Source: an uncultured Flavobacteriaceae bacterium (lineage in GTDB: Bacteria; Bacteroidota; Bacteroidia; Flavobacteriales; Flavobacteriaceae). From it: a stretch of DNA of 48,197 nucleotides. A program made the translations under genes and the position numbers. The notes beneath the pieces are model-generated. The model worked only from the letters and a program-made list of their open reading frames with translations. It was not told where the DNA came from and searched no databases. Location of the stretch: positions 1-48,197 of the forward strand of contig CAJQLD010000063.1 of NCBI GenBank assembly GCA_905479095.1, in the 5' to 3' direction. The first letter of the stretch is position 1, and each line of letters begins with the position of its first letter. This document shows positions 1-48,197 of this stretch, in pieces.

Positions 1-1
1 T

Positions 2-250
2 TTGACACTCGTCATAATTACCCTGCCTATAGGCATAAAATATGGGGCAGATAATCCGGCAGCAATGGCCATGGGTAAAAAAATTGGTCTTGCTATTGTC
101 GTAGCAAATTTGTGTCACGGATATCTGCTTTTAAGTGAATTGATTCATCATATCCCTATCCATTTTGGAATTTTTCATTTGTGCATGGCCACAATTGTAC
201 TTTATGCGGTTGTAAGATCCTACACAACGCCAAACAGTCGTTGGAACTAA
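2..250 (+). CDS. C-terminal end of a membrane protein (5' truncated)
   Basis: This reading frame is open from the window edge to a TAA at 248-250 and gives about 82 residues. The first codon in view is a TTG, so the true start almost certainly lies upstream of the window. The segment contains two to three hydrophobic stretches (roughly residues 2-12, 28-46 and 55-71) with several histidines between them, which suggests an integral membrane protein. I do not recognise the family and assign no function. The following 180 bases separate it from the next gene and include that gene's promoter. Confidence 0.5.
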   Translation: MTLVIITLPIGIKYGADNPAAMAMGKKIGLAIVVANLCHGYLLLSELIHHIPIHFGIFHLCMATIVLYAVVRSYTTPNSRWN

Positions 251-352
251 TTCATGTGATTTAATCAACAGTGTTTCATAACAAAAGAAAAAATAAAACG
301 CCTTTTTTGTCCGCTTTAAGGGTTCTAATCCGATGAGTTATTTTAATTGCAA

Positions 353-383
353 TTTGACATTAAAAATGCTTTTTGTATCTTCG
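353..383 (+). promoter_or_regulatory. Bacteroidetes-type promoter for the secreted protein at 431
   Basis: A -33 TTTG lies at 353-356 and a -7 box TATCTTCG at 376-383, separated by 19 bases. This fits the Bacteroidetes consensus TTTG / TAnnTTTG apart from one C. Transcription would start near 390, about 40 bases before the ATG. Confidence 0.5.
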
Positions 384-430
384 AAAAGAATATAAGTTTT
401 ATATTCTTTAACCAATTTAATACACTCAAA

Positions 431-1201
431 ATGAAAAAATTAATTTTTATTCTTGCTGTTTTTGGCAGCACATTTATCAATGCGCAATCCGTGATTGAAA
501 CTACTTTTGTAGAGGTTCCTCTAGCAGAAATAGACACCTTTATCGAACTCCACAAAAAAGTCACAGACATGGCCCAAGGCGAAGGTAGAACGATTAAGGG
601 GCACTGGGCTTACAGACACTGGTATGGATCCGGAGCTTCCATTGTTCTTTATGATCAATTCGACTCTAAAGCGGATGCCATAAATGATGATTTTAGAGCG
701 GTCTATGGTGCAAACTATGCCAAACTTTCAGAAGAAGCACAAAAAGAAATGGATGCCGTATTCACGGAATGGTGGGCGTATTTTGATGGACATACCGACG
801 AAATGAGAACTATTAATTATGAGAAGTATTATGTTTCAAAAGACGCTGTTGATTGGGATATCCCTTACGTGTTTGTTGTTGGGCATTACAATACTTCAGG
901 AAGTATTGCTGATCTAGCAGACGCTTACATGGATTGGCAAGCACGCCCATTAGTAAAAGAGGGCTTACAGCTTGCTGGAGGGGCCTCTGCTCACTATAAA
1001 GGGGCGGGTTCTGATGCTCAATTTTTTAGCGCTTTCGAAAATCTTGTAGATTTTGCAACAACCGCAAGCGGTCAAGGAAGTGATAATACGGCAGCTAGAG
1101 ATACCTTTTGGAGTTTAGTTGGCGAAGGACATCAAGATCAAATTTATATTCATGTTGGCCACTTGGTTGATGGGGTGTTTGATCTTGCAGGAAAAGAATA
1201 A
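431..1201 (+). CDS. Secreted protein of unknown function, 256 aa
   Basis: I chose the ATG at 431 because it opens a clear signal peptide (MKKLIFILAVFGSTFINAQ, residues 1-19, cleavage after Ala-Gln). An in-frame upstream extension to 347 would bury that signal and would overlap the promoter. The mature protein of about 237 residues is rich in aromatic residues and has two halves of similar flavour. Each starts with a helix after a hydrophobic strand and contains a Tyr/His/Gly-rich stretch (HWYGSGASIVLYDQF near residues 63-77, and a GGASAHYKG segment in the second half). A tandem ferredoxin-like or dimeric alpha-beta-barrel fold is possible, but this is inference. It is a single-gene unit followed at once by a terminator hairpin. 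Function unknown. Confidence 0.8.
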   Translation: MKKLIFILAVFGSTFINAQSVIETTFVEVPLAEIDTFIELHKKVTDMAQGEGRTIKGHWAYRHWYGSGASIVLYDQFDSKADAINDDFRAVYGANYAKLSEEAQKEMDAVFTEWWAYFDGHTDEMRTINYEKYYVSKDAVDWDIPYVFVVGHYNTSGSIADLADAYMDWQARPLVKEGLQLAGGASAHYKGAGSDAQFFSAFENLVDFATTASGQGSDNTAARDTFWSLVGEGHQDQIYIHVGHLVDGVFDLAGKE

Positions 1202-1260
1202 TCCCTGTTCAATAAAACCCATAAGTCATTTCAGAGTTAGATGACTCTATTTAAAACAAC

Positions 1261-1291
1261 AAAAAGCCTTTTCTCAATGAAAAGGCTTTTT
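1261..1291 (+). terminator. Intrinsic terminator after the secreted protein
   Basis: Perfect inverted repeat AAAAAGCCTTTTC / GAAAAGGCTTTTT with a short loop, 60 bases after the stop at 1201. It ends in a T-run and is also flanked by an A-run, so it may also serve the convergent gene ending at 1336. Confidence 0.8.
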
Positions 1292-1335
1292 AATTTTAAA
1301 CCGTCTAATAAAATGGTGTTGTGAAATATGTTGGA

Positions 1336-1893
1336 TTAATTCGCTCCCTTAAACGCCTCTAAAATAGCGTTAAAATGGTTTTCAATTTTTGTGTCTGTAA
1401 TTCCAAACATCGTTTTTTTAGGTTTCCCATTTTTACGATGCAAATAAAGTCCTTTCAAATCATCCCACTCTACATCCATATTTTGAGACATGTTCACTGT
1501 ATTTCCAAGTTGCATGGAAACAACGATGCATTCTATACTGCCTTCATTGGTCTTGAAAACTAGGTTGTAGCGCACTGCAAAACTATTGACGTATCCCATA
1601 GACTTCATAGTATATAAGTCAGAAATTGTTTCCTGAATCACGAGTTCTTCTGCTGGAGTTGAGGACATCAAAACATCCTCTGGGTACGCATACTTAGAAG
1701 CGATGTAGTTGTACACAATTTCATAATTCTCGGCAGCAGACCGTTCATTAAATACAAAGGCAGAAGCGTTCATCACAGATTTGAGACCTGCAATAGCTTT
1801 TGTTTCATCCGTTTTTACATATTTAAATGTTGTGTCTTGGGCTTGTAGCTGACTACAAAAAATGAAGCTAATTAAAAATAAAATTGATTTCAT
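1336..1893 (-). CDS. Secreted protein of unknown function, 185 aa
   Basis: The frame opens with a signal peptide (MKSILFLISFIFCSQLQAQ, cleavage after Gln-Ala-Gln) and encodes a mature protein of about 166 residues. It is mixed alpha/beta with no cysteine in the mature part beyond one in a central strand (SIECIVV). I recognise no catalytic motif and no family. It converges on the terminator at 1261-1291. The next gene on this strand, at 2003-2641, is also a secreted protein of unknown function, but about 110 bases separate them, so joint transcription is uncertain. Confidence 0.75.
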   Translation of the reverse strand: MKSILFLISFIFCSQLQAQDTTFKYVKTDETKAIAGLKSVMNASAFVFNERSAAENYEIVYNYIASKYAYPEDVLMSSTPAEELVIQETISDLYTMKSMGYVNSFAVRYNLVFKTNEGSIECIVVSMQLGNTVNMSQNMDVEWDDLKGLYLHRKNGKPKKTMFGITDTKIENHFNAILEAFKGAN

Positions 1894-2002
1894 ATATATA
1901 TTATTTAGTGTCGGTCAGATGTGACCTCCATTTAACCTCTCAACGGAGTGTCAAGATTTAAAGATGGATTTGAGATAGTATAGTGTGATTAAAGAAAACC
2001 GT

Positions 2003-2641
2003 TTACTTGTTTTTGGTTTGGTTATAGAAATGAGCCACTTTATAAATATTATCATACTTAAACCATCTTTTATCGGTGGTACGGCTCATGAATTTTTCAT
2101 TATCATAACAAAGTCTTCTCATTTGTTTTCTAAAAACCAAGGCTGTTAGTTTAGAAATTCGGCCGTCTTTAAGCGCTAAGTAACTGAGCATTTGACCTTG
2201 ATTAAATGTAATCGAACCCGGATTATTTTGTACAACATTCGCTTTTGGGTTTTGAAAAATAGTAAGATGTTCCCCATAATATAGAGTGACATAAAACAGA
2301 CGTTTCCCATATATTTTTTTAAAGTTTTTAGGCAACGAAAGAATAATCAGTCCATCATAAGAGATCAACTGGCAATCGGCCGCTTTAATGGTTCTTGCTT
2401 TATCGCCTTTTTTCACTCTATAACGGAATGAATTGATGTCATTCTCTTTATACGTATAGCCTTTAACTTGACCCACAAGCTCACTGCCATCAGCTAATAC
2501 AATGGTTCCAGGGAGCCATGATGAACCCACGAATTTCTTGGTCGTTGAAGTGTTTCCACTGTTGTAATATGATTTTGTAGTCTGTGCTACTGCAGTTGCG
2601 CCTATGATTAGAAAGGCAAAAATAATAAGTTGTTTTCGCAT
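2003..2641 (-). CDS. Secreted protein of unknown function, 212 aa
   Basis: Signal peptide MRKQLIIFAFLIIGATAVAQ (residues 1-20) is followed by a Ser/Thr/Asn-rich linker. A beta-rich domain then begins with a WLPGTIVLADGSELVGQVKG segment near residues 43-62, a pattern seen in many flavobacterial periplasmic or surface proteins without assigned role. The C-terminal third is basic and aromatic (MRRLCYDNEKFM). No enzymatic motif is visible. The upstream neighbour on the same strand is the 65-residue protein at 2742-2939, with a terminator hairpin between them, so this gene probably has its own promoter. Function unknown. Confidence 0.75.
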   Translation of the reverse strand: MRKQLIIFAFLIIGATAVAQTTKSYYNSGNTSTTKKFVGSSWLPGTIVLADGSELVGQVKGYTYKENDINSFRYRVKKGDKARTIKAADCQLISYDGLIILSLPKNFKKIYGKRLFYVTLYYGEHLTIFQNPKANVVQNNPGSITFNQGQMLSYLALKDGRISKLTALVFRKQMRRLCYDNEKFMSRTTDKRWFKYDNIYKVAHFYNQTKNK

Positions 2642-2694
2642 GATTGGTTAATTTGTTTGCAATTTAAGCTATTTATTATGGATATGAAACAAAA

Positions 2695-2719
2695 AAAGCC
2701 CACTCTGTGAGCGGGCTTT
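2695..2719 (-). terminator. Intrinsic terminator after the 65-aa gene
   Basis: Inverted repeat AAAGCCCACTC / GAGCGGGCTTT with one mismatched pair and a 3-base loop, lying 23 bases beyond the stop of the minus-strand gene at 2742. On the minus strand it is followed by a T-run (the A-run at 2689-2697). Confidence 0.75.
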
Positions 2720-2741
2720 AGATTGTTTAGATTGGAAAACT

Positions 2742-2939
2742 TTAAACGGCCTTCTTTACAAAAGGTAATCCAGTTTTTTCGTTTTCTACAATCATTTTTC
2801 CATCAGGAAGATCACATGTATTATCACGCTCATCTTTTGCGAAATAATAAATAGTTTGTTCTCTACCACCTTTAAGAATTACATCTTTAGTGTGTAAAAA
2901 ATACGTCTTTCCTTTGCTATTTTTGAATGAATATCCCAT
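2742..2939 (-). CDS. Small conserved protein, 65 aa
   Basis: Sixty-five residues with a compact beta-strand pattern: YFLHTKDVILKGGREQTIYY, then FAKDERDNTCDLPDGK, then a VENEKTGLPFVKK tail. From memory, short proteins with this succession (a KGGR-x-QTIYYF strand, then CDLPxGxxVVENxxTGLP) occur in many bacteria, including cyanobacteria and Bacteroidetes, without known function. There is no signal peptide and no membrane segment, so it is presumably cytoplasmic. The gene has its own terminator, and an AT-rich stretch of about 90 bases precedes it. Assignment to a real gene is firm because of the clean frame, the ATG start and the terminator; the role is unknown. Confidence 0.75.
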   Translation of the reverse strand: MGYSFKNSKGKTYFLHTKDVILKGGREQTIYYFAKDERDNTCDLPDGKMIVENEKTGLPFVKKAV

Positions 2940-3031
2940 AATATATATTTATTTTAGTCTAAATTACAAAAATTAGTTTGTTCTTTCCAAAAAAAATATC
3001 AGATAAATGCTGTTTTTTTTAAAAACTAATC

Positions 3032-3877
3032 CTAATTGTTAATAAAATGGGTGATTTTGGAGTGAATTTGCTGTAAATACGGTGGTAATTCATCAAATAG
3101 CCAAGGATGCTGACTTCCAAACACATGATTTGCGCCTTCCAATACGGCCAAATATGCGTTAGGACACCACGTATGTAGCATCAGAGCCTCCTCTAAATGA
3201 ACACTTGTGTCATGATCGCCATGAATAATAAGGAATGGCAGCTGTAATTTTTTAACGGCCGTTTGAATCGTAAGTCTGGATTCATTTGCCATAAAATTTT
3301 CGTAGAATTGATAATAGTGAGGCATTTGTTGTTTTGTACGGCCATTCATTACAAAACGGACGCCTTCCGATTTCCAAGTTTTAAGATCGGCTCCTTTTGG
3401 AAACCTCGATTTAAAATCTGAAACACCCGCCAAACTCACTAGCTTTTTAACTCGGGAATCTTCGGCGGCTTTAAGAGTTACAATGCCACCACCTCGACTG
3501 TGTCCAACTAAAATAATATTAGAGGTGTTAATATTCGGATGCTTTGCATAGGTCGTTTCTACCCAATTAAGCACCGCGTTCAAATCGTCCAGTTCTTTTG
3601 TATAATTATTATGACCAAAAGCTTCGAGGTCAGGAAAATCGATGGGTTGCTTAACAGTCCCGCCATTGTGAGAAAAATTAAACTTTAAGACCGCTGTACC
3701 AGATGCGGCAAATGCTTCTGCAAGCAAACTCCAAGCGCCCCAGTCTTTAAAACCTTTATACCCATGGCAAAAGATAATTAGTGGTGCGTATTCAATAGCG
3801 TTATTATAAAATACATCTAATAAGATCGGACGGCAATGCGGTCCTTTAATATCGATATTTTTTTTAGTTACAACCAT
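3032..3877 (-). CDS. Alpha/beta hydrolase, dienelactone hydrolase or peptidase-like
   Basis: A 281-residue serine hydrolase of the alpha/beta fold. The oxyanion-hole strand is IIFCHGYKGF (residues 34-43), the nucleophile elbow is GHSRGG with Ser127, the acid is one of the Asp residues in IIHGDHDTS (221 or 223), and the catalytic histidine is in EGANHVF (His251). There is no signal peptide, so it acts in the cytoplasm. Its ATG overlaps the stop of the upstream nuclease gene by one base (TAATG), so the two are translationally coupled. That does not by itself imply shared function. The substrate cannot be read from the sequence; prolyl-oligopeptidase-like peptidase, esterase or acyl hydrolase are all possible. 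Confidence 0.85.
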   Translation of the reverse strand: MVVTKKNIDIKGPHCRPILLDVFYNNAIEYAPLIIFCHGYKGFKDWGAWSLLAEAFAASGTAVLKFNFSHNGGTVKQPIDFPDLEAFGHNNYTKELDDLNAVLNWVETTYAKHPNINTSNIILVGHSRGGGIVTLKAAEDSRVKKLVSLAGVSDFKSRFPKGADLKTWKSEGVRFVMNGRTKQQMPHYYQFYENFMANESRLTIQTAVKKLQLPFLIIHGDHDTSVHLEEALMLHTWCPNAYLAVLEGANHVFGSQHPWLFDELPPYLQQIHSKITHFINN

Positions 3878-6633
3878 TAAACTTCTTTTTCGATAAAATC
3901 AATATCTTGGTTAAAGAGCTCCAAAATTAGCTTTTTAAGCTCCAACTCGTAGTTCTCTAAAGTTTCAATAGATAGGAGCGTCGTTTTTTGAGCATAAGCC
4001 CCTGGCTTATCTTTCTTTGCAAACTTAAGCAATCCTGATTTGAGGTTTTTAAACGAAATGATTCCCGCTTCAACTGCTGTTGTAAAAGGGGCCTGGGTGT
4101 TTATCATATAGGCATACGTCAAGATTTGAAAACTTTTACTGTACGCTTTATAGTCTGAGGTCAAATCTTCCCAATTCACGAGTTCTAACTCGGATTGAGA
4201 AACTTGAGAGGTCTTATAGTCAATGATTCGTTGGGTGCCATTACAGGTGTCTACCCTGTCAATCGTTCCAATTAATTGAACCGGTGTTTGGAGTTCGGGA
4301 ATATCAATTGCCACTGCAATCTTTGATTCAATTGCGTCAATTTTAATTTGATCACCATTATTGATACACGCTAATTCGTACGCCAAAAAATTAGAAACAT
4401 AGCGTTTCGCTATTTCAAAACTAATAAGATTTAAGCCCGTTGTGATATCGCCTTCTTTAAAGAGCTCCTTAAAATAGCGAGTCACGGTGGGTTCGATTTT
4501 GGGTTTTAAAGCAGTGATCATTGCCGCATCCAACACACAGCCTACAAAAGGGGTGTAAAAAGCTTCTAACGTATTATGAATAACACTTCCAAAGGTGTTC
4601 GCAGCGATCGTTTCTTCCAAAAGGTTTTCTGCCTTGACACCCAAAATTTTCTGGTTGTAAAAGTCGATGGGATTTCGAATATATTGACTCAGAGAAGAGG
4701 GTGAAAATCCTTTTTCGGCCACACGTTTGAGTTGGGATAAAATTTCAGGTGATTTTTTGACGGCCAATAGTTGAGGCGTGATTTGTGGTGTCTCTGGGAT
4801 CACTATTTTGTGATCTAATTCATGATGTGCTTCAAATTCTAGTTGGGTTATAAATCGACTGCGTTCACCGCCACTCAACACATCGGGTTCTGTATTGTAT
4901 ATAATATGGGCATGCTTCGCACGTTGAAGCAAACGGTAAAAATGATAGGTATAAACCGCATCCTTTTCTTTATAGGTTGGCAAGCCGTTTTCGACTTTAA
5001 CATCAAACGGAATAAATGAATTGTTCGTTTTCCCTGCAGGTAAAACACCTTCATTCACAGAAACAATGATCACAGTCTCAAAGTCTAATACCCGCGATTC
5101 GAGCATTCCCATGATTTGCAGTCCTTTTAAAGGTTGGCCTTTAAAATCAAGCGTTTCCGAGCTTAATAATTCCTTGTAAAGGTTTTGTAAAACTTTAATA
5201 CTTGTGAGATAGCTATATGATTTATTTAACCGCTGTAAATGATTAAATATTTCAGAAAAACGATATAAATACTCTAAAGGTAAAAGATGGTTGTTTTTAG
5301 AAGTGGAATAATGATCTTTAAGTTTAAAGATAAGAGTCAAAACACTTTCGATTGCTTTGGTTGGCTGGTCATTCCAGGTTCCGAACAAAAGTTCTAAAAC
5401 AGTATCATGATCTGGTGCGATTGCAATGATTTGATCTTTCGTAAGACTTACTAAGTTTTGATTTTTGATGGTTGTCATAATCAATTGTGCAGCATCCTGA
5501 TCTTGAGTTTGAAACAAGGGACGTACAAATTGGTGGGATAAGACCGCAATGACATCTTGGTAGTAATAATGTGACGATGCTTCTTTTTGGAGTTGAAACC
5601 ATTGGTCTATAAAAGCGGCAAAAGGAATTTGTTTTAAAGGCAACCCCATCGTGATATTAATGTCTTCAATCGAGCTTGGAATCGAATTCAATATTGGGAT
5701 TAGCAAATCCTCATTTCCTAAAACCAACGCTGTGTTTTGAAGCTTATTTTCGGAGAATAGTCGTTGTAACAACGCGCCTACGTATTTAACCTGACCTATG
5801 TTTTTTGGTGTTCCGACTACGGATATATGTTTGGGTTTGGTATAATAATTAGAAACCCATTTTATAGGGTGGGATTTGAAATGTTTCCATGCTTTTTGAT
5901 GTTGTCTTATAAAGTAGCCCGCATCGTGTTGGGGCGTTTCTAAAAACGTTTGATCAATATCCCAATAGATCGTTGCTTTGTTTTGTTTTAGTAATTCCTG
6001 AATAATGGTGGATTCCGAAGCATTTAAAGCATTAAACCCTAAAAACACATGTGATGTATCGGGGTTATTCTGAATATACCCCTCAAGTTTTTCGACGGCT
6101 TCTCGGTAAATCAATCCCTGATAGCCTGCTCCTTTTTGAAGGAGGTGCTTTGTAAACTTTTTGTAATATTTATAAATTTGTTTCCAAAAAAACAAATAAC
6201 CTTTAATAAGCGGCGTCGAATTCGCCTCTAAGGACCAGTGATTTAATTCTTGAATTGCTGAGAGGTACTCAAAAATCTGATCTTGTGGTATTAAATAGCG
6301 ATCAATTTCATTAAAATCTTGGAGTACAATAGGGGCCCACTTTGAAAAACTATCAAAAGAATCTTGTTCATTTTGAGGGGTTAGTTCTAAATAAACCTCG
6401 TAAAATTCAAAAAGAAGTTCGGTATTACTTAGAAGTCTGAGTTCAGACAACTCTTCAATAAAGGTCTCAACTGCAATGATTTGAGGTAAAAAGCTAGTGG
6501 TTTTATTTAATTTAGACCACTCCATTTTAAGAAACAGCCCAGCCCGTTTATTCGGAAGAATAAGGCTTAGTTTGGAAACATCTTTCGAGTGTGCTTCTAA
6601 GTCTTTTAGAACGTCATAAATAAAACTTGTCAT
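3877..6633 (-). CDS. addB: AddB-like PD-(D/E)XK nuclease subunit
   Basis: A 918-residue protein. Its N-terminus carries the degenerate helicase-like start of the AddB family (LILPNKRAGLFL) and a middle VSVNEGVLP segment typical of the inactive helicase half. The C-terminal RecB-type nuclease reads GTIDRVD (Asp792) then IIDYKT (Asp805, Lys807), followed by a QILTYAYM helix. No intact Walker A is visible, as expected for a non-ATPase partner. The nuclease entry segment (LSQYIRNPIDFYNQ) lacks the cysteines that hold the iron-sulfur cluster in Bacillus AddB. Its partner is the UvrD-type helicase-nuclease at 8285-11422. Together they would process double-strand breaks for RecA. The downstream hydrolase starts within its stop codon. 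Confidence 0.85.
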   Translation of the reverse strand: MTSFIYDVLKDLEAHSKDVSKLSLILPNKRAGLFLKMEWSKLNKTTSFLPQIIAVETFIEELSELRLLSNTELLFEFYEVYLELTPQNEQDSFDSFSKWAPIVLQDFNEIDRYLIPQDQIFEYLSAIQELNHWSLEANSTPLIKGYLFFWKQIYKYYKKFTKHLLQKGAGYQGLIYREAVEKLEGYIQNNPDTSHVFLGFNALNASESTIIQELLKQNKATIYWDIDQTFLETPQHDAGYFIRQHQKAWKHFKSHPIKWVSNYYTKPKHISVVGTPKNIGQVKYVGALLQRLFSENKLQNTALVLGNEDLLIPILNSIPSSIEDINITMGLPLKQIPFAAFIDQWFQLQKEASSHYYYQDVIAVLSHQFVRPLFQTQDQDAAQLIMTTIKNQNLVSLTKDQIIAIAPDHDTVLELLFGTWNDQPTKAIESVLTLIFKLKDHYSTSKNNHLLPLEYLYRFSEIFNHLQRLNKSYSYLTSIKVLQNLYKELLSSETLDFKGQPLKGLQIMGMLESRVLDFETVIIVSVNEGVLPAGKTNNSFIPFDVKVENGLPTYKEKDAVYTYHFYRLLQRAKHAHIIYNTEPDVLSGGERSRFITQLEFEAHHELDHKIVIPETPQITPQLLAVKKSPEILSQLKRVAEKGFSPSSLSQYIRNPIDFYNQKILGVKAENLLEETIAANTFGSVIHNTLEAFYTPFVGCVLDAAMITALKPKIEPTVTRYFKELFKEGDITTGLNLISFEIAKRYVSNFLAYELACINNGDQIKIDAIESKIAVAIDIPELQTPVQLIGTIDRVDTCNGTQRIIDYKTSQVSQSELELVNWEDLTSDYKAYSKSFQILTYAYMINTQAPFTTAVEAGIISFKNLKSGLLKFAKKDKPGAYAQKTTLLSIETLENYELELKKLILELFNQDIDFIEKEV

Positions 6634-6647
6634 GTTATAAAAATAAA

Positions 6648-6675
6648 AAAACGCTTCGCAATAGCGAAGCGTTTT
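6648..6675 (-). terminator. Intrinsic terminator after the OmpA/TSP3 gene
   Basis: Perfect inverted repeat AAAACGCTTCGC / GCGAAGCGTTTT with a 4-base loop, 28 bases after the OmpA stop and followed by T residues on the minus strand. It separates the OmpA gene from the nuclease gene that starts at 6633. Confidence 0.85.
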
Positions 6676-6702
6676 AAGCTTTTTATTATGTAGTGGTAAT
6701 AA

Positions 6703-8133
6703 CTACTTTGCTAATTTAACTTCTACACGTCTGTTAGCAGCTCTTCCTGCAGCAGTCATGTTAGATTCAATTGGAGTTGTTTCACCATATCCAACAGTTG
6801 TTAATCTTTCCGCAGAAACACCATTCGATGTAAAGTAGTTTACAACAGCATTCGCTCTAGATTCAGATAATCTTTGATTAAATGCTTTGCTAGAAATACT
6901 GTCTGTATGACCTTCAACGATAAAGTTTGCTTTTGGATATTCATTAAGAATTCCTGTAATTGCTTGTAGCGTTGGAAATGCTGATTTCTTGAAATTTGAT
7001 TTCCCTAAGCTAAAGTTTATTGTTCTTGCGTAGTTTGTAAGTTGAGTCTGTACATCTTCTGTAGGAAGAACAACCTCAGGACAACCGTTGTTTGCAACAG
7101 TTCCTGCTTCAGTAGGACAGTTATCGTCTTTGTCTAACACACCGTCACTATCACCATCTTTCCAAGGACATCCACCATTTGCAACTGGACCTGCCTCATT
7201 TGGACATGTATCTTGTGCATTGGCAACACCATCTGAATCTGAATCTGGACAACCAGCTAATGCCTTTAATCCTGCTTCATTTGGACAATTGTCTTTATTA
7301 TCAGAAACGCCATCACCATCAGTATCAGGACACCCTTTAAATTCTGCTAATCCTGCTTCATTTGGACAAGCATCTTCTGAATCTTGAATACCATCTGCAT
7401 CAGAATCTGGACATCCATCAAATTGTGCTAAACCAGCAACTTCTGGACAGGTATCGTCTTTATCATACACGCCATCGCCATCAGTATCAACTCCACCGAA
7501 CTTTACAGAAAGTCCTAACGAGTGCTGAAAGTGCGATGTTAATTGTTTTTCAAATGAATTCTTGTAAGTCGATTGTGCCGTAAGACCAAAATTCTTAGTA
7601 ATCCAATATGCAACGCCTACTGTTCCGTTAAACGTCGCTGAACCAGCTAAATCACTCGTAGAGTCATCTGATGCAATCGTATTATATTTACCCTTTTCGA
7701 TCCAAGTATAACCCCCACCGATAGCTAAAAAAGGCTCAAGTCTTGATGTGTTTAAAAGCGTAGATAAACTATACTTTACGTTTGCATCAACACCATAATA
7801 CATAAGGTTATCTACTGCAACACTAGGCTCGCCTTCTAAAGAACCCCATTTTTCAATTCTGTTCATTGATCCAGAAATACCGATTGAAAAATCGTTATCA
7901 AGATACCTTTGTACAGAAAGCGTTGAAAATGCAGGAAGGACATTCCAATGATCAGAGACGTTAAAGAACTCTCCAAAGAAATCTCCCTGTGGAGCATCTT
8001 CTCCAACTGGATAAACATCAACGGCGTTAACGCCTATTGTAATTTGCCAAGGATTGTTACTGTCCTGAGCGTTCACATTGCCAATCACAACGATTAGTAA
8101 AGTGGATAGAATTAATCTGCTAAGATTTTTCAT
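6703..8133 (-). CDS. OmpA-family outer-membrane protein with five TSP3 repeats
   Basis: A 476-residue outer-membrane protein with a signal peptide at residues 1-23 (ends NVNAQ). An eight-strand-type beta barrel follows at about 24-213. Five Asp-rich calcium-binding thrombospondin type 3 repeats lie at 216-352 (pattern DTDGDGVxDxxDxCPxxAG). The C-terminal OmpA domain at about 365-476 contains the peptidoglycan-binding Asp411 (EGHTDS) and Arg426 (LSESRA). The protein should tie the outer membrane to the cell wall. It stands alone between the AddA-like and AddB-like genes, with its own well-formed promoter at 8165-8195 and its own terminator, so it is probably transcribed independently and strongly. 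Function in adhesion or envelope integrity is inferred from the family. Confidence 0.92.
   Translation of the reverse strand: MKNLSRLILSTLLIVVIGNVNAQDSNNPWQITIGVNAVDVYPVGEDAPQGDFFGEFFNVSDHWNVLPAFSTLSVQRYLDNDFSIGISGSMNRIEKWGSLEGEPSVAVDNLMYYGVDANVKYSLSTLLNTSRLEPFLAIGGGYTWIEKGKYNTIASDDSTSDLAGSATFNGTVGVAYWITKNFGLTAQSTYKNSFEKQLTSHFQHSLGLSVKFGGVDTDGDGVYDKDDTCPEVAGLAQFDGCPDSDADGIQDSEDACPNEAGLAEFKGCPDTDGDGVSDNKDNCPNEAGLKALAGCPDSDSDGVANAQDTCPNEAGPVANGGCPWKDGDSDGVLDKDDNCPTEAGTVANNGCPEVVLPTEDVQTQLTNYARTINFSLGKSNFKKSAFPTLQAITGILNEYPKANFIVEGHTDSISSKAFNQRLSESRANAVVNYFTSNGVSAERLTTVGYGETTPIESNMTAAGRAANRRVEVKLAK
7078..7488 (-). repeat. Five tandem TSP3 (calcium-binding) repeat units within the OmpA gene
   Basis: Coding repeats of about 26 codons each, with a shared CPNEAG / GCPDSD pattern and loops of the DxDxDG type. 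They are diverged at the DNA level, so this is a protein repeat and not a CRISPR or satellite. Confidence 0.85.
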
Positions 8134-8164
8134 ATTAGTTAAATTTAGTATTTTTAATTGCTTG

Positions 8165-8195
8165 CAAAAGTATGGTGTTAATCATAGAAAACAAA
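8165..8195 (-). promoter_or_regulatory. Promoter of the OmpA/TSP3 gene
   Basis: Read on the minus strand, a -33 TTTG (8192-8195) and a -7 box TACTTTTG (8165-8172) are separated by 19 bases, a full match to the Bacteroidetes consensus TTTG-N19-TAnnTTTG. The ATG at 8133 lies about 30 bases beyond. Confidence 0.65.
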
Positions 8196-8284
8196 TTTAA
8201 AATCAAAAAAAATGCTAATAATGTATAAGTGTATTTGAATTAAACTTCAATAATTGTGTTTTTAAGCAAGTTAAATGCTGTTTT

Positions 8285-11200
8285 TTAACCTAATAACAAC
8301 TTAATCTCTATGTTTGAGTTGACATAAACCAGTATTTTTTTACTGACTTTATAACCCATTTCTTGAACAATATCAGAATAGGTCTCCAATTGAGTCTCGT
8401 ATTTATCGTAATGATCGCCAGTTTTATAGTCGATAATGACTGCTGTTAAGTCCTTAAAAAGAACCAATCTGTCTGGGATGATTATGGTTCCAGATGCGGT
8501 CATAATTTCGCGTTCATTGTAAACCTCAACATCAGAACTATAATACGGAGTTAATAATGGGTGACTCACAATTGCTTCCAAAGTACTAAAAAGTTCATCG
8601 CTTTGAGTCGATGAAATCACGCCTGCATTAAAAAAATCGAGCAGTGTCGTTTCAATATCAGATTTAGTATAAATCTTTGACATTAGTAAATGAATTAAAT
8701 TCCCTTTCTCAAGTGCATCTTTTTGGGATGTATCCCACAAGTACCCTGCATTCGTCGCCATCGACACATTGAGGTGTTCTTTAGGGGTCGATATAAATTC
8801 GCGCTGAAGTACTGTTGGGTATTTTGCAGGTTTGGGCAGATCAATTTTTTCAAACACCCCAAATTCATATTCAAATGTTGCGCCTTCCCAATTACCAATT
8901 GATTTTAGATAATTAATTAAAAGCCCTGAATATGTTTTAAGGTTTTCTTCTCCTTTTTTGGAAACCGACGCATTTCCTACAATGTATAACTGCTCGACGG
9001 CTCTTGTAAGAGCGACGTATAACAAGTTAATGTTATCGAGTTCTAGTTTTGATTGATGATCTCTAAAAATAGATTCTCCTTCCGAACCGTAGGCCTCAAA
9101 GTCTTTGTTGTAATTTAATAAAAAATGTGAAAAAGGTGCGTATGACGATTCCAACGGCATCCATTCTTTTGGCTCCAATTCTTTATAAATGTCTAACTCT
9201 GCAAAGGGAAAAATGACCACAGGAAATTCCAATCCCTTCGATTTATGAACCGTCATAATTTGAACCGCATTAATGCCCTTTGGAGTCACTACGCTTAAAC
9301 TATCTTTTTTAAGGTTATAATGATCTATAAATTGTTGAATACTCGGAGTTGGTTTTTGAGTGAATTCAAGTACAAAATCTAAGAAAAACTGAATATAGGC
9401 ATTCGATGTTTTTGACAATCGAAAACTACTAATTATATACTCAACAGATTCATAAATAGAAAGCTGGAGAGCAGTCGTCGGAGAAAACTGAAGCCCTAAA
9501 GGTTCTAGTGATTTGAAAAATGCCGTTCGGTTTAACGGAATGGATTTAGATCGAAACAAATGGGAGTCACCCAACTCGTTATGGGCTAAAATATAATTGA
9601 GAACTTCCAATTTTGCTTCCATGTTTGAAGGCTCGTGCAAATACGTTAACAGGCTAATAATATATTTGACTTCTGGTGATTGCGCCACTAAAAGGGTCTC
9701 GCTCGAAACAATATCGATTCCGTTTTGGCTTAATAAGTTTGCTACCGCAATCCCTTCTTTACGTTTTCGGACGAGCACACAGATGTCTTTCCATTTAGCG
9801 TCTGGGCTTGAATCTAAATAGGTAGTTATAATTTTTAAAACTTTTTCCGCATATAAAAGTTGTTTGTCAGACCCTTTTTCAAATTCTAAAAAAGAAATAT
9901 TGACATAGCCAGTTTTAGCATTAAACTCTAATTGAGGGGGGGATTGGTATAGCGATTTATACGTCTCATTTGAAAAAGTAACGTTCGATAGGTGTTCAAA
10001 AAAATTATTATTGAAGTCCACGACTGTCTTGCAACTTCTGTAATTTGTTGGAAGATGAGAAAGCGTAGCGTCAAAAGGAAATGCTGTCGCGTTATTATGT
10101 AAATTAATAAACTGCTCCGCCTTTCCACCTCTCCAGCGATAAATTGCTTGTTTAGCATCCCCAACCAACATAGCACTGCCGTTTTCTTCCGCTAGTGTAT
10201 TGGTTAACAATGGCACCAAATTTTCCCATTGCAACTCGGAAGTATCTTGAAATTCATCAATAAAAAAATGATTAAACTTTTCGCCTATTCGCTCATAAAT
10301 AAAAGGAGCTGGTTGATCTTTTATCTGTTGACTTATGATGGTGTTAAATTCGGAGATCATCAAAAGGTTCTCTTCGTCTTTAATTATTTTTAATTCTTGA
10401 TAGATCAAATTTAGGACAGAAAGCGGTGTGGTGTTTTTTCGAATATTTTTTAAATAGCGGTAACGATACACGCCTTGCTTCGTTTTATGAAATGCATCGA
10501 CAAGCTGAGGGCGAAGTGCATCAATTGCTTCAGCAACGTGTGGCGGCGCTTTTTTTGTATATAACGAAGTTGTTTCGATGGATATTTGCCATACTGCATC
10601 AAGCTTGATATCAAATTTTTTGGAAGCTAAGGCCGTAAAATGTTTTGGTAAGGACCCTCTTGTAAAATCTGAAAATTCAACGCCGCTCGCTGAAATTGAT
10701 TCTAAAACTTGGATCGATTGTTCTGCGATTTCTGTCTCAATCGCGTTAATATCGTTTGTTAGCTTTGTTTTTAGGTCTTGGAAATCCTGCAACGACCGTT
10801 GCGAAAGCGCCTTTAAAAATGGCGCATCGGTTTCACTGATTAAAAGCTTTGCTGTTTTGACTAGGTCCAAAGCAATGTTCCAACTCTTATCGTCATCTGC
10901 TTTTTCAATTGCAAACGCAACCAATACTTTTGTGAGCGCCTTGTTTTTTCCTGCTTTTGAAAGCAACCTATTGACGGCTTTTTGGAGTAAATGATCGGTA
11001 TCGAGTTCTACTTCAAAATTCATGGGAAGTTTTAAATCAAAAGCAAAAGTCCGAATCAATTTTTGAGTAAACTTATCAATAGTTGAGATGTCAAAGGCTG
11101 CATAATTATGCAGAATTTTACTTAAGAGTTGTTTGGATTTGGCATGAATGATCGTCGGAGAACTCTCCAACTCGTCCACAACTTGTTCAAATAACGCGTC

Positions 11201-11422
11201 TGGCTGACTCAAAATTGTTGGCGAAGCAAACGTCATCAGTGCTCCTACAATCCGCGTTTTCATTTCATCGACAGCTTTGTTTGTAAAGGTAATTGCTAAA
11301 ACGTGGCGGTGTGGCAAAAATTCTTTAGAGGTTAAAACTATTTTTAAATAGTCTTTTACCAAAGTAAATGTTTTACCACTCCCTGCCGAAGCATTATAGA
11401 TATTGAATGTTGATGCGCTCAC
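8285..11422 (-). CDS. addA: AddA/RecB-like UvrD-family helicase with C-terminal nuclease
   Basis: A 1045-residue superfamily 1A helicase. Motifs in order are Walker A ASAGSGKTFTL (11-21), motif Ia AITFTNKAVDEMK, motif II FIDEFQDTSE, motif III LVGDAKQAIYRWRGG, motif IV NYRS, motif V TVHKSKGLEFP and motif VI YVALTRA. A C-terminal PD-(D/E)XK nuclease follows: PDRLV with Asp984, then IIDYKTG with Asp998 and Lys1000. This is the layout of AddA, the motor of a dual-nuclease recombination complex. The partner is the AddB-like protein at 3877-6633. It is divergent from the superoxide dismutase gene and starts at an ATG at 11422. An orthodox RecB is less likely because no recC or recD is in view. Confidence 0.9.
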   Translation of the reverse strand: MSASTFNIYNASAGSGKTFTLVKDYLKIVLTSKEFLPHRHVLAITFTNKAVDEMKTRIVGALMTFASPTILSQPDALFEQVVDELESSPTIIHAKSKQLLSKILHNYAAFDISTIDKFTQKLIRTFAFDLKLPMNFEVELDTDHLLQKAVNRLLSKAGKNKALTKVLVAFAIEKADDDKSWNIALDLVKTAKLLISETDAPFLKALSQRSLQDFQDLKTKLTNDINAIETEIAEQSIQVLESISASGVEFSDFTRGSLPKHFTALASKKFDIKLDAVWQISIETTSLYTKKAPPHVAEAIDALRPQLVDAFHKTKQGVYRYRYLKNIRKNTTPLSVLNLIYQELKIIKDEENLLMISEFNTIISQQIKDQPAPFIYERIGEKFNHFFIDEFQDTSELQWENLVPLLTNTLAEENGSAMLVGDAKQAIYRWRGGKAEQFINLHNNATAFPFDATLSHLPTNYRSCKTVVDFNNNFFEHLSNVTFSNETYKSLYQSPPQLEFNAKTGYVNISFLEFEKGSDKQLLYAEKVLKIITTYLDSSPDAKWKDICVLVRKRKEGIAVANLLSQNGIDIVSSETLLVAQSPEVKYIISLLTYLHEPSNMEAKLEVLNYILAHNELGDSHLFRSKSIPLNRTAFFKSLEPLGLQFSPTTALQLSIYESVEYIISSFRLSKTSNAYIQFFLDFVLEFTQKPTPSIQQFIDHYNLKKDSLSVVTPKGINAVQIMTVHKSKGLEFPVVIFPFAELDIYKELEPKEWMPLESSYAPFSHFLLNYNKDFEAYGSEGESIFRDHQSKLELDNINLLYVALTRAVEQLYIVGNASVSKKGEENLKTYSGLLINYLKSIGNWEGATFEYEFGVFEKIDLPKPAKYPTVLQREFISTPKEHLNVSMATNAGYLWDTSQKDALEKGNLIHLLMSKIYTKSDIETTLLDFFNAGVISSTQSDELFSTLEAIVSHPLLTPYYSSDVEVYNEREIMTASGTIIIPDRLVLFKDLTAVIIDYKTGDHYDKYETQLETYSDIVQEMGYKVSKKILVYVNSNIEIKLLLG

Positions 11423-11489
11423 TAAATAAAATTTATACCAAAATAAACAATCTTAATTATATAAGCTCGTAATTTTTATTTGATTATTG

Positions 11490-11497
11490 TAAATTTG
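11490..11497 (+). promoter_or_regulatory. Candidate -7 element for sodA
   Basis: TAAATTTG matches TAnnTTTG exactly and lies 33 bases before the ATG at 11531. No TTTG is present at the right distance upstream (the nearest is only 7 bases away), so only the -7 box is supported. Confidence 0.4.
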
Positions 11498-11530
11498 AAC
11501 GAAACATTTAAACACTTAAAATAAATTCTT

Positions 11531-12139
11531 ATGGCTTTTGAATTACCAAAATTAAATTACGCTTATGATGCACTAGAGCCTCATATTGATGCTCGAACAA
11601 TGGAAATCCACCATTCTAAACATCATAACGGTTACACCAACAATCTAAACGCTGCCATTGCAGGCACTGATTTAGAAAATAAATCCATAGAGGCAATTCT
11701 TGGAAACTTAGACATGTCTAATAAGGCAGTTCGAAATAACGGAGGTGGGTTTTATAACCACTCATTGTTTTGGAATGTCATGAATCCTGAAGGGAAGGAA
11801 GCACTTTCTGGAGAGCTGAAAGACGCTATTGTTGCGGCTTATGGATCTTTTGAAGATTTTAAAACTGCTTTTAGTAAAGCGGCTGCAACTCAGTTTGGAT
11901 CTGGATGGGCATGGTTATGTGTTCATAAAGGTGGAAAAGTAGAAGTTTGTTCTACACCAAATCAAGACAATCCATTAATGCCAGGCGTATCTTGTGACGG
12001 CACTCCAATCTTAGGATTAGATGTTTGGGAACATGCTTATTACTTGAATTACCAAAATCGTCGTCCAGATTATATTAATGCATTTTTTAATGTAATTAAC
12101 TGGAAAGAAGTTAATGCTCGTTTTCAAGCTGCAAAATAA
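11531..12139 (+). CDS. sodA: Superoxide dismutase (Mn/Fe)
   Basis: A 202-residue cytoplasmic superoxide dismutase converting superoxide to oxygen and hydrogen peroxide. Metal ligands by alignment to E. coli SodA are His27 (MEIHHSKHH), His77 (FYNHSLFW), Asp164 and His168 ([10 protein letters not shown]). The active-site glutamine sits in the C-terminal domain (PNQDNPLM), the position typical of manganese enzymes, while the N-terminal position holds Gly in GGGFYNH. The enzyme is therefore likely Mn-type, or cambialistic as in other Bacteroidetes. There is no signal peptide and full length. It forms a single-gene unit with a perfect -7 box and a strong terminator. Regulation by oxidants or iron cannot be read from the sequence. 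Confidence 0.95.
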
Positions 12140-12162
12140 GCTTTAGGAAACTATAGAAAATA

Positions 12163-12191
12163 AAAAAGGTGAACTTGCGTTCACCTTTTTT
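12163..12191 (+). terminator. Intrinsic terminator after sodA
   Basis: Perfect inverted repeat AAAAAAGGTGAAC / GTTCACCTTTTTT with a 3- to 4-base loop, 24 bases after the stop. Its A/T symmetry allows bidirectional use, but purF ends over 120 bases away. Confidence 0.85.
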
Positions 12192-12313
12192 GCCCCAAAT
12201 CTACCATGAACTTAACCTACTTATGTTATGGTGAGTCAAAGATAGCAGTTTAATGTATAGTAGAAGTTTATTTTAGACGAACTGCTGTTTTATTAGATAA
12301 AGTGTATTTTCTA

Positions 12314-14212
12314 TCAATAAGCTCTTTCGTTATTCCCTTCAAAAAAGTTAATAAATGCTCGATTGACAACCCGATTTCCACCTGGTGTTGGATAATTTCC
12401 TGTGAAATACCAGTCCCCTAAGTTTTTTGGACAAGCAATGTGTAGGTTTTCTATGGGTTGGAAAATAATTTTGACCTCCGCTTTAATCCCGTCTTCACTT
12501 AAAAGTTCTGCTATTTTATCAGACAGTTGTTCGGGGGTAAAGGGTGCATAAATTTCTTTCACGAAATTTTGAACCTCGGTATCAACTAAATTTTCTTGAG
12601 CTTTACATCGGGTGTAGATTTCTTCAACTAAGTGGTATTTGTTTTGATCTTTTAATAATGATAATGCTGCTCTAAACGCCACCAACCCTTCAAGGTTTGC
12701 CATGTCAATTCCATAACAATCTGGATACCGAATTTGCGGAGCGGAAGACACCACAACGATTCGCTTGGGTGACAAACGATCCATCATTTTTAGGATACTT
12801 TTCTTTAAAGTCGTCCCTCGTACGATGCTGTCATCAATAATCACAAGGTTATCCTCTGGCTTAATAACGCCATAAGTCACATCATACACGTGTGCAACCA
12901 AATCATCACGACTGCTATCTTCGGTAATAAATGTTCGAAGTTTAACGTCTTTGATAGCTATTTTTTCGATGCGAGTGCGTTCTGAAAGAATCTGAGTGAC
13001 TTTTTCAGCAGACAAGGATCGTGTCCCGTTTAATATTTTTTCTGTTTTCTTTTTGTTTAAATATTCCTCAACTTCTTCAATCATTCCAAAGAATGAGGTT
13101 TCAGCGGTATTAGGAATGTAGGAAAATACGGAGTTTTTTATATCGTAATCAACCTGCTTCAATACTTCAGGAACAATCAATTTTCCTAATAATTTTCGTT
13201 CTTGATAGATTTCAGCATCACTCCCTCTAGAAAAATAAATTCGTTCAAATGAACACGCCTGCCGCTCTAAAGGTTCAAGAATTTGATCAATAGACGTTTC
13301 GCCTGATTTTTTAGTGATAATGGCGGTTCCTGGGGGCAATTCGTGAACTTGATCAAAATCGACATTAAAAACAGTTTGAATCACAGGGCGCTCTGAAGCC
13401 ACTACAACCACTTCATCGTCCATATAATAATACGCAGGACGGATCCCAGAAGGGTCTCTTAAAACAAAAGAATCGCCATGACCTAGGAGTCCAGCCATTG
13501 CATATCCACCGTCCCAATTTTTGGCCGCTTTGGTTAATATTTTCTTAAGATTGAGTCGTTCTGCAATCAATGGCGAACACTCCATTTTGTTATACCCTTC
13601 TTTTTTAAGCTTTTTGTATAATTTTGAAACCGCATCATCTAGAAAATGTCCTATTTTCTCCATGATGGTAATTGTATCCGTGTACTCTTTAGGGTGCTGT
13701 CCAATTTCAACAAGATTTTTAAATAGACTTTTAACATTAGTCATATTAAAGTTTCCTGCTAAAATCACATTTCGGTGCATCCAATTATTTTGTCTCAAAA
13801 AAGGATGAACACTTTCGACGCTGTTTTTTCCAAACGTCCCATATCGGACATGTCCTAATAGAACTTCCCCTAAATAAGGCACTATCTTTTTTTGTGCCTC
13901 CGTATCATCAGCTACTTCAGGGTGGGCTTCTAACACATCATTGATACGCAAATTGATTTGCGAAAAAATATCTTGAATGGGTTGTTGGGCGACTGAGCGC
14001 ACACGGCTTATGTAGCGCTCTCCGGGCTGCATGTCTAATTTTATACTAGCAAACCCTGCGCCATCTTGACCACGGTTGTGCTGCTTTTCCATAATAAGGT
14101 ACATCTTATTAATGCCATAAAAAGCCGTACCGTACTTCTTTTTGTAAAAATCTAATGGTTTTAAAAGTCTGATGTGTGCAATTCCACATTCATGTTTTAT
14201 AGCATCGCTCAT
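12314..14212 (-). CDS. purF: Amidophosphoribosyltransferase, long Bacteroidetes form
   Basis: The first committed step of purine synthesis: PRPP plus glutamine gives phosphoribosylamine. The N-terminal nucleophile is Cys9, preceded by the short propeptide MSDAIKHE that must be removed. The glutaminase signature HVRYGTFG is at 121-128. The PRPP loop VIIDDSIVRGTT is at 457-468, followed by a YGIDMAN segment near 500. The protein is 632 residues against roughly 470-510 for the usual enzyme; extra segments lie around residues 160-235 and 375-425. This long version is common in the phylum as I remember it. A second, shorter PurF may exist elsewhere, and I cannot exclude that this copy is a paralog. 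A terminator of the preceding kinase gene lies between 14253 and 14276, so purF has its own promoter. Confidence 0.88.
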   Translation of the reverse strand: MSDAIKHECGIAHIRLLKPLDFYKKKYGTAFYGINKMYLIMEKQHNRGQDGAGFASIKLDMQPGERYISRVRSVAQQPIQDIFSQINLRINDVLEAHPEVADDTEAQKKIVPYLGEVLLGHVRYGTFGKNSVESVHPFLRQNNWMHRNVILAGNFNMTNVKSLFKNLVEIGQHPKEYTDTITIMEKIGHFLDDAVSKLYKKLKKEGYNKMECSPLIAERLNLKKILTKAAKNWDGGYAMAGLLGHGDSFVLRDPSGIRPAYYYMDDEVVVVASERPVIQTVFNVDFDQVHELPPGTAIITKKSGETSIDQILEPLERQACSFERIYFSRGSDAEIYQERKLLGKLIVPEVLKQVDYDIKNSVFSYIPNTAETSFFGMIEEVEEYLNKKKTEKILNGTRSLSAEKVTQILSERTRIEKIAIKDVKLRTFITEDSSRDDLVAHVYDVTYGVIKPEDNLVIIDDSIVRGTTLKKSILKMMDRLSPKRIVVVSSAPQIRYPDCYGIDMANLEGLVAFRAALSLLKDQNKYHLVEEIYTRCKAQENLVDTEVQNFVKEIYAPFTPEQLSDKIAELLSEDGIKAEVKIIFQPIENLHIACPKNLGDWYFTGNYPTPGGNRVVNRAFINFFEGNNERAY

Positions 14213-14252
14213 TGGAGTGTTTTTATTAGATATTTAAATATTATTAAAAAAG

Positions 14253-14276
14253 AAACGCGCCAAATATGGCGCGTTT
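14253..14276 (-). terminator. Intrinsic terminator after the PfkB kinase gene
   Basis: Perfect GC-rich inverted repeat AAACGCGCC / GGCGCGTTT with a 6-base loop, two bases beyond the stop of the kinase. It is followed by a T-rich tract on the minus strand and sits directly upstream of purF. Confidence 0.85.
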
Positions 14277-14278
14277 TA

Positions 14279-15208
14279 TTAGTTTGTTAATTCAATTTCA
14301 AATTGCGTTAATTCTTTAAACGCTTTAAGGCGGGCGCGTATTTCTTCAGGCCTTAGTGATTCGAGGCGCTCCGTTCCAAATTTTTCGACACAAAATGAGG
14401 CAAGCGTGGATCCGTAGATAACCGCTTTTTTCATGTTTTCAAATGATATGTTTTCTGATTGTGCTAAAAACCCTGCAAACCCTCCTGCAAAAGTATCTCC
14501 TGCGCCTGTAGGGTCAAAAACAGACTCTAACGGCAATGCCGGTGCACAAAACACATTGGCATGGTTAAATAATAATGCACCGTGTTCTCCTTTTTTGATT
14601 ACTACATATTCAGGTCCCATGGCGTGAATTTTTTGAGCAGCCTTTACTAAAGAGTGTTCTCCTGTAAGTTGACGCGCTTCTTCGTCATTGATGGTAATAA
14701 CATCGACGCGTTTGATCACTTCAATCAACGGTTCGAGTGCGTTATCCATCCAAAAATTCATGGTATCCAAAATAACTAATGTCGAAGTGTTTGTCATTTG
14801 ATCTAAAACACTCGATTGGACAAATGGATGTAAATTTCCTAAGACCAAAATGCTCGCATCTTGGTATGTCTTTGGCACGATCGGTTGAAAGTTTTCTAAG
14901 ACGTTGAGCTCTGTTGCTAATGTATCTCTAGAGTTCATATCATTGTGATAGCGTCCACTCCAAAAAAATGTTTTGCCCTCTTTAATCATTTCAATACTAG
15001 AGATGTCAATATCTCTATCTGAAAAAAGATCTAAATAAGCTTGAGGAAAATCGCCTCCAACAACAGAAACAATGGCACTATCAACCTCAAATTGCGAGGC
15101 AGAAAGCCCTATGTATGAAGCAGATCCACCAAGAATTTTATCGGTTTTTCCAAAAGGGGTTTCAACGGCATCAAATGCTACGGTGCCTACAATTACTAGT
15201 TTACTCAT
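14279..15208 (-). CDS. PfkB/ribokinase-family sugar or nucleoside kinase
   Basis: A 309-residue kinase. The N-terminal glycine motif is GGSASYIGLSAS (27-38), and the C-terminal signature DPTGAGDTFAGGF (232-244) holds the catalytic base Asp238 and the anion hole. The phosphate donor would be ATP. The substrate cannot be fixed from the sequence. Adenosine, ribose or another nucleoside is plausible given purN and purF on either side in the same orientation, but that is context only. Its stop codon lies two bases before a strong terminator. The gap of about 80 bases to rnhA upstream includes a small palindrome, so it may be the last gene of a purN-rnhA-kinase unit or independent. Confidence 0.88.
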   Translation of the reverse strand: MSKLVIVGTVAFDAVETPFGKTDKILGGSASYIGLSASQFEVDSAIVSVVGGDFPQAYLDLFSDRDIDISSIEMIKEGKTFFWSGRYHNDMNSRDTLATELNVLENFQPIVPKTYQDASILVLGNLHPFVQSSVLDQMTNTSTLVILDTMNFWMDNALEPLIEVIKRVDVITINDEEARQLTGEHSLVKAAQKIHAMGPEYVVIKKGEHGALLFNHANVFCAPALPLESVFDPTGAGDTFAGGFAGFLAQSENISFENMKKAVIYGSTLASFCVEKFGTERLESLRPEEIRARLKAFKELTQFEIELTN

Positions 15209-15266
15209 AAAATACTATAAAAATTATGGCGCAAAGTTACGCATTTTTTAGTCTTTATAAAAAGAT

Positions 15267-15281
15267 ATTCCTCAGAGGAAT
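15267..15281 (-). terminator. Small hairpin downstream of rnhA, weak terminator candidate
   Basis: ATTCCTC A GAGGAAT, 7-base arms, nine bases after the rnhA stop and followed by a T-rich stretch on the minus strand. The single-base centre means the real stem would be shorter, so this is only a candidate. Confidence 0.35.
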
Positions 15282-15289
15282 GACATAAC

Positions 15290-15931
15290 TTATTTGCGTC
15301 CAAAATCTGCCGGAATTTCACCCCATGCTTTGGTTTCCCATTTTACAATAGTCGTTTCATACGCATTGTTTTTAAGCCACTTCACCGCGCGATCTACAAG
15401 ATCAAACAATTGGGCGTTCTTAGGGGATCTCTGCAATTTGGTGTTACACTGTTTTTTTTTGACCCAGCTCATTGCCGTTCTTGAGTCTGTATACAGAATT
15501 CGTTGACTGTCTTTTTGTTTTAAAAGCGCCAATCCATGTACCAGTGCCAAAAACTCCCCAATATTATTGGTTCCCTGGTCAAATGGACCTTTATGAAATA
15601 GCTGTTTTTTAGACTGAGTGTCCACACCTCGATACTCCATTATTCCTGGGTTTCCACTCGATGCTGCATCGACAGCTATCGAATTATAGTTGGGCTGGCC
15701 TATCAATTTCAAGCGTGCCTCGGAGAGGCCAGTAGTGAGTTTTTTAGACTTCCCTATATAGTCTCTATAATTTCCTTGGAGTGCTGTTTTTGCAGATTCA
15801 GCGGTTGGAAATGACTTGTATTGTGCACCTTCAAAACTTGTGATTTGTAATTTACATTCGTTCCACGTTTCAAAAACACCTGTACGATGCCCTTTCCAAA
15901 CCGTGTAATATTTCTTTTTGGATTTAGACAT
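15290..15931 (-). CDS. rnhA: Ribonuclease HI with N-terminal viroplasmin domain
   Basis: A 213-residue nuclease that degrades the RNA strand of RNA-DNA hybrids. Residues 6-50 form a viroplasmin (caulimovirus VI) domain, with the aromatic pattern YYTVWKGHRTGVFETW that binds hybrids. A linker follows, then the RNase H fold from about 82. The catalytic residues are Asp88 (AVDAASSGNPG), Glu126 (NIGEFLAL), Asp149 (YTDSRTAMSW) and Asp209 (GEIPADFGRK). The start overlaps the last 8 bases of purN, so the two are co-transcribed. The linkage to purine synthesis is probably an operon convenience, not a functional link. Alternative small RNases H lack the N-terminal domain, so the assignment is firm. Confidence 0.92.
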   Translation of the reverse strand: MSKSKKKYYTVWKGHRTGVFETWNECKLQITSFEGAQYKSFPTAESAKTALQGNYRDYIGKSKKLTTGLSEARLKLIGQPNYNSIAVDAASSGNPGIMEYRGVDTQSKKQLFHKGPFDQGTNNIGEFLALVHGLALLKQKDSQRILYTDSRTAMSWVKKKQCNTKLQRSPKNAQLFDLVDRAVKWLKNNAYETTIVKWETKAWGEIPADFGRK

Positions 15932-16490
15932 CAGACAAAAGAATGGTTTGAATGACTTCAGGAAAATGCTCCATTTCTAATTGGTGAATTTTAGAAGCTA
16001 CTTCAATCGCAGAATCTGTTTTGTGAACGGCGCAGTTCGCCTGAAAAATAATAGCCCCTTCGTCATAGTGTTCATTAACATAATGAATCGTGATTCCGGT
16101 TTCTGATTCGTTGTTTTTAACGACCGCCTCGTGCACATGCATGCCATACATCCCTTTTCCTCCATATTTTGGCAATAGCGCTGGATGGACATTCACGACT
16201 TTGTTTTTATACATTTCCAATAAGTGCTCTGGAAATTTCCATAAAAAGCCCGCTAGGACGATTAAATCAAGGTTTGGTAAGTTTTCAAGCCCCCATTTAG
16301 GGTCATTAAGTTGCGATTTATTAAAAATAACCGTTTGAACTTCCAATGCAGCGGCACGCTCTAAAACTCGCGCTTTTGGATTGTTTGTAAGCACCAAAAC
16401 AACCGATACAGTTTTGGTGTTTTTAAAATACTTAATGATGTTTTCTGCATTAGTTCCAGATCCAGAAGCAAAAATCGCAATGTGTTTCAT
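15924..16490 (-). CDS. purN: Phosphoribosylglycinamide formyltransferase
   Basis: Third step of purine synthesis: transfers a formyl group from 10-formyltetrahydrofolate to GAR. At 188 residues it is slightly shorter than the E. coli enzyme. The phosphate-binding loop SGSGTN is at 9-14. The catalytic triad is Asn100, His102 (NVHPALLP) and Asp143 (HYDEGAI). The segment ETGITIHYVNEHYDEG is characteristic of the family. It is first in a unit with rnhA (8-base overlap). The region upstream to acpP is a divergent intergenic of 180 bases in which I see no clear promoter on this strand. Confidence 0.94.
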   Translation of the reverse strand: MKHIAIFASGSGTNAENIIKYFKNTKTVSVVLVLTNNPKARVLERAAALEVQTVIFNKSQLNDPKWGLENLPNLDLIVLAGFLWKFPEHLLEMYKNKVVNVHPALLPKYGGKGMYGMHVHEAVVKNNESETGITIHYVNEHYDEGAIIFQANCAVHKTDSAIEVASKIHQLEMEHFPEVIQTILLSDV

Positions 16491-16632
16491 TAAAAAATTT
16501 TAAGGTTGAAATTCTTTAACAAAAAAAAGAAAAAGAATTCACAATAAGAAGCAAAAACGCAATAGTTAACTCAATATGACATAAATAAGTGCACATTTTT
16601 GAAGTAATGATGCGTTTTAATGTAAAGTTTTT

Positions 16633-16640
16633 TATTTTTG
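16633..16640 (+). promoter_or_regulatory. Candidate -7 element for acpP-fabF-rnc
   Basis: TATTTTTG matches TAnnTTTG exactly, 31 bases before the acpP ATG. The nearest upstream TTTG (16598-16601) is 31 bases away, which is too far, so the -33 element is unresolved. Confidence 0.4.
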
Positions 16641-16670
16641 CAATCTAATTAAAACTTAAAATTAAATATT

Positions 16671-16904
16671 ATGTCAGACATTGCATCAAGAGTAAAAGCG
16701 ATTATCGTGGATAAATTGGGCGTTGATGAAAACGAAGTAGTAACAGAAGCTAGCTTCACAAACGACCTTGGCGCAGATTCGTTAGATACTGTAGAGCTCA
16801 TAATGGAATTTGAAAAAGAATTCGACATTCAAATCCCAGACGACCAAGCAGAAAACATTGCGACTGTAGGTCAAGCTGTTTCATATATTGAAGCTGCAAA
16901 ATAA
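16671..16904 (+). CDS. acpP: Acyl carrier protein
   Basis: A 77-residue acidic protein. The 4'-phosphopantetheine attachment serine is Ser37 in [15 protein letters not shown]. It carries the growing acyl chain during fatty acid synthesis in the cytoplasm. Length and helix II sequence are typical of a housekeeping ACP. It is followed after 16 bases by fabF, the standard bacterial arrangement. Confidence 0.96.
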
Positions 16905-16920
16905 CACCTTTTAATTTTTT

Positions 16921-18171
16921 ATGGAACTAAAGCGAGTTGTAGTAACAGGTCTTGGAGCATTGACTCCAATTGGCAATACAAAAGACGCTTATTGGGACGC
17001 CCTGATAAGTGGAAAAAGTGGTTGTGCGCCTGTGACGTATTTTGATACAGAACATTTCAAAACAAAATTTGCTTGTGAACTAAAAAATTTCGATGTATCG
17101 GACTTCTTTGATCGTAAAGAAGCTCGTAAAATGGATCGGTTTGCGCAATATGCTATGGTGGCTTCTGACGAAGCCATCATAGATGCCAAACTAGATTTAG
17201 ACGCTACAAACAAACTTAGAGTCGGCGTCATTTGGGGTGCTGGAATTGGTGGAATTGAAACCTTCCAAAACGAAGTGATGAACTTTGCCAATGGTAATGG
17301 AACCCCAAGATTCAATCCCTTTTTTATCCCTAAAATGATTGCAGATATCGCCCCTGGTAATATCTCTATCAAACATGGATTTATGGGGCCAAACTACACA
17401 ACCGTATCGGCATGTGCCTCTTCGGCCAATGCTATTTTTGACGCTTTAAATTTAATTCGTCTTGGGCATTGTGATGTTATTGTTAGTGGTGGTAGCGAGG
17501 CAACGATCAATCAATCAGGTATGGGTGGATTTAATGCCATGCATGCACTCTCTACAAGAAATGAAAGCCCAGAAACTGCTTCAAGACCTTTTGACGGAAC
17601 CCGAGATGGTTTTGTTTTAGGAGAAGGCGCTGGTGCACTTATCTTGGAAGAATACGAACACGCTAAAGCTAGAGGCGCAAAAATCTATGCAGAACTTGTT
17701 GGTGGCGGGCTTTCTTCAGATGCTTACCATATGACCGCACCGCACCCTGATGGGATTGGTGTTATTGCTGTTATGAAAAATTGTCTTGAGAACGCAGGGT
17801 TAAAGCCTGAAGACGTAGACGCCATTAATACCCATGGAACTTCGACTCCACTTGGAGATGTTGCTGAACTGAAGGCCATTAAAGAAGTTTTTGGTGCTCA
17901 TGCCAAAAACATAAATATTAATTCTACAAAATCCATGACTGGTCACTTACTTGGTGCCGCTGGAGCGATTGAAGCCATTGCGGCTATTTTATCCATAGAG
18001 CATGGTATTATTCCTCCAACGATCAACCATACAACGCCAGACGAAAACATTGATCCTGAATTAAATCTTACCTTAAATAAAGCTCAAAAGCGAGACGTTA
18101 ATGTTGTGATGAGCAACACGTTTGGTTTTGGCGGTCATAATGCATGTGTTGTTTTCAAAAAACTAGATTAA
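16921..18171 (+). CDS. fabF: 3-oxoacyl-ACP synthase II
   Basis: A condensing enzyme that extends acyl-ACP with malonyl-ACP. It is 416 residues, full length. The catalytic triad is Cys165 (VSACASSAN), His305 (NTHGTSTPLGD) and His342 (KSMTGHLLGAAG). The C-terminal GFGGHNACVVF strand is the family signature. It lies between acpP (16-base gap) and rnc (6-base gap), so the three form one operon. FabF rather than FabB is indicated by the close match of the Cys-His-His spacing and by linkage to acpP. Confidence 0.96.
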   Translation: MELKRVVVTGLGALTPIGNTKDAYWDALISGKSGCAPVTYFDTEHFKTKFACELKNFDVSDFFDRKEARKMDRFAQYAMVASDEAIIDAKLDLDATNKLRVGVIWGAGIGGIETFQNEVMNFANGNGTPRFNPFFIPKMIADIAPGNISIKHGFMGPNYTTVSACASSANAIFDALNLIRLGHCDVIVSGGSEATINQSGMGGFNAMHALSTRNESPETASRPFDGTRDGFVLGEGAGALILEEYEHAKARGAKIYAELVGGGLSSDAYHMTAPHPDGIGVIAVMKNCLENAGLKPEDVDAINTHGTSTPLGDVAELKAIKEVFGAHAKNININSTKSMTGHLLGAAGAIEAIAAILSIEHGIIPPTINHTTPDENIDPELNLTLNKAQKRDVNVVMSNTFGFGGHNACVVFKKLD

Positions 18172-18177
18172 AATTAT

Positions 18178-18918
18178 TTGAATTCTATTCGAAATATCTT
18201 TAAGCAACGCTCTCCTAAGAGCCGAGAGCTTGTAGCATCTGTGAAAAAAATTGTGGGATTCACTCCCTCAAAAACCCTGTACTACGAAAAAGCGCTTACA
18301 CATAGCTCAACAAACCAAAAAGACTTACTTGGAAACCCCATAAGCTATGAACGCTTAGAATTTGTAGGGGATGCGATATTGAGTGCTGTAATTGCACACT
18401 ATTTGTTTGATAAAGCACCAAAAGGCGACGAGGGTTATTTGACTAAAATGCGTTCTAAGGTCGTCAGTCGAGATCACCTAAATGAAATCGGAAAAGAACT
18501 GGGTCTTTCTCATTTAATGCACTCAAGAATTTCGGTGGGGAAGTTTGGTGATAATATTCACGGCAATCTATTCGAAGCCTTAATTGGTGCTGTTTATTTA
18601 GATAAAGGTTACGTTGTTTGTGAAAAATTTATTTACAAGACCGTCATTAATCCGCATGTAGATATTGATACTTTGGAGGGTAAAATCATAAGTTACAAAG
18701 GGCTTATCATTGAATGGTGTCAAAAAGAAAAAAAGCACTTTGATTTTGAAATTCAAAAAGACACGGGAAAAGATGTGTTACAGCATTTTTCTGTCAAGCT
18801 CATTATTAATGGGAAAACAATTGCAAAAGCGAGGGCAACCTCTAAAAAGAAAGCAGAAGAAAAAGTTTCCAAGCGCGCTTATTTTGTACTACAAGACAAA
18901 ATAAATAAACGATCTTAA
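18178..18918 (+). CDS. rnc: Ribonuclease III
   Basis: A 246-residue double-strand-specific endoribonuclease that processes rRNA precursors and structured mRNAs. The signature ERLEFVGDAIL is at 58-68, the second acidic cluster is around Glu133 (LFEALIGAVYLD), and a double-stranded RNA-binding domain lies at about 175-244, ending in a KKKAEEKVSKRA helix. The start codon is TTG at 18178, six bases after the fabF stop. No in-frame ATG occurs before residue 91, inside the catalytic domain, and the N-terminal MNSIRNIF resembles flavobacterial orthologs. The linkage to acpP-fabF is common in bacteria. Confidence 0.92.
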   Translation: MNSIRNIFKQRSPKSRELVASVKKIVGFTPSKTLYYEKALTHSSTNQKDLLGNPISYERLEFVGDAILSAVIAHYLFDKAPKGDEGYLTKMRSKVVSRDHLNEIGKELGLSHLMHSRISVGKFGDNIHGNLFEALIGAVYLDKGYVVCEKFIYKTVINPHVDIDTLEGKIISYKGLIIEWCQKEKKHFDFEIQKDTGKDVLQHFSVKLIINGKTIAKARATSKKKAEEKVSKRAYFVLQDKINKRS

Positions 18919-19034
18919 TAAAATAGCACCTTCAAGACTACAACGTTTTCGTAATAATTTAGCTTTAAGAAGCCTTAATACGAAGTCAAATATTGTCTTA
19001 ATATCTTATATTTACAGAATGAATGTTAAACAAT

Positions 19035-19517
19035 ATGGCCGTACATAAACTTCTTGTTGATGATTTTGAAGACGCAAGTTACGCGCTTCTAGCCATCCAT
19101 TGCGACGTAGAAGATTATCGATTGGCTTATTTTTTAAATCAAACTTTAGCAACTAAACTGGCACGGACTGAAGAAGATTTGGACTTTATAATGTCTAAAG
19201 CCTCCTTTTCTGTTTTTGAGTGGAATAATCCTCATTTACAAACCGATTGGCACCTTGTTAAAAATCATTGCCTCGTTGAAGAAAATGAGACAATTTCTCA
19301 AGGTTTATTTGCCGGGAGCAACGATAAAACCTGGAGTATTCATTGCTTTTTGCCCGAACATCAATCCGTTGATTATTTTTTAAAAATAAATAATGGCGGT
19401 GGAATTATTAATGAAAAAGGAATCCTAAATACGATTCAAAAAATATCAAAAATATCGACAGCTTACAGCTTAGATATTACAAAACTTAAATCAAAAGAAC
19501 ATTTAATATTTAATTAA
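19035..19517 (+). CDS. IPExxxVDY-family protein
   Basis: About 160 residues, named for the motif that here reads LPEHQSVDY (residues 106-114). It is a Bacteroidetes family of unknown biochemical function. The start at 19035 (MAVHKLLVDDF) agrees with the usual N-terminus; an ATG 12 bases earlier at 19023 adds MLNN and is possible. There is no signal peptide or membrane segment. The stop shares its last base with the pyk ATG (TAATG), so translation is coupled to pyruvate kinase. This linkage makes a role in tuning central carbon metabolism conceivable, but that is inference. Confidence 0.85.
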   Translation: MAVHKLLVDDFEDASYALLAIHCDVEDYRLAYFLNQTLATKLARTEEDLDFIMSKASFSVFEWNNPHLQTDWHLVKNHCLVEENETISQGLFAGSNDKTWSIHCFLPEHQSVDYFLKINNGGGIINEKGILNTIQKISKISTAYSLDITKLKSKEHLIFN

Positions 19518-20965
19518 TGTCACACACAAGAAAGAAAACAAAAATTGTCGCTACACTAGGTCCCGCAATAAACTCAAAGGAAATGCTCCTTAAAATGGTT
19601 GCAGCCGGTGTCAATGTATTTAGAATTAACTTTTCACATGCAGACTATGAAGATGTAAAATTACGAATCAAACACATTCGAGAAATCAACGAAGAGCATG
19701 GTTATAACGCCTCAATTCTAGCTGATTTACAAGGCCCTAAATTACGGGTCGGTGTGATGAAGGATGACGTAGTTGTTAATCCTGGGGACGAAATAATTTT
19801 TGCCACTGGCGAACGTTTTGAAGGTACAAAAGAGCGCGTTTACATGACGTACGATCGGTTCCCTTTAGATACAAATCCAGGTGAACGTATTTTATTGGAT
19901 GATGGAAAGCTTCTTTTTGAAGTAATCTCAAGCAACCAAAAAGACGAAGTGAAAGCCAAAGTGATTCAAGGGGGGCCTCTAAAATCTAAAAAGGGTGTCA
20001 ACCTTCCAAATACCAATATTTCGCAACCAGCGCTCACTGAAAAGGATAAGGAAGATGCTGTGTTTGCGATCCAACAAGAAGTGGATTGGATGGCCCTTTC
20101 ATTTGTAAGACATCCAGAAGATTTAATGGAATTACAAAATTTAATATCAGAACATAGTTCTTATAAAATTCCAATTATCGCTAAGATTGAAAAACCAGAA
20201 GCGATCGAAAATATTGACAAAATTGTAGCGTATTGCGATGGATTAATGGTTGCCAGAGGCGATTTGGGGGTTGAAATCCCTGCACATCAAGTGCCTTTAA
20301 TTCAGAAAGAATTAGTCCTTAAGGCAAAGAATGCTCGAATTCCTGTGATTATTGCGACTCAAATGATGGAGTCAATGATTGATAGCCTCACACCATCGCG
20401 TGCAGAGGTTAATGACGTTGCTAACTCTGTGATGGACGGTGCCGATGCTGTCATGCTATCTGGTGAAACATCTGTTGGTCAATATCCTGTTCAAGTAATT
20501 GAAAAAATGTCGGATATTATTAAAGCAGTCGAAAATTCAGAGTTAATTCATGTTCCACAAAAACCACCACACGTTCGAACAAAGCGTTATATCACAAAAT
20601 CTATTTGCTATCATGCAGCAAATATGGCAAACGAAATTAATGCTCGTGCAATTTCAACACTCACAAATAGTGGTTACACCGCCTTTCAAATTTCGGCTTG
20701 GCGTCCTGATGCTCATATTCTTGTGTTTTCATCTAACAAACGAATTATCTCTCAATTGAATTTACTGTGGGGCGTTCGTGCGTTTCATTATGACAAGTTT
20801 GCATCTACCGACGAAACGATTAATGATGTCAATCGGATTGCTTATGATAAAGGCTATGTGGAAGCAGATGACTTGGTTATCAGCTTAGCAGCAATGCCAA
20901 TGAAAGATAAAGGAATGGTTAATACCTTAAGGGTTAGTGAAGTAAAAGACTACTCCAAGATATAA
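19517..20965 (+). CDS. pyk: Pyruvate kinase
   Basis: Last step of glycolysis: PEP plus ADP gives pyruvate plus ATP. It is 482 residues. Key sites visible are RINFSHAD (36-43, nucleotide binding), the catalytic Lys223 in IIAKIEKPEA, the metal ligands Glu225 and Asp249 (VARGDLGVEIP), and the ATQMMESM substrate loop. The C-terminal domain is complete but short, consistent with a tetrameric enzyme lacking the extra C-terminal PEP-utiliser-like domain. It is coupled to the IPExxxVDY gene by a one-base overlap. It converges on ilvA with only 23 bases between the stops and no clear hairpin. Confidence 0.96.
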   Translation: MSHTRKKTKIVATLGPAINSKEMLLKMVAAGVNVFRINFSHADYEDVKLRIKHIREINEEHGYNASILADLQGPKLRVGVMKDDVVVNPGDEIIFATGERFEGTKERVYMTYDRFPLDTNPGERILLDDGKLLFEVISSNQKDEVKAKVIQGGPLKSKKGVNLPNTNISQPALTEKDKEDAVFAIQQEVDWMALSFVRHPEDLMELQNLISEHSSYKIPIIAKIEKPEAIENIDKIVAYCDGLMVARGDLGVEIPAHQVPLIQKELVLKAKNARIPVIIATQMMESMIDSLTPSRAEVNDVANSVMDGADAVMLSGETSVGQYPVQVIEKMSDIIKAVENSELIHVPQKPPHVRTKRYITKSICYHAANMANEINARAISTLTNSGYTAFQISAWRPDAHILVFSSNKRIISQLNLLWGVRAFHYDKFASTDETINDVNRIAYDKGYVEADDLVISLAAMPMKDKGMVNTLRVSEVKDYSKI

Positions 20966-20988
20966 TACGTAATTAATGTGATGATTAT

Positions 20989-22251
20989 CTAAACTAAAAA
21001 CTGAAACAAATCTGGTTTTTCGTTTAGATAATTTCCATAAAAATTATGGCGTTTCATTCGTGCGATTAAGGGTTCAAAATCACTTGGAGATTTAATCTCA
21101 ATTCCAACCACTGCTACATCATTTTCTCGGTTTACCTTTTTGGTATATTCAAAGTGTGTGATGTCATCATTCGGGCCTAATATATCGACCACAAACTCAC
21201 GCAAAGCTCCCGCACGTTGTGGAAAGGTAATAATGAAATAATGTTTTAAGTTCGAATAGAGTAAAGCGCGTTCTTTGATCTCTGCGGTTCTTGTGATATC
21301 GTTGTTGCCTCCGCTGATAATACACACGACGTTTTTACCTTTTATCTCTTCCTTATACGTCTCTAAAGCTGCCACACTCAATGCGCCAGCAGGTTCTGCG
21401 ATAATAGCCTCCTTATTATACAAATCTAAAATGGCTTGACACGCACTCCCTTCATGAATCGTAATCATATCATGTAGGTTTTTCTGGCAAATTGCGAAGT
21501 TTAGGTCTCCAACTCGCTTCACCGCTGCACCATCGACAAAATTGTCAATTTTATCCAGTTGAATAACCCCGTCATTTTGGAAAGCGGCCTTCATTGATGG
21601 CGCTCCTTCGGGTTCAATACCAATAATTTTGGTCGTTGGGGATAGATGTTTAAAAACGGTAGACATTCCTGAGGCTAATCCACCGCCACCTACCGCCACA
21701 AAAATATAATCAATTGGAGCTGGGGTTTGATGGACCAGCTCCAATCCTAATGTTGCCTGCCCTTCAATTACTTTTTTGTCATTAAAGGGGTGTATAAACG
21801 TTTTTTGGCGTTCCGTACAATCTTTTACAGCTGCACTGTAGGCATCGTCAAAACTGTCCCCTACAAGGATGATTTTGATGTAATGCTCACCAAACATCTT
21901 GGCACGTTCAATTTTTTGTTTAGGAGTGGTCGTTGGCATAAAAATAGTGCCTTGTATTTTTAATAATTTACAAGACAAGGCAACCCCTTGAGAGTGATTT
22001 CCTGCACTGGCACAAACCACGCCATTTGCTGCTTCCTCAGACGTTAAAGAGGACATTTTATTATACGCACCACGTATTTTATAGGATCGAACCACCTGTA
22101 AATCTTCCCGCTTAAAGCTTATATTACACTCAAAATTTGAGGAATACTGCAAGTTAGGAACCAAAGGCGTAATGTTTGCGACGCCTTCAAGGTTTTTTGC
22201 AGCTGCTTCTACAGCTTCAATCGTTGGAAAATAAGTGGTCGTTTCTGACAT
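20989..22251 (-). CDS. ilvA: Threonine dehydratase (biosynthetic)
   Basis: Deaminates threonine to 2-oxobutanoate, the entry to isoleucine. It is 420 residues. The pyridoxal-phosphate lysine is Lys58 in RSYKIRGAYNKM, and the phosphate-binding glycine loop is VGGGGLASG near 190. A single ACT-like regulatory domain fills the last 90 residues (FPQRAGALREFVVDILGPNDD), shorter than the two-domain E. coli enzyme. Isoleucine feedback is therefore likely but may differ in detail. It is the last gene of the ilv operon, five bases after ilvC. Confidence 0.94.
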   Translation of the reverse strand: MSETTTYFPTIEAVEAAAKNLEGVANITPLVPNLQYSSNFECNISFKREDLQVVRSYKIRGAYNKMSSLTSEEAANGVVCASAGNHSQGVALSCKLLKIQGTIFMPTTTPKQKIERAKMFGEHYIKIILVGDSFDDAYSAAVKDCTERQKTFIHPFNDKKVIEGQATLGLELVHQTPAPIDYIFVAVGGGGLASGMSTVFKHLSPTTKIIGIEPEGAPSMKAAFQNDGVIQLDKIDNFVDGAAVKRVGDLNFAICQKNLHDMITIHEGSACQAILDLYNKEAIIAEPAGALSVAALETYKEEIKGKNVVCIISGGNNDITRTAEIKERALLYSNLKHYFIITFPQRAGALREFVVDILGPNDDITHFEYTKKVNRENDVAVVGIEIKSPSDFEPLIARMKRHNFYGNYLNEKPDLFQFLV

Positions 22252-22256
22252 TCGCT

Positions 22257-23735
22257 TTAGGCGTCGGTTTTTATAACTTTCATTGCGGTCATAGAAGCTC
22301 TTAATTTTGCTCCTACTATTTCTACTGGGTGATTTCTTATAATCGCATTAATTCTAATTAATTCTAGATTATCAACGCCGTTCTCTGAGCTATACGCTTT
22401 ACCAATAATATCAGTTTTTACAGTCTTCATAAAGTCTGTTAACAACGGTTTACAAGCATGGTCAAATAAATAACAACCATATTCTGCCGTATCAGAAATT
22501 ACACGATTCATTTCAGCTAATTTCATTCTTGCAATTGTATTTGCAATTAATGGTGTTTCGTGTAAAGATTCGTAGTATGCAGAAGCGTCAATAATACCAG
22601 AATCTGTCATTGCTTCAAAAGCTAATTCAACACCAGATCTAACAAACGCAACTAATAACGTTCCGTGGTCAAAGTATTCTTGTTCTGGAATTTCTTGATC
22701 TGTAATTGTTTGCTTTTCAAAAGCAGTTTCTCCTGTAGCCGCTCTCCAAGTTAACAAGTTTTTATCATCATTTGCCCAGTCTTCCATCATTGTTTTAGAA
22801 AAATGACCAGTCATAATATCATCCATATGTTTTTGGAACAATGGACGCATAATATCTTTTAATTCTTCAGAAAGTCTAAACGCTTCTACTTTAGCAGGGT
22901 TCGACAATCTGTCCATCATATTCGTGATGCCACCATGCTTTAACGCTTCGGTTACAGTTTCCCAACCATACTGAATTAATTTAGCGGCATAACCCGCGTC
23001 AATTCCTTCTGCTACCATTTTATCAAAAGATAAAATTGCTCCTGTTTGTAACAAACCACATAAAATAGTTTGCTCTCCCATTAAATCACTTTTAACTTCG
23101 GCAACAAATGACGATTCTAATACGCCAGCTCTATGACCACCTGTGGCAACTGCATAGGCTTTGGCTTGCGCCCATCCTTTGCCTTCTGGATCATTTTCTG
23201 GATGTACAGCAGTTAATGTTGGTACTCCAAACCCTCTTTTATATTCTTCTCTAACTTCAGAACCAGGACATTTTGGCGCTACCATGATTACCGTTAAATC
23301 TTCACGAATTTGCATCCCTTCTTCAACAATATTAAAACCATGAGAATACGATAATGTGGCTCCTTTTTTTAATAAAGGCATAATTGTTTTTACCACGTGT
23401 GTATGTTGCTTATCTGGTGTTAAGTTAATAACGACATCTGCAGTTGGCAATAAGTCTTCATAGGTTCCAACTTTAAAATTGTTTGACGTTGCATTTACAT
23501 ACGAGTCTCTTTTTTGATCTATAGCAGCTTGTCTTAGTGTATAAGAAATGTCTAAACCAGAATCTCTCATGTTTAAACCTTGGTTTAAACCTTGGGCTCC
23601 ACAGCCTACAATAACAATTTTCTTGCCTTTTAATGCTGTGACTCCGTCTTCAAATTCTGAAGCGTCCATAAAACGACATTTCCCTAATTGTTCTAATTTT
23701 TCTCTTAATGTTAATGTGTTAAAATAATTTGCCAT
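22257..23735 (-). CDS. ilvC: Ketol-acid reductoisomerase, class II
   Basis: Isomerises and reduces acetolactate or acetohydroxybutyrate with NADPH and magnesium. It is 492 residues, the long class II form with a duplicated knotted C-terminal domain as in E. coli (491 residues). The Rossmann fingerprint [12 protein letters not shown] is near residue 44, and magnesium-binding acids lie in the C-terminal helices. It sits between ilvN (12-base gap) and ilvA (5-base gap). The long class in a Bacteroidetes genome is normal. Confidence 0.95.
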
Positions 23736-23747
23736 TTTAGTTATTTG

Positions 23748-24278
23748 TTAGTTTTTGAATGCGTTTAGCATTTCTGTTATTTTTAATTCGTCTTTGGTGA
23801 CTGCGATCCGTGCGGAACGTACAAATTGCATGATCCCAAAAACACTTAATTCTCTGTGAAGAAGGTCTATTTCGCTTCGACGCCCTGATTTTTCGAGTAC
23901 AAAAAATACTTTATTTACAGTGACAATTCGCGCATTACTTTCTTTAATGATGTTTTGAATTTGACGTTCTTCGAACAATAAATCTGATTTGATTTTAAAC
24001 AAACAAGACTCTTGACAGATGGTGTCTTCATCCATGTGATAATAGGCTTTTATAACCTCAACTTGCTTTTCGATTTGACCGATAATTTTTTTAACACGTT
24101 CTTCCGTCATGTTGATCAATATCGTGAAACGCGACACGCCTTCAATTTCAGAAACAGAGATGTTAAGACTTTCAATGTTGATTTGTCGTCTTTGAAAAAT
24201 TGCTGAAATTCTATTGAGCAATCCGATATTGTTTTCGGTATATATCGATATTGTATATAGTTGTTTTTCTGTTTCCAT
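23748..24278 (-). CDS. ilvN: Acetolactate synthase small (regulatory) subunit
   Basis: A 176-residue regulatory subunit binding valine. It has an N-terminal ACT domain (YTISIYTENNIGLLNRIS, then FTILINMTEERVKKI) and a C-terminal half like IlvH (ARIVTVNKVFFVLEKSG). The start is the ATG at 24278, two bases after the ilvB stop. The frame can be extended upstream to 24356 but this would overlap ilvB and adds an unrelated basic segment, so I rejected it. Its position between ilvB and ilvC and the short gaps show co-transcription. Confidence 0.92.
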   Translation of the reverse strand: METEKQLYTISIYTENNIGLLNRISAIFQRRQINIESLNISVSEIEGVSRFTILINMTEERVKKIIGQIEKQVEVIKAYYHMDEDTICQESCLFKIKSDLLFEERQIQNIIKESNARIVTVNKVFFVLEKSGRRSEIDLLHRELSVFGIMQFVRSARIAVTKDELKITEMLNAFKN

Positions 24279-24280
24279 TC

Positions 24281-26014
24281 TTATTCTAATCTTATGTCTG
24301 ACACCGATGCTCCCGAAGGAACCATTGGAAATACATTGTTTTCTTTTTCTACGCAAACTTCTAAGAAATAGGGTTCATCGCTATCAATCATTTCCTTAAC
24401 GGCAGATGCTAAATCTTCGCGTTTCGTGACTTTTTGAGCTTCTATATAATAGCCTTTTGCAATGGCTACAAAATTAGGGTTTACCATTTCTGTAGAGGCG
24501 TAACGTTTGTCAAAAAATAATTGTTGCCACTGTCGAACCATTCCTAAAAATTCATTGTTCAAAACGACTATTTTTACCGGAACTTTGTTCTGAAAAATGG
24601 TACCAAGCTCTTGAATGGTCATTTGATATCCTCCATCGCCAATAATAGCAACCACTTCGCGGTCTGGAGCCGCCATTTTAGCGCCGATAGCAGCGGGTAA
24701 CGCAAAGCCCATAGTGCCTAATCCCCCAGAAGTAATATTACTCTTACTAACATTAAAATCTGCATATCGACACGCGATCATTTGATGTTGACCAACATCT
24801 GAAACAATGGCTGCTTCGCCTTTCGTTTGAATGTTTATTTCTTTAAGCACTTCGCCCATTGTAAGGCCTTCTGTGGTTGGGTGAAGGTCGTTTTTTATGA
24901 CTTTTTCATATTCGATGTCGTATAAGTCTTTAAACTTTTGCAACCATTCTGGATGTGAATTCGAGTTAAGAAGTGGTAATAATTTAGATAAACTATCCCT
25001 CGCGTCTCCTAAAACAGCGACGTCTGTTTTAATGTTTTTATCAATTTCAGAGGGATCGATTTCAAAATGAACAATTTTGGCTTGTGTGGCATATTCGTCT
25101 AATTTGCCAGTAACTCTATCGTCAAATCGCATGCCAATAGCAATCAACACATCGCATTCATTGGTAAGTACATTGGGTGCATAGTTTCCATGCATTCCAA
25201 CCATTCCTATATTTAAAGGATGAGATGTCGGAATTGCCGAAGCCCCTAAAATGGTCCATGCTGCGGGAATTCCTGTCTTTTCAATCACTGCTTTAAGCTC
25301 CTCTTCTGCTTTTCCAAGAATTACGCCTTGTCCCCAAACAATCATTGGTTTTTTGGCATTGTTTATGATTTCAGCTGCAGCAGAAATCGCAGCCTCATCT
25401 GTTTTTGGAACCGGTACATAACTACGAACCCCGGTACATTTTTTATATTCAAAATCAAATTCTTCAAACTGGGCATCCTTGGTAATGTCAATTAAAACAG
25501 GTCCCGGACGTCCACTTTTGGCAATATAAAATGCGCGAGCGATTATTTCTGGAATTTGGGATGCCTTAGTAACTTGGTGATTCCACTTTGTCACTGGGGT
25601 TGAAATTCCAACAATATCGGTTTCTTGAAATGCATCACTCCCTAACAAATGAGACGGAACTTGACCCGTTATACAAACCATTGGGGTTGAATCTATTTGT
25701 GCATCGGCAATTCCAGTAATTAGGTTCGTTGCACCTGGTCCAGAAGTGGCCATCGCAACTCCTACTTTTCCTGAGATTCGCGCATACCCTTGGGCGGCAT
25801 GTGCAGCACATTGTTCGTGTCTTGTAAGCACATGGTTAATTTCCCCTTCATATTTATAGAGCTCGTCATAAACGGGCATAATTGCACCTCCAGGGTAGCC
25901 GTATAAAACTTCTACACCTTCGGCTAATAAACATCTTACAATGGCTTCGCTCCCTGAAATACGTTCTTTGGGCTGCTCTAAGTATTGCTTTTGTTTGGCG
26001 GTTAATGTTTCCAT
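24281..26014 (-). CDS. ilvB: Acetolactate synthase large (catalytic) subunit
   Basis: A thiamine diphosphate enzyme condensing two pyruvates, or pyruvate with 2-oxobutanoate. It is 577 residues. The catalytic glutamate is Glu67 (RHEQCAAHAAQGYAR), the FAD/quinone-like segment GPGATNLITG follows, and the ThDP-magnesium motif runs from GDG (459-461) to NN (486-487). The paired small subunit is immediately downstream. A nine-base gap separates it from ilvD upstream. Biosynthetic AHAS rather than the catabolic enzyme is supported by the ilvN partner and operon. Confidence 0.95.
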   Translation of the reverse strand: METLTAKQKQYLEQPKERISGSEAIVRCLLAEGVEVLYGYPGGAIMPVYDELYKYEGEINHVLTRHEQCAAHAAQGYARISGKVGVAMATSGPGATNLITGIADAQIDSTPMVCITGQVPSHLLGSDAFQETDIVGISTPVTKWNHQVTKASQIPEIIARAFYIAKSGRPGPVLIDITKDAQFEEFDFEYKKCTGVRSYVPVPKTDEAAISAAAEIINNAKKPMIVWGQGVILGKAEEELKAVIEKTGIPAAWTILGASAIPTSHPLNIGMVGMHGNYAPNVLTNECDVLIAIGMRFDDRVTGKLDEYATQAKIVHFEIDPSEIDKNIKTDVAVLGDARDSLSKLLPLLNSNSHPEWLQKFKDLYDIEYEKVIKNDLHPTTEGLTMGEVLKEINIQTKGEAAIVSDVGQHQMIACRYADFNVSKSNITSGGLGTMGFALPAAIGAKMAAPDREVVAIIGDGGYQMTIQELGTIFQNKVPVKIVVLNNEFLGMVRQWQQLFFDKRYASTEMVNPNFVAIAKGYYIEAQKVTKREDLASAVKEMIDSDEPYFLEVCVEKENNVFPMVPSGASVSDIRLE

Positions 26015-26023
26015 AATAATAAA

Positions 26024-27703
26024 TTAAAATTCATCAGTAACACATCCTTCAGATGCTGATGAAACGGTTCTTGCATATTTATAAAGCACACCTCTTGTTA
26101 CTTTCAAGGCTGGTGCTACCCATTTCGATTTTCGAGCTTGAAGTTCTTCGTCAGACACTTCGAGTATAATGGAGTTGGTTTCGGCGTCAATCGTAATGAT
26201 ATCGCCATCTTTTACCAGGGCAATCGCCCCCCCTTCTTGTGCTTCTGGAGTAATATGACCAACCACAAATCCGTGTGTCCCTCCTGAAAAACGTCCGTCG
26301 GTAATTAACGCCACATCTTTCCCTAATCCTGCGCCCATAATAGCTGCGGTAGGTTTTAACATTTCTGGCATTCCTGGACCTCCTTTTGGGCCTTCGTAAC
26401 GAATCACCACAACATCGCCTTTACTGACTTTACCGTCGCGAATCCCATCATTAGCATCGTATTCACCTTCAAAAACTTTAGCGGTTCCTCTGTACTTTAA
26501 ACCTTCTTTTCCTGTGATTTTAGCAACACTTCCCTCCGTCGCTAAATTACCATAGAGCATTCTTAAATGCCCAGAAGATTTTATGGGTGCTTCAAGAGGT
26601 CTGATAACGTCTTGACCTTCTTTAAGGTCTGCAACCTCCGCCAGGTTTTCTGCAATTGTTTTCCCTGTGACGGTTAAACAATCTCCATGAAGTAACCCTT
26701 TGTTTAATAAGTATTTCATAACCGCAGGAATTCCACCAACATGGTGCAAATCTTCCATTAAGTATTTTCCGCTTGGTTTTAAGTCGGCTAAAAACGGTGT
26801 ATTGTCGCTTATTCTTTGAAAATCTTCAAGAGTGAATTTTATTTGAGCTGCTCTAGCAATCGCTAAAAAGTGTAGAACTGCGTTGGTTGAACCCCCAAGA
26901 ATTGTCACAAGTCGAATTGCGTTTTCAAGTGATTTCTTGGTGATAACATCTGATGGTTTTATATCTTTTTCTAACAATATGCGCATGGCTTCCCCTGCGT
27001 TAATTGCGTCTGATTGTTTTTCTTTGCCTGTTGCTGGGTTTGAGGAATTAAAAGGAAGTGTCATACCAAGTGCTTCAATGGCTGATGCCATGGTATTGGC
27101 TGTATACATTCCGCCACAAGCACCGGCCCCAGGGCATGCTTTTTCTACAATTTGTTCAAACTCAGACTCAGACATCGTGCCTGCAACCTTACTTCCCCAC
27201 GCTTCAAACGCAGAAACAATATCTAATTTTTGTCCATTATGACATCCGGAATCAATTGTACCTCCATACACCAAAATTGCTGGCTTGTCGACACGAATCA
27301 TGGCCATTAAGGCTCCGGGCATGTTTTTGTCACAGCCAACAACGGTAATCAAACCATCATAACTCATTGCTTGAACAACCGTTTCCATGGAATCGGCAAT
27401 GACATCTCGAGACGGTAATGAAAATCGCATCCCTGGAGTTCCCATAGAAATTCCATCACTAACCCCTATTGTGTTAAAAATCAATCCAATAACATCTTTG
27501 TTTAGCGTACCTTTTTTGACCAGTTTTGCTAAATCATTAAGGTGCATATTACAAGGGTTACCCTCGTATCCTGTACTTGCAATTCCTACCAACGGTTTTT
27601 TAAAATCCTCTTTGGTCAGTCCAATAGCATGGAGCATGGCTTGAGCAGCGGGTTGTGTTGGGTCTTGAGTAACTGCTTTGCTGTATTTATTTAGTTCTTT
27701 CAT
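26024..27703 (-). CDS. ilvD: Dihydroxy-acid dehydratase
   Basis: Dehydrates dihydroxy acids to the 2-oxo acids of valine and isoleucine, using an iron-sulfur cluster. It is 559 residues. The cluster cysteines are Cys51 (NPCNMH), Cys124 (GCDKNMPG) and Cys196 ([12 protein letters not shown]). The ATG at 27703 is preferred over a TTG two codons upstream. It is the first gene of ilvD-ilvB-ilvN-ilvC-ilvA. A candidate -7 box reading TAATTTCG on the minus strand (27729-27736) and a 17-base inverted repeat at 27796-27812 lie upstream. No leader peptide rich in Ile, Val or Leu codons is visible, so attenuation of the enteric kind is not supported. Confidence 0.95.
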
Positions 27704-27728
27704 TATCAATTTTATGCCTTAGAAGTAT

Positions 27729-27812
27729 CGAAATTATATTTTTACACATTTAGTGGGATGAACATCTATTTAAATGGTCTAAATTCAATTGTTTAAAGTT
27801 TAATGTAAACTT
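27729..27812 (-). promoter_or_regulatory. Candidate ilv promoter region with an inverted repeat
   Basis: On the minus strand, TAATTTCG (27729-27736) resembles the -7 box with one change. Sixty bases upstream is a perfect inverted repeat AAGTTTA-ATG-TAAACTT (27796-27812), a possible operator. No good -33 element is seen. Confidence 0.3.
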
Positions 27813-27869
27813 ATAAAAATCAACCACTTAACACTTATATAGTATGACGTTCAGTGCACAAAAATAATA

Positions 27870-29336
27870 TTAAATTCTCGGTAAATCATTATCATCTTTT
27901 AATGGTAATGCAGAAGTGCCCATTAAATAGGTGTCTACATGATGTGCCGCCTGTCTTCCTTCAGAAATAGCCCACACAATTAATGATTGTCCTCGACGCA
28001 TGTCACCTGCTGCAAATATGCCTGGAACGTTTGTCACGTAATCTTTGGTCGTTGCTTTGATGTTGGTTCTAAAATCCATTTCTAAACCAAACTGATCTGC
28101 CAATGTTTTTTCTGCACCGGTAAATCCGAGTGCCAACAAAACTAAATCACAGTCCCATAATTTTTCTGAGTTTGGAACTTCGTTTAGTTGTGGGCGTTCT
28201 CCTTTCTTAAAAGTCCACTCTACCTCCACTGTTTTTAATGCTTTTAACTTACCCTTACCATCGCCAATAAATTCTTTTGTAGAAACACTAAAAAATCGTT
28301 CGACACCTTCTTGGTGAGATGAGGTCGTTTTGAGCTTCATCGGCCAATATGGCCACGGTTGATTTGCAGGTCTTCCTTCAGATGGTTTCGAAAGAATTTC
28401 AAAATTTGTGACGGAGGTTGCTCCATGACGATTTGAAGTTCCAATACAATCTGATCCTGTGTCACCACCACCAATTACAATCACATTTTTACCTTTGGCT
28501 GATAAGATCTCTTTAAAGTCTACAAGCCCATCTACATACTGGTTGTTTCCTTTTAAAAAATCCATTGCTTGATGCACACCTTCTAGATCAGCGCCAGGAA
28601 TTGGGATGTTTCGTTTAACGGTTGCACCTCCACAAAGCACTACCGCATCAAAATCGGCCTTTAACTGATTGGCGTCTAAATTTTTACCAACGTGCGCATT
28701 TGTTTTAAACACAATGCCTTCTTCTACTAATACGTTTACACGACGGTCAATAACGTTTTTTTCCATTTTAAAATCTGGAATCCCATAACGTAACAACCCT
28801 CCTACCTTAGAGTCTCGTTCAAAAACGGTTACGGTATGTCCGGCTCTGTTTAATTGTTGAGCAGCCGCTAATCCCGCAGGGCCAGAACCAATGACGGCAA
28901 CCGTTTTATCGGTTCTTACTTTGGGAGGCTTTGCAGTGATCCAACCTTCTGTAAAGGCCGTTTCTACAATGTTTTTTTCAATGTTTTCAATGCTTACCGG
29001 ATCTTCATTAATTCCTAAAACACAGGCTTCTTCACAGGGCGCAGGACACAATCTCCCTGTAAATTCTGGAAAATTATTCGTCGAATGTAAAATCTCAGCT
29101 GCTTCTTTCCATTTACCTTTGTAAACTTTATCGTTAAAGTCTGGAATTAAATTCCCGAGTGGGCAACCGCTATGGCAAAACGGTATTCCGCAATCCATAC
29201 AACGCGCACCTTGGTCTTTCAACTTCGATTCTTCAAGTGGAATTGTAAATTCCTTGTAGTTTTTTATTCTCTTTTTTGGTGTCTGATATGTTTCATCCTG
29301 ACGCTCAAATTCTAAAAATCCTGTTATCTTTCCCAT
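27870..29336 (-). CDS. gltD: Glutamate synthase small subunit
   Basis: The NAD(P)H-oxidising beta subunit that feeds electrons to GltB. It is 488 residues. N-terminal iron-sulfur cysteines are Cys46, 49, 54 and 58 (CMDCGIPFCHSGCP) and Cys97, 101 and 105 (CPAPCEEAC). An FAD motif VIGSGPAGLAAAQQ and an NAD(P)H motif VIGGGDTGSDC follow. Its start lies two bases after the gltB stop, so the pair is one transcript. The last bases before the ilv promoter contain no clear terminator. Confidence 0.96.
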   Translation of the reverse strand: MGKITGFLEFERQDETYQTPKKRIKNYKEFTIPLEESKLKDQGARCMDCGIPFCHSGCPLGNLIPDFNDKVYKGKWKEAAEILHSTNNFPEFTGRLCPAPCEEACVLGINEDPVSIENIEKNIVETAFTEGWITAKPPKVRTDKTVAVIGSGPAGLAAAQQLNRAGHTVTVFERDSKVGGLLRYGIPDFKMEKNVIDRRVNVLVEEGIVFKTNAHVGKNLDANQLKADFDAVVLCGGATVKRNIPIPGADLEGVHQAMDFLKGNNQYVDGLVDFKEILSAKGKNVIVIGGGDTGSDCIGTSNRHGATSVTNFEILSKPSEGRPANQPWPYWPMKLKTTSSHQEGVERFFSVSTKEFIGDGKGKLKALKTVEVEWTFKKGERPQLNEVPNSEKLWDCDLVLLALGFTGAEKTLADQFGLEMDFRTNIKATTKDYVTNVPGIFAAGDMRRGQSLIVWAISEGRQAAHHVDTYLMGTSALPLKDDNDLPRI

Positions 29337-29338
29337 CC

Positions 29339-33835
<4,497 letters not shown>

Positions 33836-34108
33836 ACTTAAAATTATTTCTGGTTGAATCTTAATAAGGATGTAATATAATTGGTAAAAGTCGATTTTAA
33901 AAAAAGCCAAGTCACTTTTTCGAAATTCCAATTTAGAATACCTATTTCTGCATTTTGAGCAATTAAATACGCAATAGACTATCGAATAATCAATGAGAAA
34001 TTGACCGCCTATTTAATAACGTATATATAAGGACAGGCCTCACAAAAAACAATTCTAAAAAAACAACAGACTATTGAAATATTAAAAATATTATAAATAA
34101 AATTGCAA

Positions 34109-34130
34109 TACCCTAAAAATTTAGGGGGTT
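34109..34130. promoter_or_regulatory. Distal operator copy, TACCC-N12-GGGTT
   Basis: Imperfect palindrome TACCC-TAAAAATTTAGG-GGGTT with an inner perfect CCCTAAA-AA-TTTAGGG. Its centre at 34119.5 is exactly 52 bp upstream of the next copy. A 17-base core of its reverse complement (CCCCTAAATTTTTAGGG) is identical to the P-II operator at 36786-36809. Confidence 0.65.
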
Positions 34131-34157
34131 AAATTAAATATTACACAAAAGTTATCA

Positions 34158-34185
34158 ATATACCCTTCTTTTTTAAAGGGTATAT
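34158..34185. promoter_or_regulatory. Proximal operator copy, TACCC-N12-GGGTA, before the porin gene
   Basis: Perfect 10-base arms ATATACCCTT / AAGGGTATAT with an 8-base centre. The 22-base core is 34161-34182. It ends 15 bases before the -7 box, so it covers the -33 region and would be centred near -40 from the start of transcription. Confidence 0.7.
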
Positions 34186-34197
34186 GTTAATTATACT

Positions 34198-34205
34198 TAG
34201 TTTTG
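34198..34205 (+). promoter_or_regulatory. -7 box of the porin-amtB promoter
   Basis: TAGTTTTG is an exact match to TAnnTTTG, 40 bases before the ATG. No TTTG is present at -33; the operator lies there instead, the expected picture for an activator-dependent promoter. Confidence 0.6.
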
Positions 34206-34245
34206 AGCCGTTAACTAAAAATATTAACTACTAAAATTAACTATT

Positions 34246-35277
34246 ATGAAAAAAATTATTTTAAGTGCAATTGTTTTTGTTGGAGCCATGACTCTAAACG
34301 CACAAGATGAAGCTCCTAAATTATCAGTTTCTGGAACAGTAGATGTTTATTACAGAGCAAATTTATCTGCTCCAAATGATGAAGATGCTATTGCGCCAGG
34401 ATCTTCTTTTGCACAATTGCCTGGGTTTTCTCTCGGAATGGCAAACGTAATCGCAAGCTATGAAGGCGAAAAAGCTGGGTTTGTTGCGGATTTAGTTTTT
34501 GGTCCAAGAGGAACAGACGCTATTTTTGCATCTCCAATGTATTCAGGTACAGGAAACATTGTTAACCAATTATATGCTTACTGGAATGTAAGTGAATCGG
34601 TAACATTAACAATGGGTAACTTTAATACCTTTTTAGGATATGAAGTGATTTCTCCTGCTGCCAACTTTAACTACAGTACATCTTACTTGTTTTCTTACGG
34701 CCCATTTAGCCACACAGGAATAAAAGCTGATTTTGACTTAGGAAGCGATTGGTCTTTAATGACAGCCGTTATGAATCCTACTGACTTAACAGAATTCAAC
34801 CCAACAGGAGATTATGCTTTTGGTCTTCAACTAGGTTACGCAGGTCAATACCTAAACTACTTAAGCTCTCAAGGCGCATACGAAGTGGATTTTACAGGTG
34901 GGTTTGACTTGTCTGATTCCTTTTTCTTAGGTGTTAACGCTGCTTATTTTGACGCAAGTGATGATAATGACTCTAGTTTTGCTGGAGCTGCTTTATATCC
35001 ACAGATTGCTGCTTCTGAAAGCTTCTCTTTAGGATTAAGAGCTGAATATTTTGTTGAAACTGAAGGGGGCGCGGGTGCTATTGGTGCTTACGATGCTGAT
35101 GGCGATGCAGACATTTTTGCTGTAACATTAACAGGAAGTTATACTGTAGGAAGCTTAATGATTAAACCAGAATTAAGATTAGATTCAGCAAGCGAAGAAG
35201 CTACTTTTATAGATAATGACTTAAAGTCTTCTAAGAGCTTATCATCATTTGTAGTAGCTGCTGTTTATTCTTTCTAG
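34246..35277 (+). CDS. Outer-membrane beta-barrel porin linked to amtB
   Basis: A 343-residue outer-membrane protein with a signal peptide at residues 1-20 (ends LNAQ), and thereafter alternating hydrophobic and polar strands rich in Gly, Ser, Asp and aromatic residues. It ends in a C-terminal aromatic strand VVAAVYSF typical of barrels. It resembles the porin-2/OmpL-like group found next to ammonium transporters in Bacteroidetes. The only downstream gene before a terminator is amtB (37-base gap), so it probably opens the outer membrane to ammonium or another small nitrogen solute during starvation. The substrate is inferred from context. It is controlled by the promoter with two palindromic operators. 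Confidence 0.85.
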   Translation: MKKIILSAIVFVGAMTLNAQDEAPKLSVSGTVDVYYRANLSAPNDEDAIAPGSSFAQLPGFSLGMANVIASYEGEKAGFVADLVFGPRGTDAIFASPMYSGTGNIVNQLYAYWNVSESVTLTMGNFNTFLGYEVISPAANFNYSTSYLFSYGPFSHTGIKADFDLGSDWSLMTAVMNPTDLTEFNPTGDYAFGLQLGYAGQYLNYLSSQGAYEVDFTGGFDLSDSFFLGVNAAYFDASDDNDSSFAGAALYPQIAASESFSLGLRAEYFVETEGGAGAIGAYDADGDADIFAVTLTGSYTVGSLMIKPELRLDSASEEATFIDNDLKSSKSLSSFVVAAVYSF

Positions 35278-35314
35278 TACGCGTACCAATATTAACCAAT
35301 CAAATATATAATTT

Positions 35315-36604
35315 ATGTCACATTTAATTAACAACTTACCTCTAGTAATACAGGATGCCGCTGCGGTTGAGAGTCTTGCTGGAGCGATCAAGGACGACAT
35401 GGGAATGTTATGGATGCTGTTATCTGGTATCTTAGTATTCTTTATGCAGGCTGGTTTTACTTTAGTAGAATCTGGAATGACACGTTCAAAAAATGCAGTG
35501 AACATCGCAATGAAAAACTTGCTTGATATCGCTGTAGGTTCTCTTACCTACTGGTTTGTAGGATACTCTCTCATGTATGGAGACACAACCAATGGTTGGT
35601 TCTTCTGGAGTGGAATTATGCAAGGTGAAGGCGCTGATTTATTCTTCCAAACAATGTTTGCTGCGACTGCTGCAACAATTGTTTCTGGCGCAATTGCTGG
35701 AAGAACAAAGTACTCAACGTACATTATCTTTTCAATCGTAATGACGGCTATTATCTACCCAATTGCAGGGGGATGGCAATGGCAAGGATCGGGTTGGTTA
35801 ACAGAGCTCGGTTTTATTGACTTTGCTGGTTCTTCAATCGTTCATGCTGTCGGTGGTTTTGCTGCTTTAGTTGCTGCTTATATGGTAGGTCCTAGAATTG
35901 GAAAATACATTGACGGAAAAGTAATGCCTATTCCAGGTCACAACCAAATATTAGCAACCTTAGGGGTGTTTATCCTTTGGTTAGGATGGTTTGGTTTTAA
36001 CGGTGGATCTCAACTTGCTTGGGGTGGAGACGATTCAGTTGCTGCTTCTACAGTGGTTTTAATCACGAATCTTTCTGCTGCTGCGGGTGCCTTAGGGGCG
36101 CTTATTACAACATGGATCTGGTACGGTAAGCCAAACTTAGCGCAATCATTAAATGGTGCTTTAGCTGGTTTAGTAAGTATTACTGCAGGGTGTGGAAACA
36201 TGACGGCTGGTGGTGCTGTATTAGCGGGTTTAATTGGTGGTATCATCGTTGTATTCTCTATTGAAATTATCGAAAAGAAACTTAAAATTGACGATGCTAT
36301 TGGTGCGGCATCTGTTCACGGTGTTGTTGGATTCTGGGGAACGATTGTTATCGGACTTTGGGGTGTAGACGGCGATGCTGGACTTGGGATCTTTAACGGA
36401 GGTGGTTCTGCTCAACTTGTAGCACAATTGACTGGAGGGTTGGCATATGCTGTATGGGCTGTCGTTCTTTCCTTTGTAGTCTTTGGAGTCCTTAAGTACA
36501 CTGTTGGATTGCGAGTTACTGAAGAAGAAGAAGTTGCTGGATTAGACATCTCAGAACACGGATCTATTGCATATCCTGGTAAAAGAGAAAGAGGTCAAGA
36601 CTAA
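35315..36604 (+). CDS. amtB: Ammonium transporter, first copy
   Basis: A 429-residue inner-membrane channel with eleven predicted membrane helices. The twin pore histidines are His177 (SIVHAVGGFAALV) and His335 (SVHGVVGFWGTI). The signature FQTMFAATAATIVSGAIAGR is at 111-130. No cleavable signal is obvious; a 30-residue N-terminal segment precedes helix 1. The C-terminal tail (GLDISEHGSIAYPG) carries the cytoplasmic motif used for gating by P-II proteins. It is transcribed with the porin and followed by a terminator at 36677-36710. Confidence 0.96.
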   Translation: MSHLINNLPLVIQDAAAVESLAGAIKDDMGMLWMLLSGILVFFMQAGFTLVESGMTRSKNAVNIAMKNLLDIAVGSLTYWFVGYSLMYGDTTNGWFFWSGIMQGEGADLFFQTMFAATAATIVSGAIAGRTKYSTYIIFSIVMTAIIYPIAGGWQWQGSGWLTELGFIDFAGSSIVHAVGGFAALVAAYMVGPRIGKYIDGKVMPIPGHNQILATLGVFILWLGWFGFNGGSQLAWGGDDSVAASTVVLITNLSAAAGALGALITTWIWYGKPNLAQSLNGALAGLVSITAGCGNMTAGGAVLAGLIGGIIVVFSIEIIEKKLKIDDAIGAASVHGVVGFWGTIVIGLWGVDGDAGLGIFNGGGSAQLVAQLTGGLAYAVWAVVLSFVVFGVLKYTVGLRVTEEEEVAGLDISEHGSIAYPGKRERGQD

Positions 36605-36676
36605 CTTCAAAAAAATATGGAGTATTCATTTACTCTAAAAAAATTAAAAATTAGTTTGTGATTTTTAGTTTGTGTT

Positions 36677-36710
36677 AAAAACCTTAGGGGCTCGCGCTTC
36701 TAGGGTTTTT
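36677..36710 (+). terminator. Intrinsic terminator after the porin-amtB unit
   Basis: Stem AAAAACCTTAG / CTAGGGTTTTT (one G-U pair) with a GC-rich loop region, ending in a T-run, about 70 bases after the amtB stop. It separates this unit from the P-II gene, which therefore needs its own promoter. Confidence 0.75.
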
Positions 36711-36734
36711 ATGTTTAATGCTATTTAGCAACAA

Positions 36735-36756
36735 GCCCTTCAAAATAAACAGGGTA
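36735..36756. promoter_or_regulatory. Degenerate distal operator copy before the P-II gene
   Basis: The right half-site GGGTA (36752-36756) is intact. The left half reads GCCCT, with CCC shifted by one base. The centre at 36745.5 is exactly 52 bp upstream of the perfect copy, the same spacing as in front of the porin gene, which is why I list it. Confidence 0.4.
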
Positions 36757-36785
36757 TTATTGTCATATTCATAAAAATATATACT

Positions 36786-36809
36786 ATACCCCTAAATTTT
36801 TAGGGGTAT
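36786..36809. promoter_or_regulatory. Perfect operator before the P-II-amtB unit
   Basis: Perfect 11-base arms ATACCCCTAAA / TTTAGGGGTAT around a 2-base centre. The 22-base core TACCC-CTAAATTTTTAG-GGGTA ends 14 bases before the -7 box at 36823, matching the layout at the porin promoter within one base. Confidence 0.7.
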
Positions 36810-36822
36810 TTATATTTTTAAT

Positions 36823-36830
36823 TATTTTTG
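36823..36830 (+). promoter_or_regulatory. -7 box of the P-II-amtB promoter
   Basis: TATTTTTG matches TAnnTTTG exactly, 23 bases before the P-II ATG. As at the porin promoter, no -33 TTTG is present and the operator occupies that position. Confidence 0.55.
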
Positions 36831-36853
36831 AATTCAAACTAAACTTAAAACCA

Positions 36854-37192
36854 ATGAAAAAAGTAGAAGCAATCATTAGAAAATCTAAATTTTCTAGTGT
36901 CAAAAAAGCCCTGCACGAAGTCGGTGTGAATTTTTTTTCGTACTGGGACGTTACAGGCCTTGGGAACGAAAAAGAAGGCCATGTATACAGAGGTGTTTCT
37001 TACAGCACGAGTGACATCCAAAGGCGCTATTTATCTATTGTTGTAAATGATGATTTTGAAGAAGTGACCATCAAGGCGATCCTCTCAGCAGGCTCTACAG
37101 GCGATGTTGGTGATGGAAAAATCTTTGTATCACAGGTCGATGAAGTATATAGAATTAGAACCGGCGAAAAAGGCGGAAATACATTAAAATAA
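36854..37192 (+). CDS. glnB: P-II family nitrogen regulator, Bacteroidetes type
   Basis: A 112-residue trimeric signal protein expected to sense 2-oxoglutarate and ATP/ADP and to plug AmtB. Conserved features are the start MKKVEAIIRKSKF, the T-loop tyrosine Tyr50 (YRGVSY, equivalent to Tyr51), the B-loop TGDVGDGKIFV (82-92) and the C-terminal YRIRTGEKG. It departs from enteric GlnB/GlnK in the segment GLGNEKEGHVYRG (35-47). The ligand-binding Gln39 is Glu, and the loop before YRG has one extra and two missing residues. The gene starts six bases before the second amtB ends its spacer, so the pair is co-transcribed from the promoter at 36823. The name glnK would be equally suitable given the amtB linkage. 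Confidence 0.93.
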   Translation: MKKVEAIIRKSKFSSVKKALHEVGVNFFSYWDVTGLGNEKEGHVYRGVSYSTSDIQRRYLSIVVNDDFEEVTIKAILSAGSTGDVGDGKIFVSQVDEVYRIRTGEKGGNTLK

Positions 37193-37197
37193 CAACC

Positions 37198-38436
37198 ATG
37201 GAATTACTAACTATCAATAACGTATGGATGATGATCTGTACGGCACTCGTTTTCTTTATGCATACTGGATTTGCATTTCTAGAAATTGGGCTCACACGTC
37301 AAAAAAACACAATTAATATTTTATTTAAAAACATCTTTATTATAACCGTTGGGCTTCTCCTTTACTATATGGTAGGCTTTAACTTAATGTACCCTGGAGA
37401 TTTTAATGGGTTTATAGGATCTATTGTTCCTGGGATAAGCCCACCAGAAAACGGCATGACTGCCGAGTATGCCGATGGTGGCTATACGTGGTGGACCGAC
37501 TTTTTATTCCAAGGCATGTTTGCCGCAACCGCAGCAACAATTGTTTCTGGAGCCGTTGCGGAACGTATGAAAATCGGAGCCTTTATGATTTTTACGGTTG
37601 TATATGTCGGGTTTATCTATCCAATTGCTGGATCTTGGCAATGGGGTGGCGGATTTTTATCGTCGCTAACCATAGGAGATGCGGAAGGTTTTTATGATTT
37701 TGCTGGATCTACCCTCGTCCACTCTGTAGGGGGATGGGCTGCTTTAGTCGCTGTTTACCTTTTAGGAGCTCGGATTGGGAAGTTTAATAATGGAACGTCT
37801 CAGGCCATTCCAGGACACAACATCCCATTAGCAACGGCTGGAGTTCTTATTCTTTGGTTGGGCTGGTTTGGATTTAACGGCGGTTCTGTATTATCAGCAA
37901 ACCCCGAAGCAACGTCCTTAACTTTGGTAACCACCTGTTTGGCCGCTGCCGCTGGTGGTGTCGTCGCAATGATTACCTCAACGATCTTATATAAAAATTT
38001 AGATTTAACAATGTTCCTAAATGGTATTTTAGGTGGACTTGTAGGGATTACTGCCGGTGCAGACCAGATGAGCCCAGAAGATGCCATTTTAATTGGAGCG
38101 ATTGCTGGCGCACTCATAGTATTTGCAGTGAGCTTAGTTGATAAAATTAAATTAGATGACCCCGTAGGGGCCATTGCTGTACACCTTATTTGTGGTGTAT
38201 GGGGAACCTTAGCTGTTGGACTTTTTGGCGCCAAAGCAGGGGTTGATCAGTTTCTCGTTCAACTCATTGGAGTTTTGTGTTATGCTGTGTTTTGTATCGC
38301 GACTTCTTTCCTTATCATCTTCGCATTAAAGAAGACCATGGGTATTAGAGTCTCGGAACGAGAAGAACTAGAAGGTCTTGATGCCCACGAACACCAAATG
38401 GATGCTTACCCCGATTTTAGGTTAAATGAACATTAA
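37198..38436 (+). CDS. amtB: Ammonium transporter, second copy
   Basis: A 412-residue paralog of the channel at 35315. The N-terminus begins directly with helix 1 (NNVWMMICTALVFFMHTGFAF). The pore histidines are His175 (STLVHSVGGWAALV) and His329 (IAVHLICGVWGTL), and the signature FLFQGMFAATAATIVSGAVAER is complete. It carries an extra loop of about 25 residues between helices 2 and 3 (PGISPPENGMTAEYADGGY) absent from the first copy. The C-terminal tail ends GLDAHEHQMDAYPDF. It lies five bases after the P-II gene, the standard glnK-amtB couple, and is followed by a bidirectional terminator. Confidence 0.96.
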   Translation: MELLTINNVWMMICTALVFFMHTGFAFLEIGLTRQKNTINILFKNIFIITVGLLLYYMVGFNLMYPGDFNGFIGSIVPGISPPENGMTAEYADGGYTWWTDFLFQGMFAATAATIVSGAVAERMKIGAFMIFTVVYVGFIYPIAGSWQWGGGFLSSLTIGDAEGFYDFAGSTLVHSVGGWAALVAVYLLGARIGKFNNGTSQAIPGHNIPLATAGVLILWLGWFGFNGGSVLSANPEATSLTLVTTCLAAAAGGVVAMITSTILYKNLDLTMFLNGILGGLVGITAGADQMSPEDAILIGAIAGALIVFAVSLVDKIKLDDPVGAIAVHLICGVWGTLAVGLFGAKAGVDQFLVQLIGVLCYAVFCIATSFLIIFALKKTMGIRVSEREELEGLDAHEHQMDAYPDFRLNEH

Positions 38437-38458
38437 CCACCTTGTTTAATTAGTCAAC

Positions 38459-38492
38459 AAAAAACCTCAAAAGATATCTTTTGAGGTTTTTT
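38459..38492. terminator. Bidirectional terminator between amtB and ppc
   Basis: A perfect 34-base palindrome with arms AAAAAACCTCAAAAGAT / ATCTTTTGAGGTTTTTT. It lies 22 bases after the amtB stop and 18 bases after the convergent ppc stop, with T-runs in both directions. Confidence 0.9.
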
Positions 38493-38510
38493 AATTTAAA
38501 GTGTTTTGAT

Positions 38511-41090
38511 TTATGCTGAGTTTCGACTCGCATTAATATTTCCAAATAGAGAGCGCATTACAATCTTTTCATAAGTTTTAATTTGATCCTCGTCTCTTGG
38601 AGTTTCTTTTTCTAGCTCCTGAATTTTTTTCAACGCATATTGCTGTATTGTTAACAGAGGCAATACGATAGACTCTCGCACCGAGATAGAAGCCTTTCCA
38701 GCAAGCTCTTCTTGCATCAACTCGTCATAACCTGTTAGTTTTAATAACAATCGCTTAGTGGTTACATACTCGCTATAAATCACGTTCCAAAATTCGCCAT
38801 ACTCTGGATCTTCAGACATATATTTGGTCAAATCAAAGAACGATTTAGATAAGGACATCATACTGTTTTCAATCAACGTTTTGAAAAAATCAGAGGTTTT
38901 AAATAAATGTTGTGCTTTTTCAAACTCTCCAATATCCTCATAATGCTTTAATGCGGTTCCTACTCCAAAAAATCCAGGCACATTTTGTTTCAATTGACTC
39001 CATGAGCCTACAAAAGGAATGGCACGCAAATCTTCGAACACGAGTCCTTCTGCTTTGCCTCGCTTAGATGGGCGGCTACCAATATTGGTTTTCGCATAAT
39101 ACTTAAGCGTGCTCATGTTTTCTAGGTAAGGAATGAACTTTGGATGCGCTTTAAAGTTCACATATGCTTCATAACTTAGTTTAGACAACTGCGCCATCAC
39201 CACTCTGTTTTGAGGGGTCATTCTTAGGTCTTTATCACTCAAGCTATTATGAATCCCCGAGCTAATCAATTGTTCAAGGTTATATTGTGAGGACTCTAAC
39301 GTTCCAAAATTAGAACTTATGGTCTGCCCTTGAATCGTAAGCTGAACTTCCTTGTCTTCAATTGTTGGCCCTAGTGACGCATAGAAATTATGTGTTTTTC
39401 CACCACCTCTTGCAGGTGGTCCACCACGACCATCAAAGAAAATAACCGTAACATCATACTTTCTAGACATCGCCGTTAACAACTCTTTTGCTTGATAAAT
39501 CGCCCAATTGGCCATTAAATAACCGCCGTCTTTGGTGCCGTCACTAAACCCGAGCATGATGGTTTGTCTGTTTCCTCGCGCTTTTAAGTGCGCAGCATAT
39601 TCGGGATTAGAATAAAGGTCTTCCATGACGGAAGGTGCATTTTGTAAATCTGTAATGGTTTCAAAAAGCGGTGCTAAATCCACTGTTAGTTCCTCTTCAA
39701 ATGCAACGAGCTTAAGCATTGCATACAGCTGCATGACATGGAGCGTGCTTTGATTATTACTAATGATGTAACGATTGGCTGCCTTTTCGCCATTCGTCTG
39801 CTGAATGGTTTTAATCGCCTCCATCGTTTTTAAGGCTTTTAATGTGTCTTTATCCGTAATTAAATCAAAATCAACACGTCCTTTAATTTTGGACAACACC
39901 TCAATTTGATCTGTTTCTGGCAAATCATGGTAATTTCCAGGGAAACTAGAGCTTCCGCTTTCAATCATCACGTTGACCATATCGTTAAATACCGCAGCAT
40001 GCGCACGACTGTCTTGACGGATATCTAAAGTAGAAAAGTGGAATCCAAATAAATGAATTTTATTTAAAAGGCTGTTCAATTCAGAAGCATAAAGCGATTG
40101 GTGCTCCTGAACAACTACGGCTTTAATTTCTTTTAACTCTGACGTTAAATACTCTAATGTTAAGGTAGATTTTTTGTTGGTTATAATCTTATAAAGCTCC
40201 ACTTCTAAGGCCACAACTCGATCTTCAACCCCCGCAAAAGATAGTTTTCTTTTAAGACCTCTTAAGTCCCGGTAATAGTTTTTTATAATCGTTTCACGCA
40301 GCCTTGCCGCAACTTTCAAAGTGATTTCTGGGGTTACAAATGGGTTCCCATCTCTGTCGCCTCCTGGCCAAAAACCAATATTAATAATGTCGTTATCAAT
40401 GTGTTTGCCGTCAAAAATATTTTGCTGAATATAGTCATAAACACTCCCAAACGATTTATAAAACACATGTTCTAAATACCAAATAAGACTCACTGCTTCA
40501 TCGTAAGGTGTTGGCTTGGTTTGTTTAAAGAAAGGTGTTTTTCCTAATTGTGCTAACAATTCGTTGATGCGAAACAGGTCGTTTTCACGGATGGCTTCGG
40601 TTAAATCGGTGATGATTCCTAATACAGATCCTGGGTAAAATTGCGTTGGATGCGCTGTTAACACAATACGCACTTTGAATTCCTCTAAGTATTTTTGAAG
40701 TATTTCTACCTTATTCTCAGAGCTTACTTTTTCTTTTAGACTTCTCAAAGTTCCAATTCCGTCCATATTGTTAACAACAGGGAAGGCGGCGTCTTCGATG
40801 GCATCAAATAAAACCACTTGACGCTCAATATATTGTATAAAACGAAACAACAAATCGATTTGACTTTTAGGAGATCGTCTTGCTTGATATTTTCTAAAGA
40901 ACGTATCTACAATCGCAGTAGGATCTTCATTATTTGCAAATCCTTTTTTACAAGTTTCAAAAAAAAGCGGCAAAAGCGCACCGGTTTTTGTAATCGAATT
41001 AAAAGGAAGGGTCATAAATATACTGTTGTATATTTGATATTTGGACAAAACGTTTTGTTTAAATCTGGTGATTTTTGGCTGAGTGGACAT
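38511..41090 (-). CDS. ppc: Phosphoenolpyruvate carboxylase
   Basis: Carboxylates PEP to oxaloacetate to replenish the citric acid cycle. It is 859 residues from the ATG at 41090; a TTG nine codons earlier coincides with the likely -7 box and was rejected. Catalytic His147 is in LTAHPTQF, where most families have LTAHPTE. GFSDGTKDGGYL and the C-terminal RNSA (usual RNTG) are present. The mobile loop reads FDGRGGPPARGGG (552-564), so the histidine of the classical FHGRGGxxGRGG is Asp553. This variant is typical of Bacteroidetes as I recall. Allosteric sites were not traced. Confidence 0.93.
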   Translation of the reverse strand: MSTQPKITRFKQNVLSKYQIYNSIFMTLPFNSITKTGALLPLFFETCKKGFANNEDPTAIVDTFFRKYQARRSPKSQIDLLFRFIQYIERQVVLFDAIEDAAFPVVNNMDGIGTLRSLKEKVSSENKVEILQKYLEEFKVRIVLTAHPTQFYPGSVLGIITDLTEAIRENDLFRINELLAQLGKTPFFKQTKPTPYDEAVSLIWYLEHVFYKSFGSVYDYIQQNIFDGKHIDNDIINIGFWPGGDRDGNPFVTPEITLKVAARLRETIIKNYYRDLRGLKRKLSFAGVEDRVVALEVELYKIITNKKSTLTLEYLTSELKEIKAVVVQEHQSLYASELNSLLNKIHLFGFHFSTLDIRQDSRAHAAVFNDMVNVMIESGSSSFPGNYHDLPETDQIEVLSKIKGRVDFDLITDKDTLKALKTMEAIKTIQQTNGEKAANRYIISNNQSTLHVMQLYAMLKLVAFEEELTVDLAPLFETITDLQNAPSVMEDLYSNPEYAAHLKARGNRQTIMLGFSDGTKDGGYLMANWAIYQAKELLTAMSRKYDVTVIFFDGRGGPPARGGGKTHNFYASLGPTIEDKEVQLTIQGQTISSNFGTLESSQYNLEQLISSGIHNSLSDKDLRMTPQNRVVMAQLSKLSYEAYVNFKAHPKFIPYLENMSTLKYYAKTNIGSRPSKRGKAEGLVFEDLRAIPFVGSWSQLKQNVPGFFGVGTALKHYEDIGEFEKAQHLFKTSDFFKTLIENSMMSLSKSFFDLTKYMSEDPEYGEFWNVIYSEYVTTKRLLLKLTGYDELMQEELAGKASISVRESIVLPLLTIQQYALKKIQELEKETPRDEDQIKTYEKIVMRSLFGNINASRNSA

Positions 41091-41114
41091 TACTTTAATA
41101 CATTTAGTTGCTTC

Positions 41115-41122
41115 CAAAATTA
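41115..41122 (-). promoter_or_regulatory. Candidate -7 box of ppc
   Basis: On the minus strand TAATTTTG, an exact TAnnTTTG, 24 bases before the ATG. No -33 TTTG is seen at the usual distance. A 14-base palindrome lies about 50 bp further upstream. Confidence 0.4.
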
Positions 41123-41162
41123 CTAAAGCAACTCCGAAATCACTCTATGAAAGTAGGATTTT

Positions 41163-41176
41163 TGCGAATATTCGCA
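41163..41176. promoter_or_regulatory. Perfect palindrome TGCGAATATTCGCA upstream of ppc
   Basis: Fourteen bases, self-complementary, centred at 41169.5, about 60 bp upstream of the transcription start predicted from the -7 box at 41115-41122. It could be an operator for ppc or simply chance. Confidence 0.3.
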
Positions 41177-41203
41177 TATTGGTTGTGTTATCCCAACGAA
41201 ATC

Positions 41204-41341
41204 TTAGCAAACCAAAGAATTCATTCCATATTTTTTAGCAATTACTCCAGATAAGTATCCTTGAAAGCGTTTAAAAAAGTTGTTTTCTATTTCGTATTGG
41301 TAAATCGGTTGACTTACTGTAAATTTAGAGCATCTAATCAC
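41204..41341 (-). CDS. Possible small protein or gene remnant, 45 aa
   Basis: A reading frame of 45 codons from GTG (41339-41341) to TAA (41204-41206). Its codon choice is like the neighbours and the peptide reads convincingly as protein (QYEIENNFFKRFQGYLSG followed by VIAKKYGMNSLVC). It lies between ppc and the CYTH gene, within what would otherwise be a 264-base gap. The frame stays open upstream into the CYTH gene antisense, and no ATG is close to the chosen start, so it may be a short gene with a GTG start or the tail of a decayed gene. I do not recognise the family. Confidence 0.35.
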   Translation of the reverse strand: MIRCSKFTVSQPIYQYEIENNFFKRFQGYLSGVIAKKYGMNSLVC

Positions 41342-41354
41342 TAGCTTATTTTTT

Positions 41355-41825
41355 ATGATTGAAATTGAACGTAAATTTTTGGTACTCTCTGACAGGTATC
41401 GTGTAGAAGCTTCAAAAAAATCGACGATAGCTCAAGGGTATTTAAACAGTCATCCCGAGCGCTCAGTTCGGATTCGTCTTAATGACCAAAAAGGCTCTAT
41501 GACGGTTAAGGGAAAAAGCAACCAAAGTGGACTAAGTCGGTTTGAATGGGAAAAGGAAATTTCTAAAACAGACGCCGAGACACTTTTAGGCTTGTGTGAA
41601 AAAACGATCATCCGTAAAATAAGGCATGAAGTTTCAGTCGGCAATCACCTGTTTGAAGTTGATGAATTTGAAGGCTTAAATGCTGGATTGGTAATTGCTG
41701 AGGTTGAATTAAGCGCTGAAAACGACGTTTTTTCTAAACCTAGCTGGCTAGGACAAGAAGTCACTGGCGATGTAAGATATTATAATTCTAATCTCAGTAA
41801 GTATCCTTTTTGCGACTGGGAATGA
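41355..41825 (+). CDS. CYTH-domain protein (TTM-type triphosphatase)
   Basis: A 156-residue protein of the CYTH superfamily, a triphosphate tunnel enzyme. The signature ExExK reads EIERKFLV at residues 3-9. Basic and acidic strands that line the tunnel follow (RSVRIRL, SMTVKGKS, RFEWEKEI, FEVDEFEGLNAGLVIAEVEL). Most short bacterial members hydrolyse inorganic triphosphate or thiamine triphosphate. Adenylate cyclase activity occurs in a few and cannot be excluded. It is a single-domain protein without the CHAD extension. It is cytoplasmic and appears to be monocistronic. Confidence 0.88.
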   Translation: MIEIERKFLVLSDRYRVEASKKSTIAQGYLNSHPERSVRIRLNDQKGSMTVKGKSNQSGLSRFEWEKEISKTDAETLLGLCEKTIIRKIRHEVSVGNHLFEVDEFEGLNAGLVIAEVELSAENDVFSKPSWLGQEVTGDVRYYNSNLSKYPFCDWE

Positions 41826-41899
41826 TTATGTAATTATCATTAAAGTGGCTATAAAATTATTATATTCGCAACTCAAACCGATTTATAAAATTATAAAAA

Positions 41900-43453
41900 A
41901 TGAACACAAACTTTAATACTTTTAAAATTCAAGATGCATTGGATGCTCTTGGAGTTAAAGATATAAACTTAGGGACTTCAACAGGTGCTAATAGCTTTGG
42001 AAATGGCCCTACCCTGGATAGTTTTTCGCCAGTTGATGGTCAAAAAATTGGAAGCGTGGTTTGCACCTCTCAAGCAGACTATGAAGCAGTGATGACGGCT
42101 GCAACGGCGGCGTTCCCAGAGTGGCGAACAATGCCAGCACCACAACGTGGCGAAATTGTCCGTCAGTTTGGAAATAAGCTAAGAGATTTAAAAGAACCGC
42201 TCGGAAAATTAGTGTCTTATGAAATGGGAAAATCCTTACAAGAAGGGTATGGCGAAGTTCAAGAAATGATTGATATCTGTGATTTTGCGGTTGGATTGTC
42301 TCGACAATTAAACGGGCAAACCATTCCTTCTGAGCGTCCTGGTCATGTGATGCGAGAACAATGGCATCCTATTGGAGTAGTAGGTATTATCTCTGCGTTT
42401 AATTTTCCTGTCGCTGTGTGGGCTTGGAATACTGCTTTGGCATGGATTTGTGGGGATGTATGTGTGTGGAAAGGTTCTGAAAAAGCCCCGCTTTGCTCTA
42501 TTGCCTGCCAGAATATTATTGCCGAGATTTTAAAAGAAAATAAGTTGCCTGAAGGAATTTCTTCGATCATTAATGGTGATTATACCGTTGGAGAAATGAT
42601 GACAACCGATACGCGAGTGCCTTTAGTATCTGCTACGGGTTCTACAAGAATGGGACGAATTGTTGGTGCAACGGTTGCCCAACGTTTTGGAAAATCTTTA
42701 CTAGAGTTGGGAGGCAATAATGCCATTATTATCACACCAACTGCCGATTTAAAAGTGGTGGTCCCTGGAGCAATTTTTGGTGCTGTAGGAACTTGCGGAC
42801 AACGTTGTACGTCGACACGACGTCTCATTATTCACGAATCTGTATATGATAAAGTAAGAGATGCGATTGTTGGTGCCTATGGGCAATTAACCATTGGAAA
42901 TCCTTTAGATGAAAAAAACCATATTGGACCCTTAATCGATCATGATTCTGTAAACACCTATTTAGCGGCTATTGAAAAAGCAAAAGCTGAAGGAGGCAAC
43001 GTATTGGTTGATGGCGGAGTTTTAGAGGGAGAAGGCTATGAAAGTGGTTGTTATGTAAAGCCCGCGATTATTGAAGCCGAAAACCATTTTGAAATTGTGC
43101 AGCATGAAACATTTGCCCCTATTTTATATTTAATGAAATACACGGGTGCGGTAGAAAATGCCATCCAAAAACAAAATGGAGTGGCCCAAGGTTTGTCGTC
43201 TGCGATAATGACTAATGAGCTAAAAGAAGCAGAAAAATTCTTGTCATATTCGGGTTCTGACTGTGGTATTGCCAATGTAAATATTGGAACTTCTGGCGCC
43301 GAAATTGGAGGGGCTTTTGGAGGTGAAAAAGAAACGGGCGGTGGACGTGAGTCTGGTTCTGATGCATGGAAAGTGTATATGCGACGTCAAACAAACACCA
43401 TTAATTACTCCGATGAATTACCTTTAGCGCAAGGAATTAAATTCGATTTATAA
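41900..43453 (+). CDS. amaB: ALDH7-family aldehyde dehydrogenase (aminoadipate semialdehyde)
   Basis: A 517-residue NAD-dependent dehydrogenase. Active-site residues are Asn168 (SAFNFP), Glu269 (LLELGGNN) and the nucleophile Cys303 (CGQRCTSTRR). The overall sequence, including the GxVCVWKGSEKAPL segment and the GGxFGGEKETGGGRESGSDAWKVYMRR C-terminal stretch in parts, is that of ALDH7. That family oxidises alpha-aminoadipate semialdehyde (piperideine-6-carboxylate) in lysine breakdown and also protects against osmotic and aldehyde stress. A -7-like TATATTCG lies at 41861-41868. The gene stands alone with its own terminator. The physiological substrate is inferred from the family. Confidence 0.9.
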   Translation: MNTNFNTFKIQDALDALGVKDINLGTSTGANSFGNGPTLDSFSPVDGQKIGSVVCTSQADYEAVMTAATAAFPEWRTMPAPQRGEIVRQFGNKLRDLKEPLGKLVSYEMGKSLQEGYGEVQEMIDICDFAVGLSRQLNGQTIPSERPGHVMREQWHPIGVVGIISAFNFPVAVWAWNTALAWICGDVCVWKGSEKAPLCSIACQNIIAEILKENKLPEGISSIINGDYTVGEMMTTDTRVPLVSATGSTRMGRIVGATVAQRFGKSLLELGGNNAIIITPTADLKVVVPGAIFGAVGTCGQRCTSTRRLIIHESVYDKVRDAIVGAYGQLTIGNPLDEKNHIGPLIDHDSVNTYLAAIEKAKAEGGNVLVDGGVLEGEGYESGCYVKPAIIEAENHFEIVQHETFAPILYLMKYTGAVENAIQKQNGVAQGLSSAIMTNELKEAEKFLSYSGSDCGIANVNIGTSGAEIGGAFGGEKETGGGRESGSDAWKVYMRRQTNTINYSDELPLAQGIKFDL

Positions 43454-43474
43454 ATTAATTTACATTCTTATTTT

Positions 43475-43507
43475 AAAAGTCACATCCACTAGATGTGACT
43501 TTTTTTT
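43475..43507 (+). terminator. Intrinsic terminator after the aldehyde dehydrogenase
   Basis: Stem AAAAGTCACATC / GATGTGACTTTT with a 5-base loop, followed by a run of T to 43507, 22 bases after the stop. Confidence 0.88.
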
Positions 43508-43573
43508 GTTTGTGTGTCTTATGAGTACACGATAATTAGATTTGTTGTGTTTACAACGTAAAAACCAAATCAC

Positions 43574-44473
43574 ATGAGCAAGAAAACCACCTATTTGTTG
43601 GGGATAGTATTCTCCATTATTATTGGATGTATCCTTTACTGGTACTTCTGTTGTAATTGCTGTCAGAATGCGACGAACAACATCAAAACAAACATTTCTA
43701 ATAACGCCGCTACTGTTTCTAAAAACTTGAATCCTTTTTCGATTTCGGGTGCTGACTTTGATATTGGGACCAATGAAAATTTCAATTTCAATACATCTGG
43801 CCACGCTGTTTTAACGCCTGTTCCTGAATCTTTGAATGACCCAATTGAAAAGCTAAAAAACCATCTATCTCAAAACCCATCAAAAGTTTTAAAAGTAATG
43901 GGGTATTTTAAAGGTGAGGAATCTAACACCTCTACTTTTGGAGATTTGGGGATGGCACGAGCCGAAGCAATTAAAAAACAACTGACTTCCAGAGGGATTT
44001 CAGCTGATAAAATTCTCCCTTCTGGCGTCATGAATGAAGGTCTTCAACCGGACGGTTCTGGTGTTTTACACGGTCCTTACGCGCTTTTACTCACTGAGGA
44101 TTCATCCAAGCAGGATCTCCTAAAAAACAACCTATTAAAATCGCCTACTTTAATGAATTTTGGGTCTGGAAAACACGCAACATCTAACCTGACTTTGAAA
44201 AATACTAATCTTGGAGCACTGGCAGATTACCTCAACTCGTATGAAGATCGTTCTTGCACCATTGTTGGGCATTGTGATAGCGACGGGTCAGACAAATTTA
44301 ATATGGAACTTGGACAGCGTCGTGCCGATTTCACTAGACGACAGTTATTGAAATTGAATGTGGACGGTGACAAAGTCAAAACGACCTCAAAAGGAGAATC
44401 TGCTCCAATTGCAACCAACAGGACTGCTGCTGGAAAAGCTAAAAACAGAAGAACAGAACTAATTATTAATTAA
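43574..44473 (+). CDS. Membrane-anchored OmpA-family protein
   Basis: A 299-residue protein with one N-terminal membrane helix (residues 6-25), then a short Cys-rich stretch FCCNCC. It has two OmpA-like halves. The first (about 77-150) is degenerate. The second (about 192-299) is a complete peptidoglycan-binding domain with Asp235 (GHCDSDGSD), Arg250 (GQRRAD) and the NRTAAGKAKNRRTEL tail. No beta barrel is present, so it is anchored in the inner membrane or as an uncleaved signal. A -7-like TAGATTTG is at 43537-43544. It is followed after 17 bases by a helix-hairpin-helix membrane protein, with which it forms a unit. Confidence 0.85.
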   Translation: MSKKTTYLLGIVFSIIIGCILYWYFCCNCCQNATNNIKTNISNNAATVSKNLNPFSISGADFDIGTNENFNFNTSGHAVLTPVPESLNDPIEKLKNHLSQNPSKVLKVMGYFKGEESNTSTFGDLGMARAEAIKKQLTSRGISADKILPSGVMNEGLQPDGSGVLHGPYALLLTEDSSKQDLLKNNLLKSPTLMNFGSGKHATSNLTLKNTNLGALADYLNSYEDRSCTIVGHCDSDGSDKFNMELGQRRADFTRRQLLKLNVDGDKVKTTSKGESAPIATNRTAAGKAKNRRTELIIN

Positions 44474-44490
44474 CTAAAAAATAAAACATT

Positions 44491-45000
44491 ATGAACTGGT
44501 GTATGCTAATCCCCTTAATCGTTGGACTATTATCTGCGTTATTCGGCTACCTTCTAGGCCGCTTATTTAACAAACAGAACGACTGTAAAAATTGTGATGA
44601 CTATAAATTACAAATTAAACGCCTTGAAGCAGAACTAAAAGCTTGCAAGAATAAAAAAACAAGTACAGACGCCTCTTTCAAAAGAGTGGATTCTACTAAA
44701 TCATTATTTAATGCAGCCTTGGCTAAAAGTGTGTTTGGAAGACCCATTAAAGAAAATGACCTGACGGTTATTGAGGGAATTGGGCCAAAAATCCAACAAC
44801 TATTTCACAACAATGGCGTGAGAAGCTGGAAAGCTTTGGCGGAGTGTAACATTGAAAGGTGTCAAACAATCTTAGACAGTGGTGGAGACGCCTTTAAAAT
44901 GCATGTCCCTGGAACATGGCCAAAACAAGCCCGCTTAGCATACGACGGTAAGTGGAAAAATTTGTTGGAATGGCAAGATGAACTGGACGGCGGGAAATAA
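44491..45000 (+). CDS. Membrane protein with helix-hairpin-helix domain
   Basis: A 169-residue protein with a membrane helix at residues 5-23, a short coiled coil at about 36-54 and a helix-hairpin-helix at 91-117 (LTVIEGIGPKIQQLFHNNGV). The conserved tail has the form TWPKQARLAYDGKWKNLLEWQDEL. Similar anchored HhH proteins occur in many bacteria, often annotated loosely as L21-like or DUF4332-like. Such a hairpin can bind DNA but also mediates protein contacts. It is co-transcribed with the OmpA protein upstream. The role is unknown; linking envelope to nucleoid is speculative. Confidence 0.8.
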   Translation: MNWCMLIPLIVGLLSALFGYLLGRLFNKQNDCKNCDDYKLQIKRLEAELKACKNKKTSTDASFKRVDSTKSLFNAALAKSVFGRPIKENDLTVIEGIGPKIQQLFHNNGVRSWKALAECNIERCQTILDSGGDAFKMHVPGTWPKQARLAYDGKWKNLLEWQDELDGGK

Positions 45001-45005
45001 TAAAC

Positions 45006-45063
45006 GAGAACAAAAGCTCCTATTATCCGGAAATATATACCTATAAACAGGGCGTTTGTTCTC
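45006..45063. repeat. Imperfect hairpin after the OmpA/HhH unit
   Basis: Arms GAGAACAAA (45006-45014) and TTTGTTCTC (45055-45063), with weaker pairing inside. There is no T-run, so it is not a standard terminator. The right arm is followed directly by CATATAACAAG, similar to the end of the palindromic element at 47957-48068. Confidence 0.4.
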
Positions 45064-45064
45064 C

Positions 45065-45087
45065 ATATAACAAGTTGTGTGCAATAT
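45065..45087 (+). repeat. Left inverted repeat flanking the lipoprotein gene
   Basis: A 23-base sequence containing GTTGTGTGCA. It matches the reverse complement of 47941-47963 at 19 of 23 positions. Confidence 0.55.
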
Positions 45088-45158
45088 AAAGGAACTATGT
45101 TTTCATCCGAAAATCATAGATTATTAATAATAAGTTGGATATAAAAAATTAAATAAAT

Positions 45159-47939
45159 ATGAATTTAAATAAATACATATACTTAGTTATAATTTTACTT
45201 TCATTAGGTTGTGAAAAAGAAGAAAACAATGAACCAACAGTAATTATTGACAATCCTATTGAAATAATAAAAGGAGGTTCAGAATCTGGAGAATATGGTG
45301 TTATAGATTATAACGAAAATACTATTAGATTGAGTTCAGTACTCAAAAATGAAATTATAGATATTACTGAAAATGAGTTGACTATAAATAAAGTTTTTTA
45401 TCCCGATGAAATTTTAATAGGAGATGTTTTATTTTTTGAAAATGAAACTTTCCAAGCTCAAAAATTAGCTAAAAATTCAAAAAAAAATATGACAAATGAG
45501 AATTTTTATTATTCTCGAATAATTACAGATATTTTTGAGTCCGAAAAAACATATCTAATTAAAACCAAAAATGCCAAGTTAACTGATGTTTTTAAATCCA
45601 TTAATTCAAAAAATTCATTTATTCCTGATTTCTCAAACATAGTATCTAAATTAGATAATGTTAAGATTAAGGTTGATAATAATTCTATTTCTTTCTCAGT
45701 TATCTTATATGATAAAGATGGTGATAATCAAACAAAAAAAGATCAAATTAGAGGAATCTATAAATCAACATATGTAAGCGGTGGAATAGATTTTGAATTA
45801 AATAAAACCCCATTAATAGTTACTTCTAATATTAAAATGAATAATTCTATAGTTTTAGATGAAGAAGTGAATATTGAGTACGGTCCTAACATAAATATCA
45901 ATGATTATTTAGAAAATAAAATAAGATATCAAATAGATGAAGATGTTTACAAAATCAATAAAAAAATACCTTTTGTTATAATCTCTTTTATACCTAAACA
46001 AAAAAATCTTCCTTTTAAAATATCTCCAGAGCTACGTTGTTTAGTGTATTTAGATATAGACTTCAAAGGAATTGCAAAAACAGGTTTCAAAAGCACCTCA
46101 AAAACTACACTAAGTTTAAAAGCAGATGCCACAACACTTTTTACTTTAAAACCTACTCCAAGTGCCAAACTAGAAATCTCAAATCCAAATATGTTCATAG
46201 ATATTTCAGGAAAAGTAAATGCAGAAATATCACCACTAGCTTTTGGTATTGATGTGTTTTTTCCACAATTTTTTTCTGATAAAGAAAACTATATTAGTAT
46301 CACAAGTCATCCAATAAATTTTTCGATTAATTCTAAAGCTCAATTATATGCTAATTCTCTAGGAGAAAATTGTATTAACTTATCAGCAGATTATAGTTTT
46401 AAAACTAAAGTAACTCTTGACAGTTATATAGATGCTTTGTTTGGCAATGCTGAAATCACATTGGACAAAACATTAATTGAAACCGAATGGAAGCACGATT
46501 CTTTCTTTGAACCATTTGAAAAATGTTTAAATTTAAGTAATAGCGAATCTATAGAAATAATAGGCGATTTAAATTTTAATGAAGTTGAAGTAGGCACATC
46601 AAAAAATTTGGATTTTACTATTAAAAATAAAGGTGATGGAGTAATAAGTTTTAGTGAAATAAATATGCCTTCTAACTTTTCACACAACTTAAATCAAAGT
46701 GTCACTCTAAATAAAAATGAAACTAAAACAATAACTATAACTTTTTCTCCTTCTGAAGCAAAAAACTATTCAAATCAAGTTATCACTATTAAAACAAATG
46801 TTGGTGATGAGGAAGTAGTTTGTTATGGTGTTGGTAAGGAGTCTGCATCGTCAGAATCTTTAATTTCTTTAAGTGGTGATTTAAACTTTACAACTACAGA
46901 GGTTGGCTCTACAAGTCAAAAGACTTTTACCATAAAAAACACAGGAAATAAAAGTTTTAATGTTTCTAATATTAGTTTTCCAAATAATGTTTATTCTGCT
47001 AATTGGGATTCAGGAACAGTTAACGCAAATGATTCACAAGATGTTATAGTTACTTTTCAACCAATAAATGCCATTTCTTATAACGGAACAATAACAGTTA
47101 ATAACAATGCAGATAATGGAACTTATACAATGCCTATTTCTGGAAATGGCACTAATGGAAATACAGGAAATTCAGATATAAAAATAAATGATATTACTTT
47201 TGATGATGAAGGGAATGGAGAGTATGATATAAATGTGGATTTTATTAATATTGGAAATAAAGAAACACCAAATAATGAAACAATAAATATTGAATACTTT
47301 GTAAACGGTAATTCTATTGGAACAGATACTCACTCTAATATGAGTCCAAATGAGAATAGAATAGAATACTATAACGATTATGAGTTTCCTTATGAGGGTA
47401 TGCATAACGTAGAAATAAGAATATCCCAAGTTTCTAATGAAACTGAAATTTTCAACAATTCTAAAACAATAAGTTTTGATAATTCAAGTTCAAATGGTGG
47501 AAATATAACCTCAATTACACCTACAGATACTTGTAATGGTTCGCCAATAATTGAAGTAAATAAGTTCTATAATGTAAATGTCGACATTAGTAACTATGAA
47601 CTATACTCACCTACAGGAGGCGAAAGTTATGATGGTAAGGATATCAGAGGAATGTGGTTAGAAATTAATGTTCCTGATAATTGGTCAGGTAATCATACTA
47701 TTGCTATAGTTGATGTTAGTAGTAATTTTGACCCTGTAATAGCAATAAAAACTATTTGTAGTTCGTCATTCTATTTATATCAACCAAATACTTCTTTAAA
47801 TTATGGAAATATTAATGGTTATGGTCAATCAGATGGTTTTGTTTTTAACGCTAATGCAAGTAATAGATTTTTTGTTAGAATTTATCACTATTATGGTCAT
47901 GAAAAACCAAACATAACTTTTAAAATAAAAATAGAATAA
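45159..47939 (+). CDS. Large surface lipoprotein with Hydin/SPD-2-like and CARDB-like domains, probably acquired
   Basis: 926 residues. The lipobox LLSLGC puts the lipid on Cys18, followed by EKEE. The N-terminal half (about 20-460) is beta-rich and unfamiliar. Two choice-of-anchor/Hydin-type Ig modules follow at about 463-665 (pattern GDLNFNEVEVGTSKNLDFTI and GDLNFTTTEVGSTSQKTFTI). A CARDB-like domain lies at about 670-785 (VDFINIGNKETPNNETI, VNGNSIGTD), and a C-terminal jelly-roll-like region of about 145 residues carries no sorting signal for type IX secretion that I can see. The gene is visibly more AT-rich than its neighbours and is flanked by inverted repeats, which suggests transfer. 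Adhesion or binding is inferred from architecture. Confidence 0.82.
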   Translation: MNLNKYIYLVIILLSLGCEKEENNEPTVIIDNPIEIIKGGSESGEYGVIDYNENTIRLSSVLKNEIIDITENELTINKVFYPDEILIGDVLFFENETFQAQKLAKNSKKNMTNENFYYSRIITDIFESEKTYLIKTKNAKLTDVFKSINSKNSFIPDFSNIVSKLDNVKIKVDNNSISFSVILYDKDGDNQTKKDQIRGIYKSTYVSGGIDFELNKTPLIVTSNIKMNNSIVLDEEVNIEYGPNININDYLENKIRYQIDEDVYKINKKIPFVIISFIPKQKNLPFKISPELRCLVYLDIDFKGIAKTGFKSTSKTTLSLKADATTLFTLKPTPSAKLEISNPNMFIDISGKVNAEISPLAFGIDVFFPQFFSDKENYISITSHPINFSINSKAQLYANSLGENCINLSADYSFKTKVTLDSYIDALFGNAEITLDKTLIETEWKHDSFFEPFEKCLNLSNSESIEIIGDLNFNEVEVGTSKNLDFTIKNKGDGVISFSEINMPSNFSHNLNQSVTLNKNETKTITITFSPSEAKNYSNQVITIKTNVGDEEVVCYGVGKESASSESLISLSGDLNFTTTEVGSTSQKTFTIKNTGNKSFNVSNISFPNNVYSANWDSGTVNANDSQDVIVTFQPINAISYNGTITVNNNADNGTYTMPISGNGTNGNTGNSDIKINDITFDDEGNGEYDINVDFINIGNKETPNNETINIEYFVNGNSIGTDTHSNMSPNENRIEYYNDYEFPYEGMHNVEIRISQVSNETEIFNNSKTISFDNSSSNGGNITSITPTDTCNGSPIIEVNKFYNVNVDISNYELYSPTGGESYDGKDIRGMWLEINVPDNWSGNHTIAIVDVSSNFDPVIAIKTICSSSFYLYQPNTSLNYGNINGYGQSDGFVFNANASNRFFVRIYHYYGHEKPNITFKIKIE

Positions 47940-47940
47940 A

Positions 47941-47963
47941 ATACTGCACACAACACGGTATAT
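47941..47963 (-). repeat. Right inverted repeat flanking the lipoprotein gene
   Basis: Inverted partner of 45065-45087 (19 of 23 positions, with ten consecutive bases TGCACACAAC shared). It begins two bases after the stop of the lipoprotein gene. Confidence 0.55.
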
Positions 47964-48074
47964 AAAAAATAGCAGAATTAGTGCATACCCGAAAGTTTTT
48001 GTTTTATAATAAAGAAAGTTTCTAAACCGAAAGTAAACGCACTTTTAGTCTGCTACTTTTCATATACCAACACG
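47951..48074. mobile_element. Palindromic element with 7-bp direct repeats (MITE-like or attC-like)
   Basis: Imperfect arms, GTATATAAAAAATAGCAGAA and on to 47984, and the complementary arm 48039-48067 (GCACTTTTAGTCTGC then TACTTTTCATATAC), surround a 54-base centre. The whole is bounded by direct repeats CAACACG at 47951-47957 and 48068-48074. It encodes no protein. The direct repeats favour a non-autonomous transposon with target duplication; the long imperfect palindrome next to a single gene also resembles an integron cassette end. Confidence 0.45.
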
Positions 48075-48112
48075 TCAGACTGCGCAAAAACACATCATTT
48101 AACAGTTCTTTT

Positions 48113-48143
48113 TTTGTGAATAATAGTTGTTTTTTGTATCTTG
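48113..48143 (+). promoter_or_regulatory. Candidate promoter of the gene starting at 48167
   Basis: TTTG at 48113-48116, a 20-base spacer, then TATCTTG at 48137-48143, one T short of the full -7 consensus. Confidence 0.45.
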
Positions 48144-48166
48144 TAGACACCTCAAAATCAACACCT

Positions 48167-48197
48167 ATGCATCATATCGATCAAGAAATTGATAGAT
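48167..48197 (+). CDS. Start of a gene cut by the window end
   Basis: ATG followed by ten open codons (MHHIDQEIDR) to the edge. The promoter at 48113-48143 is placed correctly, about 24 bases before. Too short to identify. Confidence 0.4.
   Translation, partial: MHHIDQEIDR

Follow-up and report, generated by a model that had tools for sequence, protein, structure and literature searches.

The window, the whole 48,197-nucleotide stretch of DNA analysed here, comes from an uncultured Flavobacteriaceae bacterium and carries two ammonium-transport units, porin-amtB and P-II-amtB. The glutamate synthase gene gltB is transcribed divergently from porin-amtB, and the first of two operator pairs lies in their common intergenic region; in relatives, gltB shares such a pair or owns one. 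For the second ammonium transporter, the best NCBIfam match is the marine subtype (TIGR03644, below cut-off). Table 1 lists the promoter elements and the genes around them.

Table 1. Promoter elements and neighbouring genes in the window. Negative numbers are promoter positions with the -7 box placed at -12 to -5.
Feature	Position	Strand	Details
gltD, glutamate synthase small subunit, after gltB	27870..29336	-	TIGR01317
gltB, glutamate synthase large subunit	29339..33931	-	PF00310/PF01645/PF04898/PF01493
Distal operator, porin-amtB promoter	34109..34130	+	1 mismatch; dyad ~-90.5; A-rich core; pair score 66.2 bits
Middle element ACAAAAGT, porin-amtB promoter	34145..34152	+	family consensus ATAAAAAT; ~-65 to -58
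Proximal operator, porin-amtB promoter	34161..34182	+	0 mismatches; dyad ~-38.5; T-rich core
-7 box TAGTTTTG (TAnnTTTG), porin-amtB promoter	34198..34205	+	15 bases past proximal copy
BBP2-type outer-membrane porin gene	34246..35277	+	Pfam PF07642
amtB, ammonium transporter	35315..36604	+	PF00909/TIGR00836
Distal operator, P-II-amtB promoter, degenerate	36735..36756	+	3 mismatches; ~-89.5; pair score 49.8 bits
Middle element ATAAAAAT, P-II-amtB promoter	36771..36778	+	
Proximal operator, P-II-amtB promoter	36787..36808	+	0 mismatches; ~-37.5
-7 box TATTTTTG, P-II-amtB promoter	36823..36830	+	14 bases past proximal copy
P-II family signalling protein gene	36854..37192	+	PF00543
Second ammonium transporter gene	37198..38436	+	PF00909, TIGR00836 above cut-off; TIGR03644 below cut-off

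An earlier note on this DNA had described four TACCC-N12-GGGTA palindromes, spaced 52 bp centre to centre at both promoters, with the proximal copy ending 15 or 14 bases before a TAnnTTTG box. Checking the sequence bore this out: all four copies lie where they had been placed, with 1, 0, 3 (the degenerate copy) and 0 mismatches, the 52-bp spacing holds for both pairs, and the boxes at 34198-34205 and 36823-36830 follow at 15 and 14 bases, respectively. The palindrome is better written as ACCCY-N10-RGGGT, its core consisting of A/T. Since A predominates in the distal copy and T in the proximal one, the two copies together form an approximate dyad of their own, with mirror symmetry.

With up to 2 mismatches allowed, the single motif occurs 7 times in the window against 8.6 times by chance and is therefore weak evidence when taken alone. 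Exact copies (0 mismatches) number 4 in the 2.23-Mb genome, two of them within the window, and a reversed control pattern had none at 0 mismatches in the same genome. One exact copy falls in coding sequence, in recQ (L001), and was judged unrelated, as was a single palindrome upstream of glyS (L005). The glyS site (L005:1501-1522; G000:C29:10157-10178) is a good lone palindrome, TACCCCTTAATTCATAGGGGTT, followed three bases on by a TATTTTTG box, and possibly reflects chance or another use of the site. For the pair, 54 promoters from relatives, none of them from the window, were used to build a 74-bp matrix. With it, the porin-amtB pair (34109) scored 66.2 bits and the P-II-amtB pair (36735) 49.8 bits, compared with less than 7.5 at the next unrelated place in the window, and the best score on 60 Markov resamples of 48 kb was 9.2 bits. 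The operator pairs are real and far beyond chance, and of the refuting outcomes named in the earlier note, none turned up among those that could be checked here.

The TAnnTTTG box has been mapped to -12 to -5 in Flavobacterium psychrophilum (PMC9723704), and we aligned 48 promoters with the box placed at that position. In this alignment, the CCC/GGG arms of the distal palindrome occupy -99 to -97 and -85 to -83, and those of the proximal palindrome -46 to -44 and -32 to -30. A third fixed element, absent from the earlier note, lies between the palindromes: ATAAAAAT at -65 to -58, with A at -62 in 48/48 promoters and variable flanking columns. An offset of 15 between the proximal copy and the box is the commonest in the family (31/56 promoters). 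The usual -33 element is indeed missing, as neither TTG nor any consensus appears at -33 across the 48 promoters. The dyads, by contrast, had been put near -41 and -93 and would have to be moved if the box lies at -12 to -5, as taken from PMC9723704: they would then fall at -38.5 and -90.5 in the first promoter, and the proximal dyad of the second at -37.5, as against -41.5 for an activator of the CRP/FNR/NtcA type. An NtrC/sigma-54 promoter was rejected, since the 48 promoters show no -24/-12 GG/GC, having A/T-rich columns at -26 to -24 and TAnnTTTG at -12 to -5.

For conservation, we gathered 80 P-II loci of named relatives with a P-II query, without use of the motif. In many of these loci, a palindrome pair precedes the P-II gene or the porin gene ahead of it, and the spacing, tallied over 20-120 bp, is concentrated at 51-55. 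Alignment of relatives' promoters revealed that both copies are kept, 52-54 bp apart, and that the box follows 14-16 bp further on, in agreement with what had been expected of orthologous promoters. A sequence-only model, R1, trained on 48 rows that include both window promoters, had matches at E ≤ 1e-6 in 84/149 Flavobacteriaceae genomes and none in ~145 genomes from the other families of the class; in a class-wide sample, matches below 1e-5 were found in Flavobacteriaceae only. The R1 E-values of the window promoters themselves are circular because both are among the training rows, whereas the leave-out matrix test is not. Four near-complete genomes (G002, G020, G098, G142) encode this P-II family protein and have no clear operator pair, suggesting that the regulon has been lost or rewired in places. 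Polaribacter-type promoters upstream of the porin gene (L028, L037, L043, L049, L056, L057) show a displaced form of the arrangement, in which palindromes follow one another at 52-bp steps and, in some cases, an additional degenerate copy lies upstream; in L028, the -7 box lies just ~7 bases past the last palindrome.

Collected loci totalling 1.17 Mb contained 102 distinct pairs within a spacing window of 45-60 bp. The spacing was 52 bp in 47 pairs, 53 in 42 and 54 in 10, that is, 52-54 bp in 99/102. No pair (0/102) lies inside an ORF, and 99/102 stand upstream of porin-amtB/gltB, P-II-amtB, glnII/glnN, ald or another amt, a count partly biased because many of the loci were drawn via the motif model; the 80 P-II loci are free of such selection. 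Two of the remaining three pairs precede genes missed by labelling, probably porins. R1 matches outside the training set lie upstream of glnII (a 340-residue glutamine synthetase), the divergent glnN (729 residues, type III), ald, gltB and one further amtB, with all names read by eye. The palindrome had earlier been noticed at amt promoters only; a pair between glnII and glnN is also present in the genome to which the window belongs (G000:C34) and in the congener G123, and its presence at such assimilation genes marks a nitrogen-assimilation regulon, more than an amt feature. Beside glutamine synthetases, the order glnII, exchanger-like membrane protein, blaI-like, blaR1-like is conserved in L159, L163, L168, L172, L178 and L195, as read by eye.

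Building on what the computation establishes, namely the pairing of the palindromes, the conservation of the pairs and the genes that they precede, we propose that the palindromes are probably the operators of a dedicated Flavobacteriaceae nitrogen-control transcription factor, which would activate assimilation genes when nitrogen is short. One dimer would bind each palindrome. The proximal dimer, centred at ~-38.5, would stand in for the -33 element that this sigma-A promoter lacks, and the distal dimer, five helical turns upstream (~-90.5), would occupy the same face of the DNA. The fixed A-tract at -65 to -58 most likely either binds the RNA polymerase alpha C-terminal domain or bends the DNA for dimer cooperation. 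Such a layout would suit an activator that recruits sigma together with the alpha C-terminal domain, or else a looped complex formed cooperatively. The targets of the factor would most likely be porin-amtB, P-II-amtB, the glutamine synthetases and glutamate synthase, joined in some genera by alanine dehydrogenase.

It is the layout by itself that would favour activation over repression. Under an AmtR-like logic, the proximal dimer would cover the -33 region and block polymerase, the distal dimer would strengthen the block by looping, and nitrogen shortage would release it. In-phase paired operators are also typical of looping repressors, and the proximal palindrome, at ~-49 to -28, overlaps the polymerase site. 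There is also a precedent in AmtR of Corynebacterium, a nitrogen master regulator that acts as a repressor at the palindrome tttCTATN6AtAGat/aA (PMC2723105). We nevertheless consider repression somewhat unlikely: the -33 element is replaced, not overlapped, so that the promoter looks activator-dependent, and the conserved A-tract at -65 to -58 suits polymerase recruitment more than repression. That the palindromes work at the RNA level, as terminators or attenuators, is scarcely credible; GC-armed inverted repeats, one with T-rich DNA after it, might suggest as much, but they recur as fixed-spacing pairs at a constant distance before a conserved -7 box in dozens of promoters.

As to the family of the proposed activator, the tandem arrangement is like that of class II CRP promoters, and the earlier note had drawn an analogy with CRP/FNR-type activators, NtcA included. 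The idea of a nitrogen-starvation regulator holds in so far as the targets are nitrogen-assimilation genes; the family assignment does not, since G046 (99% complete), in which porin-amt, P-II and glnII/glnN all have strong sites, encodes no cNMP-binding domain, a contradiction that stands unless its assembly misses that single gene. The cNMP_binding domain is likewise found 0 times in G052, G139 and G112, HTH_Crp_2 is missing from G052, G147 and G112, and the arms run TACCC...GGGTA, whereas in the NtcA box the order is reversed (GTA-N8-TAC), all of which makes a CRP-type regulator extremely improbable. An Rrf2/IscR type-2 site was rejected because G046 (99% complete) and G009 (100%), both with strong sites, have 0 Rrf2 proteins. 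A Lrp/AsnC-type regulator is encoded near ald in several genera (L162, L164, L167, L169, L177) and is missing in ~34/149 genomes. This ald-linked Lrp (clade A) was set aside, as it is missing from the near-complete motif genomes G007, G105, G113, G118 and G134; the Lrp clade that neighbours glnA in some genomes was discarded as well, since it is missing from the motif-bearing genomes G043, G052 and G139. The occurrence of BlaI/BlaR1 close to glnII seems to reflect no more than local synteny. Among transcription factors beside regulon genes (Lrp types, BlaI), none is common to all motif genomes, and no regulator gene was found downstream of the weaker model matches examined.

Two leads remain, as candidates only. 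One is an orphan atypical NarL/LuxR-type response regulator (pseudo-receiver) of the dnaG-RR-nadE-gldB-gldC locus, which might run nitrogen assimilation via a three-part operator, two in-phase palindromes plus a polymerase-binding A-tract, on sigma-A promoters, a tentative assignment that we regard as rather improbable. The gene occupies this locus in 12/14 motif genomes examined (neighbour names by eye), the protein consists of receiver and GerE domains, and its phospho-Asp is replaced by Glu, Thr, Ser or Gly in 11/12, as in orphan regulators. The lux box reads ACCTG-N10-CAGGT and the NarL heptamer TACYYMT; the operator has the dimensions of the former and its arm fits the latter. Weighing against this candidate, the gene was not found in G000 and G052 (each ~90% complete), and the locus has neither a genomic link to nitrogen genes nor an operator pair. 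Moreover, the DNA-contacting helix, similar in 11/12, has diverged in G112 (AVNKHKNILL) despite a standard motif. The regulator is fixed at this locus in Flavobacteriaceae (L400-L411; for example, L401:8455-9075, minus strand), with Glu mostly in place of the phospho-Asp, and our literature search turned up no paper devoted to the dnaG-nadE-gldBC atypical regulator. If this reading were true, nitrogen control would lie with a master regulator that has no relationship to NtrC, NtcA, GlnR, TnrA or AmtR.

The other lead, in our judgement a long shot, is a Lrp-family protein of AsnC type (LDEVDHQILDILI..., with LLISAGTVHVRVKKME as its recognition helix), which would bind as a multimer with all 74 bp wrapped around it. 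The regular spacing and mirror symmetry would suit such a multimer, although known Lrp-type sites are ~15 bp long with contacts nearer the dyad. The protein appears in nearly every genome, among them five near-complete motif genomes that lack the ald-linked paralogue, a count resting partly on matches at ~37-41% identity, the weaker of which were assigned to the clade from their identity level. Of the 149 genomes, 144 contain a match either to this protein or to the ald-linked paralogue, and the co-occurrence with the motif is weak because the protein is almost universal. Near-complete genomes without any AsnC-type match (G023, G035, G041) have no operator match at E ≤ 1e-6; G003 (80% complete) and G147 (73%) carry the motif and show no second AsnC-type match.

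The earlier note knew of no described factor with this site, and none turned up in the open papers searched, which yielded no such motif or regulator for Bacteroidetes and no nitrogen regulator named for Flavobacteriaceae. The F. psychrophilum transcriptome paper describes sigma-factor motifs, and a term search of its main text brought up nothing resembling the paired motif (PMC9723704). In Prevotella ruminicola, amtB, glnK and glnN transcripts change with nitrogen supply, with no promoter or motif mentioned (PMC5552732). The operator pair points to a nitrogen control system of Flavobacteriaceae, a large family of marine and soil bacteria. With a family-wide operator and a target list, the sensing of nitrogen shortage becomes a bench question in which the operator can serve as pull-down bait, and the exclusion of CRP, Rrf2, ald-linked Lrp and sigma-54 narrows the list of suspects.

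Among known systems, the layout would work like tandem class II CRP-type promoters: in both, two in-phase dimer sites are separated by five turns, the proximal site takes the place of the -35 region, and an A/T element in between offers a possible contact for the alpha C-terminal domain. The layout is set apart by its sequence, its predicted proximal centre at ~-38.5 instead of -41.5, its sigma-A TAnnTTTG promoter and the lack of a CRP-family protein in G046. In cyanobacteria, NtcA, a member of the CRP family, activates from near the promoter a nitrogen regulon that includes amt, glnA and glnB. The present regulon likewise comprises nitrogen genes under a predicted near-promoter activator, but the NtcA box is GTA-N8-TAC, as opposed to TACCC-N12-GGGTA, and G046 lacks the CRP family. 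GlnR of actinomycetes, an atypical orphan response regulator of nitrogen, offers a possible parallel to the pseudo-receiver candidate, and to that candidate only; it differs in its OmpR-type DNA-binding domain and its site. Finally, the AmtR regulon of Corynebacterium resembles the one proposed here in having palindromic operators at amt, P-II and assimilation genes under a non-NtrC regulator, and differs in that AmtR is a TetR repressor with another site (PMC2723105).

Follow-up and report, generated by a model that had tools for sequence, protein, structure and literature searches.

How a single AT-rich gene came to lie between inverted repeats near the end of a contig is the question raised by one locus of the window, the whole 48,197-nucleotide stretch analysed here, which is contig C63 of a 2.23-Mb draft genome (G000) from an uncultured Flavobacteriaceae bacterium. 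The gene (45159–47939; all positions refer to the forward strand unless stated otherwise) encodes a 926-aa putative surface lipoprotein, which begins MNLNKYIYLVIILLSLGC, with what we read as a lipoprotein-type signal at its N-terminus, and contains two HYDIN/ASH/DUF1573-type Ig domains at about residues 470–559 and 573–664; the cargo is probably a surface protein. A sequence-only reading had described the gene as a single-gene mobile cassette that is richer in A+T and in AAT, ATA and AAA codons than its neighbours, and the composition computed along the region agrees with this. The GC fraction per kb was 0.234–0.284 over the gene compared to 0.33–0.43 in the rest of the window (26.4% for the whole cassette against 37.9% for the remainder), the three codons made up 22.2% of all codons compared to 7.0% in six neighbouring genes, and GC3 was 14% compared to 32% in the same six genes. 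None of the 298 other genomes sampled in the family has a relative of the protein's N-terminal half, and searches with the full protein matched Ig-domain stretches only, in 4 of the 59 relatives besides its own genome (5 of 60 when that genome is counted). Our reading, which we hold at a probability of about 0.88, is that the interval 45075–48074, from crossover to crossover, represents a single cassette that belongs to an integron-like system for gene capture in Bacteroidota.

The gene is bracketed by a 23-base inverted repeat at 45065 and 47941, in which 19 of 23 bases match, a value reached by none of 400 random place pairs in the window (maximum 16). The ten-base core reported as identical is indeed perfect, GTTGTGTGCA being present at 45074–45083 on the forward and at 47945–47954 on the reverse strand. 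Since exact inverted pairs of 10-mers spaced by 2.5–3.5 kb are not rare in the window (110 pairs), the core alone proves nothing, and the proof lies in the relatives. The left chromosomal flank is a gene for a 169-aa protein (44491–45000) with a helix-hairpin-helix-like stretch (HHH_5, E = 0.00085, under the cut-off of that family), which stands beside the locus in congeners too. Joined to this gene, at 44999–45046, are 15 codons reading NKREQKLLLSGNIYL and a stop codon. The tyrosine recombinase encoded elsewhere in the same genome (G000:C45) breaks off at a contig end (..KNDKREQK / ..AAAAATGATAAACGAGAACAAAAG), and the window reads ..GAAATAATAAACGAGAACAAAAG followed by the frame LLLSGNIYL and a stop, a tail seen in relatives, whose recombinases end ..LLLSG... 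The 15 codons are therefore read as a remnant of the recombinase 3' end and 45047–45074 as an attI-like site (..CATATAACAAG, with the putative crossover before the TT of GTTGTG), the same motif being found after the recombinase stop in relatives. An assembly error at the junction between the 44491–45000 gene and the recombinase tail is conceivable in principle, but the junction recurs in the congener G006.

Both flanks had also been described as carrying a hairpin whose right end reads CATATA-n-CAA. The common motif is real and forms the arm beside the crossover, of attI on the left and of attC on the right, and the right hairpin belongs to a conserved element. The left one, which lies mostly in the 3' end of the recombinase gene, is probably accidental, because its pairing is not kept in G006, where TTCTC has been replaced by TTAGC. 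A second copy of the right element was considered for the left hairpin and rejected, as the left flank consists of recombinase tail and attI.

To the right of the gene, the cassette end TGCACACAAC (47945–47954) is the reverse complement of 45074–45083, the two being putative halves (R'' and R') of the attC that belongs to this cassette. It opens an attC-like site of about 130 bases (47945–48075; covariance model match 47948–48080, 90.1 bits), the left arm of which, GGTATATAAAAAATAGC (47957–47973), has two A opposite C, i.e. G-T pairs on the bottom strand, in the right arm GCTACTTTTCATATACC (48052–48068). The ends of this element are found again elsewhere in the genome, about 120 bases from each other; its two-arm pattern was present in 3 of 60 genomes (its own included), and read backwards it matched in none of the 60. 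In the relative G030, a row of genes has such elements between them. When 177 loci (1.73 Mb) were run through an exact two-arm scanner for the geometry AAC-n-arm-A-4-A-4 ... 4-C-4-C-arm-n-GTT, A opposite C gave 53 sites and the seven other letter pairs gave 0, 0, 0, 1, 0, 0 and 0; because some loci overlap, the 53 contain the same site more than once, and 40 distinct ones were kept. BLAST of the whole element against phages and plasmids, and of two other sites against phages, gave no full-length match, because the sites are too divergent. A covariance model, built from 42 sites (the 40 scanner sites, that of the window and a second one in its genome), did better and yielded 141 matches at E ≤ 0.001 in 75 sources, five of them in the window's genome and one in the window itself. 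The four others (in the loci L178, L180, L181 and L019) are on contigs C6, C33 and C52, and as two of them are near a contig end, the arrays of this genome have probably been split by assembly.

Where the top strand has A opposite C, the bottom strand has G opposite T and hence better pairing. The predicted fold energy was lower on the bottom strand for 118 of 137 sites (the 141 matches minus two reverse-strand shadows and minus two from L178, which is the same contig end as L181) compared to 166 of 410 random stretches, figures that are not independent, since the sites share a common descent and scanner hits served to train the model. For the site in the window, the energies were −13.0 (top) and −16.6 (bottom), and these predictions suggest a bottom-strand preference in attC-like folding. 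A hairpin directly after the stop codon would also be expected of an ordinary AT-rich gene with a structured RNA or terminator behind it, and such a gene would fit with the top-strand fold of the right element, which is not unusual compared to shuffles (z = −1.13). Such an arrangement is nevertheless highly improbable, as no curated Rfam family matches the element, the better fold is on the strand opposite to that of the gene, the cassette ends pair with each other, and different cassettes occupy the same place in congeners.

Sites of this type are widespread, being present in at least 134 of 149 family genomes, where the best 22 scored candidates per genome were considered, and in 96 of 198 phylum genomes sampled. 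Their boxes differ from those of classical integrons: the core GTTRRRY / RYYYAAC fits only 6 of 130 R' and 5 of 135 R'' boxes, GTT and AAC themselves being retained through the way the boxes were found, and the R' boxes are mostly of the GTTGTG, GTTGGC, GTTAGC and GTTACC types. By its sequence, the right flank is an attC-like recombination site and not a transposon end.

An integron cassette enters as a circle opened inside attC, so that GTTNNNN on its left and NNNNAAC on its right are halves of one site. The seven letters beyond GTT were compared with the reverse complement of the seven before AAC for intervals of 150–2500 bases between neighbouring co-oriented sites. The 88 intervals matched at a mean of 6.40 out of 7 letters, with 78 at six or more and 52 perfect, while shuffled partners gave a mean of 2.51 and a maximum of 3.11, and none of 2000 shuffles reached the observed value. 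For the 43 intervals in which both sites are outside the training set, the mean was 6.16 with 34 at six or more, which none of 5000 shuffles equalled. Six longer intervals, outside the count, had 0–3 matching letters in five cases and 6 in one, as expected if intervening sites were missed. The ends of the window's own cassette match at 10 of 10 letters, and tandem one-gene cassettes in the same orientation, each with a site at its 3' end, are what the arrays contain. A search of the genome for further copies of the repeat had been proposed; GTTGTGTGCA itself turned out to be cassette-specific, and what recurs is the GTT...AAC core together with the body of the hairpin that separates neighbouring cassettes. 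The notion of GTTGTGTGCA as a repeated target sequence was rejected, since the letters vary from cassette to cassette.

The same variation bears on another possibility, namely that the gene is carried by a transposon or a MITE-like element whose ends are terminal inverted repeats and which the neighbouring insertion sequence might move. That insertion sequence, which begins with GTCAGACTGCGC.. and an ORF reading MHHIDQEIDR.., does abut the right side (48074–48197, up to the contig end), and the 19/23 repeat would suit such an element. However, the family profile search found Ig-type domains only, and no transposase, in the gene that lies between the repeats, the repeat letters differ between cassettes yet pair within each, and the insertion sequence lies beyond attC, at the crossover, and is found elsewhere without the lipoprotein gene. 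A terminal-inverted-repeat transposon was rejected on these grounds, and we give it hardly any credence. This one insertion sequence, with a DDE_Tnp_1_6/DUF772 transposase, is found at the crossover end of attC-like sites not only in the window but also in L073 (about 9730 and 8107) and L075 (about 1600), the carriers beside the window being the congeners G001 and G012, as if it were targeting the sites. Insertion sequences that target attC are known, and the habit is comparable.

Comparison of the locus in close relatives, which the sequence-only reading had proposed as a check, revealed both another cassette and no array at the same place. The congener G006 has the same left junction (97% over 166 bases), and its match with the window stops at the crossover, after which a different cassette, two further cassettes and then a chromosomal stretch follow; from our reading of the frames, the further cassettes appear to be toxin-antitoxin-like and then GIY-YIG-like. 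Contig C6 of the window's genome has the last two of these cassettes at 99% followed by the same chromosomal stretch, and in the congener G001 the gene corresponding to 44491–45000 leads almost directly to that stretch without an array. From these three it follows that the lipoprotein cassette is the first after attI in the window's genome, in which contigs C63 and C6 would then be joined. The site in G001 was at first taken as never occupied, but since it shares 17 bases with the recombinase tail, an array may equally well have been lost from it. Had the gene been inherited vertically, most congeners should carry it at this locus, which had been named as the contrary outcome; it was found in none of them. 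The proposed single-gene mobile cassette is thus borne out, as one of integron type, by the lack of family relatives of the N-terminal half, the other cassette in G006, the array-less G001 and the deviant composition. The evidence for movement consists of static differences between congeners, from which, together with the paired ends, we infer cassette recombination at these sites. In G001 there is also a recombinase gene (L073, 6405–7528, on G001:C6) that is frameshifted, yet attI, one lipoprotein cassette and attC follow it.

The best matches to the integron integrase model TIGR02249 in the relatives are tyrosine recombinases of about 380–400 aa (the one linked to the arrays having about 385 aa), 20 of which were aligned; NCBI annotates such proteins automatically as 'site-specific tyrosine recombinase/integron integrase'. 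In a scan of named genomes, this extended recombinase was found in Lutibacter, Mesonia, Zunongwangia, Algoriphagus, Winogradskyella, Algibacter, Seonamhaeicola and other Bacteroidota. Of the sites found at 59 recombinase loci, 110 are downstream of the gene and co-oriented with it, 2 are upstream and none is opposite in orientation (279 kb downstream and 453 kb upstream), with at least one downstream site in 30 loci; among the 29 without, 21 have less than 1.5 kb of sequence left and 8 have 1.5 kb or more. Between the recombinase stop and the first cassette there is an attI-like stretch, often reading ..ATATAAC-n-AGTT, whose GTT box, 36–182 bases past the stop, matches the R'' of the first attC at 6–7 of 7 letters in 19 of 26 testable loci, while the remaining 7 have no GTT after the recombinase that is well matched to the first attC. 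The cassettes at the recombinase loci have a lower GC content than the DNA upstream of the recombinase (30.1% compared to 36.8%; lower in 66 of 75), so the composition signal noted for the lipoprotein gene is a general one. A Chryseobacterium plasmid (NZ_CP041688; L182), outside all model building, carries the recombinase and 4 co-oriented sites downstream. Within its positions 10017–17690, attI and 3 of the 4 attC crossovers are followed by the same GTTGGGAAAAATCGCCC.

Recombinase and sites also occur together. The N-terminal domain of the recombinase was detected in 85 of 149 family genomes, all of which carry sites, and in none of the 15 family genomes without a site among their best 22 scored candidates (Fisher 1.1e-6). 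In the phylum sample, 35 of 39 genomes with this domain and 61 of 159 without it have sites (Fisher 4.8e-9), the 35 and 61 having been counted by eye from two lists. It could be argued that the host XerC/XerD, as hijacked by some phages, or another recombinase moves the cassettes and that the recombinase of about 385 aa is a passenger: XerC/D-like genes are present in nearly all relatives (the matches of about 300 aa, which we take to be XerC/D), and of the 64 family genomes in which the extended recombinase stayed below the cut-off, at least 49 are among the at least 134 that bear sites. A passenger would, however, hardly explain the strict polarity and the attI match beside the extended recombinase in many genera, nor the co-occurrence in family and phylum, and we consider this alternative unlikely, though it is the least improbable of those weighed. 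In the site-bearing genomes without the extra N-terminal domain, the domain may be dispensable or its match may have been missed. Shorter TIGR02249-like recombinases without this domain (284, 278 and 282 aa) were seen in G018 (C13), G027 (C15) and G033 (C132), genomes with many sites, and could represent a second type of integrase within this system.

If a true IntI were at work, as in a classical integron, it would account for the architecture and for TIGR02249 matches at 209–219 bits (208.7–219.3 for three proteins, compared to the cut-off of 265), but none of the 60 relatives' genomes reached that cut-off. The extended recombinases have 64–66 residues between GKG..R and H.LRH, compared to 107 in five IntI (IntI1 included), and their alignment against VchIntIA (2a3v) breaks at residues 181–246; the short spacing and the gap indicate that the IntI additional domain around patch III is missing. 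This domain is given as a mark of IntI by Messier and Roy, as cited in PMC2426708 and PMC9668308. In a tree of 54 rows (leaving out L079, L081, L082, L083, L086, L087 and L089, which had no motif match), the five IntI formed their own clade (100/100) and the extended recombinases a 30-row clade (92/73). By sequence, the extended recombinase is outside the IntI clade; the deeper order of the tree is without support, and the two could possibly be sisters. With the separate clade and the scarcity of GTTRRRY boxes, a true IntI is very improbable, and it is the extended recombinase, rather than a standard integron integrase, that appears to run the integron-like system.

The best solved structures for the catalytic part, by both sequence and fold, are those of XerA (5hxy, 4a8e), so that this part resembles the Xer recombinases (archaeal XerA, XerC/XerD), which differ from the present enzyme in that it is linked to attI-attC arrays and has an extra N-terminal domain of about 85 residues. 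As the full-length structure search covers residues 89–368, this domain was folded alone (pLDDT 83). Its top fold match was the HARP domain of SMARCAL1 (4o66) with a probability of 0.92 and a weak Foldseek E of 0.063; Pfam HARP (PF07443) was touched by 2 of 18 members (best E 0.052), and the PDB sequence E was 0.82, likewise weak. The modelled fold is suggestive of HARP-like recognition of DNA structure, a lead as to the role that the domain would have in the system.

The site family, the paired cassette ends, the polarity, attI and the neighbour with another cassette are observed, and a mechanism of the following kind would connect them. A cassette consists of a gene and a 3' folding site (attC), the bottom strand of which would fold into a hairpin to be cut by the tyrosine recombinase at G|TT, and the circular cassette would be joined either into the attI that directly follows the recombinase gene or into a further attC. 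Opening of the circle inside attC would leave GTTGTGTGCA to the left of the gene and TGCACACAAC with the hairpin to the right, which would produce the inverted repeat described earlier. The cassette of the window would sit directly in attI behind the 15-codon recombinase remnant, with the intact recombinase elsewhere in the genome (G000:C45) acting in trans.

The integron architecture as such (IntI, attI and attC arrays) is already known, and the present system shares with integrons, notably with sedentary chromosomal ones, the tandem one-gene cassettes with a 3' folding site of about 130 bases, the cassette ends as halves of one site, the G|TT core, the predicted bottom-strand folding bias and the attI beside the recombinase. 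The recombinase type and the site boxes differ from those of known integrons, as does the orientation of the recombinase, which is the same as that of the cassettes. Like a CALIN (a cluster of attC without integrase), the array of the window stands behind a recombinase remnant instead of a whole gene; unlike a CALIN, it has an attI-like site, and a whole recombinase of the family is present elsewhere in the genome. In Bacteroidetes, complete integrons are described as very rare in PMC9024848, IntegronFinder 2.0 having found one (Salinibacter ruber) after earlier finds of integrase only. No paper on such a system in Flavobacteriaceae was met in the literature searched, outside which bioRxiv and most subscription journals lay, and one may be in print elsewhere. 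With about even odds, Bacteroidota run a second, separately evolved integron, whose Xer-like recombinase lacks the IntI additional domain and has acquired a HARP-like one that recognises folded or branched DNA and thus lets it handle attC hairpins, and which, though near-universal in Flavobacteriaceae, was missed as integron finders require IntI and attC of the GTTRRRY type.

If the system works as inferred, cassette capture would be one of the main ways in which a dominant marine phylum gains genes, and the limits of very many accessory genes could be placed to the base. How the I2 domain of IntI was selected before attC sites existed is called an open question in PMC4792948, and an attC-using recombinase without I2 makes it testable. 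Similar sites are also present in the Polaribacter phage P12002L, which has 8 matches to the site model at E below 0.001. According to a 2023 study (PMC9892861), its array is a CALIN without integrase, and the bottom strand of one site, P12002L_attC2, which may be any one of the 8 matches, was recombined by IntI1 into attI1, and the top strand gave no recombinants. In this lytic phage (L185, 30906–39713), the several attC-like sites, some of them short, are located around DNA methyltransferase genes.
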